The notes under the pieces are model-generated. The model did no database searches. It was not told where the DNA came from and saw only the letters and a program-made list of their open reading frames with translations. A stretch of 64,000 nt of DNA from Olivibacter sp. SDN3 (GTDB taxonomy: Bacteria > Bacteroidota > Bacteroidia > Sphingobacteriales > Sphingobacteriaceae), in NCBI RefSeq assembly GCF_014334135.1, contig NZ_CP060497.1, forward strand, positions 3,100,001-3,164,000. Direction: 5' to 3'. Position 1 is the stretch's first letter. Each line of letters opens with the position of its first letter. Positions 1-64,000 of the stretch are shown here, one piece after another. A program made the position numbers and the translations under genes.

Positions 1-1494
1 ATGCCTTGGCAAGGATATAACTTTGAGGATGCGATTGTAATATCTGAGCGTGTTGTGAGTCAAGATATTTTTACTTCGCTGCATATCGAAGAATTTGAAT
101 TGGAAGTTCGTGATACCAAACGTGGAGAAGAAGAGTTAACATCTGATATCCCAAATGTATCTGAAGAAGCTACAAAGGATTTAGATGATAACGGAATTAT
201 TCGTGTGGGAGCAGAGGTGAGGGAGGGAGATATCCTTATCGGTAAGATTACACCTAAGGGAGAGTCTGACCCATCTCCGGAAGAGAAACTTCTACGGGCG
301 ATATTCGGAGACAAAGCGGGCGATGTAAAGGACGCATCTTTAAAAACCCCACCTTCTATTAGAGGTGTTGTTATCGATACGAAGTTGTTCTCAAGGGCTA
401 AGAAAACAGAGAAGAAAGAAGAGAAAGCGGCCATTGAAAAGCTTGATCTCAACCATGAAAGGGCGGTACGCCAGTTGCGTGAGCGACTTATCGATAAGTT
501 ATTTGCTGTTGTTAATGGAAAAACTTCTCAAGGAGTATATAATGTATACAAAGAGTTATTAATTCCTAAAGGGGCCAAGTTCACACAAAAGATGTTGACT
601 GAGCTGGATTTTGCCAATATCAATCCTACAAAGTGGACAACCGATGATGATAAGAACGAATTGGTAAAACAGGCTTTACACTTCTATAATATTAAATTGA
701 ATGAAGAGCTTGGAGCTTACCGCCGTGATAAGTTTGCTATAACCGTTGGAGATGAATTGCCCTCCGGCATCGTACAGATGGCAAAAGTTTATGTGGCTAA
801 AAAGCGTAAACTTAAGGTAGGTGATAAGATGGCCGGCCGACATGGTAACAAAGGTATTGTTGCTCGTATTGTGCGTGATGAGGATATGCCATTCCTGGAA
901 GATGGAACACCTGTAGATATCGTACTAAATCCATTGGGGGTACCGTCGCGTATGAACCTTGGACAGATTTATGAGACGGTATTGGGTTGGGCAGGTCAGA
1001 AACTGGGCATGAAGTTCGCTACTCCGATATTTGACGGTGCAACAACAGAAGAAGTGGAAGGATGGGTAGCTAAAGCTGAGCTTCCTGCTTCTGGAAGAAC
1101 CTATTTATATAACGGGTTGACCGGTGAACGTTTTGACCAAGCTACAACGGTGGGTGTGATTTATATGTTGAAATTGGGTCACATGGTTGACGATAAGATG
1201 CACGCACGTTCTATTGGGCCGTACTCACTTATTACGCAACAGCCCTTGGGAGGTAAGGCCCAGTTTGGTGGTCAGCGTTTCGGTGAGATGGAGGTATGGG
1301 CACTTGAGGCATTCGGAGCTTCCAATATCCTACAGGAAATACTTACTGTTAAGTCAGACGACGTTATCGGTAGGGCCAAAACGTACGAAGCAATCGTCAA
1401 AGGTGATAATTTGCCGACACCATCTGTGCCGGAATCATTCAACGTATTGGTACATGAGCTTCGTGGCTTAGGTTTAGATATCACATTAGATTAA
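1..1494 (+). CDS. rpoB: DNA-directed RNA polymerase beta subunit, C-terminal part
   Basis: This is the C-terminal 497 residues of the RNA polymerase beta subunit; the 5' part lies outside the window, so the methionine at base 1 is internal. The family signature [14 protein letters not shown] is present near residue 275, and the closing beta segment carries [20 protein letters not shown] followed by [15 protein letters not shown] near residues 405-440, which contacts the beta' subunit. The frame ends at TAA 1492-1494. rpoC follows after 83 bp on the same strand, the usual rpoBC order, so both are probably co-transcribed. Identification is certain; only the missing N-terminus limits it. Confidence 0.99.
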
Positions 1495-1510
1495 TGTTTA
1501 AAGTTATGGG

Positions 1511-1562
1511 TTATGAGTTTGGGTTGTATGTCGACTCTTTTCTTATAACCCTCAACTCATAA
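1511..1562 (+). repeat. Imperfect inverted repeat between rpoB and rpoC
   Basis: The 83-bp rpoB-rpoC spacer holds two facing copies of a GTTATGAGTT-type word. The arm at 1511-1529 pairs imperfectly with 1544-1562 (TTATGAGTT against AACTCATAA, plus GGGTT against AACCC), leaving a loop of about 14 nt. There is no T-run, so it does not look like an intrinsic terminator. It may be an RNA processing or pausing hairpin, or only a remnant of a dispersed intergenic repeat. Confidence 0.5.
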
Positions 1563-1577
1563 CTAATAAGAGCTATT

Positions 1578-4500
1578 ATGTCTTATAAGAAAGATAATAA
1601 AATCAAAAGTAATTTCACCTCGATAACTATCAGTTTATCGTCTCCAGAAGCTATTTTGGAGCGCTCAAGCGGAGAGGTGTTAAAACCAGAAACTATCAAT
1701 TACCGTACCTATAAGCCGGAACGTGATGGTTTGTTCTGTGAACGTATTTTCGGTCCTGTAAAAGATTATGAGTGCCACTGTGGGAAATATAAGCGTATCC
1801 GTTATAAAGGGATTGTTTGTGACCGTTGTGGTGTTGAAGTTACCGAGAAAAAAGTGCGTCGTGAGCGTATGGGTCATATCAATTTGGTAGTGCCCGTTGC
1901 ACATATATGGTATTTTCGTTCATTGCCTAATAAGATAGGCTACTTGTTGGGGCTTCCAACCAAGAAGCTGGATATGATTATTTATTATGAACGATATGTA
2001 GTCATCCAGCCTGGAATAAAAGAAGAAGATGGTATCCAATATATGGATTTTCTTACGGAAGAGGAGTATCTCGACCTTTTGGATACCTTGCCTAAAGAAA
2101 ATCAGTATTTAGATGATAAAGACCCGCAGAAGTTCATTGCTAAGATGGGAGCGGAAGCGTTGGAAGAATTATTACACCGTATCGATTTAGATCAACTTTC
2201 GTATGATCTACGTCATCAAGCTGCTAATGAGACTTCCCAGCAACGTAAAAATGAAGCGTTAAAGCGCCTTCAGGTTGTAGAGGCTTTTCGTGGTTCCCGC
2301 GATCGTATAGAAAACCGGCCGGAGTGGATGATTGTAAAGATTGTTCCGGTGATTCCTCCTGAATTGCGCCCATTGGTGCCTTTGGAAGGTGGCCGTTTTG
2401 CAACATCGGATCTGAACGATCTTTACCGTCGTGTAATTATACGCAACAACCGTTTAAAGCGTTTAATTGAAATCAAGGCACCTGAAGTTATTTTGCGTAA
2501 TGAAAAACGTATGCTTCAAGAGGCTGTTGATTCGCTGTTTGATAACTCACGTAAGGTGAATGCAGTTAAAACAGAGGGTAACAGAGCTTTGAAATCTTTA
2601 TCGGATATATTGAAAGGTAAGCAAGGACGTTTCCGCCAAAATTTACTGGGTAAACGTGTGGATTATTCTGCTCGTTCCGTAATTGTTGTGGGACCAAACC
2701 TTAAGCTACATGAGTGTGGTTTGCCCAAGGATATGGCAGCCGAACTTTATAAGCCATTTATCATTCGTAAGATGATTGAGCGTGGCGTAGTAAAAACCGT
2801 TAAGTCTGCTAAAAAAATAGTCGATCGCAAAGATCCTATTGTTTGGGATATCTTGGAGAATGTACTTAAAGGACACCCTGTATTACTGAACCGTGCTCCT
2901 ACACTCCACCGTTTAGGTATCCAATCGTTCCAACCAAAACTAGTTGAAGGTAAGGCGATCCAGCTTCACCCGTTAGTGTGTACAGCGTTCAATGCCGACT
3001 TTGATGGTGACCAGATGGCAGTGCATTTGCCTCTAGGTAACGCGGCAATCCTGGAAGCCCAAATTTTAATGTTGGCAGCCCATAATATCTTAAACCCTGC
3101 AAATGGTACACCTATTACTGTGCCTTCTCAAGACATGGTGTTGGGGCTTTACTATATTACTAAAGGTCGTAGAACAGACGATAGCCGTGTAGTGAAGGGG
3201 CAGGATATGACTTTTTACTCTCCGGAGGAGGTAATTATTGCCTACAATGAAAAACAAATTGATCTGCATGCTTTTATTCAGGTAAAAACCAATGTAAAGG
3301 ATAAGGAAGGCAATATCGTTAATAAAGTTATCGATACGACTGTGGGACGGGTGCTTTTCAACCAAATGGTTCCAGAGGAAGTTGGTTATATTAATGAACT
3401 CTTAACAAAAAAATCACTAAGGGATATTATCGGAGATGTTGTGAAATCGACGGGTATGGCAAGAGCAGCTCAATTCTTAGATGATATTAAAGAGCTGGGA
3501 TTCCAAATGGCCTTCCGTGGCGGTCTGTCATTCAACCTTCAGGATTTGAACATTCCGGATGCCAAAGCTGGATTGATTGAACAAGCAACTAGAGAAGTGG
3601 AAGAAGTTATGAATAACTATAACATGGGATTCATAACCAATAACGAGCGCTATAATCAGATTATCGATATTTGGACCCGTATCAATAACCGTTTAACGGC
3701 CAATGTAATGGATATCCTATCTAATGATAATCAAGGCTTTAACTCGGTTTATATGATGCTAGATTCCGGTGCGCGTGGTTCGAAAGAACAAATCCGCCAG
3801 CTCTGCGGTATGCGGGGACTGATGGCCAAGCCTCAGAAGTCTGGATCTTCCGGTGGTGAGATTATTGAAAATCCGATCCTTTCCAACTTCAAAGAAGGGC
3901 TTTCGGTTTTGGAGTACTTCATCTCTACACACGGTGCGCGTAAAGGTTTGGCCGATACGGCATTGAAGACTGCGGATGCTGGTTACCTAACCCGTCGTTT
4001 ACATGATGTGGCTCAGGATATGATTGTAACCGAAGAGGACTGTGGTACGCTGAGAGGTATCTTTACTACCGCATTAAAAGATAATGAGGATATCGTGGAA
4101 CCTCTTTACGATCGCATTTTAGGGCGGACTTCCTTACACGATGTGTATGATAATGTAACCAACGAGTTATTAGTAGGAGCAGACCAAGATATTACCGAAG
4201 AAATAGCCGAAAAGATTGAACAATCTGCTGTTGAAGGTATAGAAATCAGGTCAGTTTTAACCTGCGAGAGTAAACGAGGTGTTTGTGCTCTTTGTTATGG
4301 ACGTAATCTTGCGTCAGGTAAGCGCGTACAGATGGGAGAGGCCGTTGGTGTTATCGCGGCTCAGTCCATTGGTGAACCAGGTACTCAGCTAACACTTCGT
4401 ACCTTCCACGTGGGGGGTACTGCATCTAACATTGCTGCTGAATCGCAAGTTATCGCTAAATTCGATGGTATCATTGAATTTGAGAACATGCGTTCGGTAG

Positions 4501-5858
4501 AGCGGGAAACGGAAGAAGGCAAGCTACATATTGTGCTGGGCCGCTCCGGTGAGTTCCGTATTTTAGATCCAGAATCTAAAAAAGTGTTAATGACTAATAA
4601 TATTCCTTACGGTTCGTTCCTGTACGTTGCAGACGGAGATAAAGTGAGCAAGGGTGATCGTATCTGTTCGTGGGATCCATATAATGCGGTAATCATTTCG
4701 GAATTTGCTGGTAAGGTAGAATTTGAGTCGATTATCGAAGGCGTAACTTATCGTGAAGAGTCTGACGAGCAGACAGGTCACCGTGAGAAAGTAATTATCG
4801 ACACGAGAGATAAAACAAAAAATCCTGCTATTAAAATTTTAGATACCGCGGGCGATGTAATACGAACCTATAACTTACCGGTTGGTGCTCACATTTCTGT
4901 GGATGATAATGGTAAAGCAAAGGTAGGGGAGATTATAGCTAAAATTCCTCGTTCAGCAGGAAAAACCCGAGATATTACTGGTGGTTTGCCTCGCGTAACT
5001 GAATTATTTGAGGCACGTAATCCTTCTAACCCGGCAGTGGTAACTGAAATAGACGGTGTAGTGACTTTAGGTGGAGTTAAGCGTGGTAATCGGGAAATCC
5101 AAATCGAATCGCGTGATGGACAGGTGAAAAAATATTTAGTACCTCTTTCTAAGCACATCCTTGTACAGGATAATGACTTTGTAAAGGCTGGTATGCCTCT
5201 ATCTGACGGATCAATTTCTCCTGCAGATATTTTAGCGATTAAGGGGCCTGCCGCTGTACAGGAATACCTGGTGAACGGTATTCAAGAAGTTTATCGTCTA
5301 CAAGGTGTGAAGATCAATGATAAACACTTTGAAACGATTGTACACCAGATGATGCAGAAGGTAATGATTGAAGACCCGGGCGATACACGTTTCCTTGAAA
5401 AGGATGCTGTAAATAAATGGGACTTCATCGAGGAGAATGACTCGATGTACGATAAGAAAGTGGTTACTGACGCAGGTGATTCGAACGTTTTGAAGGCTGG
5501 GCAAATCGTGTCTTTACGCAAGTTGCGTGAAGAAAACTCAAGCCTAAAACGTCGCGATCTTAAATTGGTACAGGTGCGTGATGCAATAGCTGCCACCTCT
5601 AGTCCGATGTTGCAGGGTATCACCCGAGCATCTTTGGGTACCAAATCATTTATTTCTGCAGCTTCTTTCCAGGAGACGACTAAAGTCTTGAACGAAGCAG
5701 CTATCAGCGGTAAGCGCGATGATTTATTAGGTCTCAAAGAAAACGTAATCGTAGGGCACTTAATACCTTCCGGTACTGGTTTGCGTAACTATGATCGAAT
5801 TATTGTTGGTTCTAAAGAAGAGTACGATCAATTATTAGCTTCTAAGGAAGAAGTATAG
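1578..5858 (+). CDS. rpoC: DNA-directed RNA polymerase beta' subunit
   Basis: Full-length 1426-residue beta' subunit, the usual size in Bacteroidota. The N-terminal zinc ribbon ([20 protein letters not shown], near residues 65-85) is intact. The catalytic magnesium-binding loop NADFDGDQM lies at residues 472-480. The second zinc site appears near residue 896 ([13 protein letters not shown]). The bridge-helix and trigger-loop region and the C-terminal ratchet follow without interruption. The ATG at 1578 follows the rpoB stop by 83 bp and a strong hairpin terminator follows the stop. It assembles with alpha, beta and omega into core RNA polymerase. Confidence 0.99.
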
Positions 5859-5894
5859 TTGAACTGTCTGTCAAGTAAAACAAGTTAATATAAG

Positions 5895-5928
5895 GCTCCG
5901 GAGAATCATTCTTCGGAGCTTTTTTCTT
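5895..5928 (+). terminator. Intrinsic terminator of rpoBC
   Basis: GCTCCG (5895-5900) pairs with CGGAGC (5914-5919), with further pairing inside, and six T residues follow directly. It lies 37 bp after the rpoC stop. Its T-tract abuts the left end of the MITE-like element. Confidence 0.9.
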
Positions 5929-5929
5929 A

Positions 5930-6113
5930 GGGCCTATTTAATATTGTAAAATTTTTTATAGCTCATTTTTGAGCGAGCCGAGACAAATTACCTTCGGTGA
6001 GCTCACTCCGTTCGGTTTTGCAGAGATAGCAAGAAGCCTATCTCGAAAAATTTAACGATGGTATAACCAAAAAGAAATATAAAAAAATTATTAGATGAAT
6101 TTTAAATAGGCTC
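5930..6113. mobile_element. MITE-like 184-bp element with terminal inverted repeats and 3-bp duplication
   Basis: The left end reads GGGCCTATTTAATATT; the right end, read inward on the other strand, reads GAGCCTATTTAAAATT, with 14 of 16 positions equal. Both ends are flanked by TTA (5927-5929 and 6114-6116), which fits a 3-bp target-site duplication. The interior is AT-rich, has no credible reading frame, and contains further short inverted repeats around a GAGCGAGC segment. Size, ends and duplication fit a non-autonomous miniature element mobilised by an IS5-like transposase; the family assignment is inference, because the parent element is not in the window. Confidence 0.7.
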
Positions 6114-6196
6114 TTATAGGTATTCGTTATATTTACATTTTTATAGAGATTATTTAACATAAGCAATAGAAGGTACATTAATAATATTTGTTTTTT

Positions 6197-6505
6197 ATGG
6201 AAGAGCAGCAAAATAATCAATTGAATATTGAATTGACGGAGGACATAGCGGAGGGGGTGTACGCTAATTTAGCTATCATTACCCATTCTCATACTGAATT
6301 TGTAGTTGATTTTATCAGGGTTATGCCCGGCGTTCCCAAGGCCAAGGTGAAGTCAAGAATCGTTTTGACGCCCGAACATGCTAAGCGTTTGATGAAAGCA
6401 TTTCAGGATAATATTGCCAAATATGAGGCAATGAATGGTAAAATCGATACACATGAAGAACCTCCGTTTCCTATGAATTTTGGAGGGCCAACGGCGCAGG
6501 CTTAA
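6197..6505 (+). CDS. DUF3467 family protein
   Basis: A 102-residue protein of the DUF3467 family, common in Bacteroidota and of unknown function. The ATG at 6197 (MEEQQNNQLNIELTEDIAEG) is preferred over a TTG three codons upstream. The conserved core reads NLAIITHSHTEFVVDFIRVMPG, followed by VKSRIVLTPEHAKRLMKAFQ and a short tail ending PFPMNFGGP. No signal peptide or membrane segment is seen, so it should be cytoplasmic. It sits alone between the MITE-like element and a dehydrogenase gene; the rpoBC terminator separates it from the polymerase operon. Confidence 0.85.
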   Translation: MEEQQNNQLNIELTEDIAEGVYANLAIITHSHTEFVVDFIRVMPGVPKAKVKSRIVLTPEHAKRLMKAFQDNIAKYEAMNGKIDTHEEPPFPMNFGGPTAQA

Positions 6506-6615
6506 TTAAGTTATGACTTTTAGCACTTCTTGCTGTGAGCGATTCTCGGTGTAACATGTTAATTAATAGGCAAAGAATAGTAGGTTCTTATGCCCAACTC
6601 TGATGGTTATAATAG

Positions 6616-7422
6616 ATGAAACGTTTAGATTTTAGAGGTAGATGGGTACTGGTTACAGGTGCTTCTTCGGGGTTGGGCGAAGAAATTGCAAGGCAGTTGG
6701 CCAGTATTCACGGGGCTAATCTAATATTGTTAGCGCGTAGAAAGGAGCGCTTGGAATCTCTGAAAAAGGCATTGGAATATGAAGCTAAAGTAGAGGTTGA
6801 AGTAGTCGTGGCAGATTTATCGGTAACCGGTGACGTCGAACGAATCACAGATGAAATATTGAAAAAGAAAACGGTGTATGCTGTAGTACTAAATGCTGGA
6901 ATAACTTATTTGGGAAACCACATGGAACTTTCGCGGGAAAAATTTAATCAAATGGTTCAGATTAATATTGTAAGTACCACATATATGATTAATGTTTTAG
7001 TGCGTTATTTTGAAAAGCAACAAGCTGAGGGGGGGGTGATGGTAGTGTCAAGTATGGCGGCACTTTTCCCAACCCCTTATCAGGCAGTTTACGCTGGAAC
7101 AAAAGGGTTTCTGCTGAATTTTGTATCTGCTCTTTCGAAGGAGCTGACCAATAGCAGGTTTTCTTTTACTGTTTTTATGCCGGGAGGTATTGCGACGGAA
7201 ATGACCGCAGGAGACCAGTTCAACGGGCTTAGATCTTATTTAATGCCAGTACAACAGGTGGCAAGAGAGGGATTGAGCGCATTTAAAAGGAGGAAATCAA
7301 CTTATATACCTGGTTTTTTTAATAGGTTAAGCAGCAGGTTATCATTTTTGCTACGAAAAGACTTTATTATTAAGCAAACAGGTAGCGCTTATCGTAAATC
7401 TTTGGAAAAATTGACAAAGTAG
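6616..7422 (+). CDS. Short-chain dehydrogenase/reductase
   Basis: A 268-residue classical SDR. The Rossmann cofactor motif TGASSGLG is at residues 14-21, NAG at 93-95, catalytic serine near 145-146 and the Y159-x3-K163 pair (YAGTK). Arginines after beta-2 (LARRKER) suggest NADPH rather than NADH. The C-terminus is basic and may be membrane-associated, as in acyl-chain or sphingolipid ketoreductases of this subgroup, but the substrate cannot be read from the sequence. It is a single-gene unit, convergent with lysS downstream. Confidence 0.88.
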   Translation: MKRLDFRGRWVLVTGASSGLGEEIARQLASIHGANLILLARRKERLESLKKALEYEAKVEVEVVVADLSVTGDVERITDEILKKKTVYAVVLNAGITYLGNHMELSREKFNQMVQINIVSTTYMINVLVRYFEKQQAEGGVMVVSSMAALFPTPYQAVYAGTKGFLLNFVSALSKELTNSRFSFTVFMPGGIATEMTAGDQFNGLRSYLMPVQQVAREGLSAFKRRKSTYIPGFFNRLSSRLSFLLRKDFIIKQTGSAYRKSLEKLTK

Positions 7423-7534
7423 CAAGACAAAAGCTCCAACCTATTCAAAGGCTTGGCCTTGGCCGTTAGTGAAGTGTTACTTAACAGTTTTGGATGATGC
7501 TGATATTTTAATCCGCAATCTTGCTATTTTCCTA

Positions 7535-9256
7535 TTATTTAAACCAATCCATCACCGTTTCCTTCGAAGGCATGGTAATATCTAGCTTCATTTTTTTTCG
7601 CATCCCTCCCAGATCATTAAAAACCTTGTTGGGATTAGCCGCCTTGAGACTTTCAATTGTGTTCAACCCCATTTTTTGTAATACAGGAACCCAGGCAGCT
7701 GGAACGCCCTCAGCTTCATAATCGGCTATAGAAGCCGTTTTAATTACTTTTTCAGGCCTCATTTGAGGGAAAAATAATACATCCTGTATGCTAGCTTGAT
7801 TGGTCATCAGCATCGCCAGACGGTCGATTCCAATTCCAATACCAGCGGTAGGGGGCATGCCGTACTCCAAGGCTCTCAGGAAATCGTAGTCTATAAACAT
7901 GGCCTCATCATCTCCACGTTCCATGAGTTTTAGTTGATCCTCAAAACGATTTAACTGATCGATTGGGTCGTTGAGTTCTGAATAAGCGTTAGCGAGCTCT
8001 TTGCCGTTAATCATAAGCTCAAAGCGTTCCACTAAACCTTCTGTGTCTCGGTGTTTTTTTGTTAACGGACTCATTTCAACCGGATAATCGATGATGAACG
8101 TCGGTTGTATATAATGATGTTCGCATTTTTCACCAAATATTTCATCAATGAGTTTCCCCTTGCCCATACTTTCATCCACAGGTATGTCGAGTTGTTCACA
8201 CACATCTCGTAAACCAGCCTCATCCAAGGAACTTACGTCGAAATCTGTATGCTCTTTAATGGCATCGTAAATACTTATCCTCTTATAAGGTGCAGCGAAG
8301 TTTATCTCTTTATCGCCAACTTTTAGGATGGTTTTTCCATTAGTAGCAACAGCAATCTTTTCAAAAAGCTGCTCTGTAGTATCCATCATCCAAAGGTAAT
8401 CTTTGTATGCCACGTAAAATTCCAACACCGTGAACTCGGGGTTGTGGGTTCTGTCCATTCCCTCATTACGGAAATTACGACTGAACTCGTATACCCAGTC
8501 GTACCCGCCAACAATTAAGCGTTTAAGATACAGTTCGTTAGCGATGCGCAGATACAAAGGAATATCAAGTGCATTGTGATGGGTAATGAAAGGTTTTGCC
8601 GCAGCTCCTCCAGGTATACTTTGCAATACCGGAGTGTCAACTTCAAGTGCGCCACGTTCATCTAAGAAGTTTCTTATAGCCGACTTTATTTTTGTTATTT
8701 TGACAAATGTTTCACGTATCTGGGGATTGACTACCAAATCAACATAACGTTGTCTGTAACGAAATTCAGGATCCGTTACAGCGTCAAATACTTTTCCTCC
8801 AGCTTCTTTAACGATGGGAAGAGGTCGAAGTGATTTTGATAGTACTTTTATTTCGGTGGCATGTATAGAGATGGTTCCGGTTTGAGTGGTAAACACATGC
8901 CCTTTGATTCCCAGGAAATCACCGATATCTAATAGCTTCTTGAAAACAGTATTATACAAGGTCTTGTCTTCTGTTGGGCATAGCTCGTCTCTATTAAGAT
9001 AGATTTGTATACGTCCGGTAGCATCTTGCAACTCAATGAACGAGGCACTGCCCATAATGCGTCTGCTCATCATCCGGCCGGCTATACTGATGGTTTTATA
9101 ATTCAGCTTATCGCGTTCATAATTTTCGAGTATATCATGTGCATTCGCATTGACTTCAAAAGCGTCTGCTGGATAAGGATCGATTCCTAGTTTAACCAGT
9201 TGTGTCAGCGCTTCCCTTCGTAAAATCTCTTGTTCTGATAATATATTGTTGCTCAT
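7535..9256 (-). CDS. lysS: Lysyl-tRNA synthetase, class II
   Basis: Charges tRNA-Lys with lysine in the cytoplasm. The 573 residues comprise an N-terminal OB-fold anticodon-binding domain (about 55-165) and a class II catalytic domain with motif 2 (FRNEGMDRTHNPEFT) and motif 3 (GIGIGIDRLAML). A C-terminal extension of about 70 residues, ending in a helical domain, is typical of Bacteroidota enzymes and absent from the roughly 505-residue E. coli protein. The start at 9256 is supported by a promoter motif 63 bp upstream. Confidence 0.97.
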   Translation of the reverse strand: MSNNILSEQEILRREALTQLVKLGIDPYPADAFEVNANAHDILENYERDKLNYKTISIAGRMMSRRIMGSASFIELQDATGRIQIYLNRDELCPTEDKTLYNTVFKKLLDIGDFLGIKGHVFTTQTGTISIHATEIKVLSKSLRPLPIVKEAGGKVFDAVTDPEFRYRQRYVDLVVNPQIRETFVKITKIKSAIRNFLDERGALEVDTPVLQSIPGGAAAKPFITHHNALDIPLYLRIANELYLKRLIVGGYDWVYEFSRNFRNEGMDRTHNPEFTVLEFYVAYKDYLWMMDTTEQLFEKIAVATNGKTILKVGDKEINFAAPYKRISIYDAIKEHTDFDVSSLDEAGLRDVCEQLDIPVDESMGKGKLIDEIFGEKCEHHYIQPTFIIDYPVEMSPLTKKHRDTEGLVERFELMINGKELANAYSELNDPIDQLNRFEDQLKLMERGDDEAMFIDYDFLRALEYGMPPTAGIGIGIDRLAMLMTNQASIQDVLFFPQMRPEKVIKTASIADYEAEGVPAAWVPVLQKMGLNTIESLKAANPNKVFNDLGGMRKKMKLDITMPSKETVMDWFK

Positions 9257-9863
9257 TTATTTTATTCTGTAAAATGTTCCTTTTCTTACCGTTGGAAACA
9301 CAAATCGTTAGATTCTCGCAAACTTAGGTAAAAAAGTAAAAAGTAAAAATTAAAATTACAAAGCAGCGACTTGCTGGAATACTATTTTTAAAGTTTTCAT
9401 TCGAAATAATTTACGCCTAAAGGTCTCATGGAACCAGGCATGGTTGTAAAAGCTTTTTTTCATCCTTCTTTTAATTTAGGCCAATCATGTGGGGTTCCGC
9501 TATAAAAAAGTCTTTTGTGGCGGAGGACGGCAAGCGGTGGTTTCAGTTGCTTTCAAGCTAGCTTTGGCTGTATATGCAAACCAATAAAATTATATCAAAA
9601 GCAAATTTGGCTAGGCTCGATGTAGCATTTGCATTAACATTTACGTTATTGGAGAATAATGATGAATAATATTTACTTAAAGAACTTTTGCTACAGCTGG
9701 TCATTATTTTGAAATGGTATGCCGATTTATAAAGCTGTTCTTTAATAGCCAGGAGATGTTAGCATAAATTTAGGACTTATATGTAAATTTGTGGAATTTA
9801 TGCTTGGTTTGTGGTTGGATTAGAAAGGATAAATAGCTTTCGATATTAGTTTTAATAGCTGTA
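9257..9863. other. 607-bp spacer with A-rich short repeats
   Basis: The divergent spacer between lysS and the ECF sigma gene. It holds the lysS promoter and, at 9328-9358, an A-rich run of near-tandem GTAAAAA words. No open frame with protein-like character, no tRNA and no clear hairpin was seen in the rest. The promoter of the sigma gene must lie in the last 150 bp but was not resolved. Confidence 0.5.
9319..9326 (-). promoter_or_regulatory. Bacteroidota -7 promoter element of lysS
   Basis: Read on the minus strand this is TAAGTTTG followed by C, a match to the Bacteroidota -7 consensus TAnnTTTG, 62 bp before the lysS ATG. The same eight bases precede truA, sucD, cca, the S4-domain gene and valS. 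Confidence 0.7.
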
Positions 9864-10463
9864 GTGAAGTATCGCTTTGGATATTTAAATAGAAGTAAAA
9901 ATGTAACACTAGAGGGTGCATTGGATAGCTGTGTCCAAAAAGATGACGAACGTGGTAAAGAATTTATCTATAAGAAATACTATGGTTATGTGATAGCGGT
10001 GGTTATGCGATATGTGAAAAATGAATATGACGCCGAAGAACTAGTGAATGAAACGTTCATAAAGGCATTTAAGAACCTCTCTAAGTTTAATAAGATAGGT
10101 GAAGGAGAGGTGCTTGAAAAATCTTTTCGCGGTTGGTTAGCTAGAATCGCAGCTAATCTTTCAATTGATTTATTGCGTTCGCAGAAAAGTATGGTCGCAT
10201 TGGAAGATGTGGGCGAGCATGACGTAAAGCCAGTAATGATCAATGCAACGGATAAGCTTTATGCTGAAGATATACTAAAGCTGCTTGAAGGTTTGCCTGA
10301 AATACAGCGCTTAATATTTAATCTGTATGAAGTGGAGGGATATGCTCATGAGGAAATAGGGAAACTATTAAACATACCTGATAGTACCTCTAGAACATAC
10401 CTTACCCGGGCGAAGCAAAAACTGAGAAAACTATATACTGAACAATTTGCGGTAGGAAGATAG
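9864..10463 (+). CDS. ECF-type RNA polymerase sigma factor
   Basis: A 199-residue extracytoplasmic-function sigma factor. Region 2 (about residues 28-100) contains RGKEFIYKKYYGYVIAVVMR and the helix YDAEELVNETFIKAFKNL; region 4 (about 135-195) carries GYAHEEIGKLLNIPDSTSRT, a typical -35 recognition helix-turn-helix. The start is a GTG; no ATG is available before region 2. The next gene begins 34 bp downstream and encodes a membrane-anchored protein, placed where an anti-sigma factor is usually found. Its regulon is unknown. Confidence 0.9.
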   Translation: MKYRFGYLNRSKNVTLEGALDSCVQKDDERGKEFIYKKYYGYVIAVVMRYVKNEYDAEELVNETFIKAFKNLSKFNKIGEGEVLEKSFRGWLARIAANLSIDLLRSQKSMVALEDVGEHDVKPVMINATDKLYAEDILKLLEGLPEIQRLIFNLYEVEGYAHEEIGKLLNIPDSTSRTYLTRAKQKLRKLYTEQFAVGR

Positions 10464-10497
10464 CAGTTAAGAAAAAAATTAGTGGTGTTAATTAAAC

Positions 10498-11841
10498 ATG
10501 AAAGATAAAGAAAATAGGGAACTGATAACGCGCATGGCAGAGGCCTTGCGGGAACACTCAGCACCTTATCGGGAAGGGGCATGGGAGCGCTTTGCAAAAA
10601 AAGGCAAAGGGGCTAATAGGTTGATGCCTCTTTGGTATTTAAGTGGTGCAGCTGCTATTTTATTGTTGGGAGTTACGTTCTTCTTGTATAATAAGAGCGG
10701 GGTTGATGAGGTGTTAAGGGAACTACCTCATCAAGTTGTATCAAAAACTCCTTTGGAAGAAAATACCCAGACCGATGAAGAAAAACCTGATTACGACACG
10801 CAAAATCTTGCTGTAAGCGAAAGCAATAAAAATAAAATAGTAAAGTCGAGTCGGGAGGAGGAAAGAGCAACTTTAAAGACTAAAGCAAATCCTTTGGGAG
10901 AAGTATCGTTAATTTCTGTAATTAATGAAAATGATGTTATAGAAAAGCGTGAAAACCATATTGGAGACCAGTCGTTATTCGCACTGCAAGTGCCCAATGT
11001 TCGAGAGAGGCAAGCAAGCAGTATCTCTGAGACTACTGGGAAAGTGCAGGAGAAGCCGAATGCAAATGATATGGTTGAAAATGAAGACCCATTAATTAAA
11101 ATGTTGAGTGAAGGAGAAGCCTACAGTAGACCAGAACTAAAAATGGTCAATGAAGAGGAATCGTCTGTATTGGCGAAGCGTTGGGGTGTAGGCGTTGTCT
11201 TTGCCCCATCATTGACTGAAGAGCGTGTTAATATGGGAGGAGGGGTAACCGTGGCATATCGTCTTTCCAATAAAATTTCTATTGGCTCAGGTGTTTCTAT
11301 TGTAGATTTAGGTTTTCAGCAGGGGGGCTCTCAGACATTGCCACCAGCATCGTCGCCGTCGGCAGTATCTTCGGATAATTCACAGGTTTTTTTTACCGCA
11401 AGAAATGCGGAGACACGTGAACTTACATCAATTAATACAAATGTTTTGGCGTTAGACGTACCGATTGATTTAAAATATCATATTAATAATCGGTTTTATG
11501 CCAGCGCAGGGGTGTCCCTTTTCGCCATCCTGAATGAGAACCGTGTGAATAACTATAATGTAACCCGGGTTGCAACAAACCGAACAATGGAGAACATGGA
11601 AAGTTTGGCGGTGGCTCAACCAGAATTTGAAGTGATGAGCATCAGTGAACAATCAACCGAAACACCTTTACAGGGTAATAGTTATTCTGGATTCCTTAAT
11701 TTTTCTGTTGGTCATCAGCTGCCTCTTTCTAAGAAGGTTGGATTATCCGTTGAACCATTTTATAAACTACCTGTGGGAACGCTGTCTCGTCAGAACATTA
11801 ATTTCAGATACGGTGGTTTACGGGTTATTACTAGTTTTTAG
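10498..11841 (+). CDS. Membrane-anchored protein with C-terminal outer-membrane beta-barrel domain; possible anti-sigma partner
   Basis: A 447-residue protein with an unusual layout. The N-terminus has no signal peptide but 42 polar residues (cytoplasmic side), then one hydrophobic helix (about 43-65, LWYLSGAAAILLLGVTFFLY). A long charged linker (about 66-225) follows, then a domain rich in alternating beta strands from about residue 228 to the end (RWGVGVVFAPSLTEERVNMG onward), resembling the outer-membrane beta-barrel family of Bacteroidota. The position directly behind an ECF sigma gene and the short cytoplasmic segment suggest sigma-factor binding; this is inference, since no zinc-finger anti-sigma motif is visible. 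Confidence 0.75.
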   Translation: MKDKENRELITRMAEALREHSAPYREGAWERFAKKGKGANRLMPLWYLSGAAAILLLGVTFFLYNKSGVDEVLRELPHQVVSKTPLEENTQTDEEKPDYDTQNLAVSESNKNKIVKSSREEERATLKTKANPLGEVSLISVINENDVIEKRENHIGDQSLFALQVPNVRERQASSISETTGKVQEKPNANDMVENEDPLIKMLSEGEAYSRPELKMVNEEESSVLAKRWGVGVVFAPSLTEERVNMGGGVTVAYRLSNKISIGSGVSIVDLGFQQGGSQTLPPASSPSAVSSDNSQVFFTARNAETRELTSINTNVLALDVPIDLKYHINNRFYASAGVSLFAILNENRVNNYNVTRVATNRTMENMESLAVAQPEFEVMSISEQSTETPLQGNSYSGFLNFSVGHQLPLSKKVGLSVEPFYKLPVGTLSRQNINFRYGGLRVITSF

Positions 11842-11895
11842 AAGCTTGTCTAAAGGAACGTCAATGATCATATGAAAGCATAGAGGGAGTTTGGT

Positions 11896-12234
11896 ATGAA
11901 AGTTTACTATATTATCCCATCCAGAAGTAAAATACAGGCTATGGCACTTTGGCCGGTTGTCCTCGCTAATAAATCAATAAAAAATAAACAACTATCCGAT
12001 CGGATTCTTTTGCATGAAAAAATACATCATAGGCAGCAGATTGAAATGTTGGTATTACCTTTTTATATATGGTATGTAATGGAATGGTTGTTTAAATGGG
12101 CAATCTATAAAAAAAGACATCAAGCATATAAAGCCCTGTCATTTGAACGTGAAGCTTATTCAAATGATAGTCAGCCAAACTATTTAGAAACTCGTAAAAC
12201 CTGGAATTTTATTAGATTTTTATGTAAAAAATAA
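11896..12234 (+). CDS. Small membrane-associated HExxH protein (putative minimal zincin)
   Basis: A 112-residue protein with HEKIH at residues 40-44, the zinc-binding motif of metallopeptidases, and a possible third ligand in FEREAYSND (E84 or E86) about 40 residues later, as in gluzincins. A hydrophobic stretch at about 52-70 (VLPFYIWYVMEWLFKWAIY) lies between them. It is far shorter than M48 or M56 peptidases. It starts 54 bp after the barrel protein on the same strand, so it may belong to the sigma-factor unit and act in membrane proteolysis. Activity is inferred from the motif only; it could be a degenerate, non-catalytic relative. Confidence 0.6.
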   Translation: MKVYYIIPSRSKIQAMALWPVVLANKSIKNKQLSDRILLHEKIHHRQQIEMLVLPFYIWYVMEWLFKWAIYKKRHQAYKALSFEREAYSNDSQPNYLETRKTWNFIRFLCKK

Positions 12235-12264
12235 TGAAGGGTTTTTAGTTAGCACCCTCCATTA
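12232..12264 (-). terminator. Terminator between convergent genes
   Basis: TAATGAAGGGT (12232-12242) pairs with ACCCTCCATTA (12254-12264) with one mismatch. On the minus strand a run of T follows (ATTATTTTTTAC), so it terminates the OmpA-family gene. It may also serve the plus-strand gene ending at 12234, which overlaps the left arm. Confidence 0.7.
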
Positions 12265-12281
12265 TTTAATGTTGTTATATA

Positions 12282-13580
12282 TTAATATAAAGTAAATTCC
12301 ACCCGACGATTTGCTTGTCGGCCTTCTGCAGTTGAATTTGTTGCTATTGGTTGTGTTGGTCCATAGCCTGTTGCCTCTATGCGGGAAGGATTAGCTCCTT
12401 TACTTACCAGATAGGCTTTCACCGCTTCGGCACGTTCTTTTGATAAGCGCATATTGAGTTGCATAGAGCCCGTATTGTCTGTATGCCCGGCTAGTTTAAG
12501 ACTAAAATTCTTCTCTATTAATAAATTAGCTACTTTGTCCAGGCTAGGATAAGAACTTGGGCGAATGGTCGCTTTACTCAAATCAAATTCTAAGTTCTTA
12601 ATCGCTTCATCAACCACACGTCTATCTTCTTCTGTTACGGTGATTTGTTGCACGACCTGCTTCGCTTCAGGTAACGGACAGCCTGACCCATCGACTTTTG
12701 TATTTGCAGGCGTTCCGGGACATTTATCAAATTTATTGGCCACACCATCGGCATCGTCGTCGGCTAAATCAGTTGCCAGTTGTGCTTTCAATGCCTCATG
12801 CTCTTCCCTTTCGATTTGCAGTGCAGCAGCTAACTCATCGTAATTCGCCTGATACTCCTTTTGCATATCTGCAACGGGGTTACGATTAGCTAAAAAAGGC
12901 TTATTGCCATTCCCTAAAGCAAATTCGATTCCTATTCTTGTATATGAAAACATGTCTCGGCGTCTCCTGGTAACACCATCTAGTTCTCCTGTATTTACAA
13001 GGTTTAATTGATAACCTAGGTCTAAATTAATATCGGGTGTTACCCCAAATTTCAGCCCAAGGCCAGCGGGTATAAAGGCGGTGGTTGTCGACTCCAATTC
13101 ACTGACAACTCCGTTTATTTCCGTTGTTGGTTGGTATCCCATAATACCCCCACCAATTGTGAAGTAAGGTTTGATGATTCCTTCTCTATGTCGCCAATTG
13201 ATATTCGCTAATGTAATATTGGCACTCAGTGAAGCAGACCAAGGTAAAGATGTAGAAAAATTATTGTCGTTTGTTTTCATACCGCCACTTAGTTTTCCCC
13301 CAAAATATTCAGCTTGGACACCTAAGCTCGGAAGAATTTGATTTCTCACGTAAAAATTATATCCCAGCTGGTGTTCCACGGCCTTGAAATCCCGGAGAAA
13401 GCCCATTCCATTCCATTGGTTGACTACCCCTAACCCAACTCCAATTGACCAGGTACGGTACTCGGTTGTAGGCGCAAACGGTTTCACCTCATTGATTTCT
13501 GTAGATTGTGCCATGACCGACGATGTTGTTATTAATGTCAGGATGGCAGTATAACCAGCTTTTTTTAGTTTAAAGTTCAT
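12282..13580 (-). CDS. OmpA-family outer-membrane protein
   Basis: A 432-residue envelope protein. A signal peptide (about residues 1-25, ending VMAQ) is followed by an N-terminal beta-barrel domain (about 40-235), a short coiled-coil-like stretch (YQANYDELAAALQIEREEHE), one calcium-binding thrombospondin type-3 repeat (DDDADGVANKFDKCPGTP) and a C-terminal OmpA peptidoglycan-binding domain (about 310-432, with FDLSKATIRP and GHTDNTGSMQLNMRLSKERA). It should tether the outer membrane to the cell wall. It is transcribed alone, convergent with the HExxH gene. Confidence 0.95.
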   Translation of the reverse strand: MNFKLKKAGYTAILTLITTSSVMAQSTEINEVKPFAPTTEYRTWSIGVGLGVVNQWNGMGFLRDFKAVEHQLGYNFYVRNQILPSLGVQAEYFGGKLSGGMKTNDNNFSTSLPWSASLSANITLANINWRHREGIIKPYFTIGGGIMGYQPTTEINGVVSELESTTTAFIPAGLGLKFGVTPDINLDLGYQLNLVNTGELDGVTRRRRDMFSYTRIGIEFALGNGNKPFLANRNPVADMQKEYQANYDELAAALQIEREEHEALKAQLATDLADDDADGVANKFDKCPGTPANTKVDGSGCPLPEAKQVVQQITVTEEDRRVVDEAIKNLEFDLSKATIRPSSYPSLDKVANLLIEKNFSLKLAGHTDNTGSMQLNMRLSKERAEAVKAYLVSKGANPSRIEATGYGPTQPIATNSTAEGRQANRRVEFTLY

Positions 13581-13728
13581 TTTTGTGGAATTAAATTTTG
13601 ATTCAAGTTTAAAGTGCGTTATGAAATTTTGTTTTTTTAGACAAAGAATACGCCAATGATTTTGCTTTTATTATTAACCTGTTGTTTTATAGCTGGTTAA
13701 AATATTTTTAGTGTATGGTGGTGAACTT

Positions 13729-13767
13729 AAAAAAGGACATTTTTGCTAGCAACAATGTCCTTTTTTT
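13729..13767 (-). terminator. Bidirectional hairpin terminator downstream of the DUF4293 gene
   Basis: AAAAGGACAT (13731-13740) pairs perfectly with ATGTCCTTTT (13755-13764), flanked by A residues on the left and T residues on the right, so it can work on either strand. It sits 26 bp beyond the stop of the minus-strand gene ending at 13793. Confidence 0.85.
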
Positions 13768-13792
13768 ATGAGAAGCCGATCGATAAGGAAGT

Positions 13793-14272
13793 TTAACGAA
13801 GTCGTTCAGCAGATTTAATAAGTTTATTATCTTTTCTGATACCCTTAATAGCTAACAAAAGAAAGATAATATAGAGTGGCACCAAAAGTGCCCCAATCCC
13901 TATGTTGCTTAGGGTTATTGCTCTACCAACTGCGTGGACTGCGTTACTGGCAGTAATAAACAGCCAGAAGGAGAATAGTATGGTTAGTATGATGGTAAAC
14001 ATAATTAAATTCACCTGCTTTTTTCTGTTTTTATAGTTGAAGATGGTTACCAATGGTAAGATCCCCAATACAATTGTTGCAATTGTTTGTAGTATAAAAG
14101 AGAAAGAGGTGTTGAGCTGATTTTGGCCTCCGGTACTGTCTAACACCCCATTTATCTTCAACGCCATAGCAATGCCATTAACGTCAAAAAACTGAACGTA
14201 AGGGAATAAGAAAAGACTTAGGATAGTAATACTGGCAATAAACAGCCAAATAGTTTGTATACGCTGTATCAT
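13793..14272 (-). CDS. DUF4293 family membrane protein
   Basis: A 159-residue integral membrane protein of the Bacteroidota-specific DUF4293 family. Four hydrophobic helices are visible: about residues 7-27, 60-80, 87-108 and 124-144. It opens with MIQRIQTIWLFIASI, a hallmark of the family, and ends in a basic cytoplasmic tail. The function is unknown. It is divergent from truA, with about 120 bp between the two genes. Confidence 0.85.
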   Translation of the reverse strand: MIQRIQTIWLFIASITILSLFLFPYVQFFDVNGIAMALKINGVLDSTGGQNQLNTSFSFILQTIATIVLGILPLVTIFNYKNRKKQVNLIMFTIILTILFSFWLFITASNAVHAVGRAITLSNIGIGALLVPLYIIFLLLAIKGIRKDNKLIKSAERLR

Positions 14273-14363
14273 CGGATTTTTAATTGTTTATTGCAAAGAT
14301 AGGATATCAGACATAAGACACAAATACTTAGATTTAATAATGGTTATCGTTAGTTTGAAGTAA

Positions 14364-14394
14364 TTGCACATGAAATCGATTTTATCTAAGTTTG
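14364..14394 (+). promoter_or_regulatory. truA promoter (TTG, 20 nt, TAAGTTTG)
   Basis: TTG at 14364-14366, a 20-nt spacer ending TTTATC, and TAAGTTTG at 14387-14394. The GTG start of truA lies only 6 nt beyond, so transcription should begin at or next to the start codon. The 31-bp element is nearly the same as the cca and valS promoters. Confidence 0.75.
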
Positions 14395-14400
14395 CAAATA

Positions 14401-15168
14401 GTGAACTTACAATCGAAAAGATACTTTATTGAATTAGCTTTCAACGGTGAAGCTTACCATGGGTGGCAGATTCAACATAACGCCAATACTGTTCAGGAAA
14501 TGCTCAACATCGCGTTGAGTAAGTTATTAAGGGGGGCTGTTGAAACGGTTGGCTGTGGGAGGACCGATACCGGCGTACATGCCAAGCAGTTGTATGCTCA
14601 TTTTGACGATAACCACGGAATGATTGCCGATAACGAAGACCGTATATTGACAGGAATGAACGCATTGTTACCGCGCGACATCGCAGTGAAGCGACTATTT
14701 GCAGTGGATCAAAGTGCACATGCCCGATTTGATGCGGTAAAGCGTTCATATGAATACCATGTACATTTTAATAAAGACCCATTTTTATATGGTCGGTCTT
14801 GGCAGATAAGAGATAAACCTAATGTGGAGGCCATGAATGAAGCAGCACAGCTTATGATGGCGTACAAGGACTTTAGTTGTTTCAGTAAATCACATACACA
14901 GGTATTCACCAACAACTGCGTAATCACGCATGCGGCGTGGCAGTGGTTAAATACCGATCAGCTGGTTTTTTACATATCTGCTGATCGGTTTTTGCGTAAT
15001 ATGGTACGGGCGATTGTAGGAACGCTAATGGAAATAGGGTCTGGTAAACAACCTGTAGGTTATATACGTAACGTTATTGAAAGTAAAAATAGAAGTAAGG
15101 CAGGTGTTTCTGTACCTGCATGTGGCCTTTATCTGACGGAAGTATTGTATCCATGGGATTTGACATAG
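14401..15168 (+). CDS. truA: tRNA pseudouridine synthase A
   Basis: Makes pseudouridine at positions 38-40 of the tRNA anticodon arm. About 255 residues, with the catalytic aspartate in GCGRTDTGVHA (residue 56 from this start) and the family blocks YHGWQIQHNANTVQ, RFDAVKRSYEYHV and FLRNMVRAIVGTLMEIG. I chose GTG at 14401 because a TTG at 14392 lies inside the promoter element; that makes the mRNA essentially leaderless. Downstream, an ABC exporter gene follows after about 60 bp on the same strand. Confidence 0.95.
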   Translation: MNLQSKRYFIELAFNGEAYHGWQIQHNANTVQEMLNIALSKLLRGAVETVGCGRTDTGVHAKQLYAHFDDNHGMIADNEDRILTGMNALLPRDIAVKRLFAVDQSAHARFDAVKRSYEYHVHFNKDPFLYGRSWQIRDKPNVEAMNEAAQLMMAYKDFSCFSKSHTQVFTNNCVITHAAWQWLNTDQLVFYISADRFLRNMVRAIVGTLMEIGSGKQPVGYIRNVIESKNRSKAGVSVPACGLYLTEVLYPWDLT

Positions 15169-15229
15169 ATAAGAGACGGCGTACCATAAAAGAGGTACGG
15201 CAATAGGAGAAGCTGATAGCTTGAGCATT

Positions 15230-16993
15230 ATGAGTGAAACGAAAGTAACGGGTAAGACCTACGATCTGCAATTGTTACGTAGATTAGGAAGCTACTTAAG
15301 GCCTTATAAGGGCTATTTTTTTTGGTCTGTACTGTTGACGATAGTTATAGCAGCTATTTCACCGCTGATGCCGATGTTAGTGGAGTACACTTTAGATCAT
15401 TATATTCTCAAAAACGATTTTGATGGACTGACATTAATGGCAGCATTGATGTTGGGAATATTGTTTTTTCAAACTGTTGTTAGGTATTATCACACCTTAT
15501 TAACAAATACTTTAGGTCAGTCCGTTATAAGGGATCTAAGGGTGGCTACCTTTAATCATATTACCAGTTTGCGCCTAAAATATTTCGATAAGACGCCTAT
15601 TGGAAGGTTGATAACAAGAACTGTCTCAGATTTAGAAACCATTGCCGATATTTTTTCTGAAGGATTGATTCAGATTATCGGTGATATCTTGCAGCTTGTA
15701 GTTATTATTTCCGTAATGTTTTACACCGATTGGCAGTTGACCCTCATCGTGTTGGTGCCTATGCCTTTCATGATTATTGCCACTTATTTCTTTAAGGAGG
15801 CAATGAAATCAGCTTTTCAGGATGTTCGATATTGGGTGTCAAACCTAAATACATTTCTTCAAGAGCATATCTCTGGGGTTAGCCTTATCCAATATTTCGC
15901 TCGGGAAAAACAGGAAATGAATAAATTCAAGGCGATTAACGCACAGCATCGAAATGCACACATACGTTCTAATTGGTATTTTTCTATTTTCTTTCCACTT
16001 ATAGAGATCATTATGGCGATTGCGTTAGGGCTGTTGGTATGGTATGGCTCGAAATCTATTTTAGCAGAGCGTATCTCTCCGGGGGTAGTGGTCGCTTTCA
16101 TCATGTATATTAATATGATATTCAGGCCTATTAGAGAACTCGTGGACAAATTTAACACGTTGCAGATGGGGATGGTAGGTGCCGAACGTATATTTAGTGT
16201 ACTAGATACTGATGAACAGACACCAAATAACGGTAAGTATCGGCCAGAAAAAATAAAAGGTGAAATTATATTCGATCGGGTATGGTTTGCCTATGATGAA
16301 GAGAAATGGGTATTAAAAGATGTAAGCTTTACCGTAAAGCCTGGGGAAACATTGGCGTTGGTTGGAGCAACGGGTGCGGGAAAATCGTCTACTATAAATA
16401 TCTTAAGTAGGTTTTATGAAATCAACCGAGGGACGATTCAGTTAGATGGTGTTGATATTCGTGAATATGATATTAATTATTTAAGACAGACAATAGCCAC
16501 AGTATTGCAGGATGTATTCCTTTTTTCCAATTCTATAATGAGTAATATCACGTTGGACGATTCAGCGATTACACGTGAAGAAGTTATTAAAGCTGCGAAA
16601 AAAGTTGGGGCTGATACGTTTATAGCGCATCTACCTGGAGGGTATGATTACGAAGTGAAAGAGCGGGGAGCTACTTTGTCTGCCGGGCAGGCACAACTTA
16701 TTTCGTTTATCCGTGCCTTGGTACACGATCCGAGGATCTTGGTATTGGATGAAGCTACCTCTTCTGTTGACACAGAAACCGAGTTATTAATCCAGCAGGC
16801 GATCGATACATTGATGACTGATAGAACTTCTATTGTTATAGCACATCGTCTATCCACCATCCAGAAGGCGGATAAAATTATAGTGCTAGATCAGGGCGAA
16901 ATCAAAGAGATCGGCAATCATCAGGAATTGTTGCATTTAAATGGCTATTATAAACGTTTATATGATTTGCAATTCCATTCTACCGGAATTTGA
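15230..16993 (+). CDS. ABC exporter, fused membrane and ATPase domains (MsbA/MdlB-like)
   Basis: A 587-residue half-transporter. Six transmembrane helices (about residues 25-310) precede an ATPase domain (about 345-580) with Walker A GATGAGKSS, a signature LSAGQ in place of LSGGQ, Walker B ILVLDEATSSVD and the switch HRLSTIQKADKI. It should act as a dimer in the inner membrane and export lipid-like or drug-like substrates; the sequence does not define which. The ATG at 15230 is preferred over a TTG three codons earlier. It may be co-transcribed with truA. Confidence 0.92.
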   Translation: MSETKVTGKTYDLQLLRRLGSYLRPYKGYFFWSVLLTIVIAAISPLMPMLVEYTLDHYILKNDFDGLTLMAALMLGILFFQTVVRYYHTLLTNTLGQSVIRDLRVATFNHITSLRLKYFDKTPIGRLITRTVSDLETIADIFSEGLIQIIGDILQLVVIISVMFYTDWQLTLIVLVPMPFMIIATYFFKEAMKSAFQDVRYWVSNLNTFLQEHISGVSLIQYFAREKQEMNKFKAINAQHRNAHIRSNWYFSIFFPLIEIIMAIALGLLVWYGSKSILAERISPGVVVAFIMYINMIFRPIRELVDKFNTLQMGMVGAERIFSVLDTDEQTPNNGKYRPEKIKGEIIFDRVWFAYDEEKWVLKDVSFTVKPGETLALVGATGAGKSSTINILSRFYEINRGTIQLDGVDIREYDINYLRQTIATVLQDVFLFSNSIMSNITLDDSAITREEVIKAAKKVGADTFIAHLPGGYDYEVKERGATLSAGQAQLISFIRALVHDPRILVLDEATSSVDTETELLIQQAIDTLMTDRTSIVIAHRLSTIQKADKIIVLDQGEIKEIGNHQELLHLNGYYKRLYDLQFHSTGI

Positions 16994-17058
16994 TGAGCTA
17001 TCCTTATTCAGATGATAGCTATTTTAAATCTCTTTCCCTTGTTTTCAAATGATTTTAG

Positions 17059-17066
17059 TAAGTTTG
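17059..17066 (+). promoter_or_regulatory. -7 promoter element of sucD
   Basis: TAAGTTTG followed by C, with a TTG 17 nt upstream (17039-17041), 19 bp before the sucD ATG. It indicates a dedicated promoter, separate from the ABC exporter gene. Confidence 0.7.
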
Positions 17067-17085
17067 CGCTACAAAAAATAGACCA

Positions 17086-17967
17086 ATGAGTGTACTTGTA
17101 AATAAAGATTCAAAAGTTATTGTTCAGGGCTTTACTGGAAATGAGGGCTCTTTCCATGCTTCGCAGATGATAGAGTATGGCACAAATGTAGTAGGTGGTG
17201 TTACTCCGGGTAAGGGAGGGCAGTCTCATCTGGATCGGCCGGTTTTCAATACCGTTCAGGACGCTGTAGATGCCACAGGCGCTAATGTATCCATTATTTT
17301 TGTGCCCCCTGCTTTTGCAGCAGATGCTATAATGGAAGCAGCGAGTGCTGGAGTTGAAGTTATTGTTTGTATTACAGAAGGTATTCCTACCAAAGATATG
17401 ATCTTGGTAAAGGACTATTTGAAAGATAAAAAATCTAGATTAATTGGACCTAATTGCCCTGGCATCATTACTGCGGATGAGGCTAAAATCGGTATCATGC
17501 CCGGCTTCATTTTTAAAAAGGGTAATGTAGGCGTTGTTTCGAAGTCAGGAACATTAACTTACGAAGCAGTTGACCAAACAGTTAAGGCTGGTCTAGGTAT
17601 AACAACGGCGATTGGTATTGGTGGCGATCCTATTATCGGTACAACTACAAAAGAAGCTGTTGAGTTATTAATGAATGATCCCGAAACTGAAGGCATCATT
17701 ATGATTGGCGAGATTGGGGGAGGTATGGAAGCAGAAGCCGCTCGTTGGATCAAAGAGCATGGAACAAAGCCTGTAGTAGGGTTTATTGCTGGACAGACGG
17801 CGCCTCCAGGTCGTAGAATGGGACATGCCGGTGCTATTGTTGGGGGAGCAGACGATACAGCCGCAGCAAAAATGAAAATTATGCGAGAATGTGGAATTCG
17901 TGTAGTAGAATCACCTGCGGAGATAGGTGCAGCCATAGCAGAAGAGCTTGCAAATGTAAAAGCTTAG
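17086..17967 (+). CDS. sucD: Succinate--CoA ligase (ADP-forming), alpha subunit
   Basis: The alpha subunit of succinyl-CoA synthetase of the citric acid cycle; it binds CoA and carries the phosphohistidine. 293 residues. The CoA-binding start ([20 protein letters not shown]), GPNCPGII and the active-site histidine in [12 protein letters not shown] are all present. It stands alone here with its own promoter and terminator; the beta subunit gene (sucC) is not in the window, so the two are unlinked, unlike sucCD of E. coli. Confidence 0.97.
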
Positions 17968-18030
17968 TCACCTTTATGACGATCCAGTGCCGGCGGTTAA
18001 ATTACCGTTGGTTGACATATAAAAGAAAAA

Positions 18031-18056
18031 GCCCGTAAGAATTTGCGGGCTTTTTT
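18031..18056 (+). terminator. Terminator of sucD
   Basis: GCCCGTAA (18031-18038) pairs with TTGCGGGC (18043-18050), a 4-nt loop, followed by six T residues. Confidence 0.92.
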
Positions 18057-18084
18057 CGTATATTGCTTCGAGGAGAATTAAACC

Positions 18085-18618
18085 ATGGGTTTATACAATA
18101 AATGGGGGATATTGTTAGTTTGTTTGAACATTACGCTTCATTCATGTGCGCAGACATCCAAAGATAAGACCGCAATATCCACTTCATCAAAACATCATCA
18201 GATTATGAATACGCAGGATAAAATAGACACTACGGTAAAGAGTGAAGGAAATTACAATAAGCTAACTGCCGACGAGGCTTGGGTAATAGAAAGAAAAGGT
18301 ACTGAACGGCCCTTTACTGGGGATTTATTGGATAACAAAGCCAAAGGAGTGTACCTATGTAAAAAATGTAATGCTCCTTTATACCGCTCGGACGACAAAT
18401 TTGAATCGCACTGTGGTTGGCCAAGTTTTGATGACGAGATTAAAGATGCCGTTCGGCGTATTCAGGATCCTGATGGTATGCGCACAGAAATTGTGTGTGC
18501 CAATTGTGGAGGGCATTTAGGGCATGTTTTTATCGGTGAAGGATTTACTTCAAAAGATACGAGACATTGCGTTAATTCTGTTTCTATGAAGTTTGTGCCC
18601 TTGGAACAAGACGAGTAA
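18085..18618 (+). CDS. msrB: Peptide-methionine (R)-S-oxide reductase, lipoprotein form
   Basis: Reduces methionine-R-sulfoxide in proteins. 177 residues. The N-terminus (WGILLVCLNITLHSCAQTSK) reads as a lipoprotein signal with the lipid-modified cysteine near residue 22, so this form should work in the periplasm. The MsrB domain (about 50-175) has two CxxC zinc sites (CKKCNAPLY and CANCGGHLGH), HCGWPSFDD and the catalytic cysteine in RHCVNSVSM. A cysteine, not selenocysteine, is used. It has no close operon partner. Confidence 0.93.
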   Translation: MGLYNKWGILLVCLNITLHSCAQTSKDKTAISTSSKHHQIMNTQDKIDTTVKSEGNYNKLTADEAWVIERKGTERPFTGDLLDNKAKGVYLCKKCNAPLYRSDDKFESHCGWPSFDDEIKDAVRRIQDPDGMRTEIVCANCGGHLGHVFIGEGFTSKDTRHCVNSVSMKFVPLEQDE

Positions 18619-18859
18619 AGCGGACTCAACATCATAATCAACGGGGAGACAATTGGCTTGGCATTGTTAAGCTTAGCTTGATATGCTGTATGTTATGTAG
18701 GTACTCGCATTTTACAGTGACTTATTAACAAAATTGGAGAGCATGGTATAATAACCGGTTAGGACAAAAACAAGTTGTAATAAAACGTTTTAGTTTCTGT
18801 GTTATGAAAATATTCTTTTAAATTTAGCGTTTTTAAGAACCGATCTAATAATTTAATAG

Positions 18860-21127
18860 ATGCTAAAGATGAACAAACCTATTGCTCGTTTATGTTTTGC
18901 AGCATTACTCACCATACCAGCTATGGTAAGTGCGCAAGAAAAGAAGTTAACAGACTATGTAGACCCTTTTATAGGTACAGGAGGACACGGTCATACTTTC
19001 CCCGGAGCGGTGGTGCCTTTTGGAATGGTACAACTGAGTCCAGATAATGGTAGGAGCGATTGGGATTGGTGTAGCGGTTATCATTATAGCGACAATCATA
19101 TTGCTGGTTTTAGTCATACCCATCTGAGTGGGACGGGTATAGGCGACTGGCTCGATATTTCAGTGATGCCCTTGCTGTACCCATTGCGAGATGAAGCTGA
19201 AGATATTAAGGCAACTTTTAGCCATGATAACGAATCTGCTTATCCGGGATATTATACGGTACAATTAGATAATCAGATAAAAGCAGAATTGACGACCACC
19301 GAGCGTGTGGGGTATCATCGGTATTCTTTTCCTAATCAGAGTACGCCTGTTATCCGATTTGATTTGGCCTTTCACCAGAACTGGGATAGTCCGACAGAAA
19401 CCTATATCGAAGTGTTGGACGACTCTACATTGGTAGGCTACCGCTATTCGACGGGTTGGGCGAAGGTGCAACGTGTGTATTTTGCTGCCCGTACTTCCAA
19501 ACCATTTAAAGATGCCATTCTATCGGGCCATGGTGTTCAATCGGCACAGATCAAGGCGGCAAAGACGGAAGAAAAGGGAACAGGTATTTCCGCACAGCTT
19601 GTTTTTGATGATCCGCAAAAGCAGATTGATATGAAAGTTGCGTTGTCGATGACTGATTACGAAAAAGCATTAGATGCGTTGAAAGAAATTGATGATTGGG
19701 ACTTTGAACGCGTTAAGAATGAAGCTTCCGCAAAATGGGAACAGGAGTTACAGAAAGTGCAGGTATCGTCTGGCGATGAACAGTTAAAGCGGGTGTTTTA
19801 TTCGGCTTTGTACCATACCAGTATCGCACCGGCATTGTTTTCGGATGCTGACGGCGGCTATAAAAATGCGCAGGGAGATGTGCTAAAAATGGCTGATGGT
19901 GGTCAGCGATATACCTTGTATTCATTGTGGGACACTTTCAGGGCGTTAAATCCGTTGTTTACCATCACACAACCCGAAAAATATACAGGTATGTTAAATA
20001 GCATGTTGGCCTTCTACGATGAAAACGGCTTGTTGCCAGTATGGGATTTAAGTACTTGGGAAACCAATACGATGACAGGTTATCATGCGATACCGGTAAT
20101 AGCAGATGCTGTTTTGAAAGATTGGCCTGGTGTAGATGCCGAAAGAGCCTATGAGGCTATGTTAGCTTCCGCTTATCAGGAAGGTAGAGGAGTGCCGCAC
20201 TATATCAAACATGGATATATGCCACAAGACAAGATGGGACATAGTGCGAGTGTGACCTTAGAATATGGTTACGACGATTGGTGTATCGCACAAGTAGCCA
20301 AGAAATTGGGTAAAACCGATGATTACGAAAAATTTAGTAAGCGAGCACAGGCCTATCAGCATATCTTTGATAAAGAAACCGGCTTTATGCGTGCGAAGAA
20401 CAGTGATGGTGCTTTTGCTACGCCTTTCGACCCCTATCTTTCAGAGCATGATGAGATGAAAGCACAGTACGTAGAAGGAAATGCGTGGCAACACTCTTTC
20501 TTCGTGCCACATGATGTGAGAGGTTTAGCGAAGCTGTACGGAGGCCACGCGAAATTAAGTCAAAAGCTTGATTCATTATTTGCGATAAGTTCAGCGCTTA
20601 CCGGAGAAAACACATCTCCTGATGTAAGTGGGTTGATAGGCCAATACGCACATGGCAATGAACCTAGTCATCATATCGCTTATATGTACAGTTTTTTGGG
20701 CGAACCTTGGAAGACACAGGAAAAAGTACGTCTCATAGTAGATTCTATGTACCATGATCAACCAGATGGTTATTCCGGCAATGAAGACTGCGGGCAGATG
20801 AGTGCTTGGGCCGTTTGGAGTATTGCGGGTTTATATCCTGCTAACCCTGCTAGTGGTGAATATATCATCGGCAGTCCTGCCGCAGACGAAGTAATATTTA
20901 GGCCAGGTGGAGGCAAAGAATTGAGATTTAGAGCAACCAATAATAGCAAAGAGAACATTTATATACAGGAAGTAAAATTTAATGGAAAAAAATACGATAA
21001 AGTATATTTTACACATGATGATATAATAAATGGTGGTGATATCGAGTTTATAATGGGTAACAGGCCCAATAAGAAATGGGGAAAGAAAAAAGCGGCTTGG
21101 CCTCAATCGGTAATTGATAGTGAATAA
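18860..21127 (+). CDS. GH92 family alpha-mannosidase, secreted
   Basis: A 755-residue calcium-dependent exo-alpha-mannosidase of glycoside hydrolase family 92. A signal peptide (about residues 1-25, ending VSAQ) precedes the N-terminal beta-sandwich ([19 protein letters not shown]) and the (alpha/alpha)6 catalytic domain, with [12 protein letters not shown] and [11 protein letters not shown], both family signatures near the active site. It trims alpha-mannosides outside the cytoplasm. It is not in a polysaccharide utilisation locus: no SusC/SusD pair is near. An RlpA-like gene overlaps its stop codon by one base. Confidence 0.95.
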
Positions 21128-21510
21128 TGATTTTTTTACATAAAATAATTAAGCAGGTACTAATAATTAGTGCCTGCTTATTTTTGTTGGCCTCATGTGC
21201 GCCGAAACTACGGGAACATGGTGGTGCTTCTTTCTATGCAGACAAGTTTAAGGGCAGGCGAACAGCGAATGGCGAAAAATTCAGGCAATACAAAATGACA
21301 GCCGCTCATAAGACTTTACCATTTGGAACGAAGGTAAGAGTAAAAAATCTCACAAATGGTCGTTCGGTACGCGTGAGAATAAATGATAGAGGGCCCTTTG
21401 TTTCAGGTAGGATCATCGATTTATCGAAAAAGGCTGCTCGAAGATTAGGTATGGTGCAAGCCGGCGTTGCAAAAGTAGAGATTAGTTATAGAAAAAAAAG
21501 AAAACGTTGA
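21127..21510 (+). CDS. rlpA: RlpA-like septal ring lipoprotein (double-psi beta-barrel)
   Basis: A 127-residue lipoprotein with lipobox LLASC near residues 20-24, then a complete double-psi beta-barrel: [33 protein letters not shown] and [20 protein letters not shown], including the aspartate used by RlpA lytic transglycosylases. There is no SPOR domain, so targeting to denuded septal glycan is not evident. Its ATG overlaps the stop of the GH92 gene by one base, implying translational coupling. Its last codons lie in the U-tract of a terminator that reads from the opposite strand. Confidence 0.88.
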
Positions 21511-21533
21511 GTGATTACTTCAAACACTCAACG
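21491..21533 (-). terminator. Minus-strand terminator inside the 3' end of the RlpA-like gene
   Basis: CGTTGAGTG (21505-21513) and CACTCAACG (21525-21533) form a perfect 9-bp stem; on the minus strand it is followed by a T-rich run (complement of 21491-21504). It ends transcription of the outer-membrane protein gene and overlaps the last RlpA codons. Confidence 0.8.
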
Positions 21534-21561
21534 CTTGTAAATCATTGCTCCGGATGTCAAA

Positions 21562-22665
21562 CTATCTTCCTAAAAATATTTTAACTCCTAGGGAGACACC
21601 GAGGCCTCCAAAAGTAAGTCGGTTCGAAACTTCATCAGCTGGTTGGTTTGGATCAAACTCCCCACTAGCTACAATATTGTGTTCATTTACGTTAATATGA
21701 TCGTGATAGTTTATTCTTTTGGAAGACTCAGAAGCCGCCTCAATTGATAGGTTTCCTTCTCCCAGTGGAAAAGGTGCGCCGGTTTGTGGGTGGTTGTTTC
21801 CTCTGTCAATAATAGTGTATGTCCCGCTAACCGATTGCATATCCCTTCTATTACTTGCCACTGTAACATTTCTATATTCCAATTCAACATTGATTGCTAC
21901 CATTTTGCTGAGCCAGAAATCTGCTCCCAGTGCAGATTGAAAACCTACGGTTGGGTTAGATTTTGTTCGGTCTACGCGCTCTACATCTGCCAGTAACATC
22001 ACTGGGTTCACGGGGTTATGATCTGTCATGCCCGCGGCGGCATAAGCTTGTTCTGCCTGTTGTATAACCTGGTTTCGTAAAGCGTTGGGAAATAGGCCCT
22101 GTGAAATTGCCACATTACCCGTATTGTCTGTTATTTTTGTTATGTTTTCTGAATAACCACCTAAAGGAATAATGATCCCAACCTTAGCATAAGGTTTGAA
22201 CACTTCGCTTTTTGTTGGAATAAAGAAAGCCAATGCTGGGGCAATATCATAAGCTCTCGCTTGTCCTGTAGCTTCTAACGATAATGCCGTCGCGTTCGTT
22301 CCTGTGAAAGTGGCTTGCTGTCTTGACATATCCTGAACATCACTTTTATAATAATTAAGTGCAAGCTCTACTCCCAAAATATCATTGAACCGATACCCGC
22401 CCGTTAGACCAAGACGATAACCCGCTCCAAAAGATCCCTTCATAATATCTTCGCTTTGTGTTGATTGTTGTCCGGTTACGGGATTAATCGAAAATACTCT
22501 ATCTCTTGATGGTAAGCCTCCAATTGATGGGTATTCAACGGGTGTTACTGAAAAGAAATAACTTGCATAGGGTTTGATATAAAAACCTTTGTTGTTTTCT
22601 TGAGCTCTTACAAGGGAAGGGCTAATGGAGGCTAAAACAAAAGCCATAATAATCGTCTTCTTCAT
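21562..22665 (-). CDS. Outer-membrane beta-barrel protein
   Basis: A 367-residue protein with a signal peptide (about residues 1-21, ending VRAQ) and alternating amphipathic strands, for example GYRLGLTGGYRFNDILGVEL, and a C-terminal LGVSLGVKIFLGR that ends in a barrel-type strand. It resembles the Bacteroidota outer-membrane beta-barrel families with no known substrate. A charged region near residues 205-235 may be an extracellular loop. It is a single-gene unit with its own terminator. Confidence 0.8.
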   Translation of the reverse strand: MKKTIIMAFVLASISPSLVRAQENNKGFYIKPYASYFFSVTPVEYPSIGGLPSRDRVFSINPVTGQQSTQSEDIMKGSFGAGYRLGLTGGYRFNDILGVELALNYYKSDVQDMSRQQATFTGTNATALSLEATGQARAYDIAPALAFFIPTKSEVFKPYAKVGIIIPLGGYSENITKITDNTGNVAISQGLFPNALRNQVIQQAEQAYAAAGMTDHNPVNPVMLLADVERVDRTKSNPTVGFQSALGADFWLSKMVAINVELEYRNVTVASNRRDMQSVSGTYTIIDRGNNHPQTGAPFPLGEGNLSIEAASESSKRINYHDHINVNEHNIVASGEFDPNQPADEVSNRLTFGGLGVSLGVKIFLGR

Positions 22666-22895
22666 AGTGCAAAGTTTAAAATAGGTAGTTTAAAAATAAG
22701 ACTGCCTAAATATGTTGCCAGGCATAATCTTTTATGTGTTTTCGATTCAAAAATTGGTTATCTGTATTTAATTACTATGCTTGCATAGTAATACAAGCGA
22801 ATGTATAAAAGGTTTGCGTGAAATGCAAGTTTTTGTAAAATTTACTGGTTGAGAGGAAATACGTTTCTTGCTTACAAGATTATGCCAGATTCAGC

Positions 22896-22941
22896 ATTTT
22901 TTGGGGAAGCGTATGGTTTTTCATACACTTCCTCCAAAAAA
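22896..22941. other. Long A/T-flanked hairpin downstream of miaA
   Basis: TTTTTTGGGGAAGCGTATG pairs with CATACACTTCCTCCAAAAAA around a 5-nt loop with two mismatches. The T tract precedes the stem and the A tract follows it, so it is not a canonical intrinsic terminator on either strand, although its place about 100 bp past the miaA stop suggests an RNA 3' end or stability element. Confidence 0.5.
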
Positions 22942-23043
22942 TTTTAAGTTTATAACGAGTTAGCTAGTTTCTTATTGTTCGTTTCCAAATGTAATTTTTT
23001 TATTTCAATGCTGCAAAAAAAAATAATAAAAAAATGGCTTAAA

Positions 23044-23946
23044 TTAATAAATATTTGCCTCGATAAAGCTCATAATGTCTGTTTCGTGCTGAGGATCAAA
23101 CCAATAGGTCTTATGGTCTTTTTTAAACCAGGTTATCTGCCGTTTTGCAAATTGCCGGGTATGTTGTTTAATTTTTTCGGTTGCTACTTCCAAACCATAT
23201 TTTCCCTGGAGGTAATCAAACAATTCATTATACCCAACGGTGAGAAGTGGTGGTAAGGGGTGTTGCGGCGAAAGAGCCGTTACTTCTTCCAGTAAACCCT
23301 CTTCCATCATTTGGTCAACGCGTCTATTAATGCGTTGATATAGCTGTTCGCGATCAGTGTTTAATCCAATCTTGAGTATTTCAAATGGGCGAACATTAGT
23401 TTTCCGTTGATGAAAAGAAGAAAATGGTTTTCCTGTACTTTCATATACTTCCAAAGCACGGATTACGCGTTGTGGGTTATTGATGTCAACCGATTTGTAG
23501 TAGAGTGGATCTTTTTTCTTCAGTTCTTCTTGTAGGTGTCCGAGGCCTTTTTCCTGATGTAGCTTATTCAGTTTTTCGCGTATCCCGGGTAAAGGTTTTG
23601 GCAACTCGTCAAGACCTTCACAAATAGCTTTTATAAAAAGGCCACTACCACCTACTAAAACCAATTGATCTTTTTCCTGAAATAGTTCCTCAATTTTTGC
23701 TAAGGCTTCTTTTTCGAAATCGCCAGCACTATAGTCATCATGTATACTTAGTGAATTAATAAAGAAATGAGGAGCCGCTGCAAGTTCTTCACTGCTGGGC
23801 TTAGCAGTGCCAATATTCATTTCACGATAAAACTGCCTGGAATCTGCAGAAATAATAGCCGTTTTAAACTTTTGTGCTATTTTAATGGATAAGGCGGTTT
23901 TTCCTATCGCTGTTGGACCTACTATGGTAATGAGTGTTTTGATAAT
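23044..23946 (-). CDS. miaA: tRNA dimethylallyltransferase with non-canonical start
   Basis: Adds the dimethylallyl group to A37 of tRNAs. The P-loop GPTAIGKT and the conserved DSRQFYREMNIGTAKP are complete, and the middle (LVGGSGLFIKAICEGLD) and C-terminal part (GYNELFDYLQGK, QFAKRQITWFK) are typical. The first in-frame ATG (23818-23820) is inside the conserved core at MNIGTAKP, which would remove the P-loop. Reading upstream, the homologous N-terminus IKTLITIVGPTAIGKT has no ATG, GTG or TTG; ATT at 23944-23946 (or ATC at 23941-23943) is the likely start, giving 300 residues, the normal length. Confidence 0.9.
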   Translation of the reverse strand: MIKTLITIVGPTAIGKTALSIKIAQKFKTAIISADSRQFYREMNIGTAKPSSEELAAAPHFFINSLSIHDDYSAGDFEKEALAKIEELFQEKDQLVLVGGSGLFIKAICEGLDELPKPLPGIREKLNKLHQEKGLGHLQEELKKKDPLYYKSVDINNPQRVIRALEVYESTGKPFSSFHQRKTNVRPFEILKIGLNTDREQLYQRINRRVDQMMEEGLLEEVTALSPQHPLPPLLTVGYNELFDYLQGKYGLEVATEKIKQHTRQFAKRQITWFKKDHKTYWFDPQHETDIMSFIEANIY

Positions 23947-23947
23947 C

Positions 23948-23992
23948 GTTAAGTCAAAGTAGTTAAGTAGTAGAGCAGTTAAGCGTAAAGTA
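23948..23992. repeat. Short near-tandem GTTAAG-type repeats upstream of miaA
   Basis: The words GTTAAGT, AGTTAAGTAG and CAGTTAAGCG recur at spacings of about 14-18 nt. They resemble the other low-complexity spacer repeats of this window (9328-9358 and 24754-24793). No function can be assigned. Confidence 0.4.
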
Positions 23993-24090
23993 GCCTTGCA
24001 CTGAGAAATAAGCTACCGCTATACTATATACTGCTTATTAACAATTTATCTCTCATCTGCCATTGAGTGCCGTTATTTATGGATGAAAAG

Positions 24091-24711
24091 TTAATAATCG
24101 TCTTCATAATTTTCATTGTCGGAAAAACCTGTTGAAAACTCATCTTTATCGTCTTCACCGCCCTGTGTTTCCTCGTCGTCCATTAGATCTAGATCCAATT
24201 CCTCTGCATCGTCAATTCCGTATTCGGTTTCATTTAAAAAATCGTAATCGTCCTTTTCTGCTTTTTTGTCACCATTCTCTTCTGTGGGAATGGCTGCAGC
24301 ACCAAAAGGCTTAGGTGCTGCGCCGACGGTTTTAAAAGTCAGTGGATACTTTTTTCCACTCTCTTCCTTTAGTATTTTTATCAATTGAACGTGGAAGTCG
24401 TAAGGCCTCTCAAAGTTATAGGTATAATAGAATTTCTGGTGAGGATCATCAATGAATTTATTAAGCTTTGAGTTTTCCATTAGTGCTATCCCCCTTTCTT
24501 GTTTACGGGCATTTGGTAGATAAGCAATCTCTTCGCCCTTCATCCATTGATCGTTACTAATAAAAAAAGACGAAGGTAAGTCAGGATTATAACCGGTAGA
24601 TTGTTGAATTGCATGGTGTAGATCCAAAAATGTATGCGTAGACAAGACATCAATTTCGCGAATGATATCATCGTAATCTTCAAAAGTTACCCTGAACCTG
24701 TAAATAGCCAT
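24091..24711 (-). CDS. pRiA4b ORF-3-like family protein
   Basis: A 206-residue protein. Residues 1-130 match the plasmid pRiA4b ORF-3-like fold: IYRFRVTFEDYDDIIREIDV, FLDLHHAIQQSTGYN, and FYYTYNFERPYDFHVQL. The C-terminal 60 residues are very acidic (DLDLMDDEETQGGEDDKDE), probably disordered. No signal peptide or membrane segment. The family occurs on plasmids and chromosomes and its molecular role is not established; this copy is chromosomal, between cca and miaA and on the same strand. Confidence 0.8.
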   Translation of the reverse strand: MAIYRFRVTFEDYDDIIREIDVLSTHTFLDLHHAIQQSTGYNPDLPSSFFISNDQWMKGEEIAYLPNARKQERGIALMENSKLNKFIDDPHQKFYYTYNFERPYDFHVQLIKILKEESGKKYPLTFKTVGAAPKPFGAAAIPTEENGDKKAEKDDYDFLNETEYGIDDAEELDLDLMDDEETQGGEDDKDEFSTGFSDNENYEDDY

Positions 24712-24753
24712 AGTGGAGTTTTCCTATTTTTTTCTGTTTAAACCGCTAATATC

Positions 24754-24793
24754 ACTAAAAAACTAAAAAACTAAAAACTAAAAAGGTAAAAAG
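24754..24793. repeat. A-rich ACTAAAA near-tandem repeat
   Basis: Successive ACTAAAAA words followed by AAGGTAAAAAG in the spacer between cca and the pRiA4b-like gene. The repeat unit is 7-9 nt. It is similar in kind to 9328-9358. Probably a low-complexity intergenic repeat. Confidence 0.45.
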
Positions 24794-24862
24794 CTCGCCT
24801 TACATGTGGAAGATAAACCGTTTGCGTATGTCAAAGGGTAAATAAAGATAGTATAAATACAA

Positions 24863-26281
24863 TTATCCCAACCGCTTAGGGTGAGCTATTAGTCCCAATG
24901 CCTCTCCCTTTTTTTTCATGAAGACGAGTGCTTCCTCCCGGTTGTTTTTGATGTCACCTTCCAAGATAGCTTCGCGTATGGCTTTTTTTATGATACCAAC
25001 TTCACGGCCGGGCTTAATGTCAAAAGCTTTCATGATGTCTTCGCCAGAAACCGGTGGCTGCCAGTTGCGAATCTGGTCGCGTTCTTCTACATCTCTTAGT
25101 TTTTGTTTGACGAGTTCAAAGTTGTTGCGGTATTTTTTCTTTTTATACTCATTTTTAGTGGTAACGTCGGCATGGCAGAGTTTCATAAGGCTTTCAATGT
25201 CATCTCCTGCTTCATATAAAAGACGGCGTACGGCGGAGTCAGTTACAATATCCTGTGCCAATACGATAGGTCTAAGATGCAATAGTACCAGCTTCTGTAC
25301 AAATTTCATCTTCTCATTGAGCGGCAGCTTCAGTTCAGCAAATATCTTGGGTACCATTCTCGCGCCTCTGTCTTCGTGGCCATGGAAAGTCCATCCCTGT
25401 TTTTTATCGAAACGTTTAGTTGCCGGTTTCGCGATATCGTGTAAAATCGCTGCCCACCTTAACCATAGGTCGTCGCTCAGCTCGGCAATATTATCCAGCA
25501 CTTCAAGCGTATGGTAAAAATTGTCTTTATGTCCTTTACCGTTAACAATTTCTACGCCATATAGTTGCGTCATTAAAGGAAAGATGTATGGTAGGAGACC
25601 GGTATCAAAGAGGTAATTAAATCCAATGCTAGGTTTTTTGGAAAGAATAATTTTATTGAGTTCGTCGGTAATACGCTCTTTGGATATTATTTTGATCCTC
25701 TCCCTTTGGGATTTTATTGCTTTAAAAGTTTCGGTGCTTATTTTAAATTGCAGCTGGGCAGCAAAGCGTATGGCCCGCATCATACGCAGGGGGTCATCAG
25801 AAAAGGTCTCTTCCGGATTTAGTGGTGTACGGATGGTACGTATCTGTATATCTTGCATACCATTAAACGGATCAAGCAGCTCGCCGTAATCCGCTTTATT
25901 AAGACTAAAAGCCATGGCATTAACCGTGAAGTCCCGGCGCTTTTGATCATCCTCTAGGGTGCCGTTTTCTACGATAGGTTTGCGGGAATCTCTGCGATAT
26001 GATTCTTTGCGGGCACCTACAAATTCAATTTCGATATGTTCATGGCGGAGCATCGCTGTGCCAAAATTTTTAAACACCGAAAGTTTTACACCTAGGTATT
26101 CACTTACGTGTTGAGCAAAGTCAATGCCGCTACCGATGACCAGTATATCAATATCACCCTTAAAAGATCTATTCATCATTCGATCACGGACAAAACCGCC
26201 TATAACGTATATCTCCGTGTGATGTTGGTGGGCAATTTTGCTTAAAAGCTCAAAAATCGGAAGTTCCAGGTGTTCTTTCAT
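24863..26281 (-). CDS. cca: CCA-adding enzyme / polynucleotide adenylyltransferase family with HD domain
   Basis: Adds or repairs the 3' CCA of tRNA (a poly(A) polymerase role cannot be excluded). 472 residues from ATG 26281. The nucleotidyltransferase head has YVIGGFVRDR and catalytic GDIDILVIG; motif RRDFTVNAMAFSL is present; an HD domain (RWAAILHDIAKPATKRF) follows near residue 280; a helical tail closes the protein. An upstream TTG at 26329 lies before the promoter and is not used. From the promoter at 26290-26320 the mRNA should start about at the ATG, thus leaderless. Confidence 0.93.
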   Translation of the reverse strand: MKEHLELPIFELLSKIAHQHHTEIYVIGGFVRDRMMNRSFKGDIDILVIGSGIDFAQHVSEYLGVKLSVFKNFGTAMLRHEHIEIEFVGARKESYRRDSRKPIVENGTLEDDQKRRDFTVNAMAFSLNKADYGELLDPFNGMQDIQIRTIRTPLNPEETFSDDPLRMMRAIRFAAQLQFKISTETFKAIKSQRERIKIISKERITDELNKIILSKKPSIGFNYLFDTGLLPYIFPLMTQLYGVEIVNGKGHKDNFYHTLEVLDNIAELSDDLWLRWAAILHDIAKPATKRFDKKQGWTFHGHEDRGARMVPKIFAELKLPLNEKMKFVQKLVLLHLRPIVLAQDIVTDSAVRRLLYEAGDDIESLMKLCHADVTTKNEYKKKKYRNNFELVKQKLRDVEERDQIRNWQPPVSGEDIMKAFDIKPGREVGIIKKAIREAILEGDIKNNREEALVFMKKKGEALGLIAHPKRLG

Positions 26282-26289
26282 GTATCCGG

Positions 26290-26320
26290 CAAACTTAGAT
26301 AAATTGCTTTTTATATGCAA
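26290..26320 (-). promoter_or_regulatory. cca promoter (TTG, 20 nt, TAAGTTTG)
   Basis: On the minus strand: TTG (26318-26320), a 20-nt spacer ending TTTATC, TAAGTTTG (26290-26297), then 8 nt to the ATG. It differs from the valS promoter at 3 of 31 positions. Confidence 0.75.
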
Positions 26321-26539
26321 TATATGCAACGGCTTATAAAAGGCAAGTTATTCGCGGCACCTTTGCTTTCTTCACGGCTCATGATTTTTGCAATTATCGA
26401 TCGCTCACAAAGTGTATGAATGGATAGCCCATGCAGCTTCATTGCCATTAAAGACCAATTTACTTGAATGAAAAACACAAAAATAGCTCTTACACTGGAG
26501 AAGAAGGTGTATGTGTTGAGGTTGGTGCTATAGGTTAAA

Positions 26540-27103
26540 CTATTTCCGAATAAACGTAAATGCGCCACTGGGATCAAGTTTCAGAATAGTCGATGCTTGT
26601 TTCGGTCCGATATTTTCCTGTTCATACTGTACCACATAGTCGACCCCATTTTTGATCTGTTGGCTGATCTCCTGAAAGTTTTTCGGTGGCGGATCACCGC
26701 TGATATTGGCTGACGTGGAAACAATGGGTTTGCGAAAGCGTTGTAGCAGCTGCTCACAGAAGCGGTGTTTCACGATCCGGATACCGACACTCCCATCGTT
26801 TGCCAGGAGGTTAGGAGCTAAGTTCTTAGCATTTGAATAGACGATCGTAAGCGGTTTGTCAGTGCATTCAATTAATTGATAAGCGACCTCAGGGATGTCA
26901 TTTACGTAACTTTGAAGTTTATAGTCGCTTTCAAGCAAAACAATCAAGCTTTTGTCTTTTTGACGAGCTTTCAGCTGGTAAATCTTCTCCACAGCTTCTG
27001 GGTTAGTAGCATCGCATCCTATACCCCAAATAGTATCTGTAGGATAAAGTATGATGCCTCCTGACCTCAGTATTTGGAGTGCTTTTAATAGATCTTCATT
27101 CAT
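26540..27103 (-). CDS. tsaC: L-threonylcarbamoyladenylate synthase (Sua5/YrdC family)
   Basis: Makes threonylcarbamoyl-AMP, the first step of the t6A37 modification of tRNA. 187 residues, one YrdC domain: GGIILYPTDTIWGIGCDATN, KARQKDKSLIVLL, the nucleotide-site KPLTIVYSNAKNL, DGSVGIRIVKH and PIVSTSANISGDPPP. The C-terminal Sua5 domain is absent, as in TsaC. Its ATG overlaps the stop of the upstream glycosyltransferase gene by 4 nt, so the two are translationally coupled though functionally unrelated. Confidence 0.93.
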   Translation of the reverse strand: MNEDLLKALQILRSGGIILYPTDTIWGIGCDATNPEAVEKIYQLKARQKDKSLIVLLESDYKLQSYVNDIPEVAYQLIECTDKPLTIVYSNAKNLAPNLLANDGSVGIRIVKHRFCEQLLQRFRKPIVSTSANISGDPPPKNFQEISQQIKNGVDYVVQYEQENIGPKQASTILKLDPSGAFTFIRK

Positions 27104-28218
27104 AATAAAACGCTTTTGTAAAGATTCATCAATTGTGAGGCTAGTCTATCTGGGTTAAATTTTTCAGCAAATAGCACCCCACTATCGATTTGTTTCTGGC
27201 GGCTTTCCGGATCCGCTAGAACATTTTGAATGGCATTGGCAAGTTCAGCTGAATTATCCGGATTAACGTATATACTGTTTGGTCCGCCGGACTCTTCTAG
27301 ACAAGAGCCGGTTGCTGCAATAACAGGAACTTTACTATGGAGTGCCTCAATAATAGGGATGCCGAAGCCTTCAAAACGTGATGGATAGATGAAAATGGCA
27401 GCCATTTGGTATATCGCAGGTAAGTCTTCAAACGGCACATTGTGCAAAAAGATTACTCGTTCTTGTAGTTGATGTTTGCTGATTTCTGCTTTTACTTCGG
27501 CCAGGTACGGTGTAGGTTTGCCTACTACCACCAGTTTCAAGGTGGAAGTAGTTTTCTTCAACGCATTTACGGTAAGCAAGAGATTTTTGCGATTTTCGAT
27601 GGTGCCCACTTGTAAAAGGTATGAAGAGGGCAGTTGAAATTTGTAAGCAGTTGCTGTTTTTTTTGCCTGCGAAACCTCTTTCTTGAAATCCGGGTGGCAA
27701 TCCTGATAAATAACCACTATTTTATGAGCAGGTATGTCTAAGAAATTAACAATATCTAGTTTCGTCTGTTCGCTGATAGCAACAATTTTATCAGCCTTTT
27801 TGCAGGCTTTTTTTACTTTATATAGATATATTTTTCGATCGATGCGATTAAAATACTGTGGGTAGCGAATAAAAATCAGGTCGTGCACCGTTAGTACCCA
27901 TTTTGTTGTGCCGACTTTTTTACCCAAAGGGAGTTCATGACTTAGGCCATGGAAAATATCTAGCTGATATTTATTGGAAGCAAGCGCGTTTAAGACAAAA
28001 CTTCTCCAGTACGAGCTTAATTTTTTGTAAAAGCCAATAGGTTGTATTTCCGTTAGGTGCAAACCCTCTGGATGATACCATGCAGAGGGTTTGGGGTTAA
28101 ATAAATAATAGTGGTTTTCCGGAAAACAGCGCCATATATTTTCGATGAGTGACCGGCTATAATTGCCCAAACCCGTTTTGTTGTGAAAGGCACGTTTAGC
28201 ATCATATCCTATCTTCAT
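27100..28218 (-). CDS. Glycosyltransferase, family 4 (GT-B)
   Basis: A 372-residue retaining GT-B glycosyltransferase. The N-terminal half opens MKIGYDAKRAFHNKTGLGNY; the C-terminal nucleotide-sugar half has YLLQVGTIENRKNLLLTVNA and the E-x7-E region SRFEGFGIPIIEALHSKVPV. No membrane segment. It builds a surface polysaccharide or LPS core; donor and acceptor are unknown. It starts the unit that includes tsaC and is 33 bp downstream of dapD on the same strand. Confidence 0.92.
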   Translation of the reverse strand: MKIGYDAKRAFHNKTGLGNYSRSLIENIWRCFPENHYYLFNPKPSAWYHPEGLHLTEIQPIGFYKKLSSYWRSFVLNALASNKYQLDIFHGLSHELPLGKKVGTTKWVLTVHDLIFIRYPQYFNRIDRKIYLYKVKKACKKADKIVAISEQTKLDIVNFLDIPAHKIVVIYQDCHPDFKKEVSQAKKTATAYKFQLPSSYLLQVGTIENRKNLLLTVNALKKTTSTLKLVVVGKPTPYLAEVKAEISKHQLQERVIFLHNVPFEDLPAIYQMAAIFIYPSRFEGFGIPIIEALHSKVPVIAATGSCLEESGGPNSIYVNPDNSAELANAIQNVLADPESRQKQIDSGVLFAEKFNPDRLASQLMNLYKSVLL

Positions 28219-28251
28219 CTTTCATGCATTACTTTTGCGTAATTATTATAA

Positions 28252-29070
28252 TTATACGGCTACATTATGATCTCTTAAGGCATCGTTTAACGATGTTTTC
28301 TTATCTGTAGATTCTTTACGTTGACCAATAATCAACGCGCAAGGAACCTGGTATTCACCTGCAGGGAACTTTTTGCTATAAGATCCGGGGATTACCACAG
28401 ACCTTGCCGGAACAACCCCTTTGTATTCTTTCGGGATATCACCAGTAACATCAATGATCTTTGTCGATGCGGTAAGTACAACGTTTGCTCCCAGCACAAC
28501 ATCTTCTTCCAAGTGTACACCCTCTACTACTATCGCTCGCGAGCCTAAGAAACAATTGTTTTCAATAATTACCGGCGCGGCCTGTACTGGTTCTAGGACA
28601 CCACCAATGCCAACTCCTCCACTTAAGTGTACATTCTTTCCAATCTGCGCACAAGAGCCAACAGTTGCCCAGGTATCAACCATTGTTCCTTCATCCACGT
28701 AAGCACCGATATTTACATAAGAGGGCATCATGATAACCCCTTTGGCCAAGTAAGCACCATAACGCGCAAGACCGTGTGGAACCACGCGGACGCCCTGCTC
28801 TTTGTAGTTGGTTTTTAATTTCATTTTATCATGAAATACAAAAGGCCCAACGGTGATTTCCGTCATATTGCGGATAGGGAAATACAGAATTACCGCCTTT
28901 TTTATCCAGTCGTTGATGTGCCAGCGACCAGCAACTTTTTCAGCTACTCTTAAGATACCTTGATCAAGTTGTAAGATCGTAGTCTCGATAGCTTCTCTAT
29001 ATTCTTTAAATTCTACTAAATGCCTCTCCTCCCAGGCCTCTTCAATCAGTTTTTTTAATTCTGCAGTCAT
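28252..29070 (-). CDS. dapD: 2,3,4,5-tetrahydropyridine-2,6-dicarboxylate N-succinyltransferase
   Basis: Succinylates tetrahydrodipicolinate in lysine and diaminopimelate synthesis. 272 residues: an N-terminal helical domain, then a left-handed beta-helix of hexapeptide repeats (for example GVIMMPSYVNIGAYVDEGTM, ATVGSCAQIGKNVHLSGGVG, GANVVLTASTKI). The length equals that of the E. coli enzyme. It implies the succinylase branch for this organism. The GT4 gene follows closely on the same strand. Confidence 0.96.
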   Translation of the reverse strand: MTAELKKLIEEAWEERHLVEFKEYREAIETTILQLDQGILRVAEKVAGRWHINDWIKKAVILYFPIRNMTEITVGPFVFHDKMKLKTNYKEQGVRVVPHGLARYGAYLAKGVIMMPSYVNIGAYVDEGTMVDTWATVGSCAQIGKNVHLSGGVGIGGVLEPVQAAPVIIENNCFLGSRAIVVEGVHLEEDVVLGANVVLTASTKIIDVTGDIPKEYKGVVPARSVVIPGSYSKKFPAGEYQVPCALIIGQRKESTDKKTSLNDALRDHNVAV

Positions 29071-29234
29071 GTCAAAACAATAATAATGAACAACAAAGAA
29101 AGTAAAATTTATTGAAATAGGTGCTAGTTATTGGTCATCAGCTATTGATAAATTAAGTAAAGCTTTTGCTTAAAAAGATTGTTTTTAATATATTAACGAA
29201 TTAATGGAAGCAATAAGCGATAGATGAATGCTTT

Positions 29235-29264
29235 TTGTGTATACACGCATTTTAGCTAAGTTTG
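29235..29264 (+). promoter_or_regulatory. Promoter of the S4-domain gene
   Basis: TTG (29235-29237), 19 nt, TAAGTTTG (29257-29264), with only 4 nt to the ATG at 29269, so the transcript should begin at the start codon or within one or two bases of it. Confidence 0.75.
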
Positions 29265-29268
29265 TAAA

Positions 29269-29673
29269 ATGGCTAAAGAAATAGAGAAGCTCCGTATAGA
29301 TAAATATCTGTGGGCCATTAGGGTCTTCAAAACGCGTAGTTTGGCAACTGAGGCATGTAAAGCAGGCAGGGTAAAATTAAATGGTCAGAATATAAAGCCT
29401 TCCTATATTGTAAAAATTGGCGAAACATACCAAATACAGAAAGGCATAGAGAAGAAGGTAATAAAAGTAGTGGCTTTATTAGAGCGACGAGTAGATGCAA
29501 AAGCCGCGGTAACTTTCTATGACGACTTAACACCAGTTGAGGAAACTTACAGGTATAAGTCAGTTTTTCACGCACCAGTATTAAGAAGAGATAGGGGGAC
29601 CGGTAGGCCAACAAAGCGTGATAGAAGAGAGATTGATGATCTAAAAGACGAGTGGTTTTCTGAGGAAGATTAA
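29269..29673 (+). CDS. hslR: S4-domain RNA-binding protein, Hsp15-like
   Basis: A 134-residue cytoplasmic protein with an N-terminal S4 RNA-binding domain (LRIDKYLWAIRVFKTRSLAT, then KAGRVKLNGQNIKPSYIVK) and a basic C-terminus (RDRGTGRPTKRDRREIDDL), the layout of Hsp15, which in E. coli rescues stalled 50S subunits carrying peptidyl-tRNA. The ATG lies 4 nt after a TAAGTTTG promoter element, so leaderless translation is expected. Divergent from dapD. Confidence 0.88.
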   Translation: MAKEIEKLRIDKYLWAIRVFKTRSLATEACKAGRVKLNGQNIKPSYIVKIGETYQIQKGIEKKVIKVVALLERRVDAKAAVTFYDDLTPVEETYRYKSVFHAPVLRRDRGTGRPTKRDRREIDDLKDEWFSEED

Positions 29674-29860
29674 TTGGCATTTATTTGTGAAACAAATCAA
29701 TTTATAAAAAAAAACAGGTATAAATATGTACGGTTATGTATAAATAATCCAATAAATAGTACAGAAAAACGTTCAATTAAATGAAAAATGTAGCGTTTTG
29801 AAGAATGGTATCGTTTTTGTAATAAAGAAACGATTTGTTTTGATAAGACGCAGTAATTTT

Positions 29861-30721
29861 ATGAGTAGCTTAAATTTGAGTCCGACATCCACCTTGATAA
29901 TATCCACATATAATTGGCCAGAAGCGTTAAGTCTGTCTTTAAAAAGCGTGCTAGATCAAAAAATTTTACCAACAGAGGTCATAATTGCAGATGATGGATC
30001 TACTACCGAAACTAAACGTGTTGTCGATTTCTTTCGAAACAAATTTCCCATTCCCTTAAAACATGTTTGGCATCAAGATAAGGGATTCCGGTTGGCCGAA
30101 ATTCGGAATAAGGCTATTAATATTGCGAGCGGCGAATACATTATTCAGATTGATGGTGATATTATTTTACATCCGCATTTTGTGAGTGACCATTTACGTT
30201 TTGCTAAACCGCGTTCTTTCGTTCGGGCAAGCCGAATTTATATCGACGAAGAACAGTCAAAACACATGTTAAATAGGGGGAACAGCAAAATAAACGCTTG
30301 GAGTAGGGGAGTGAAGAATTTTTTTAGTGCAATCCGGATGCCTTTTTTGTGGCGATTTTTCGAGAATAACTATAAAAATAAGGGGGAAGAGCTTTATGAA
30401 ATTCATGGATGTAATATGGCCTTTTGGCGTAAGGATGCATTTGCGGTAAACGGTTATAATCAGGAGTTTTATGGATGGGGACCAGAAGACAAGGAATTTG
30501 TAGCTAGGTTACTGAATAAAGGTTTGCAGAAGCGATTTTTGAAGATGGGGGCGATAGCTTTTCATATTTACCATAGAGAAAGCTCAAGGAAGTTTTTGGC
30601 CGTTAACGAGAAAGCATTTAAAGAAACAAAAGAGAAAAAGTATATTTGGTGCAAAAAAGGGATTACTGCCACATCTGCGTTGGAGCGGTTGGAAGAATCG
30701 CTGGTACTGGAGAATGCATAG
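29861..30721 (+). CDS. Glycosyltransferase, family 2, with galactosyltransferase-type C-terminal domain
   Basis: A 286-residue GT-A glycosyltransferase. The start (LIISTYNWPEALSLSLKSVL), ADDGSTTETK and the DxD motif QIDGDIILHPHF are typical; the C-terminal half has FWRKDAFAVNGYNQEFYGWG followed by PEDKEFVARL, which marks the Glyco_transf_7C type. ATG 29861 is preferred over TTG 29798. It overlaps the next, related gene by 8 nt, so they form a tandem pair. Confidence 0.92.
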   Translation: MSSLNLSPTSTLIISTYNWPEALSLSLKSVLDQKILPTEVIIADDGSTTETKRVVDFFRNKFPIPLKHVWHQDKGFRLAEIRNKAINIASGEYIIQIDGDIILHPHFVSDHLRFAKPRSFVRASRIYIDEEQSKHMLNRGNSKINAWSRGVKNFFSAIRMPFLWRFFENNYKNKGEELYEIHGCNMAFWRKDAFAVNGYNQEFYGWGPEDKEFVARLLNKGLQKRFLKMGAIAFHIYHRESSRKFLAVNEKAFKETKEKKYIWCKKGITATSALERLEESLVLENA

Positions 30722-31517
30722 AAATATAAAAGCTGCGTTACTTATTTCTACCTATAATTGGCCTGGGGCGTTGACTAAGGTCTTGAGTTCTGTACGCTGT
30801 CAGCAGATTTTACCAAGTGAAGTGTTAATAGCTGACGATGGTTCAGATGAAAAAACTGCTAAACTAGTACGCGCCTTTCAAAAAGAGTTTCCTGTTCCAT
30901 TGAGGCACTTTTGGCATCCAGATGGCGGCTTTAGAAAAACCATCATCATGAACCAGGCCATTGCTGCTACTTCCTGCGACTATATTATCCAGATCGATGG
31001 CGATATTACCTTACACGAACGTTTTATTGAAGACCATCTTTCTATCGCCGAAGATGGCTATTATATCAAAGGAAGCCGGGTGTTACTTTCTGAAAAAAAG
31101 TCGAAGGCCTTTTTAGCGGCTGAACACTTAACGCCAATAAAGCCTTATTCTATAGGTATTACCAATAGAATCAATGCGTTAAGATCACTTTTTTTGGCTG
31201 ACTTCTTTACAAAAAGAAGGAAGCGATCGCATGATTTAAGGGGGTGCAATTGTGCTTTTTGGAAAAAGGATTTTGTAGCCGTTAACGGTTATAATAATGA
31301 CCTAGTCGGATGGGGACATGAAGATATTGAGCTTGCAGCCCGATTCATTAATTTAGGGTTATTACAAAAAAGTGTAAAGTTACAGGCTGTCTGTTATCAC
31401 TTACATCATACTTTTAATGAGCGTAATAATGAAAGAGGGAATTATGGCAAATATAAAGAAGTTGTGGATAGCGGTGTTGTGAGATGCCAAAATGGACTTA
31501 ATAACGATGCCTTATAG
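30714..31517 (+). CDS. Glycosyltransferase, family 2, paralogue of the preceding gene
   Basis: A 267-residue GT-A enzyme closely similar to its neighbour: LLISTYNWPGALTKVLSSVR, IADDGSDEKTAK, the DxD motif QIDGDITLHERF, and FWKKDFVAVNGYNNDLVGWG followed by HEDIELAARF. The whole domain order is shared, and the ATG overlaps the previous gene by 8 nt; a tandem duplication with later divergence explains this best. It probably adds a sugar next to that of its neighbour; substrates unknown. Confidence 0.92.
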   Translation: MHRNIKAALLISTYNWPGALTKVLSSVRCQQILPSEVLIADDGSDEKTAKLVRAFQKEFPVPLRHFWHPDGGFRKTIIMNQAIAATSCDYIIQIDGDITLHERFIEDHLSIAEDGYYIKGSRVLLSEKKSKAFLAAEHLTPIKPYSIGITNRINALRSLFLADFFTKRRKRSHDLRGCNCAFWKKDFVAVNGYNNDLVGWGHEDIELAARFINLGLLQKSVKLQAVCYHLHHTFNERNNERGNYGKYKEVVDSGVVRCQNGLNNDAL

Positions 31518-31525
31518 TCGCCTCT

Positions 31526-32641
31526 CTATCCTTTTACGAGGGAAATAGCTAGTAGCGTAAATAGTATCAGTAATAATGATTTAATAATTTTCCACCGATT
31601 TAACCTGAACCAAGAAGGATTTTCTTTTCTAAAACTCATGTCTATTCGTTTTGCAAACCCTCTAATATTCCCTCGCATCAAGTTGCTGACTAAATAACCG
31701 AGCTCATACATGTTTTTTACCCAGAAAAGATGCCAAGTAATGCTAAATGAGTTTTTTCCGGTTGTTTTTGCCACTTTGATTAAATTCGTGATGAATTCAC
31801 TCAAAAGTGTGATCAGGATGAGTAGGAAAATAATATCAGCTGTTTTGGCGATTGCAGCAAATGGTAAAGCCAAAATTAGCAGCAAAAGTGTCTCCGAGGT
31901 ATTGGTAAAGTCGTAATAAGTATATTTCTTTATTACAGGTAAAGTCGAAATTTCTGATGCTCCGATACCGTAGCGAAACATTCGCTTAGTTTGTATATTA
32001 CCTTCATTCCACCAGGGGTGCGTGACTAGTGCTTCTGGACAAGCAACATATGTTTCTTTATTTTTTAAGGCATTTCTTAATAAGAATTCGATGTCTTCGC
32101 CTCCTTTTTTTAGTTCTTCATTAAATAGAGGCATCGTCAGTCTCTCTCTGTTGAGCACGATGTTTGCCGTTGGCGCCCAAAGCAGTTTGTTGTGGTATTT
32201 GGCACTCTCAAAATGGCCAATCGAGCCATTGATTTTTAAGGCTTTCGTTATGTTGTTAAATGGCTCGGGGAAATTGGTCACACCCATAAAGCCGATAGCA
32301 TGTGGGTAGCTTTCGATGGCACGGGCATAGGCAAGCAGTAAACGATCGGCAGGAATAATATCATCGTCCAATAACAGTATCCATCGGCTTTTTCCTACCA
32401 ATATCCCTTTGTTTCTTGTTGCAGAAAACCCTAAGTTTACATCGTTTTTTATTAAATGGGCTTTGCCTTGTTTCGACAGGTCAGTTATTTTTTGAGGAAT
32501 TGTAGCATTTGGATTGTCGGCCACGATATAGATATGTACATCATATCCTGCAGGTTTTTCAAGATTGATGATATTAGCTAGGATATTTTCATCTAATCTA
32601 AATGAAGGAATGACGATGTCGATGGAACGATGCGTATACAT
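31526..32641 (-). CDS. Membrane-anchored glycosyltransferase, family 2
   Basis: A 371-residue protein. The GT-A domain (about residues 5-225) has IDIVIPSFRLDENILANIIN, the DxD-like LLLDDDIIPADRLL and GEDIEFLLRNAL; two or three hydrophobic helices follow (about 245-300), and one more lies at the C-terminus (SLLLILFTLLAISLV). I start at ATG 32641 since a promoter element (32648-32655) lies 6 nt upstream, between it and an earlier TTG. It is convergent with the tandem pair, only 8 bp away. Confidence 0.88.
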   Translation of the reverse strand: MYTHRSIDIVIPSFRLDENILANIINLEKPAGYDVHIYIVADNPNATIPQKITDLSKQGKAHLIKNDVNLGFSATRNKGILVGKSRWILLLDDDIIPADRLLLAYARAIESYPHAIGFMGVTNFPEPFNNITKALKINGSIGHFESAKYHNKLLWAPTANIVLNRERLTMPLFNEELKKGGEDIEFLLRNALKNKETYVACPEALVTHPWWNEGNIQTKRMFRYGIGASEISTLPVIKKYTYYDFTNTSETLLLLILALPFAAIAKTADIIFLLILITLLSEFITNLIKVAKTTGKNSFSITWHLFWVKNMYELGYLVSNLMRGNIRGFAKRIDMSFRKENPSWFRLNRWKIIKSLLLILFTLLAISLVKG

Positions 32642-32647
32642 AGTGGA

Positions 32648-32655
32648 CAAATATA
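32648..32655 (-). promoter_or_regulatory. -7 element of the membrane-anchored glycosyltransferase gene
   Basis: TATATTTG on the minus strand, 6 nt before ATG 32641; matches TAnnTTTG and supports that start and a leaderless or nearly leaderless mRNA. Confidence 0.6.
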
Positions 32656-32727
32656 CGAGTCTGATAAGAGTTTTTCTCAATATTGGAATTGCTATAATAT
32701 ATTAACTAGTAATGGAACAGTGTGTTT

Positions 32728-33489
32728 ATGGAAGGAATGATTGAAGCTTTAGACTTGAATCAGAAAGACTATGTGGAGTCTTACCGCTTAAGTATTGTAA
32801 TAGTTACTTATAATGCCGAAACCGATATTACGCCGTGTTTGCAGAGTATTGTAGATCATGGAGGAGGCAATCTGCAATTAATAATAGTTGACGGTGGGAG
32901 TACGGACGAGACTGTCAATAAAGTTGAGGCTTTTGGGAAATATATAGATGTATTGATAAGTGAGCCTGATCAAGGCATTTACGACGCGATGAATAAATCT
33001 ATTAAGTTTTTAAAAGGAAATTGGGTGTTGTTTTTGGGAGCAGATGATCGGCTTCTCCCAACGTTTGCTTCGTTTGTAGAGCAGCTTGTTGATAAAAAGA
33101 GTATATACTATGGTAATTGTGTGAGCGATAGTGAAGTATTGGGGGGTGCTTTTACCAATTATAAGTTGGCAAAACGCAATCCATGTCATCAAGCCATAAT
33201 TTATCCTTCAAGTGTTTTTAGTAAGTATACCTATGATCTGAAATATAAGGTTTTTGCGGATTATTTATTAAATATGCAATGTTGGGGAGATAAAACCTTT
33301 CGAAAGGAATATCTGCCTGTTGATATCTCTTATTACAATATGGATGGTTATTCTTCTTATACTGCTGACGAGGCTTTTAGACGGGATAAACCATTCTTGG
33401 TAAGAAAATATCTTGGCTTTTTGACATATTTGAGGTATCGTTTAAAGAAATTTAAAGAAAAAAAGAAAGTTGACTCTAAGTTTTTTTGA
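32728..33489 (+). CDS. Glycosyltransferase, family 2 (WcaA-like)
   Basis: About 253 residues. The GT-A core reads SIVIVTYNAETDITPCLQSI, IIVDGGSTDETVNKVE, DQGIYDAMNKSIKFLKGNWV and FLGADDRLLP, the pattern of colanic-acid and capsule type family 2 enzymes. The C-terminus is strongly basic (YRLKKFKEKKKVDSKFF), which could hold it to the membrane. ATG 32728 or 32737 may be the start. The DUF5672 gene follows after 29 bp and is probably co-transcribed. Confidence 0.9.
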   Translation: MEGMIEALDLNQKDYVESYRLSIVIVTYNAETDITPCLQSIVDHGGGNLQLIIVDGGSTDETVNKVEAFGKYIDVLISEPDQGIYDAMNKSIKFLKGNWVLFLGADDRLLPTFASFVEQLVDKKSIYYGNCVSDSEVLGGAFTNYKLAKRNPCHQAIIYPSSVFSKYTYDLKYKVFADYLLNMQCWGDKTFRKEYLPVDISYYNMDGYSSYTADEAFRRDKPFLVRKYLGFLTYLRYRLKKFKEKKKVDSKFF

Positions 33490-33518
33490 GGTTGTAAATA
33501 CGGGTCTTTAAAGGAAAT

Positions 33519-34343
33519 ATGATGAAAATAGGAGAAGACCATATAACGGTTGTCGTAATTATTCCTATATATAAAAGTAAATTAACTCGTTATGAGCAAA
33601 TTGCCTTAGCACAGTGCTTTAAAGTGCTAACGAGCTATGATATCTGCTTTATTCAGCCCGATAAGCTGAAGAATACTATCATAAAAGGCGTGTCTGAAAA
33701 ACCTGTAGCTACAGTATACTTTGATGACAGGTACTTCGAAAATATTTGGGGTTACAATAGGTTGATGTTATCGGACTTTTTTTATAAGAAATTTAGCAGA
33801 TACGATTATATGCTTGTTTATCAGCTAGATGCTTTTGTTTTTAGTGATCAACTTCGTTACTGGTGCTCCCAAGGTTACGACTATATCGGAGCGCCTTGGA
33901 TACCTTATAAAAGCACGTTTTTTACTAAATTATTCTATCAGCTTCGATCTTTTTTTTATGTACGGTATGATATAAAAAGGAAAAACGGGCTTCCTGCCAT
34001 AAAAAAGATAATGGACTATCGGGTAGGTAATGGCGGTTTTTCTATGAGGAAGATAAGCTCCTTTTTAACTTGTTTGGAGCGTTTTAAAGATAAAGCTAGC
34101 TTATATAGGAATAACTATGATATGGCCTATCATGAAGATATTTTTTGGAGTATAGAAGTAAATCGTAAGCAAATAAACATCAAAACACCGCCATATAAAA
34201 AGAGTGCTTATTTTGCATTTGAAACACGTCCCGAGAAGGCTTTAGAAATCACAAGGGGCAAGTTACCTTTTGGATGTCATGCTTGGGATAATAATATCGG
34301 ATTTTGGAAGGAGCATTTCAAGCGCTATGGTTATTCCATTTGA
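33519..34343 (+). CDS. DUF5672 family protein (glycosyltransferase-like)
   Basis: A 274-residue protein of the DUF5672 family, found in polysaccharide loci and thought to be a GT-A-like glycosyltransferase. The visible hallmarks are VYQLDAFVFSDQLRYWCSQG, IGAPWIPY, YRVGNGGFSMRKI, EDIFWSIEV and the closing PFGCHAWDNN. No membrane segment or signal peptide. It follows the family 2 gene by 29 bp. The chemical role has not been proved for this family as far as I know. Confidence 0.85.
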   Translation: MMKIGEDHITVVVIIPIYKSKLTRYEQIALAQCFKVLTSYDICFIQPDKLKNTIIKGVSEKPVATVYFDDRYFENIWGYNRLMLSDFFYKKFSRYDYMLVYQLDAFVFSDQLRYWCSQGYDYIGAPWIPYKSTFFTKLFYQLRSFFYVRYDIKRKNGLPAIKKIMDYRVGNGGFSMRKISSFLTCLERFKDKASLYRNNYDMAYHEDIFWSIEVNRKQINIKTPPYKKSAYFAFETRPEKALEITRGKLPFGCHAWDNNIGFWKEHFKRYGYSI

Positions 34344-34414
34344 CAATATATTCAACCAAGCAAGTATTGCTGCACCAAAAAAAAAGAAACTGATAGCGTG
34401 CTTTATATCAACAG

Positions 34415-35305
34415 CTATTCTTTGTGTTCTCGTGGCCATATAAGGTCTTTGTGTAATTTAAGAAATAGCGGCCAGCCCACTATCTTATAAAGTTGGGAAT
34501 GCCATAATACCGATAACCGTTCTTTCAGCGGAAAGTCTAATTGAGATAATTTGAATAAGAAGTAGCGCATGGCCTTTTTCTCACAAATGCGGATTTCTTT
34601 TTTGTTGAGGTTGGCCTTGTTTAGCGGCAGGAGGTGTTGCCATTTTTTTTGTAGCTTAATGGTCTCTTTTATCCATTCGCTACCATAATTTCCCTCAGAA
34701 AAATGATTTATCAATACATCAAATGTTACAGCTACATCGTAATGTTGACCTATAGAGAGTGAAATGTCCACGTCATAGCAATGAAATCCTTTGAGAAGTT
34801 GGTCATCAAAAGGATACTGTAACACTATACTTTTTTTCGTACATAAGTAAACACCATCTAGTACAGCCACATTTGTCAGTTTAACTTTTTTTTTATTGAC
34901 ATATGTGTGCCTGGTTTCTTTGTCGGAAAATTTATAATGTTGTACAACGTTATTATGATGTATGCTTTCTAAACCACCATAACAAAACCAGCCCGATGGC
35001 GACATGGACTTATAACTTGCTCCTGCAAATCCTAATAGGCCGATTTCAGGATGGTCTTTAAAAATATCGGTAATAATACCCCCCCAGTCGTCGGTCATGA
35101 ACTCAATATCTTCATGTACATAACATATAATTTCGTACTTCGCTTGTTTTGCTGCTTGGTTGTAGCGTTCGCAAATACCCTTTTTGTTTTGTGTGTTGTC
35201 AATTACCAACAGTTCATAAGGTACTGTGCCTATGGTTTGCTGGATGTTCTCCGTGAGGGAATTCAAATAGGATTTATTAATGGAAACAATGACAATAGAA
35301 AGCAT
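34415..35305 (-). CDS. Glycosyltransferase-like protein, family 2 type
   Basis: A 296-residue protein. It opens MLSIVIVSINKSYLNSLTEN and has YELLVIDNTQNKKGICERYN, CYVHEDIEFMTDDWG (acidic metal site), LLGFAGASYKSMSPSGW and FHCYDVDISLSIGQHYDV. This is the diverged family 2 group with a V-H-E-D motif in place of a classic DxD, and a late H (INHFSEGNYG). It is a single-gene unit opposed to its neighbours. Substrate unknown. Confidence 0.85.
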   Translation of the reverse strand: MLSIVIVSINKSYLNSLTENIQQTIGTVPYELLVIDNTQNKKGICERYNQAAKQAKYEIICYVHEDIEFMTDDWGGIITDIFKDHPEIGLLGFAGASYKSMSPSGWFCYGGLESIHHNNVVQHYKFSDKETRHTYVNKKKVKLTNVAVLDGVYLCTKKSIVLQYPFDDQLLKGFHCYDVDISLSIGQHYDVAVTFDVLINHFSEGNYGSEWIKETIKLQKKWQHLLPLNKANLNKKEIRICEKKAMRYFLFKLSQLDFPLKERLSVLWHSQLYKIVGWPLFLKLHKDLIWPREHKE

Positions 35306-35462
35306 ACGACGAATATAATAAAAGCCTTCGAAGTGTCGTCTATTTCCTTTAAAGTTGTTTGTTCTTTTTGGATCTTCAATAAATTTTGGAAATATAATTT
35401 TCAGGAAGTAGAGAATATCTTTTTTAGCTTATAAAGCATTATATTGGGATGATTTTAGGATT

Positions 35463-36488
35463 ATGCAGAAGATAATGGAAAACTCTCCACTTGTTTCAAT
35501 TGCGTTATGTACATTTAATGGAGCTGATTTTTTAAAGGAGCAATTGGAAAGTATTGTTTGCCAGTCGTATAAAAATATTGAATTAATAATAGTTGATGAT
35601 TGTTCTACTGATGGCACCGTTCAAATTATACAGGATTTTATTAAAGATAGTAATGTAAAAAGCTCTTTTTACCGGAATGAGGTCAATGTAGGTTATGTAA
35701 AAAATTTTGAAAAGGCAATTAAGCTTTGTAACGGAGCGTATATTGCTTTATCAGATCAAGACGATATATGGTCATTAGATAAGATCGATAAACTTGTGAG
35801 TGGGATTGGTGATAACCTACTCATTTATCATGACTCCGCGTTTATGGACAAACATGGTAAGCCCCTCTCTGTGAGAATGTCTGACGTATTTAATATGTAT
35901 GAAGGTGATGATCCTATTCCTTTCCTGTTATTCAATTGCATCAGCGGGCACAGTTGTTTGTTCGCCAGCAGTATAGTTGAGAAATTACTTCCGTTTTCAG
36001 ACCAACATTTCCATGACTGGTGGATTGCATATGTTTGTATTAATTTGGGAACCATTAAATATATAGATGAATGTTTAGTTAGGTATAGGAGACATGAGGA
36101 GAGTGTGGTATCGAAGGAAACGGATATGGAACGACATGATACCAAAGCAAGAAAATATTTACAAAAGATCCAGAATAAGCAAGAAACAGCATTACTCCAA
36201 TATCTTTGGCTAAAGAAGTGTTACGAATTTGCATATAATAAGTACCCGAAGTTCGTTAGTGTACTTTATTTTAGGTTTAAGTCAAGGTTAAAATACTGGT
36301 TTACACCAATAACTTTTGCAATACTTTTTCTTTTTAACAAAAGATTACTTTTTATTAGGAAAGCTCATAATGCATTTGGAGAAATAAGTCATGGGCGCTA
36401 TTTAAGGAAGAATTATCTGTTCGGAGTAAATGGTGTGAAAATATGGTATAATATTAAGTCAACATTAAGATCAAAAAAAAGTATTTAA
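35463..36488 (+). CDS. Glycosyltransferase, family 2 (rhamnosyltransferase-like)
   Basis: A 341-residue GT-A enzyme: LVSIALCTFNGADFLKEQLE, IIVDDCSTDGTVQII, and ALSDQDDIWSLDKIDKL, followed by HDWWIAYVC, the pattern of family 2 rhamnosyltransferases and related O-antigen enzymes. The C-terminal 90 residues are basic and hydrophobic, so it may lie on the inner membrane. Its last 18 bp overlap the end of the convergent GT4 gene. Confidence 0.9.
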   Translation: MQKIMENSPLVSIALCTFNGADFLKEQLESIVCQSYKNIELIIVDDCSTDGTVQIIQDFIKDSNVKSSFYRNEVNVGYVKNFEKAIKLCNGAYIALSDQDDIWSLDKIDKLVSGIGDNLLIYHDSAFMDKHGKPLSVRMSDVFNMYEGDDPIPFLLFNCISGHSCLFASSIVEKLLPFSDQHFHDWWIAYVCINLGTIKYIDECLVRYRRHEESVVSKETDMERHDTKARKYLQKIQNKQETALLQYLWLKKCYEFAYNKYPKFVSVLYFRFKSRLKYWFTPITFAILFLFNKRLLFIRKAHNAFGEISHGRYLRKNYLFGVNGVKIWYNIKSTLRSKKSI

Positions 36489-37607
36489 GATAAGGTCGTG
36501 AAAATTTTTTAGTTGATGGTTTGCCGCATATACAAAATTATTTGTTTGACCAATTTTCTTTGTTTTTGTCGACATAAGGCGTTTTATCGAGAGAGCGAGA
36601 TCTTCTGCATTCCACGAATTAATTACCATGCCTTTATCTTCATCAACAAATTCCTTTACTCCACCTGAGTTAAAAGATAATATGGGCAACCCTAAATAAG
36701 CAGCTTCTAACATCACCAATGAAAAAGAATCTTGTCTCGATGGCATTAACAAAGCATCTCCAATGGAAAGATAGTTATAATAATCATCCGTTAAGGCGTC
36801 CAAAAACAAAACCTTTCTTGGCCATTTTTTTTCTAGAACAGTTTGAACATAATAAGTCAATCCATTGTCGTACAATTTTCCAAGCCAAATAATCTTTAAC
36901 TTTTCATTTTCTAAGTATTCTAAGATCTCTGGGATATAGTCAAGCCCTTTTTCATATACAACACTGCCAGAAATTATCCATACAAACTCATCAGAAGATA
37001 TCTTTAAGTATTTTCTTATTTCAGTTCTTTTAGATAAATCTAATTTTTTGTCTATGAAATCGGTATCAATGAAACTATATTGTAATAGCACATTCTTATG
37101 ACCTAGTTCCTTTATTTTTCCGCACACTATTTTTGAGCAACCGATACATATAGTTGAGTAATCAATAATATCCTTCAAATGATCTTTTGTAACAGATCGA
37201 TAAGCTAGGGGAAGTTCGTGAAAATGTGTTACTGAAGTCACGCCCATTTTTTTTGCTAGTCTTAAGAAAAAAGGAGAAACTTCGATTGTATTGAGATACC
37301 AAATATCGGCTTTAATGTGTTTTTGTATTTTTTTTAATTGATATTCTAAGGGATCTATTTTGATTTTTTTTAGAGCACTTTTGAGGTATTTCTCTTTTTT
37401 GTTTTTTTTTTCGTTATATGGTAAAAAATAGGGGATGTCTGCAGGCAGCTCACTTAATAATTCACCATCTCGCAAACTATAAAGATATGGCTTTACTATT
37501 TCTCTATTAAGCCCTTTAAGTAAATTTAGTAATAATATTTCTGATCCGGTTCTTCCAAAAAAAGGCGTTATAAATAATATTTTTTTTGGAGAATTTAGTT
37601 TTGTCAT
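36471..37607 (-). CDS. Glycosyltransferase, family 4 (GT-B)
   Basis: A 378-residue GT-B enzyme. The N-terminus KKILFITPFFGRTGSEILLL, the mid-protein VWIISGSVVYEKGLDYIPEI and the donor-site region LMPSRQDSFSLVMLEAAYLG are typical. I start at ATG 37607; an upstream TTG (37637) lies within a promoter element. The gene is very AT-rich. The IS3-family element begins about 130 bp upstream of this start; the promoter lies between the two and so remains intact. Confidence 0.9.
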   Translation of the reverse strand: MTKLNSPKKILFITPFFGRTGSEILLLNLLKGLNREIVKPYLYSLRDGELLSELPADIPYFLPYNEKKNKKEKYLKSALKKIKIDPLEYQLKKIQKHIKADIWYLNTIEVSPFFLRLAKKMGVTSVTHFHELPLAYRSVTKDHLKDIIDYSTICIGCSKIVCGKIKELGHKNVLLQYSFIDTDFIDKKLDLSKRTEIRKYLKISSDEFVWIISGSVVYEKGLDYIPEILEYLENEKLKIIWLGKLYDNGLTYYVQTVLEKKWPRKVLFLDALTDDYYNYLSIGDALLMPSRQDSFSLVMLEAAYLGLPILSFNSGGVKEFVDEDKGMVINSWNAEDLALSIKRLMSTKTKKIGQTNNFVYAANHQLKNFHDLILNTFF

Positions 37608-37634
37608 CTGCTGTGTTTTTGATGCGAAGGAATA

Positions 37635-37642
37635 CAAATATA
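37635..37642 (-). promoter_or_regulatory. -7 element of the GT4 gene
   Basis: TATATTTG on the minus strand, 27 bp before ATG 37607, overlapping the alternative TTG start and thereby arguing against it. It lies about 95 bp from the IS end. Confidence 0.55.
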
Positions 37643-37788
37643 CTAAGAAGATTAAAATATGAAATCTAATTTCTGCATGAAGGAATAATATGTGTTTTTT
37701 ATTGGTGTAAGCTCAGCATGTTTCTGTCACAAGAAGTTGTAGGCTTACCAAATTTAGGACAGCATAAAATTCAGAAAAAAATAATTAA

Positions 37789-38604
37789 TTAACCCGATTC
37801 AGCGAAGAATTTTAATTCTTTGCTGAATCGGGGTTTAAATTCCCTCGGTGATTTATTGCCCAATGAACTATGGGGATGGTTATTGTTGTAGTCCTCAGTC
37901 CATTCCCATACCTTTTCTCTCATCTGGTATATATCGTTGAAATAATAGGCGTCCAGTATATCCTCTCTGAAAAAACGGTTGAAACGCTCCACATATCCGT
38001 TCTGCATTGGTTTTCCGGGCTGCGTATATCTGATCTCTATGTGATGCCGCTGGCACCAGTTTATGAAAAGCTTCGAAAGAAATTCCGGCCCGTTATCGCA
38101 CCTGATATATTTCGGTGTACCGATCTCATCCCTTAAGTTCTCCAGAGTTTCAATAACTGTACGTGCCGGAAAAGACAATCCAATATCGGAAGCCAGTGCC
38201 TCCCGGTTGCAGTCATCGATCACGTTGAATACCCGTATCCTTCTGCCATCGGTAAGCGAATCGCTCATGAAATCCATGCTCCAGCATTCATTTAGTTCCA
38301 GGGGAACCTCCAATGGGCATTTCTCCCTTCCGGGCAGGCGCTTTTTATGTTTTCTCCTCAATTTCAGTTTCATCTGGCGGTATACGCGCAGAACCCGTTT
38401 CCTGTTCCATTTCAAGCCCTCACGGCGGATCCTGTAATAATATTCATCGAAACCCCGGGTGGGGTATGCGACCGCAAGCTGGGAAAGTTTTCCGATCAAC
38501 TCACTATCATCCCGCTTACTGCTGTAGTACCACATGGATCTGGTAAGTCCCGCAACTGCGCACGCACGCTTTATCCCGATTTTATATGAATTCATCAGAT
38601 ACAT
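37789..38604 (-). CDS. IS3-family transposase OrfB (DDE integrase domain)
   Basis: The catalytic part of the IS transposase, 271 residues from an internal ATG. The DDE triad is visible: WSMDFMSDSL, YIRCDNGPEFLSK and, 35 residues on, YVERFNRFFREDIL. An HTH_21 region (YPTRGFDEYYYRIRREGLKW) precedes it. The functional protein is probably an OrfAB fusion made by -1 frameshifting at 38637-38643; the frame is open between the slip site and this ATG. The stop lies in an internal hairpin. Confidence 0.95.
   Translation of the reverse strand: MYLMNSYKIGIKRACAVAGLTRSMWYYSSKRDDSELIGKLSQLAVAYPTRGFDEYYYRIRREGLKWNRKRVLRVYRQMKLKLRRKHKKRLPGREKCPLEVPLELNECWSMDFMSDSLTDGRRIRVFNVIDDCNREALASDIGLSFPARTVIETLENLRDEIGTPKYIRCDNGPEFLSKLFINWCQRHHIEIRYTQPGKPMQNGYVERFNRFFREDILDAYYFNDIYQMREKVWEWTEDYNNNHPHSSLGNKSPREFKPRFSKELKFFAESG
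37793..37833 (-). terminator. Hairpin terminator at the 3' end of the IS transposase
   Basis: CCCGATTCAGCGAAGAATT (37793-37811) pairs with AATTCTTTGCTGAATCGGG (37814-37832) with one G-U pair. A T-rich tract follows on the minus strand. It covers the last codons of orfB. Confidence 0.75.
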
Positions 38605-38630
38605 GGCGCACTGCCGTTTGCCGGAGGGCT

Positions 38631-38897
38631 TTAGAACTTTTTTGACAACAGGTCTTTCAGCATTTTATTGTCCAGACTCACATCCGCATACATCTGCTTT
38701 AAACGCTGGTTTTCCTGTTCAAGTTCCTTCAGGCGTTTCAGTTCCCCGCTCTCCATGCCTCCGTATTTTTTTCGCCAGTAATAAAACGTGCTCTTGTCTA
38801 TGCCCAGTTCCCGGGATATATCCCCGACACTGCGGCCTCCTTCGTTCTCCTTTAATGCCTTGACGATCTGGCTCTCGCTGAATGTGTGTTTTCTCAT
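38631..38897 (-). CDS. IS3-family transposase OrfA
   Basis: An 88-residue helix-turn-helix protein: HTFSESQIVKALKENEGG, then ISRELGIDKSTFYYWRKKYG and a leucine-zipper-like tail LKELEQENQRLKQMYADVSL. This matches the InsN/IS407-type OrfA. The final codons read TCA AAA AAG TTC TAA; the A-AAA-AAG heptamer allows a -1 shift into orfB, whose frame is offset by exactly -1. It binds the terminal repeats and, unfused, may repress transposition. Confidence 0.95.
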   Translation of the reverse strand: MRKHTFSESQIVKALKENEGGRSVGDISRELGIDKSTFYYWRKKYGGMESGELKRLKELEQENQRLKQMYADVSLDNKMLKDLLSKKF

Positions 38898-39107
38898 GAT
38901 AACAGTTAAGTTCTAAAATAACATTTTTTGGATAAATAACTGTCCTATTTCCGGGGAAGGCTACAAAGTAACCTATTCGTGTAAAATATTTTGTTATTAT
39001 TGGCAATTTATATTATTTCGCCTCTTAAGTACAAGACCTAATGCCTAAACTAACAATTTCTCATGGTTAACGGAATTTAAGTCACCTAAAAGTACTTGTT
39101 TTTACAA

Positions 39108-39407
39108 ATGATAAATAAACTAAAAATGGTAGTTGCTTTTATAGTATTAGCACTATCTGTGTCTTCTTGTAAACAAGAGGATCTGGCCAACAATGAGGGT
39201 AAGGAAGCCTTATTGACTCAGGAAATGCGTGATTTTATTTCTATTACAGCGGGAGTGAAAGGGGCAGATGTTCAGTTTAACCCGAAAACAAATCATGTTT
39301 TTGTGCCTAATACGCCTATTTCGGATCATATTGATTCGGTACAAAAACATTTGGATTTTGTCAAAGAAAATAACCCCGATTTTTTTACTCAATTCCAACC
39401 CAAATAA
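39108..39407 (+). CDS. Small secreted lipoprotein, first gene of a two-gene cassette
   Basis: A 99-residue protein of no family I recognise. The N-terminus MINKLKMVVAFIVLALSVSS ends in a lipobox cysteine (SSCKQ near residue 21), so it should be an outer-membrane lipoprotein. The mature part (about 78 residues) contains ITAGVKGADVQFNPKTNHVF and ends DFFTQFQPK. The stop is followed after one base by the ATG of the DUF5648-repeat protein, so the two are made together and may interact. It begins 138 bp from the IS right end. Confidence 0.75.
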   Translation: MINKLKMVVAFIVLALSVSSCKQEDLANNEGKEALLTQEMRDFISITAGVKGADVQFNPKTNHVFVPNTPISDHIDSVQKHLDFVKENNPDFFTQFQPK

Positions 39408-39408
39408 T

Positions 39409-40287
39409 ATGAAGCATAACTTTTTACTTAGCGTTGCTTTTTTGCTTATTTCCACCATATCCAATGCAGTTCCAAAAGTAACGGGATGGGCTCCGGATGC
39501 CGCATATATGACCAATGGGAACTTGGATTTAGCCAAAGGTGGAACACCTAGAATTTCATATACCTTCACTCGTGAACAAGTAAATGGTGTTTACGAGGAC
39601 GTTGATATGCAATTGGTCTTTTACATTCAGAGAAACGGTCAGAACTATGAATCTGCTCCGGTCTACATAACCAATTCCAATTTTCTTGGTGATACTTGGA
39701 CAGGAAATGATAGGAGATTTATTGCTCTTGGTACTAGTCAGGCCGGAGGGGTATTGCGCGCAAAATACCGAGTAAGGTCACAAGGGTCGCCATCGTACGG
39801 CCCTTATATGGAAATAAGCAAAAGTCTAAATGTTATTAATGGAGCAATCAACCCCCCTGGTAATCCTCCTGTAGCAAATTCAGCATCTATTTATCGATAT
39901 TATTATGGTGCTTCAAACTCAGCTAATCATTTTTACACGGTTTCTAATATAACTCCTGGTGGTTATACTTTTGAGTTCATAGAATTTTATGCTTTAACAA
40001 CACAGGTCTCCGGAACTGTTCCGATCTACCGATACTTTGATTCTCAAAATATCGATCATTTTTATACTACTGTGTCAAATAATTCCACCTTTCCTAATTA
40101 TGCTTTTGAAAAGATAGAATTTTATGCATATGCAACACAGCAGCCTGGAACTGTTCCGGTTTACAGATATTTTAGCCCAAGTCTGAAAAACCATTTTTAT
40201 ACTACCCATTATAGTCCAGGTGGGTATAACGGTGGGTATTATTATGAAAGAATTGAGTTTTATGCTTATCAGGGGGAACGAAGGTAG
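39409..40287 (+). CDS. Secreted protein with three DUF5648 repeats
   Basis: A 292-residue exported protein: signal peptide about 1-20 (FLLSVAFLLISTISNA), an N-terminal beta-rich domain (about 21-150), then three DUF5648 repeats (about 165-290). Each repeat has a Y-R-Y start, an N/D-H-F-Y-T core and an E-F-Y-A end (IYRYYYGASNSANHFYT, IYRYFDSQNIDHFYTT, VYRYFSPSLKNHFYTT). Such repeats occur in secreted, often cell-wall or glycan-linked proteins; the ligand is unknown. No sorting tail is seen. It is paired with the lipoprotein gene 1 bp upstream and has a very strong terminator. Confidence 0.82.
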   Translation: MKHNFLLSVAFLLISTISNAVPKVTGWAPDAAYMTNGNLDLAKGGTPRISYTFTREQVNGVYEDVDMQLVFYIQRNGQNYESAPVYITNSNFLGDTWTGNDRRFIALGTSQAGGVLRAKYRVRSQGSPSYGPYMEISKSLNVINGAINPPGNPPVANSASIYRYYYGASNSANHFYTVSNITPGGYTFEFIEFYALTTQVSGTVPIYRYFDSQNIDHFYTTVSNNSTFPNYAFEKIEFYAYATQQPGTVPVYRYFSPSLKNHFYTTHYSPGGYNGGYYYERIEFYAYQGERR

Positions 40288-40345
40288 AAAAGCTTTTAAC
40301 TACTAAGGTGTTTTTTCACCTAGTAAGGTGTATTTCTTATCGTCA

Positions 40346-40387
40346 AACCAGTCGTTCGAAATTATTATTTCGAACGACTGGTTTTTT
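40346..40387 (+). terminator. Strong intrinsic terminator after the DUF5648 gene
   Basis: A perfect 16-bp stem, AACCAGTCGTTCGAAA (40346-40361) with TTTCGAACGACTGGTT (40368-40383), loop TTATTA, and six T residues. It is preceded by a second, weaker hairpin (TACTAAGGTG facing CACCTAGTA) near 40300-40325. It separates the cassette from the fdt operon. Confidence 0.95.
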
Positions 40388-40490
40388 GTTGTGGCTTCTG
40401 ATGGTATCCACGTGTAAATAACAAATCAACGACTCCAATCCCCTCCTTCTTCCAAGAATCTTCCTATTTTAGCTGTTTAAAATAAATACT

Positions 40491-40901
40491 ATGAAATTAG
40501 CCGATGCGCAAATTATCCAATTACCGAAAATTGAAGATGAAAGAGGTAACCTCTCTTTTTTACAACAGGGAAATCAAATTCCCTTTGCGATAAAAAGAGT
40601 ATATTGGATTTACGATGTGCCCGGTGGTGAATATAGGGGTGCCCATGCTTATAAGCATAATAAAGAATTTATTGTAGCGCTTTCCGGAAGTTTTGACGTT
40701 GTATTGGATGATGGGGTGGATAAAAAGGTGTTTTCCCTGAACCGTTCCTATTATGGATTATACGTACCGAGTGGTTTATGGCGTTATATGGATAATTTTT
40801 CGACTAACTCATTGGCATTTATAGCATCTTCAACCGTATTTGATACAGCGGATTACATAAGAGATTATGATGCATTTTTAACATATAAGAAAGGAACATA
40901 A
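40491..40901 (+). CDS. fdtA: FdtA/WxcM-like cupin 3,4-ketoisomerase, paralogue 1 (altered active site)
   Basis: A 136-residue cupin of the dTDP-4-keto-6-deoxyglucose 3,4-ketoisomerase family. The layout is complete (IIQLPKIEDERGNLSF, IKRVYWIYDVPGGEYRGAHA, GSFDVVLDDG, GLYVPSGLWRYM). The H-x-H of the family (HAH) reads HAY here (RGAHAYKHNKEF), and the next conserved Q is E. It starts the operon and is 2 bp from a second copy. It might be a partner subunit, a modified isomerase, or an inactive copy. Confidence 0.85.
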   Translation: MKLADAQIIQLPKIEDERGNLSFLQQGNQIPFAIKRVYWIYDVPGGEYRGAHAYKHNKEFIVALSGSFDVVLDDGVDKKVFSLNRSYYGLYVPSGLWRYMDNFSTNSLAFIASSTVFDTADYIRDYDAFLTYKKGT

Positions 40902-40903
40902 TT

Positions 40904-41335
40904 ATGTTTAGCAGCTCGGTTTATAACTGTAATGTAATAGATCTTCCAAAGATACACAACCGATCGGGTAATATTACGCCCATACATGGCGAACTGGATA
41001 TCCCTTTTGATATAAAACGGGTGTATTACCTGTATGATATTCCGGGTGGAGAAAGCAGGGGAGGGCATGCCCATTATCGATTATATCAGCTATTGGTAGC
41101 TGCCAGTGGTAGCTTTGATGTTATTTTGGATGACGGCCGTATGCGGAAGACAGTTAGTTTAAACCGACCGAATGTAGGTTTATTGATTACACCGGGTATC
41201 TGGCGAGACTTGGTGAATTTTTCGTCGGGCGCCGTTTTGTTGGTATTGGCCTCGGAATTATATAATGCAGATGACTACATCCGTGATTATGAGACTTTTC
41301 TATCTTTAATAGCTAAACAAAATTATTCAGGGTAA
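40904..41335 (+). CDS. fdtA: FdtA/WxcM-like cupin 3,4-ketoisomerase, paralogue 2
   Basis: A 143-residue cupin, paralogue of the preceding gene. It keeps the H-x-H motif (RGGHAHYRLYQLL) and the following Q, with the lysine of the family replaced by tyrosine; also DLPKIHNRSGNITPI, GSFDVILDDG and LLITPGIWRDLVNFS. It most likely turns dTDP-4-keto-6-deoxy-glucose into a 3-keto isomer for transamination by the aminotransferase of this operon. The next gene begins 3 bp after the stop. Confidence 0.9.
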   Translation: MFSSSVYNCNVIDLPKIHNRSGNITPIHGELDIPFDIKRVYYLYDIPGGESRGGHAHYRLYQLLVAASGSFDVILDDGRMRKTVSLNRPNVGLLITPGIWRDLVNFSSGAVLLVLASELYNADDYIRDYETFLSLIAKQNYSG

Positions 41336-41338
41336 TAT

Positions 41339-41890
41339 ATGAGTTATTTTAAACATCCCTTGGCCGATGTGCAGGCCGTCAATATTGGTAAGGATACTAA
41401 AATATGGCAGTTCGCGATTGTTCTGCCTAATGCGGTGATTGGAGAAAATTGTAATATCTGTAGTCATTGCTTTATTGAAAATGAGGTAAGCATTGGAAAT
41501 AATGTAACTATAAAATCAGGAGTACAGTTATGGGATGGCGTGACGGTAGAAGATGATGTTTTTATTGGCCCGAATGTAACTTTCACAAATGATTTAGTGC
41601 CAAGATCTAAGGTGTATCCAGGCGCATTCAAGAATACAAAATTAAAAAGGGGGGCCTCTATAGGAGCAAATACGACATTAGTAGCTGGAATTTTCGTTGG
41701 AGCATACGCTTTTATAGGTGCGGGAAGCGTGGTGACAAAGGATATTCCAAATTACACCGTTTGGTATGGAAATCCAGCTGTACATAAAGGATACATTACA
41801 AAAGATGCGATATTACTTGATCTTCAGCTAATAGATAAAGAAACAGGGAAACATTACCAATTAATAGAGGGAGTACCTATAGCAATATGA
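41339..41890 (+). CDS. fdtC: Sugar N-acetyltransferase, left-handed beta-helix (FdtC/QdtC-like)
   Basis: A 183-residue hexapeptide-repeat acyltransferase. Repeats run from about residue 15 to 150 ([80 protein letters not shown]). With FdtA and FdtB next to it, it should N-acetylate the 3-amino group of a dTDP-3-amino-3,6-dideoxyhexose using acetyl-CoA. The stop overlaps the FdtB start by 4 nt. The acyl group could differ; the sequence does not settle it. Confidence 0.9.
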
Positions 41891-42984
41891 TTAAATTTTT
41901 AGATCTATATGAAATTAATCAGCGGCATAAGCAAGAGCTGATCAATGCCTTTGAAAGGGTAATTGATTCCGGATGGTTCATACAGGGCAGGGAAGTGGAC
42001 GCATTTGAAGCGGAATTTGCACATTATTGCGGAGTTCAGCATTGTATAGGGGTAGCCAATGGATTAGATGCACTGTCTTTAATTATAAGGGCGTACAAAG
42101 AACTGGGTATATTAACCGATGGGGATGAGATTATAGTGCCTGCAAATACGTTTATTGCGAGTATATTGGCTATATCCACTAATAATTTAATACCCGTTTT
42201 GGTAGAGCCGGATATTCATACCTATTTAATTAATGCCGATGTTATCCAGGCGCACATTACTTCCCGAACCAAAGCGATCATGCCTGTACATTTATATGGG
42301 CAGTTATGCGATATGGAGAAAATAGATCGCTTAGCTAAGCAATACGGACTAAAGGTGATTGAAGATGCTGCGCAGGCGCATGGAGCGGTTCTGTCTGAAC
42401 AGCGAGCAGGTAAGCTTGGTGATGCCGCTGGGTTTAGTTTCTATCCAGGTAAAAATCTCGGAGCTTTGGGAGATGGTGGGGCCGTGACAACCAACGATGC
42501 GCAGCTGGCTGAAATAGTGCGTACGCTGGCAAACTATGGATCCAGCGAAAAGTACCATACTCAGTACAAAGGTGTTAATAGTCGATTGGATGAAATTCAA
42601 TCGGCGCTTTTACGGGTAAAGCTTCAGCAACTGGAAGCCGATACCGCTAAACGGCGAGCAGTGGCTAAGCGCTACTTGATGGAAATAAACAATCCCAAGG
42701 TTATTTTACCTGAAAATAAAGCAACAGAAAGCCACGTTTGGCATCTTTTTGTCATTCGTACAGCGAATAGGGACGCGCTGCAAGAATACCTGCAGCAAGC
42801 GGGTGTGCAGACGCAAATACATTATCCTATACCCCCCCATAAGCAGGAGGCGTATCCGGAATGGCATCATTTACACTTTCCTGTAACCGAAAAGATCCAC
42901 CGGGAAGTGCTTAGCCTGCCAATGAGCCCAGTGCTCAGGCAAGAAGAAATTGATCAGCTAATATCACTATTGAACGCTTATTGA
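41887..42984 (+). CDS. fdtB: dTDP-3-amino-sugar aminotransferase (DegT/DnrJ/EryC1/StrS family)
   Basis: A 365-residue PLP-dependent sugar aminotransferase. [60 protein letters not shown] and the lysine in [16 protein letters not shown] (Schiff base) are all typical of FdtB/QdtB. It should transaminate the 3-keto sugar made by FdtA with glutamate as donor. It overlaps both neighbours by 4 nt. rmlA and rmlB, needed to supply the dTDP-sugar, are not in the window. Confidence 0.93.
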
Positions 42985-43859
42985 TGACTACAAATAATCC
43001 CTTAGTATCCGTTATTATTCCTTGTTATAACCATGAAAAATACATTGCGCAATGTATCCAGAGTGTAGTGAGCCAAACCTATACAAATATGGAGATCTTT
43101 GTGCTGGATGATGGTTCCAAAGATAGCTCCTTTACTATTATTAACGCTTTAGCGGATAAATATGGTTTTTTTGCTGAAAGTCACGAGAATATTGGATTAT
43201 CTGCCACTTTGAATAAAGGGATCAGACAATATGCCAAGGGTAAATATGTCTGTATCGTCGCCTCTGATGATTATTGGGAAGAAACAAAGGTGGAAAAACA
43301 GGTGGCTTTTTATGAGCAATATCCGGATTTTGGTTTTATTTTTAGCCGGGCACATTTAGTAGATGACGCAGGTATTGTCACCGGCGAACTCCATGGTGAG
43401 CTAATTCAGACTTGCGATTTTGAACATCTTATCAAAGGAAATTTGGTGCCGGCGCTAACGGTCATGGTTAAAAAAGAAGTTTTTGATCATGTGGGATATT
43501 TTGACGAAAAGTGTTATATTGAGGATTGGGATATGTGGCTGCGCATAGCTGATCAATATCCATTTGCGTATATCAACGAGCGGCTTGCCTTTTATCGGAT
43601 GCATGGTAGCAATGCTACTCATAACCGATCGAAAATGTTGGATGCCGAAAGGTATATTTTAGCCAAGTGGGAAGAGTTGTACCCTCCAGCTAAACCGATG
43701 CGGGAACAACATTTGCTATTGGAAATTGCCGATAATTGCATCACGAATAAAAAACGCGCTGCACAGCTGATCTTTCCTAATATGCACTTATTCTTTAAAT
43801 ACAAGTCTTTTCGTAAATCGTTCAGACGATTATTCCTGAAATTCCGCAAAAGAAAATAG
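42981..43859 (+). CDS. Glycosyltransferase, family 2, end of the fdt operon
   Basis: A 292-residue GT-A enzyme: [33 protein letters not shown] and [20 protein letters not shown], then [20 protein letters not shown]. Its ATG overlaps fdtB by 4 nt, so it is co-translated with the amino-sugar genes and is the best candidate for transfer of that amino sugar to the glycan. The C-terminus is basic. It converges with the phosphonate operon, 5 bp apart. Confidence 0.92.
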
Positions 43860-43864
43860 GCTGG

Positions 43865-45001
43865 TTAATAAATTTTCTCCAAAACTTCGAGTAATTGCCG
43901 TTGGGTCAGTTGCACGGGATTGTTATTTAAGCGCTCGGTATTGACACTTTTTGCCAACATAGGTAAATCGTCGAAAGCGATATCAAAGTCTCGCAGTCTC
44001 CGCTTGAGGCCAACGTGGTCTAAGAGTACCTCAAGATATTGCGCTACGTCTTCGGGTTCATCTTTACCAAACAGTTTACACAGCTGTTTGACTCTTTTAG
44101 GATATTCACGGTAAGAGAGCTTATCACTTAATGCTTCAAGTGCTGTAAAAGTGTTGAGCCGTAAGAGCTCAGGGAGAGTCAGCATCACCGCATGTCCGTG
44201 CGGGATACCATGGTTTTGGGTGAAACCGTAAGAAAGGGCATGCGGCGCAGTAGTTTTGGTAATGTTAATGGCCTTACCTGCGAGGTAGGAGGCAAGCATC
44301 ATTTTGTCGCGAGCCTGTTTACTTGGCCTATGTATCACGTCTTCAAAATGCTGCAGAATTTCGATTATGCTTTCTGCAGCATAATCTATACTTTCTTCAG
44401 TTGCTCCCACGGCCCAGTATGACTCAATAGCTTGCGCAAGTGCATCCGCCCCGGTGACGGCTGTTAGATAGGACGGCATGGAATCGCTCAAGGCTGGGTC
44501 AAGAATAACGTGATCTGGCACAAGAAATGGTGATGCCACTGAATATTTGTCTTTTCCAATATAGGAAACGGCAAAATGGGTAGCTTCACTACCACTACCG
44601 GCAGTTGTGGGAATCAGTATGAGTTTAATCTTACTCTCTTTGATGGGAGACATCCCTTTGATAATTTCTTCGATCTGCTGTGTATGATTAGGTAAAATGC
44701 GTATGAGTTTCGCAGTGTCCAGTACGCTCCCGCCGCCGATGCCTATGATAAGATCTGGTTTTAATTCAGCAACTATTTTTGTACCTTTCTGGAGGTCGTC
44801 CAGGGAAGGGTTGACGCTGAAATCGTCATATCGCCAAACAACATGTTTATCTAGGAGTGATTCAAAATGGCATCTTAAAGGTTGTTCATTATAAGAAGCC
44901 CTTCCGGTAACGAGCAGCACATTACTTGTCGGATATCTTTCGAGGATACGACTTAAACTATTTAACTCATCACGTCCGAAATCCACACTACCTGTTCTCA
45001 T
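43865..45001 (-). CDS. Iron-type alcohol dehydrogenase, likely phosphonoacetaldehyde reductase
   Basis: A 378-residue member of the iron-containing alcohol dehydrogenase family. The NAD(P) site GIGGGSVLDTAKLI and TTAGSGSEATHFAV are typical. Of the metal ligands, D (TGADALAQAIESYW), H (TAPHALSYGF) and H (GIPHGHAVML) are seen, but the usual second ligand histidine is Q. It overlaps the phosphonopyruvate decarboxylase gene by 4 nt, so it most probably reduces phosphonoacetaldehyde to 2-hydroxyethylphosphonate, as related enzymes do in phosphonate pathways. The substrate is inferred from context. Confidence 0.85.
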   Translation of the reverse strand: MRTGSVDFGRDELNSLSRILERYPTSNVLLVTGRASYNEQPLRCHFESLLDKHVVWRYDDFSVNPSLDDLQKGTKIVAELKPDLIIGIGGGSVLDTAKLIRILPNHTQQIEEIIKGMSPIKESKIKLILIPTTAGSGSEATHFAVSYIGKDKYSVASPFLVPDHVILDPALSDSMPSYLTAVTGADALAQAIESYWAVGATEESIDYAAESIIEILQHFEDVIHRPSKQARDKMMLASYLAGKAINITKTTAPHALSYGFTQNHGIPHGHAVMLTLPELLRLNTFTALEALSDKLSYREYPKRVKQLCKLFGKDEPEDVAQYLEVLLDHVGLKRRLRDFDIAFDDLPMLAKSVNTERLNNNPVQLTQRQLLEVLEKIY

Positions 45002-46125
45002 GATTGCAACAATTGCATTAACTTTTGCTTATTCTCCAACGGCGTAGAAGTGGGGCGCCCCAGGTCTTTACGTGCCCCTTTGTTTACCTTTATCTCAGTA
45101 AAAGTTGGCCCAACTTCCTTGTCCAATGAGCGGATGTGCGCTTCAATATCCGTTGCTATACTCATGCTGTAGCTTTCTCTGTAACCACAGCCTAAGGCAA
45201 TGGCCTTGAAGTCTACCTCGAAACCTGCAGTTGGCTGGCCACCTACCGAATCGTGTGCTCCATTATTTAACACAATATGATGTAAATTGTTGGCGTTACT
45301 TAAGCCCGCGATGGCTAAACTTCCCATATGCATCAATACGGCGCCATCTCCATCGAGGCAATAGACAGGTTTGTTACTATGCAGGGCAATGCCTACAGCG
45401 ATCTGATTGGCGTGCCCCATGGAGCCTACGGTAAGAAAATCAGTTGCTCCGCTCTGCTGTTGTTTTTTTCTGATTTCAAATACCTCCCGAGAAGTTTTTC
45501 CTGTAGTGGAAACCACAATCGCTTCTGCTGGTATTTGTTGCAAGATCACTTCCAAGGCCTGTTCCCGGTTATATGGGAAGTTTGTTTTAACGTCGTGCTG
45601 TAGTTTATAAGGAGCAAAGGTATTTGCACTCACTACCAAGGCCACTGGTCTATTTTCTCGTTTGGCAATTGATACCAAGTCTTGCAGGGTATGATCAATC
45701 GTTTGTGCATCGCTATGATCAATCACCCTATAAGGTATTTCCATAGCATCTAGCAATGCATTTTGCACCCTGCCCTGTTTGATATGTTGAGGCTCATCTT
45801 TCTTGCCAGGTTCACCACGCCACCCGATCATCATTAGCATAGGGATGCTATAAACCTCCTGATCTGCCAGCGAAAGAAGGGGGTTGATCGTATTTCCCAG
45901 TCCGGAATTTTGTAAGTAAACCATCGGAACCGCCCCGGTGGCCAGATGATAGCCAGCAGCAAGTCCCACAGCTGCCCCCTCGTTGGCGGCGATGATATGT
46001 TGACTGCTATCGGCATGATCAGCTATATAGGCTCCGATATCTTTCAACAGCGAATCGGGTACCCCGGTATAAAAACGAATCCCCAAGTCGTTGAGCTTGA
46101 TTAGAAATGATTCACAGTTTATCAT
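44998..46125 (-). CDS. ppd: Phosphonopyruvate decarboxylase
   Basis: Thiamine-diphosphate enzyme that drives phosphonate synthesis by decarboxylating phosphonopyruvate to phosphonoacetaldehyde. 375 residues from ATG 46125, which is 2 bp after the PEP mutase stop. Visible are the N-terminal FYTGVPDSLLKDIGAYIADH and NEGAAVGLAAGYHLATGA (cofactor glutamate), the ThDP motif GDGAVLMHMGSLAIAG ending LNNGAHDSVGGQ, and no FAD or oxalyl-CoA features of related enzymes. Length and motifs equal AepY/Ppd proteins. Confidence 0.95.
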   Translation of the reverse strand: MINCESFLIKLNDLGIRFYTGVPDSLLKDIGAYIADHADSSQHIIAANEGAAVGLAAGYHLATGAVPMVYLQNSGLGNTINPLLSLADQEVYSIPMLMMIGWRGEPGKKDEPQHIKQGRVQNALLDAMEIPYRVIDHSDAQTIDHTLQDLVSIAKRENRPVALVVSANTFAPYKLQHDVKTNFPYNREQALEVILQQIPAEAIVVSTTGKTSREVFEIRKKQQQSGATDFLTVGSMGHANQIAVGIALHSNKPVYCLDGDGAVLMHMGSLAIAGLSNANNLHHIVLNNGAHDSVGGQPTAGFEVDFKAIALGCGYRESYSMSIATDIEAHIRSLDKEVGPTFTEIKVNKGARKDLGRPTSTPLENKQKLMQLLQS

Positions 46126-46127
46126 AA

Positions 46128-47429
46128 TTATTTGGTTCCCGGAATAAGTTCTAAAATTTCCTTGATAGGCATACATTTGTCGTTCGCTTCATAAGAGCGG
46201 CCATGTGTTAAAATAGATTTAGCTACATCCAGCATAGCGGGATAGGCTGCTCTCAACATATGGTTGGCATATATGATAATATTCACCCCCATCTGTTTGA
46301 ATTCTTCTTCGGTTATGTGGTTAAAAGTCGAAGGTACCACCACGATTGGCGTGTTCTTGTCTGTTTTCCGGAATTTCTCACAGAAATCGCGAATATCATC
46401 TCCCGTTTTTTCTTTACTATGGATCATCACGCCGTCAGCACCGGCATCGATATAAGCAAAGGCCCTTTCCAAAGCATGTTCTACCGTTTTTCCTAGAATA
46501 AGGCTTTCCAAGCGGGCAATGATCATAAAATCATCTGTTACCTGTGCTTGTTTTCCAACTTTTATTTTAGCCGAAAAATCTTCAATACTATCTTGTTTTT
46601 GGGGGACAGACGTACCAAAGAGCGAATTTTTTTTGAGCCCTATTTTATCTTCTATAATTACCGCCGACACGCCATGGCGTTCTAAAGTTCTTACGGTAAA
46701 AGCGAAATGTTCAATCTTACCTCCTGTATCACCGTCAAAAATAATAGGTTTGGTAGTACATTCCAACGCATCATTTAAATTGAGCATGCGGGTGGTGATG
46801 TCTACGGCTTCAATATCGGGTTTACCCTTGGATGTAGAGTCTGTCAGGCTGCTCGACCACATACCGTCAAACTCTTGCAGCGTACCATTGATCTCTACTT
46901 TTGTATTTTCAATGATCAGACCTGTTAAACCATTATGTGATTCCAAGATGCGCACAATAGGTTTTGCTGCTATCAGTCGACGTAAACGTTTAAGTCTTAC
47001 ATTGGGCGTGGTGCCAATTGATTTGATACGTTTATTGAGCTGTGTAGACGAGATGCCGTGGGTATACGGAATATCGATCACTTTGCCTCCCCACTGGACA
47101 ATGGTATCGATCACACGTTGCCGTGTACGTTTCTGTATGCCTTCTTTCCAGTCATCACCATGCACCACAAAATCGGGTTTTTCTATTAACAAATTAGGTA
47201 CATAGTCGAGCGTTTTCTGAGGAATTACTCTTTCGACTCCTTTGATATTTTCTACAATGATTTTTCGTTGTTCGAAATCGAGGTAAGGTAAACGCTTGTA
47301 ACTTGCGATCGCCTTATCTGTCAGCACACCAACGGTCACTTCACCAAGCTTGGCTGCTTCCTGTATAATATTTAAATGTCCGGGATGTATAATGTCTGCA
47401 CTCATCCCTACATACACTTTCTTTTTCAT
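46128..47429 (-). CDS. pepM: Cytidylyltransferase-phosphoenolpyruvate phosphomutase fusion
   Basis: A 433-residue two-domain enzyme. Residues 1 to about 140 are a nucleotidyltransferase of the glycerol-3-phosphate cytidylyltransferase type ([20 protein letters not shown], and [10 protein letters not shown] at the end). Residues about 160-430 are PEP mutase, with the diagnostic [10 protein letters not shown] of true mutases (E-D-K-x-x-x-K-x-N-S), [13 protein letters not shown], and [12 protein letters not shown]. The mutase makes phosphonopyruvate from PEP, and the cytidylyltransferase should activate the final phosphonate as a CMP ester. The same fusion is known as AepX of Bacteroides capsule loci. 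Confidence 0.96.
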
Positions 47430-47440
47430 TTTTTTCTTTT

Positions 47441-48757
47441 TTAGATAAAGCGATAAAGTTCTTTTATAATATTTTCGGAAGCTGTCTGCTGATTTGGCGG
47501 GAGCAGATAGGCTTCATAGAATTTCTTTCGTTCAGGTCTGGAGTCGTCTTGGCCGGCAAATACCGTGTTTTGTATGAATGTTAAGATATCTTCTTTATTT
47601 TCAGCATGTTGATGGACGGCGAAGGCCATCTTACCGAACGTGTTAAAACGATCAGTAACCTGTTTATCCCGTAGGGTATATAAAATAGGCTTATCAAGAT
47701 ACAGATATTCTACCATAAAAGAAGCACTGTCATGAATCAGTGCGTCAGATGTTAAAAATAGATCAACATAATCAGCTTCGAAGAGCTGTGTATTATCAAG
47801 AGTATCCCACCGTTCGTAGTAGGCATCCGTTTTGGCTTTACCCCACATTTTATCATCACTCAATTTGGGTCTTAATATGGGATGGGGCTTAAAAGCAAAT
47901 TGCAATTGATCTTGATACTTCTTGGCCAGTTCCAGAAAAAAGTCGGCATACAATAAAAACGACGAATAACTCAAGAAACTTTTATCATCATCAATTGTGT
48001 GGTGTGGTGCCCAAATGATTCGTTTTATCCTTCGATCCTTTATTTTCCAGGGATCATTGGACGGGTCTTTGGGTTTTAAAAATACATCTGTTCCCGCATA
48101 TCCAGTAACCGTCACATTGTTCCCTTTATTAGCCGCATATTTTTCTGCAAACTTTTTATGGATAGATGTTTCGTAAAAAGCTTTCCATATTTTGTTATGA
48201 AACAGTTGGTTGTACTGCATTTCATGAAGATGGGTGATATGAAATGAGTATTGTACATAGCAAGAAAGTACATCAGGAAAATGATGAATATAGTATTCGG
48301 GTCGTGTTAATTCATGCGGATTAGTATAAAAAATAATATCAGGGTTAATTGCTTGCCTGATGTCCATCCACTCTCCTGTTTCTTCGTTCAAGCTTTTTAC
48401 AACCCGATAACCTTTTGAAACAAACATATGATAAGCGAGGTTCATATCCTCATGTAATTGTTTTTCTCCAAAAACGACATAAGGGATCACCACTATTATC
48501 GGATCAAACCGTTCATCAGCCTTCATCAATTGATATACGTGATCTAGTTTCCATACAGGGGCGTGTACAGCGAAAAAGGCAACAATTATTTTCTCTTGAC
48601 GCTTCAACTTTTCTGTTAAGCGTTTATGGAGCAATTCTTGATCTTTTATCAATAATTGCAACTGCTTCTGACCTGCTCCTTGTTGGACGGCGACTGTGCG
48701 TCGTTTGATTTTTTTTATTAACCTTTTTAGTAATATATTTTTTATACTGACTATCAA
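47441..48757 (-). CDS. CDP-glycerol glycerophosphotransferase-like (TagF/TagB family) transferase
   Basis: A 438-residue GT-B-like enzyme related to teichoic-acid CDP-glycerol phosphotransferases. An N-terminal basic, coiled-coil-like segment (residues 1-55) may bind the membrane. The core has [34 protein letters not shown] and [20 protein letters not shown] followed by DKPILY, which are the C-terminal CMP-substrate hallmarks of the family. It starts the phosphonate operon, 11 bp ahead of pepM, so the natural hypothesis is transfer of a phosphonate from a CMP-phosphonate donor to a glycan. The acceptor is unknown. Confidence 0.85.
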
Positions 48758-49254
48758 TGTTTGATGGCTGAATTTATACAGTTTTATCTAGGTGATTCAT
48801 CTTCCAAAGGAAAACGGTATAACTAATAACGGAATAAACTTTTAAAATGCGTCACCCAAAAAGTAACAGTATAGTTACGTTTTGTTAATAAACAGTTAAA
48901 ATGGCCATCAGTTTCTTTTTACAAAAACCACTTTTTTGTAACATAGAAGAAAAAAATATAAAGAATTGAATAATAACCTACAATATTATACATGTACATG
49001 CAGTAAACATATTTCATTCATGTTTCAAGAATAGGAGACCGTATACAGCCGAGATTACTGTTTTTTTTGAATTGCTTAAACATCTCCTCGATTTCGCCGT
49101 CACCAAACTGTTTGATGCACGGCTTGCTGAACAATCCATCCGGATAAATTTTTATCGCTTTTATAGATTCCCGTAGACGCTGAACATTAGAAAAAATTAA
49201 TTTTTTATTATCAAAATGTTAAGCCAAATTTGCAATTGATTTTTTATAGAAAAA
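48758..49254. other. 497-bp divergent spacer, with a possible decayed reading frame
   Basis: The space between the phosphonate operon and the PAP2-like gene. On the minus strand, 49022-49220 can be read as about 65 codons without a stop (including AIKIYPDGLFSKPCIKQFGD and EIEEMFKQFKKNS) but with no start codon and an earlier stop upstream. It looks like a 3' remnant of a protein gene that I cannot identify. The rest is AT-rich and holds the promoters of both neighbours. Confidence 0.4.
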
Positions 49255-49947
49255 ATGTACCCCTTATCACGCGCTAACCAAGCAATGGGTATTACTTGGA
49301 AGCAGGCCATGCAAAGTTGGGCTTTTAGAAGTTGGCTTATCATTGGACATATTTTGCTGATTACCATCTTTTTGGTATTACCTTATTTTTTTGATCATAT
49401 CGAGTTGCGTGATGGTGTATTCTTAAACGATCCTTTATTACAGGTACTGCCTGCAAAGGATTTGTCTACACCTATCTTTATTTGTATATGGAGTACTACC
49501 GCTTTGTTAATCTATCGGTGTTTTTTTAACCCAGTTATCATGATAACGGCTATGTATGGGTTTATACTCGTGCTATTTACCCGGATGCTCACGATTTCGC
49601 TTGTGCCCTTGGATGCACCTGAAGGTTTGATCCCGTTGATAGATCCTATAAGCAATTTGGCTTACGGGAATGCGCAATTTATCACCAAAGACCTTTTCTT
49701 TTCAGGACATACTTCGGCAATGTTTTTAATGTCTCTCTGTTTGCTCAAAAGGCAGGACAAAATGTGGGCTTTTATTGCGGCAGTGTTGGTAGGGTCAATG
49801 GTGCTTATACAACATGTTCATTACACCATAGATGTGGTTGCAGCGCCGGTATTCACTTATGGGTGCTACTGGCTTGGCGTTCAGATTTCGTTAAGCGGAT
49901 GGTATAAAGGTCAGATGACAACCTTGATCCGTCAGCGGGTAAGATAA
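49255..49947 (+). CDS. Sphingomyelin-synthase-like PAP2 family membrane protein
   Basis: A 230-residue membrane protein with about six helices. The two active-site blocks of the sphingomyelin-synthase-like PAP2 subgroup are present: DLFFSGHTSAMFLMSLCLL (residues about 145-163) and HVHYTIDVVAAPVFTYG (about 187-203), with the catalytic H, H and D. The family includes sphingomyelin and inositol-phosphoceramide synthases; sphingolipids are common in this family of bacteria, so head-group transfer to ceramide is possible. The exact donor is not shown. Single gene with a long AT-rich leader. Confidence 0.82.
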   Translation: MYPLSRANQAMGITWKQAMQSWAFRSWLIIGHILLITIFLVLPYFFDHIELRDGVFLNDPLLQVLPAKDLSTPIFICIWSTTALLIYRCFFNPVIMITAMYGFILVLFTRMLTISLVPLDAPEGLIPLIDPISNLAYGNAQFITKDLFFSGHTSAMFLMSLCLLKRQDKMWAFIAAVLVGSMVLIQHVHYTIDVVAAPVFTYGCYWLGVQISLSGWYKGQMTTLIRQRVR

Positions 49948-49967
49948 CGTATTGACCTTGTTTTAAT

Positions 49968-50204
49968 TTAAAGAGACGACTGATAAGCGATAATTTCTTT
50001 GCCTATGGCATTGATTTCGTCATCTGCTTCGAAGCGAGGTAGTTCAGTTTCTGGATCTAGCTTTAGCCAGCTGCTTTCTGTATCTTTCATGATTTTAATA
50101 TACTCTACCCCATCTTTAAAAATGGTATAGGTATTGTCTTCTTCTGGGAAGACTGCATAATCCACATCGTTAAAGGTAACGTCAAAAGGTTCTTTTGTTT
50201 GCAT
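49968..50204 (-). CDS. Conserved small hypothetical protein
   Basis: A 78-residue acidic cytoplasmic protein I do not recognise by function. It begins MQTKEPFDVTFNDVDYAVFP, continues IFKDGVEYIKIMKDTESSWL and ends in an acidic helix-like tail. It looks like a real, compact protein: one domain of beta strands and a helix, balanced composition and a clean ATG. It is convergent with the PAP2-like gene. Confidence 0.65.
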   Translation of the reverse strand: MQTKEPFDVTFNDVDYAVFPEEDNTYTIFKDGVEYIKIMKDTESSWLKLDPETELPRFEADDEINAIGKEIIAYQSSL

Positions 50205-50383
50205 AAGCTGTGTGTTAAAATGTGGTAAATATAAGAAAATTGCACGAAGTGGAATGATGACTGAATCGTCTGTTGGTTACCAATTTGGTATAAAACTTTT
50301 ATCAGTTAAACCTGTTACCTTGAAAATAGTCTTTATTATAAGACAGTTTGATGCTGTTTCACCAATAGTTAATATATTACAAG

Positions 50384-50815
50384 ATGAACAGATTATTCAT
50401 TATGCTTTTAGTAATAGCTGGGGTGTTTATGGCCTGCGCAGCAAAGAAAAATATAATTAACGGTACCGATGAACTCTCAGGTACCTGGCAACTTGACTAT
50501 GTTAGTGGGCCGCGTATAACCTTCGAGGGCCTGTATCCTAACAAGAAACCTTTTCTCAAAATAGAAGTAGATAGTAACCGCGTTAGTGGGAACACCAGCT
50601 GCAATAATTTCTTTGGTAAACTGGACCGTGACGGACAAAATATTAGTTTTAAAGAGGGTTTAGGAATGACCAAAATGGCTTGCCCGGGGGAGGGAGAGTC
50701 TGTGTTTCTACGAACCTTAGAGAAAATTGATAGGTATGATATAACGGATGACGGGAATACGCTTAATCTTATTATGGGAGATATTGCATTGATGCGTTTT
50801 AAACGACAGGAGTGA
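50384..50815 (+). CDS. META-domain lipoprotein (HslJ-like)
   Basis: A 143-residue envelope lipoprotein. The lipobox is AGVFMAC (cysteine near residue 18). One META domain (about 30-140) is complete: LSGTWQLDYVSGPRITFEG, RVSGNTSCNNFFGKLDRDGQ, FKEGLGMTKMACPGEGESVF, and LNLIMGDIALMRFKRQ. E. coli HslJ is a heat-inducible outer-membrane protein linked to novobiocin resistance; the role here is unknown. The THX gene follows after about 80 bp. Confidence 0.88.
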   Translation: MNRLFIMLLVIAGVFMACAAKKNIINGTDELSGTWQLDYVSGPRITFEGLYPNKKPFLKIEVDSNRVSGNTSCNNFFGKLDRDGQNISFKEGLGMTKMACPGEGESVFLRTLEKIDRYDITDDGNTLNLIMGDIALMRFKRQE

Positions 50816-50896
50816 TCGGTGATGATTTTGATTCTTTTTATGAAATCGCTATATTAGAAATTTGGGTTCAATTCACATTAAATAACACATATTTTT

Positions 50897-51040
50897 ATGG
50901 GAAAAGGAGATAAAAAAACGAAAAGAGGAAAAATTGTAAAGGGATCTTTCGGTAAACCACGTCCTCATAACATAAAAAAGAAGAAGGCTTTATCGCAAAA
51001 CAAGTCGACCACAAAGGCAGAGGTAACAAAAAAGGAGTGA
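50897..51040 (+). CDS. 30S ribosomal protein THX family
   Basis: A 47-residue, very basic protein (MGKGDKKTKRGKIVKGSFGK at the start) that matches the THX ribosomal protein family, which in Thermus sits at the head of the 30S subunit; Bacteroidota homologues share the MGKGDKKTxRGKI opening. About 40 per cent of residues are K or R. The stop codon is inside the left arm of its terminator. The protein is easily missed because it is so short. Confidence 0.9.
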   Translation: MGKGDKKTKRGKIVKGSFGKPRPHNIKKKKALSQNKSTTKAEVTKKE

Positions 51041-51061
51041 TGCTAGCATCACTCCTTTTTT
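51034..51061 (+). terminator. Terminator of the THX gene
   Basis: GGAGTGAT (51034-51041) pairs with ATCACTCC (51048-51055) around GCTAGC, followed by a T-run. The left arm includes the stop codon. Confidence 0.9.
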
Positions 51062-51092
51062 GTTTTTACGTTAGCTAAGCTTCTTTTGAGCT

Positions 51093-51698
51093 TTATTTCT
51101 TTTCCTTCTTATATGCTGCATTTAAGCCATCTACCACCTCTTTAGTTACCTCGAGGGTGGTGTCTGCAAATAGTACTCCCGGGTTACCCCTTGAATAGGT
51201 CAGTACGTATTTATACCCTTTCTCTGTTGCATAACCTTTTAAGTGATCAGATACTTTATTATAAAGTTTTTCCTGTTCTTGGGCCTCATCATTAGCAAAA
51301 GATTGATTGGCATTTTGGTTGAACTTCCCAAGCTCTTCCTGTTTACGTGCTAAACGCTCTTCGGTACTTTGGCGCTGCTCAGCACTCATGGTAGCCGCAT
51401 TTTTTTGATAATCTGCAACTTCCCGTTGAAAAGCATTACCTTTTGCCTGAAGTTCACTTTGTGTTTTTTTAGCTTTAGCTTCCAATGCAGTTTGCATATC
51501 TTTAAAGTACTCATAGTTGGCCAATAAAGAATCAGAGTTCACATACACAATTTTATCTCCATCTGTACTAGCGGCAGCCGTACTGTCGTTACTAGTTTTA
51601 GTAGCGGTAGTGTTTTGGGCGTTATTACATGATACGGCAACTGTGGCTAACGCCAAGCCGAAAGCAATTTTTGCCAAAGAAGCGAATGGTTTGTTCAT
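51093..51698 (-). CDS. OmpH/Skp family lipoprotein
   Basis: A 201-residue periplasmic chaperone-like protein. The N-terminus ends in a lipobox (ATVAVSCNNAQ, cysteine near residue 24), so unlike E. coli Skp it should be membrane-tethered. After a low-complexity S/T linker, IVYVNSDSLLANYEYFKDMQ and a long coiled coil (about 70-145, rich in Q, E, K) form the tentacle of the Skp fold; it ends in GVLFADTTLEVTKEVVDGLN. It should hold unfolded outer-membrane proteins. Divergent from gyrB. Confidence 0.92.
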   Translation of the reverse strand: MNKPFASLAKIAFGLALATVAVSCNNAQNTTATKTSNDSTAAASTDGDKIVYVNSDSLLANYEYFKDMQTALEAKAKKTQSELQAKGNAFQREVADYQKNAATMSAEQRQSTEERLARKQEELGKFNQNANQSFANDEAQEQEKLYNKVSDHLKGYATEKGYKYVLTYSRGNPGVLFADTTLEVTKEVVDGLNAAYKKEKK

Positions 51699-51815
51699 TT
51701 TATGCTATTTAATTCCTAAACAATAAAACGCAAACCTAATATAAAAATCATAGACAATATAATTTTTTTTCAAATGGCTGTTTTGTGATGAACGGTATGC
51801 CTGAAATGTCAGTAA

Positions 51816-53810
<1,995 letters not shown>

Positions 53811-53857
53811 CATAATTTATGTAGCATACTGATTTCCATTATGGAAAATATAAAATA

Positions 53858-53886
53858 AAAAACGGCCTCCAATGGGCCGTTTTTTA
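53858..53886 (+). terminator. Terminator of gyrB
   Basis: AACGGCC (53861-53867) pairs with GGCCGTT (53875-53881), A-rich on the left and T-rich on the right, so it can serve both strands between gyrB and the convergent hydrolase gene. Confidence 0.88.
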
Positions 53887-53919
53887 TATATGAATTATTA
53901 TGCTCGCAGCTTAAATTTT

Positions 53920-55206
53920 TTACTTTAAAAAATTCACCAAGCCGATCACAAGATCACTGTGCAAAGGTAACCCCGGGCTTTTGTAAGTTGCCAAATTTGC
54001 CTCTTTACCACTACCTACGGCCTTCAATACATGGTTCATACCTTTTATGAGTAACAATCTAGCATTAGGATTGGCTTCTTTCAGTAATTCTGCATTTATC
54101 GTGGGAACCTGCAAATCGGCAGTTCCGCCGATTAACAACACCGGCACGTTTAATTTACTTACTTCTTCCGTAGGTTCAACTTGAAATGACGAAATAATAA
54201 AGGCTTGTATCGATGGATCAAATAGACCATTTAATTCTTCGGGAACATTTTCAACAAACTCGCCCTTGACAAGTTTGGCTATAATGGGCTTTGCCTGTTT
54301 AGCTAAATTGGGATCGGGTAGCAATTGTGTCTCTAAAATTTCAGCTAGGTTTTCGCCAGGGCCGGCAATGGAAACAAAAGCATCGGGGTGTAGTTGTTGG
54401 GCGGCAACCATTCCGATATTGGAACCTTCACTATGTCCAATTATATAGAATTTTCCGAAATCCTTCCGTCCCTTTAAAAATTGACCAAGGGTAACAGCAT
54501 CTTGCACGAAGTCATTAAAAACGACTTTATTGGCACTGGTTTCAAAATTTACACTTTCGCCTATCAAACGCTTATCGTATCTGAAAGTCGCAATGCCATT
54601 GTCAGCCAATGCTTCCGCTAACAATAAATAGCTGTTCGCCTGAAGGCCATATGCGTTATTGCCGTCCCTGTCGGTAGGCCCGCTCCCCGCAATTAGCAAT
54701 GCTATAGGCATACCTGTCTGTGGGTTTTTAGGGGTCATTAAGTTGCCGCTGATTACCCCACCATCCACTTTTATCTTTATTTCTTCTTCTGGAAAATTGG
54801 CGGGGCTTTTTTTTACGTCTCCCCGTACTCTAGGACTTTGCTGCACAAAGAAACCTACAATTTCATGCTCGCTATTGAAGTGAAAGGTAAGAGGCACTAC
54901 GTAATCCCTGAAGGTAGTGTGAATGGTAAGTGGCGACGCGTTTTGATCAATACTATCAGGGAGGCTAACACTTTCGTAAGGACCATATGCCTGATTCAGC
55001 TGTTGCCAGATCTTGCTGATGGATTCGGCGCTTACTTTTGCTTTAAACGCTGCAGCTGCCAGATCAAGTGCTTGTTCATAATCGGCCGCGGCAAGGTTGG
55101 AAATGAACGATTGCGCAGTTGCCGCATGGTTCGCGGTTTGTGCGTTTACTGCTGAGCCTCTGCCCATTGCAAGGAATAATATGATAAAAGTATATATACG
55201 GATCAT
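53920..55206 (-). CDS. Secreted alpha/beta hydrolase with N-terminal DUF3887-like domain
   Basis: A 428-residue exported protein. Signal peptide about 1-22 (ending VNAQ). Residues about 28-120 form a small cone-like domain of the DUF3887 kind (YEQALDLAAAAFKAKVSAES, HFNSEHEIVGFFVQQ). The hydrolase domain (about 145-425) has LLIAGSGPTDRDGNNAYG, nucleophile elbow IIGHSEGSNIGM, an acid in LLIGGTADLQVP and the histidine in IKGMNHVLKA. Probably a periplasmic esterase or peptidase; substrate unknown. The divergent side faces the 21-bp repeat array. Confidence 0.88.
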   Translation of the reverse strand: MIRIYTFIILFLAMGRGSAVNAQTANHAATAQSFISNLAAADYEQALDLAAAAFKAKVSAESISKIWQQLNQAYGPYESVSLPDSIDQNASPLTIHTTFRDYVVPLTFHFNSEHEIVGFFVQQSPRVRGDVKKSPANFPEEEIKIKVDGGVISGNLMTPKNPQTGMPIALLIAGSGPTDRDGNNAYGLQANSYLLLAEALADNGIATFRYDKRLIGESVNFETSANKVVFNDFVQDAVTLGQFLKGRKDFGKFYIIGHSEGSNIGMVAAQQLHPDAFVSIAGPGENLAEILETQLLPDPNLAKQAKPIIAKLVKGEFVENVPEELNGLFDPSIQAFIISSFQVEPTEEVSKLNVPVLLIGGTADLQVPTINAELLKEANPNARLLLIKGMNHVLKAVGSGKEANLATYKSPGLPLHSDLVIGLVNFLK

Positions 55207-55359
55207 AGCGTAATTTTTTTCGGTAAGATAAGAATAATATGGAAGATAAATACAGGGTCAAAAGCTATCAGGGGCTTTTTAGATGTACATAAGCAAGCTT
55301 GTGGCGCGAGCGTTACATTTGTGTGGCGTATCTAAAAAGCTTAAAAATCCCTGGCTAAG

Positions 55360-55884
55360 CTAATTGGATTCGCGCTGAACCGAATTGAGATAGCGACAGA
55401 CCATATTTAATTGATGTTTTCCTTAATCAACTTAGAACGTAAACAAGTTAAATTGAAGCCCAATCAATTTAGGTTGAAGTTCATTCTTATTGGCATAGCC
55501 CTTAAGTCGGTTAACATGGGGTCAGATCTTATTGGAAATACCGTCATTTTAATTGACTTAGCCTTCAATCAAGTTAGTTTCAACCTCATCTTGATCAGTA
55601 TCACGATGAAACCAGTTAAGGCGATCTTAAACCCAATTAAAAAGGAGGCCAACTTAATTGACTTAGACCTCAACCCGGTTATACTGAAGTTCAACTTGAT
55701 CGGGTTAGACGCTATATTAATTAGTATAGCGTTGAAACTGGTTAAGGTGATCTTAAACCCGATTAAAAATAAGGTCAACTTAATTGACTTAGGATTGACT
55801 TTAATTAAGTTAGCGTCAAAGCAAATTAGCAATAAAACAATGCTGATCGGAAATATGTTGCTGCAAAATAAGCGAATTTTATAG
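55360..55884. repeat. Degenerate 21-bp tandem repeat array, about 25 units
   Basis: From 55360 the sequence can be cut into consecutive 21-bp units that share a common form: a pyrimidine, one or two purines at positions 3-4, then TTA or TTG/TCA/TCG at 5-7, T at position 11 and AA near positions 19-20. Clear units begin at 55549, 55654 and 55780 (TTAATTGACTTAG each), and 55612/55738 and 55633/55759 are close pairs 126 bp apart. The period keeps a frame open on each strand (plus 55411-55884), giving a heptad-like L-I-x-L peptide. I regard it as non-coding, but this is not proved. Confidence 0.8.
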
Positions 55885-55908
55885 TGCCCATATATGCCGT
55901 TTTATAAA

Positions 55909-55939
55909 TTGCATATAAAAGGCTTTTTATCTAAGTTTG
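55909..55939 (+). promoter_or_regulatory. valS promoter (TTG, 20 nt, TAAGTTTG)
   Basis: TTG (55909-55911), 20-nt spacer ending TTTATC, TAAGTTTG (55932-55939), 34 nt before the ATG of valS. The 31-bp element differs from the cca promoter at 3 positions and lies 24 bp beyond the end of the 21-bp array. Confidence 0.78.
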
Positions 55940-55973
55940 CAGCTCTTTATCTATTATACTGAATTTTACTATA

Positions 55974-58643
55974 ATGAGCATAGCGAAGACCTATAATCCC
56001 AAAGAAGCTGAAGATAAATGGTACTCTTATTGGCTGGAAAAGAAATTTTTTCGGTCCGTTCCAGATGATCGGGAACCCTACACCATCGTCATGCCTCCGC
56101 CTAATGTTACCGGCGTGTTGCATATGGGACATATGCTTAATAATACGATACAGGACGTATTGATCCGCCGTGCCCGTATGCAAGGTAAAAATGCCTGTTG
56201 GGTGCCCGGTACCGATCATGCGTCAATTGCAACAGAGGCTAAAGTTGTAGCAATGCTCAAGGAGCGGGGGATGAGTAAAAAAGATCTTTCGCGTGAAGAA
56301 TTTTTGACCTACGCTTGGGAGTGGAAAGAGAAATACGGTGGTATTATTCTAGAACAGTTAAAAAAACTGGGTGCTTCCTGCGATTGGGACCGCACACGCT
56401 TTACCATGGATCCTGATTTAAGTGATGCGGTGATCGATACCTTCATCCACCTCTATAAGAAGGGGTATATCTACCGTGGGATACGGATGGTAAACTGGGA
56501 CCCGCAGGGAAAAACTGCCGTTTCCGATGAAGAAGTGATTCGTAAGGAGGTGAATCAAAAACTGTATTACGTGCAATACCAGGTAGTTCCCGAAACGATA
56601 CCCGGCACTAGTAGTAAGACGCAAGAGGTTCCCCTAGATCAGATTCATCATGAATATATCACAATAGCAACTACCCGTCCGGAAACCATTATGGCGGATA
56701 CGGCTGTTTGTATTAACCCCAGCGATGAGCGCTATCAATACCTCAAAGGTAAGAAAGTAATGGTGCCTTTAATCAATAGGGAAATTCCGATAATCGAAGA
56801 TCAATATGTAGAGATGGATTTCGGCACCGGTTGCTTAAAGGTGACACCGGCGCACGACTTAAATGATTATGAACTGGGGCAAAAACATAAACTCGAAATC
56901 ATTGATATTTTAAACGACGACGGAACGTTGAACGAAAAGGCTGAAATTTTAGTGGGAGAGGACCGTTTCATTGCCCGAAAGAAAGTGGTTAAATTATTGG
57001 AAGAAGCCGGGCAATTGGAAAAAGTGGAGGATTATAAGTCGCAGGTAGGTTTTTCAGAGCGTACCGATGCTGCCATTGAACCGAAGCTGTCCATGCAGTG
57101 GTTCTGTAAAATGGATGAGCTTTCCAAACCGGCTTTGGATTACGTGCTCAGTGGTGAGGTGAGGTTAATACCTGATAAATTTATTAATAGCTACCGCCAT
57201 TGGATGGAAAATGTGAAAGATTGGAATATCTCCAGACAGCTCTGGTGGGGGCAACGTATTCCTGCTTGGTTTAATGAAAATCAAGAATGGGTGGTAGCCA
57301 AAACAACGGAAGAAGCTGTTGAAGAATTTGAAAAGGCCGGTTTGTCGATAAAGGGAATTTATCAAGAGGAGGATGTGCTGGATACTTGGTTTTCTTCAGG
57401 TTTGTGGCCTATATCTGTTTTCGATGGCTTTAAGAATCCAGATGGAGCAGATATCAACTATTATTACCCGACAAATGACTTAGTTACCGCGCCTGAAATT
57501 CTGTTTTTCTGGGTTGCCCGTATGATGATATCAGGGCATGAATTCAGAGGTGAAGCGCCTTTCAAGAACGTTTACCTAACAGGTATCGTTCGGGATAAAC
57601 TGGGCCGAAAGATGTCTAAATCCTTAGGTAATTCGCCGGATCCGATTGCCTTAATGGAACAATATGGTACGGATGGCGTTAGAGTGGGCATGTTGCTATC
57701 GTCACCTGCGGGAAATGATTTGATGTTTGATGTTGCCTACTGTGAACAGGGCCGTAATTTTGCGAATAAAATATGGAATGCCTTCCGTCTTGTTAAGGGT
57801 TGGAAGGCGACAGATAAAGATGCGACTGAGGCAGAGTTAAAAGCAGTTGAATGGTTTGAGAGCCGGTTTAATCAAGCCATAGTTGATATCGATGAGCACT
57901 TCGCTGCTTATCGTCTTTCTGACGCACTAATGGCAGTTTATAAATTGATATGGGACGACTTTTGCTCGTGGTACCTCGAGCTGGTGAAGCCGGCTTATCA
58001 GCAGCCGATAGCCTCGGTTCTTTATGACCGTACTAAGCACTTTTTTGAGCAGCTTTTAGCTTTGGCGCATCCCTTTATGCCTTTTCTCACTGAGGAACTG
58101 TGGCATGATGAACTTTTTGGTAGTAGAGAAGCATTGGATTGCTGTATAGTAGCAAAATATCCTATCTCCAGCGAAGTAGATCATGCGCTCTTAAAAGATT
58201 TTGATATTATTAAACAAGTTATTTCGGAAATACGGAATATACGGAATACCAAACAAATATCGCCGAAAGACGCATTGCCTCTCGCCGTAAAAGTTAATAC
58301 TTCAACGTTGTACAAACCTTATTTGGATAACGTGAAGAAATTGGCGAATATATCAGATGTAAGCTTCGTAAAGGAAAAACCATCGGGTGCTGTCTCTTTT
58401 ATGGCGGGGAAAGATGAGTTTTTTATTACTATTACACAAAACATTGATGTAGAAGCAGAAAAGGCGCGTATTGCGAGCGAGATTCAATACTTACTGGGAT
58501 TTTTGAAGGCTGTAAATGCCAAGCTTGCTAATGAAAGGTTTGTGCAAAATGCTAAGCCTGAAATTGTTCAGAATGAGCGAAATAAACAGGCGGATGCGGA
58601 AGCGAAAATTAAAATTTTGGAGGAAAGCTTAGCTGCACTGTAG
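55974..58643 (+). CDS. valS: Valyl-tRNA synthetase
   Basis: Class I synthetase that charges tRNA-Val. 889 residues. The HIGH-type motif is seen in PPPNVTGVLHMGHMLNNTIQ (about 42-61), the editing (CP1) domain follows with TTRPETIMADTAVCINP and DFGTGCLKVTPAHDLNDYEL, then KMSKS in GRKMSKSLGNSPDP (about 545). The C-terminal coiled-coil arm (EKARIASEIQYLLGFLKAVN onward) binds the tRNA corner. Single transcription unit. Confidence 0.98.
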   Translation: MSIAKTYNPKEAEDKWYSYWLEKKFFRSVPDDREPYTIVMPPPNVTGVLHMGHMLNNTIQDVLIRRARMQGKNACWVPGTDHASIATEAKVVAMLKERGMSKKDLSREEFLTYAWEWKEKYGGIILEQLKKLGASCDWDRTRFTMDPDLSDAVIDTFIHLYKKGYIYRGIRMVNWDPQGKTAVSDEEVIRKEVNQKLYYVQYQVVPETIPGTSSKTQEVPLDQIHHEYITIATTRPETIMADTAVCINPSDERYQYLKGKKVMVPLINREIPIIEDQYVEMDFGTGCLKVTPAHDLNDYELGQKHKLEIIDILNDDGTLNEKAEILVGEDRFIARKKVVKLLEEAGQLEKVEDYKSQVGFSERTDAAIEPKLSMQWFCKMDELSKPALDYVLSGEVRLIPDKFINSYRHWMENVKDWNISRQLWWGQRIPAWFNENQEWVVAKTTEEAVEEFEKAGLSIKGIYQEEDVLDTWFSSGLWPISVFDGFKNPDGADINYYYPTNDLVTAPEILFFWVARMMISGHEFRGEAPFKNVYLTGIVRDKLGRKMSKSLGNSPDPIALMEQYGTDGVRVGMLLSSPAGNDLMFDVAYCEQGRNFANKIWNAFRLVKGWKATDKDATEAELKAVEWFESRFNQAIVDIDEHFAAYRLSDALMAVYKLIWDDFCSWYLELVKPAYQQPIASVLYDRTKHFFEQLLALAHPFMPFLTEELWHDELFGSREALDCCIVAKYPISSEVDHALLKDFDIIKQVISEIRNIRNTKQISPKDALPLAVKVNTSTLYKPYLDNVKKLANISDVSFVKEKPSGAVSFMAGKDEFFITITQNIDVEAEKARIASEIQYLLGFLKAVNAKLANERFVQNAKPEIVQNERNKQADAEAKIKILEESLAAL

Positions 58644-58803
58644 ACATGGCCCACTAAAAGGAAATGCAACTCACGTAATAAGTTTACCGGCTGGGAATAA
58701 TAGATTAATATGTTCACTGGAAGTCTGTTTGCCGATACTTTGTACTCCGCACTATAATAGTTATATTCGTGGGTATTATTAATTATAAAACAAATTATTT
58801 GAC

Positions 58804-59451
58804 ATGAAAAAAATTTTAAGCTTAGCGCTGATTGGGTTTGTGTTGGCCTCTTGTGGGGGCTCTTCTGAAAATGCTGATAGTCAACAGCAAGAGCTAGACC
58901 CTAACCTGATTACCTGTGAAAGTATAGGCAAAGTTAGACTGAGTTATAGCCACGAAGATCTGGAAACTGAGTTTGGTGCAGATAATCTGGAAGACGGTAC
59001 CGAAGAAATTGATGGCAAAGAGGTGAATATTACAAAAGTATTCCCCGGAACAGCAGAAGAAGTGGTTGTAGCTTGGACAGAAGATAGCGCTCCTTTCAGT
59101 AAAGCAGCTAAACTAAGCGTTTCTGATGAGATGGGGCCGTATCAATTGGAGGAAGGCATCCGCGTGGGGTCTACCATAAAAGAGTTGGTACAGGCAAATA
59201 ATTTTTTACCGGTAACATTTACCAATTTCTATGCAAGGGAAGATGGATTTGCCTATATCCAAAGCTTTAATGATGGTGATCTTGCGCAAAAATATCCGTG
59301 TTTGGGAGGTGTATTGGATATTGACAGAACCGACAATTTAGAGACAAGCTTATTGGAAGAGTTTAAACTGGAAAACCCCGCAAAATCAAACCATAAAGCG
59401 ATGAACTTTATATATGCAAACGTGGTTGAACTGAGCATTTCAGCTGAGTAA
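58804..59451 (+). CDS. Hypothetical lipoprotein
   Basis: A 215-residue lipoprotein of no family I recognise. The lipobox is LASCGGS (cysteine near residue 17). The mature part has CESIGKVRLSYSHEDLETEF, AEEVVVAWTEDSAPFSKAAK and NNFLPVTFTNFYAREDGFAY; the acidic composition suggests a periplasmic, soluble domain. Single gene with a strong terminator shared with the opposite gene. Confidence 0.75.
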   Translation: MKKILSLALIGFVLASCGGSSENADSQQQELDPNLITCESIGKVRLSYSHEDLETEFGADNLEDGTEEIDGKEVNITKVFPGTAEEVVVAWTEDSAPFSKAAKLSVSDEMGPYQLEEGIRVGSTIKELVQANNFLPVTFTNFYAREDGFAYIQSFNDGDLAQKYPCLGGVLDIDRTDNLETSLLEEFKLENPAKSNHKAMNFIYANVVELSISAE

Positions 59452-59465
59452 CACCATTATAAAAT

Positions 59466-59517
59466 GTTAAATAAAAGGCTTGTCTTTGTATTGGAAAAGA
59501 CAAGCCTTTTATTTAAC
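59466..59517. terminator. Perfect 21-bp stem, bidirectional terminator
   Basis: GTTAAATAAAAGGCTTGTCT plus one T (59466-59486) pairs perfectly with 59497-59517 around a 10-nt loop. A/T flanks let it work on both strands. It serves the lipoprotein gene and the convergent gene, whose stop codon (59509) lies in its right arm. Confidence 0.93.
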
Positions 59518-59979
59518 ATGAATTAATTCCGTATATGAAGGGAGTTCTTTTAAAAAAATATAAGACTCTTTCTCAAAATCGATCTGACAATAGTAGTGTT
59601 GTAAACCGTTGCTTACTACAAGAAAGGGAACTTTATGAACCATATTATAACGAGCTATCTGATCAAATACCGCCTGTGTTATTTTAACTGAGGGAGCTTT
59701 TAACTCTGCTATAAGCATTCTTCTTCCACCATGGTCGAATACCACAATATCCGTTCTCTTTTGTAATGAATTAAGTTTGAGCCCGCCTTCGGATTGGATT
59801 AGTGTTTTAGGAAACGCTTTGTCTCTAATTAGATGCTGTATCCAATGTTGCCGTACCCATTCTTCTGGAGTTAACACCAGGTGTTTTTTTCTCAGTTCGT
59901 CGAAAATCAACAATTTGTCTTTTTCTCTAACGAGTTTAAAAGGGAAGTGTGGCAAATTAAGGGCTATGGGTGTTAGCAT
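59509..59979 (-). CDS. Orphan HsdR N-terminal-type nuclease-like protein
   Basis: A 156-residue protein that corresponds to the N-terminal domain of type I restriction subunit R (HSDR_N type) standing alone. The core has LTPEEWVRQHWIQHLI, QKRTDIVVFD and LIAELKAPSVKITQAVFDQI, the PD-(D/E)xK pattern (D in RTDIV, E-x-K in AELKAP), then KVPFLVVSNGLQHYYCQIDF. The helicase, S and M parts are absent. Bacteroidota carry such stand-alone versions next to holA; the role is unknown. Divergent from holA. Confidence 0.83.
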   Translation of the reverse strand: MLTPIALNLPHFPFKLVREKDKLLIFDELRKKHLVLTPEEWVRQHWIQHLIRDKAFPKTLIQSEGGLKLNSLQKRTDIVVFDHGGRRMLIAELKAPSVKITQAVFDQIARYNMVHKVPFLVVSNGLQHYYCQIDFEKESYIFLKELPSYTELIHVK

Positions 59980-60182
59980 GGTACAAATTTACCAAGTATT
60001 TTGCGAACATTTGCAATTTAGTAAAAGCTCAGGGAATCGTTATATTTAGTTTGCGGGTATGTGATACGTAGGTAACTTATTTGGCGGAGGCTAAAATTTA
60101 TTGTTATTTTGCAGGCTAAGTTGGCATGGCCGGAGATATCGCGTGTGGAATGGCCATGATAACTTATAAGTCAACGCGAGTA

Positions 60183-61190
60183 ATGAATGTAGCAACTGTA
60201 TTATCGGATATATCAAAGAGAAAGCTTAAACCAATCTACCTTTTGCATGGGGAGGAGTCGTATTATATAGATTTGGTCAGTCATTATTTAGAAGGCAAAG
60301 TATTGAGTGATGCTGAAAAAGGTTTTAACCAGACCGTTCTATATGGTAAGGACACCGATTGGATAACCATCGTAAATGCAGCGAAACGTTATCCTATGAT
60401 GAGCGACTATCAATTAATCCTCGTAAAAGAAGCCCAACATCTCAAATGGGATAAAGCTGCCGAGCTCTTTGAATCCTATGCAAATAACCCTTTATCAACC
60501 ACGGTGCTAGCTTTTGCGTATAAATATGGAAAATTTGATAAACGGAAGAAGATTTATAAAACTATCGAAAAGAACGGCTTGGTATTGGAGTCCGCTAAAA
60601 TTTACGATAATAAGTTAGCTCCATGGATCGATGAGTATGTAAAAGAACGGGGTATGACCATCCATCCGCAGGCAACAGCAATGATCGGAGAGTATCTGGG
60701 CACAGAGCTCTCTAAAGTAGCCAATGAGCTTGATAAGTTGATGCTGAACGTTCCAAAAGATAGGGAAATTAATGTTAACGACGTTCAGCATAATATAGGT
60801 ATAAGTAAAGACTTCAACGTATTCGAGCTGAACACGGCCCTTGGAAAACGAGATGTTTTCAAAGTAAATCAAATTATTGATTATTTTGCTGCCAATCCTA
60901 AGTCTAATCCGCTTCCTGTACTGATGGGTTCTTTGTACGCTTATTTCTCTAAATTGTTAAAATACCATTTCCTGCCCGATAAAAGTCAACAGGCAGCCGC
61001 CCGCGAGTTAGGCGTGCATCCATTCTTTTTGAAAGACTATGAAATGGCCGTGCGTAATTATTCACGAGGGAAATTATTTCATATTATTGGCTACTTGAAG
61101 GAGTATGATTTAAAGTCTAAAGGGGTAGACGCCATTAATCTGGAACCGGAAGACTTAATGAAAGAGTTGATGTTCAAAATATTGCATTAA
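60183..61190 (+). CDS. holA: DNA polymerase III delta subunit
   Basis: The clamp-loader delta subunit that opens the beta ring. 335 residues from ATG 60183 (MNVATVLSDISKRKLKPIYL); an earlier in-frame ATG at 60126 adds 19 residues of atypical sequence and cannot be excluded. Domain features: LLHGEESYYIDLVSHYLEGK, FNQTVLYGKDTDWITIVNAA, the AAA-like body (ILVKEAQHLKWDKAAELFES) and the helical C-terminal third (FNVFELNTALGKRDVFKVNQ). The small outer-membrane gene begins 10 bp after the stop. Confidence 0.93.
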   Translation: MNVATVLSDISKRKLKPIYLLHGEESYYIDLVSHYLEGKVLSDAEKGFNQTVLYGKDTDWITIVNAAKRYPMMSDYQLILVKEAQHLKWDKAAELFESYANNPLSTTVLAFAYKYGKFDKRKKIYKTIEKNGLVLESAKIYDNKLAPWIDEYVKERGMTIHPQATAMIGEYLGTELSKVANELDKLMLNVPKDREINVNDVQHNIGISKDFNVFELNTALGKRDVFKVNQIIDYFAANPKSNPLPVLMGSLYAYFSKLLKYHFLPDKSQQAAARELGVHPFFLKDYEMAVRNYSRGKLFHIIGYLKEYDLKSKGVDAINLEPEDLMKELMFKILH

Positions 61191-61200
61191 GATATAATAT

Positions 61201-61761
61201 ATGAAGAGAGTTTTATTTTCGAGTTTTATCATTTTTCTCTTGGCCCCCGTGGCATTATATGGTCAAGGAAGAGGGGTTTATGTAGCTGTGGAAGCAGGAG
61301 GGATGTTAGGATTGAACAGACAAAGTTCATTAGCTAATGATCAGGCATTAAATGGATATAAGTTTCATTTGATGTTCGGACGTAATTTTAATGATCGTTT
61401 TTACTTTGGTTTAGGCCTTGGAAATGAGGTGTACCGTGCATCAGAATCAGCAGGCCCTTTTTCCTCACGTTTTGGTATATTACCTTTTTTGGCTGATTTC
61501 CGGGTACCTCTTCACCATAATTTTCTTTCAGGTACTTTGAGCGTGGTAGCGAATGCAGGTTATGCTCCTCGCATAGGGAATGATCTGTTTAGGGGGGCTT
61601 TGGCTCACGGTGGCATTAGTTATGGTTATCCGCTCTCTTTCAATGGTCCGGATTTATTTTTAACGCTGGGGTATGGTCTGCAGCAAATAGTTTTACCTTA
61701 TCAATCTAATAACCTCCAACAACAAACGATTTCACTTACCTTGGGCCTCTTCATTAATTGA
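61201..61761 (+). CDS. Small outer-membrane beta-barrel protein
   Basis: A 186-residue protein with a signal peptide (about 1-21, ending ALYGQ) and about eight beta strands (for example FYFGLGLGNEVYRASESAG, FNGPDLFLTLGYGLQQIVLP) and a closing strand TISLTLGLFIN that ends in a hydrophobic residue. It looks like a small 8-strand barrel. It starts 10 bp after holA and should be co-transcribed with it. No function can be given. Confidence 0.78.
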   Translation: MKRVLFSSFIIFLLAPVALYGQGRGVYVAVEAGGMLGLNRQSSLANDQALNGYKFHLMFGRNFNDRFYFGLGLGNEVYRASESAGPFSSRFGILPFLADFRVPLHHNFLSGTLSVVANAGYAPRIGNDLFRGALAHGGISYGYPLSFNGPDLFLTLGYGLQQIVLPYQSNNLQQQTISLTLGLFIN

Positions 61762-62036
61762 CGTATAAATTTTTGCATTGAGCTGTTGCCTTCAAATGAT
61801 GGAAAACCAATAAAACTAGCTTGAACACAAAAGCCAACACCTGTGAGAAAAATGCATTGATCTAAATTCGCCAATAAATTCTTGTAAAAATTTCAATAAT
61901 GTAAGATATTTACGACATTTGGATCGGATATAAAAAACTTCTATAAACTTAATCGTCGTTGAGGATTAAACTTTAGGGAATACTATTTGCTATAAACTTA
62001 GTACTTATACGGTTATTTATTCGTAAATGTGCATGC

Positions 62037-62336
62037 AATGGCTGTGGTTTTTCGGCTATACAGTAGCAATACGCCTGCGCCATTGTTTAGTGGCAAAAAA
62101 GGTGAGTTATGGGATGTGTTTACAAAAGAATACGGACTTAGCGAAATGACGTTCTGAACACCGTTCAAAGTAAAAAAAGAGAAAAACAAGACAAAGCTCA
62201 GGTTTGTTGATAGGCAGACAAGCGTTATTGTCTTAAAAACCGCCGAAGGCAGCATGAACACCCTTGTAAATAGACAAAATGTGAATAAACAACTTTATGC
62301 TCATGAAAAAGGAAAGAAAGAGACCTCAAGGCGAGT
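62037..62336 (+). pseudogene. Possible broken reading frame ahead of the TetR gene
   Basis: ATG 62037 opens a frame (MAVVFRLYSSNTPAPLFSGK, then KGELWDVFTKEYGLSEMTF) that meets TGA near 62154-62156. In the same frame it continues without a further stop for about 60 codons (KLRFVDRQTSVIVLKTAEGS) up to TAG near 62336, past the TetR start. A protein-like composition on both sides of one stop suggests a decayed gene. I do not recognise the family. The remainder of the spacer 61762-62036 shows nothing else. Confidence 0.35.
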
Positions 62337-62959
62337 TTAGGGATAAGGAGCGGACCAAATTAAAATTGCTCCATGCGGTCGGTGAAATTATACGGACGGA
62401 GGGATATCAGGGTTTAGGTGTAAATAAAATTGCCCATCAAGCGGGGGTAAATAAAAAGCTTATTTATCGTTATTTTGATGGAGTTGACAATCTTATTGAA
62501 AAATATGTCCGCGAAAAAGACTATTGGGTAAGCTTTGTAGACAACGCACAGATTGCTGAAACAAGTAGAGATGATTTTGGTCAGGTAGGTTTGCCTGAAC
62601 TATTAAAAGAACAATTTGATTTTTTCCTATCAGCGGAAGAACTGCAAAATATTGTGTTGTGGGAAATCAGCGAGAACAGTAATTTAATGCGGGAAGTGGC
62701 CGAAGTCAGGGAACATTTAGGAAGTGAGCTCTTCAAAATTACCGATCCGCTATTTTCCGGTTCTGAAGTAGATTTACGTAGTATTGTTGCGTTACAGGTG
62801 GCTGGTATATATTATTTGGTATTACATGCCAAACATAACGGGAGTACTTTCTGCGAAATAGATATTAATACAGAAGAGGGAAAATCGCGCCTTAAGAAGG
62901 CTATTGAACAGATTAATGGCTGGGCTTTTGAAGAAGCTAAAAGAAAGAAGAAAAAGTAA
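62297..62959 (+). CDS. TetR/AcrR family transcriptional regulator
   Basis: A 220-residue one-component regulator. The helix-turn-helix at about residues 20-65 is clear (TEGYQGLGVNKIAHQAGVNK, then KLIYRYFDGVDNLIEKYVR), preceded by a basic arm. The C-terminal all-helical ligand and dimer domain (about 75-215) has no recognisable effector. No adjacent target gene on the same strand; the nearest is the convergent ABC-F gene. Confidence 0.9.
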   Translation: MLMKKERKRPQGEFRDKERTKLKLLHAVGEIIRTEGYQGLGVNKIAHQAGVNKKLIYRYFDGVDNLIEKYVREKDYWVSFVDNAQIAETSRDDFGQVGLPELLKEQFDFFLSAEELQNIVLWEISENSNLMREVAEVREHLGSELFKITDPLFSGSEVDLRSIVALQVAGIYYLVLHAKHNGSTFCEIDINTEEGKSRLKKAIEQINGWAFEEAKRKKKK

Positions 62960-62989
62960 AGGCCAGTTGGTGTATACCAACTGGCCTTT
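62958..62989. terminator. Bidirectional terminator between TetR and ABC-F genes
   Basis: AAAGGCCAGTTGGT (62958-62971) pairs perfectly with ACCAACTGGCCTTT (62976-62989), loop GTAT. It serves both convergent genes; the plus-strand U-tract is short. Confidence 0.9.
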
Positions 62990-63016
62990 ATAGTAGTCTT
63001 TTTATATATTTTAATT

Positions 63017-64000
63017 TTATTTAAGCATTCGCTCGCGCTGTTGTTTTATTTCTTCACTGTTGATGTATTCATCATAAGTCATCAGTTTATCGATGACACC
63101 ATTAGGCGTTAGCTCAATAATTCTGTTAGCTACCGTTTGGGTTAATTCATGATCTCGCGAGGTAAACAATATAGGGCCTCTGAAATCTTTCATTCCATTG
63201 TTCAGAGCGGTGATCGATTCCAGGTCAAGGTGGTTTGTTGGTTCGTCAAACAATAGTAGGTTTGCTTTTTGCAACATCATGCGAGAAAACATACAGCGCA
63301 TTTTCTCTCCTCCAGAAAGCACAGAACATTTTTTTAATACTTCTTCTCCGCTAAACAGCATTTTTCCTAAAAAACCTCTCACGAACTGGTCATCCTGATC
63401 AGTGTCGGAATACTCGCGCAGCCAATCAATGAGGTTCTCGTTTTTACCTTCGAAATAGGATGCATTGTCCATGGGAATATCAGCAATACTAATAGTTACT
63501 CCCCACTTGAACTCTCCTTTGAAATCTTTATCTCTTCCCGTTAGAACTTCATAGAACGCCGTCGTGGCTAGACTGTTCTCGGCGATCACTGCAATTTTAT
63601 CCCCTTTATTCATCATGAAGTTCACTTGGTCAAAAAGAACCTCCCCATTTTCGATTTTGCCCAGGTTTTCCACTTGCAGAATCTGATCACCAGGCTCACG
63701 GTTCATGTCGTTAAACATGATGGCAGGATATTTACGGCTAGAAGGTTTAATCTCATCAAGATTGATCTTGTCCAAGGCTTTTTTACGGCTGGTGGCCTGC
63801 TTTGACTTAGAAGCATTGGCGCTGAAACGACGAATAAACTCTTGTAATTCTTTGACTTTGTCTTCCAGTTTTTTATTCTGATCTGATCTTTGTTTTAACG
63901 CTAGCTGACTGGATTCGTACCAGAATGAGTAGTTACCGGTATAAATAGTCATCTTACTGAAGTCAATATCTACGATATGTGTACATACAGCGTCTAGAAA
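63017..64000 (-). CDS. ABC-F family ATPase (YbiT-like), C-terminal part
   Basis: The C-terminal 327 residues of an ABC-F translation factor; the gene continues beyond base 64000. Reading from the window edge, FLDAVCTHIVDIDFSKMTIY and GNYSFWYES end the first ATPase domain, followed by the charged linker (QNKKLEDKVKELQEFIRRFS) and the second ATPase domain with Walker A region VIAENSLATTAF (diverged GxxxxGK, as in YbiT), signature LSGGEKMRCMFSRMM and Walker B LLLFDEPTNHLDLESI. It binds the ribosome near the E site. It is not an exporter: no membrane domain. Confidence 0.93.
   Translation of the reverse strand, partial: FLDAVCTHIVDIDFSKMTIYTGNYSFWYESSQLALKQRSDQNKKLEDKVKELQEFIRRFSANASKSKQATSRKKALDKINLDEIKPSSRKYPAIMFNDMNREPGDQILQVENLGKIENGEVLFDQVNFMMNKGDKIAVIAENSLATTAFYEVLTGRDKDFKGEFKWGVTISIADIPMDNASYFEGKNENLIDWLREYSDTDQDDQFVRGFLGKMLFSGEEVLKKCSVLSGGEKMRCMFSRMMLQKANLLLFDEPTNHLDLESITALNNGMKDFRGPILFTSRDHELTQTVANRIIELTPNGVIDKLMTYDEYINSEEIKQQRERMLK

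What the first reader, a model, noticed from the sequence alone, without database searches (positions are those of the whole stretch)
55360..55884. Array of about 25 degenerate 21-bp repeats directly upstream of the valS promoter
The sequence divides into 21-bp units over about 525 bp with a shared pattern (R-T-T-A at positions 4-7, T at 11, AA near 19-20). Spacings between exact cores are 105 and 126 bp, both multiples of 21. Blocks of three units are duplicated (55612-55674 and 55738-55800). 21 bp is two helical turns, so the cores lie on one DNA face, as expected for a protein-binding or curved-DNA array. I know of no described repeat family with this form.
Basis: partly seen in the sequence, partly recalled or inferred. 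Interest (0 to 1): 0.75.

Follow-up and report, generated by a model that had tools for sequence, protein, structure and literature searches.

The report
Fixed-length 21-bp dyad-symmetric DNA arrays
In front of a tRNA-synthetase gene lies one of several roughly 530-bp noncoding stretches found in this bacterial genus, each made of about 25 mirror-symmetric 21-bp units that keep strict spacing and length while their letters change; no described repeat family fits, and they look like landing strips for an unknown DNA-binding protein.

Summary
Window 55352-55859 is about 24 units of exactly 21 bp, without an indel (lag-21 to lag-147 identity 0.39-0.51 against 0.27 in shuffles). It is not a one-off: the same genome holds three more arrays, and three of the four other sampled species of the genus hold ten. 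All 14 are 459-597 bp (mean 527, sd 36). Outside the genus the same model gave essentially ordinary 21-bp tandem repeats.

The unit, about WTTRNNNYAAAGYYRATTGRC, is dyad-symmetric in 13 of 14 arrays and is read largely as purine versus pyrimidine at fixed positions. Arrays persist at orthologous sites in two or three species although their sequence no longer aligns. One genome carries two end-to-end copies in unrelated flanks. At valS the array is absent from three sister species.

Tests do not support a protein, an RNA hairpin or curved DNA. I conclude it is a dsDNA site: phased symmetric operators on one helical face, probably filled cooperatively by an unknown dimeric protein. Binder and biological role are not identified. 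ParB is present in all five genomes and one species lacks detectable arrays, so this is not the genus's essential centromere.

The parts
55352..55859 (.). The array: 24.2 dyad-symmetric units of 21 bp (unit phase starts at 55369; consensus about WTTRNNNYAAAGYYRATTGRC), no indel
   Evidence: autocorrelation, cyclic profile HMM, dyad symmetry 0.84, 0 of 2000 column permutations reach it
55588..55666 (.). First copy of an internal higher-order duplication (spacing 126 bp = 6 units)
   Evidence: the repeat finder D1, 84% identity
55714..55792 (.). Second copy of the internal duplication
   Evidence: the repeat finder D1
55411..55884 (+). 157-codon open frame across the array; judged not to be a gene
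   Evidence: no family match; stops in this frame across the family match column composition; no codon-position signature
55866..55885 (+). valS leader sequence conserved in G001 and G002 (variant in G004), which have no array here; right-hand boundary of the array
   Evidence: upstream regions of valS in sister species

Best explanation
The array is a double-stranded DNA site: about 25 dyad-symmetric operators spaced exactly two helical turns apart, so that every dyad (one per 10.5 bp, two alternating kinds, TTTRNNNYAAA and GYYRRYYRRC) lies on the same face. The best reading is that an unidentified homodimeric DNA-binding protein fills it cooperatively, giving a straight nucleoprotein filament of about 50 helical turns that anchors, marks or organises the chromosome, as plasmid centromere arrays do on plasmids. 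Shown here: period, symmetry, purine/pyrimidine constraint, near absence of indels, near-constant length, and persistence at orthologous sites while the sequence turns over. Inferred: that a protein binds, that it is a dimer, that binding is cooperative, and the organising role.
For: Strict 21-bp register in 14 arrays at only 0.40-0.65 unit identity, length 527 +/- 36 bp. Dyad symmetry 0.73-0.88 in 13 of 14 arrays, at most 0.35% of column permutations as high; the model hits both strands at the same places. Dyad-related positions do not covary within a unit, as expected of independently read half-sites and not of stems. Position-specific purine/pyrimidine constraint: position 4 R in 299 of 308 units, position 8 Y in 302 of 308, positions 5-7 free. 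Orthologous arrays in three locus groups keep architecture while the sequence no longer aligns. Not curved.
Against: No binding protein found; neighbouring genes are diverse and share no regulator. One sampled species of the genus has no detectable array, and the valS array is missing in three sister species, so the function is dispensable or replaceable. ParB is present in all five genomes, so an essential segregation role is unlikely.
Confidence: 0.5

Rival explanations
1. A non-autonomous mobile or selfish element about 530 bp long: the whole array is copied to new intergenic sites by some recombinase or by gene conversion, and its symmetric units are recognition sites for that machinery.
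For: L076 and L116 of one genome align end to end, unit by unit, in unrelated flanks. Window-L071 and L069-L071 also align best end to end, though weakly. The valS site is empty in three sister species. Insertion contexts are diverse.
Against: No conserved ends, target duplications or associated recombinase seen. Arrays stay at orthologous sites over deep divergence with register intact, which decaying insertions would not do.
Confidence: 0.2
2. A structured noncoding RNA (or a pair of antisense RNAs) transcribed from the array; purine/pyrimidine conservation would reflect G-C, A-U and G-U pairing.
For: Both strands fold better than dinucleotide shuffles (z -4.65 and -3.50). Conservation at purine/pyrimidine level is what wobble pairing would allow.
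Against: Unit-order shuffles fold back about equally well, z -0.8 to 2.2; no covariation between dyad-related positions; no Rfam match; promoter-like sites at chance level; 21 bp has no rationale in A-form RNA.
Confidence: 0.1
3. An ordinary minisatellite: tandem duplication by slippage followed by neutral drift, no function.
For: Internal multi-unit duplications (lags 63, 84, 126). 21-bp tandem repeats are common in bacteria.
Against: Neutral arrays drift in copy number and lose register; these keep about 25 units and register at 40-65% unit identity, with dyad symmetry and position-specific constraint. Comparison 21-bp repeats are mostly shorter, more uniform and less symmetric, although the pattern that found them was itself palindromic.
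Confidence: 0.1
4. A protein-coding gene (157 residues here) made of hydrophobic heptads, degenerate or pseudogenised elsewhere.
For: Open frame of 157 codons here; L072, L074 and L116 have no stop in the same unit frame.
Against: Stops in this frame match the column composition (51 seen, 57 expected; mirror frame 29 and 37); most arrays have stops in it; L413 has no open frame above 35 aa at its centre; divergence of the G002 pair is equal at the three codon positions (0.61, 0.65, 0.60); the symmetry covers third positions too; no family match.
Confidence: 0.05

Closest known systems
Plasmid centromere arrays: sopC of F, parC of R1/pSK41, parS of pSM19035
   Same: Tandem arrays of short sites on DNA, with inverted repeats inside longer iterons (sopC) or tandem repeats bound by dimeric ribbon-helix-helix proteins (parC, parS); review PMC5016525. 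From memory, sopC is about 12 x 43 bp, similar in total length, and pSK41 parC has repeats of about two turns.
   Different: Chromosomal, three or four per genome, about 25 degenerate units, no adjacent par operon; ParB is encoded elsewhere; absent from one species of the genus.
Replication iterons of plasmids (from memory: 17-22 bp, direct repeats in phase with the helix)
   Same: Unit of about two helical turns, in phase on one face.
   Different: No adjacent rep gene; about 25 units instead of a few; unit is dyad-symmetric; several arrays on the chromosome.
REP/BIME palindromic repeats (GTAG/CGTC-tagged; PMC3733652, seen as abstract)
   Same: Short palindromes in intergenic DNA, sometimes clustered.
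   Different: REPs are 20-40 bp tagged hairpins with conserved sequence; here the sequence is degenerate, the register strict and array length near-constant.
TAACTGA heptamer repeats of Beggiatoaceae, Cyanobacteria and some Bacteroidetes
   Same: Intergenic arrays of short direct repeats, up to 43 copies (PMC4679880).
   Different: Exact 7-bp unit; here a degenerate 21-bp symmetric unit without 7-bp periodicity.

Membership tests
Bacterial centromere (par) array | Array of sites for a dimeric centromere-binding protein | tested here: inconclusive
   Dyad-symmetric units in register, but no binder known
Bacterial centromere (par) array | Adjacent par operon (motor plus binder) | tested here: not met
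   Nearest genes of the arrays carry no par functions; ParB_N protein of this genome lies at 459 kb
Bacterial centromere (par) array | Needed for segregation, present throughout the lineage | tested here: not met
   G003 has no detectable array; segregation itself not testable here
Replication iteron array | Adjacent replication initiator gene | tested here: not met
   Gene neighbourhoods
CRISPR array | Identical repeats separated by unrelated spacers | tested here: not met
   Continuous 21-bp units without spacers
REP/BIME | Conserved tagged hairpin of 20-40 bp | tested here: not met
   Unit identity 0.40-0.65 within arrays; dyad positions do not covary
Curved-DNA element | A/T steps phased at 10.5 bp, predicted curvature above periodic controls | tested here: not met
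   (wedge table recalled from memory)
Protein-coding repeat gene | Frame kept open beyond composition, codon-position signature | tested here: not met
Known structured RNA | Match to a described RNA family | tested here: not met
   No Rfam match up to E 1
Transposon/MITE | Inverted ends and target-site duplication | tested here: inconclusive
   Array copied end to end in G002 and empty site at valS, but no shared ends seen in the flanks; target duplications not systematically tested

The most novel reading that the evidence does not exclude
A new class of bacterial chromosomal site: a fixed-length (about 25 x 21 bp), nearly indel-free, dyad-symmetric nucleoprotein array whose architecture, not its sequence, is selected, so that, like eukaryotic satellite centromeres, it keeps its place and size while its DNA turns over by concerted evolution.
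Probability: 0.3. Interest if true: 0.87.

Novelty: new variant of a known kind. Interest (0 to 1): 0.7.

Why it matters
Most DNA sites in bacteria are recognised by conserved sequence. Here the conserved thing is geometry: two-turn spacing, mirror symmetry, purine/pyrimidine pattern and total length. If a protein reads this, it is a new way of assembling a nucleoprotein structure of defined size on a bacterial chromosome, and it offers a tractable model of satellite-like turnover at orthologous sites. If instead it is a mobile element, it would be an unusual one made of recognition sites only.

Tried and rejected
Rfam on 54-57 kb: no match. Pfam on the ORFs of both strands: nothing credible. 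Global fold-back and within-unit covariation: no support for RNA structure. Curvature: not above controls. Array-like hits in other Sphingobacteriaceae genera (L117, L118, L122, L124, L126) have the 21-bp period but no dyad symmetry (0.31-0.48, as in comparison repeats) and are set aside; L120 is degenerate and undecided. The IMG/VR hits inspected are mostly coding repeats, not this family. Canonical parS is nearly absent from this genome, but ParB is present, so the idea that the arrays replace ParABS was dropped. No paper on such repeats was found. The genus could not be named; Olivibacter is a guess from genome sizes only.

Full report
OBSERVATION. Window 55340-55900 has autocorrelation peaks at every multiple of 21 bp up to 147 (0.39-0.51 against 0.27 in dinucleotide shuffles, z 5.9-11.1), and no other place in the window has a comparable lag-21 value. 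TRF misses it because the units are too unlike. A cyclic 21-state profile HMM with allowed phase jumps sets the limits at 55352-55859: 508 bp, 24.2 units, no phase jump.

A FAMILY. Searching the genome with the translated array and then with sequence-only models of three and four units (models R1, R2) found three more arrays in this genome (4.906, 5.351 and 5.867 Mb), four in G004, three in G001 and three in G002, all of the same genus. G003, also of the genus, gave only matches of E 0.13 or worse. Background of 800 kb sampled from this genome scores at most 1.1 on the HMM, against 84-252 for the arrays. In 400 genomes drawn from the family, 400 from the order and 395 from the phylum (overlapping samples), hits outside the genus were few; those inspected that really have a 21-bp period lack the dyad symmetry wherever it could be measured. 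Those wide searches used strict filters and a genus-derived consensus, so arrays with another consensus could be missed.

ANATOMY. The 14 arrays are 459-597 bp long, mean 527, sd 36. Mean unit-to-unit identity within an array is only 0.40-0.65, yet phase shifts occur in only 2 of the first 12 arrays. The pooled unit is about WTTRNNNYAAAGYYRATTGRC. It has two dyads, on base pair 6 and between 16 and 17, i.e. one dyad every 10.5 bp: TTTRNNNYAAA and GYYRRYYRRC alternate. Per-array correlation with its own reverse complement is 0.73-0.88 in 13 arrays, reached by at most 0.35% of column permutations; L079 (0.45, p 0.16) has a phase shift, which blurs its profile. Constraint is position-specific and mostly purine/pyrimidine: position 4 is R in 299 of 308 counts and position 8 is Y in 302 of 308 (pseudocounts included), whereas positions 5-7 take nearly any base. 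This is not a general transition bias: in the two G002 paralogues constrained positions show 60 transitions to 26 transversions, free positions 34 to 33 (Fisher p 0.02).

EVOLUTION. Three locus groups are orthologous by flanking genes: L069/L075, L070/L078/L076 and L073/L079 (66-73% DNA identity of neighbours; 80% in the 120 bp directly beside L073). Within these groups the arrays themselves give no nucleotide alignment, but keep length, period and consensus. In contrast L076 and L116 of one genome align end to end, unit by unit, in unrelated surroundings (residual score 7.2). At valS, three sister species have the leader but no array. So arrays are copied or gained, lost, homogenised internally (63-, 84- and 126-bp higher-order repeats) and, once present, kept in register. 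That register is kept by selection is an inference from the near absence of indels at high divergence.

WHAT IT IS NOT. Coding: the stop-poor frame follows from the column composition (51 stops seen, 57 expected; mirror frame 29 against 37), most arrays have stops in it, L413 has no open frame over 35 aa at its centre, and divergence is not concentrated at third codon positions. RNA: the array folds better than dinucleotide shuffles on both strands, but that comes with the symmetric unit; unit-order shuffles fold back about equally well (11 of 12 arrays slightly positive, none beyond z 2.2) and dyad-related positions do not covary. Curved DNA: not above controls, and 10.5-bp A/T phasing is low (parameters recalled from memory). 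CRISPR, iteron, REP and plasmid par arrays each fail at least one tested defining feature.

MECHANISM. Dyads on one face of straight B-DNA at one-turn intervals, independent half-sites, shape-like (R/Y) recognition, strict register and near-fixed total length are what a cooperatively assembling dimeric protein would impose. The closest working analogues are plasmid centromere arrays (review PMC5016525). It is not filed as one: no par genes are adjacent, ParB is encoded elsewhere, and a sampled species of the genus shows no arrays. By GC skew the origin of this genome is near 1.4-1.5 Mb and the terminus near 4.4-4.7 Mb; all four arrays lie in the terminus half, which is suggestive only. The protein and the phenotype are unknown.

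NOVELTY. Paper searches found no description (open-access library only). I rate it a new variant of the known kind 'phased tandem protein-site array', with a real chance (0.3) that it is a class of its own.

Noticed in passing
window 55274-55284 and 55330-55340: Perfect 11-bp inverted repeat (GCTTTTTAGAT / ATCTAAAAAGC) with a 45-bp loop just left of the array, not seen in the G001 and G004 sites without the array.
   Followed up: no
L153:84-310, L179:2405-2620, L176:1850-2290, L144:7081-7350: Short degenerate noncoding-looking 21-bp arrays in Odoribacteraceae, Hymenobacter, Spirochaetes and Flavobacteriaceae with quite different unit sequences but high dyad symmetry (0.70-0.90); the architecture may be wider than this genus.
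   Followed up: partly
L126:7337-7777 (G350), L117:8861-9175 and L118:8729-9022 (G210): Near-perfect intergenic 21-bp tandem arrays in other Sphingobacteriaceae genera, without dyad symmetry.
   Followed up: partly
L415:6400-7000 (G612): Alternating 42-bp, transition-rich 21-bp array (ATCGTCCCAATGTCTAACGGA / GTTACCGCAATGTCTAAAGGG) in a distant member of the phylum, not symmetric.
   Followed up: no
L006:2043-2343 (G003): valS of G003 carries a coding insertion of 21-bp (7-residue) tandem repeats; unrelated to the arrays.
   Followed up: no
G000 whole genome: Only one weak parS-like palindrome (none within one mismatch of the stricter motif) although ParB is present; sister species have three to five weak or exact matches.
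   Followed up: partly
G000:C1 3.155, 4.906, 5.351 and 5.867 Mb: All four arrays of this genome lie in the terminus half by sampled GC skew (origin about 1.4-1.5 Mb, terminus about 4.4-4.7 Mb).
   Followed up: no
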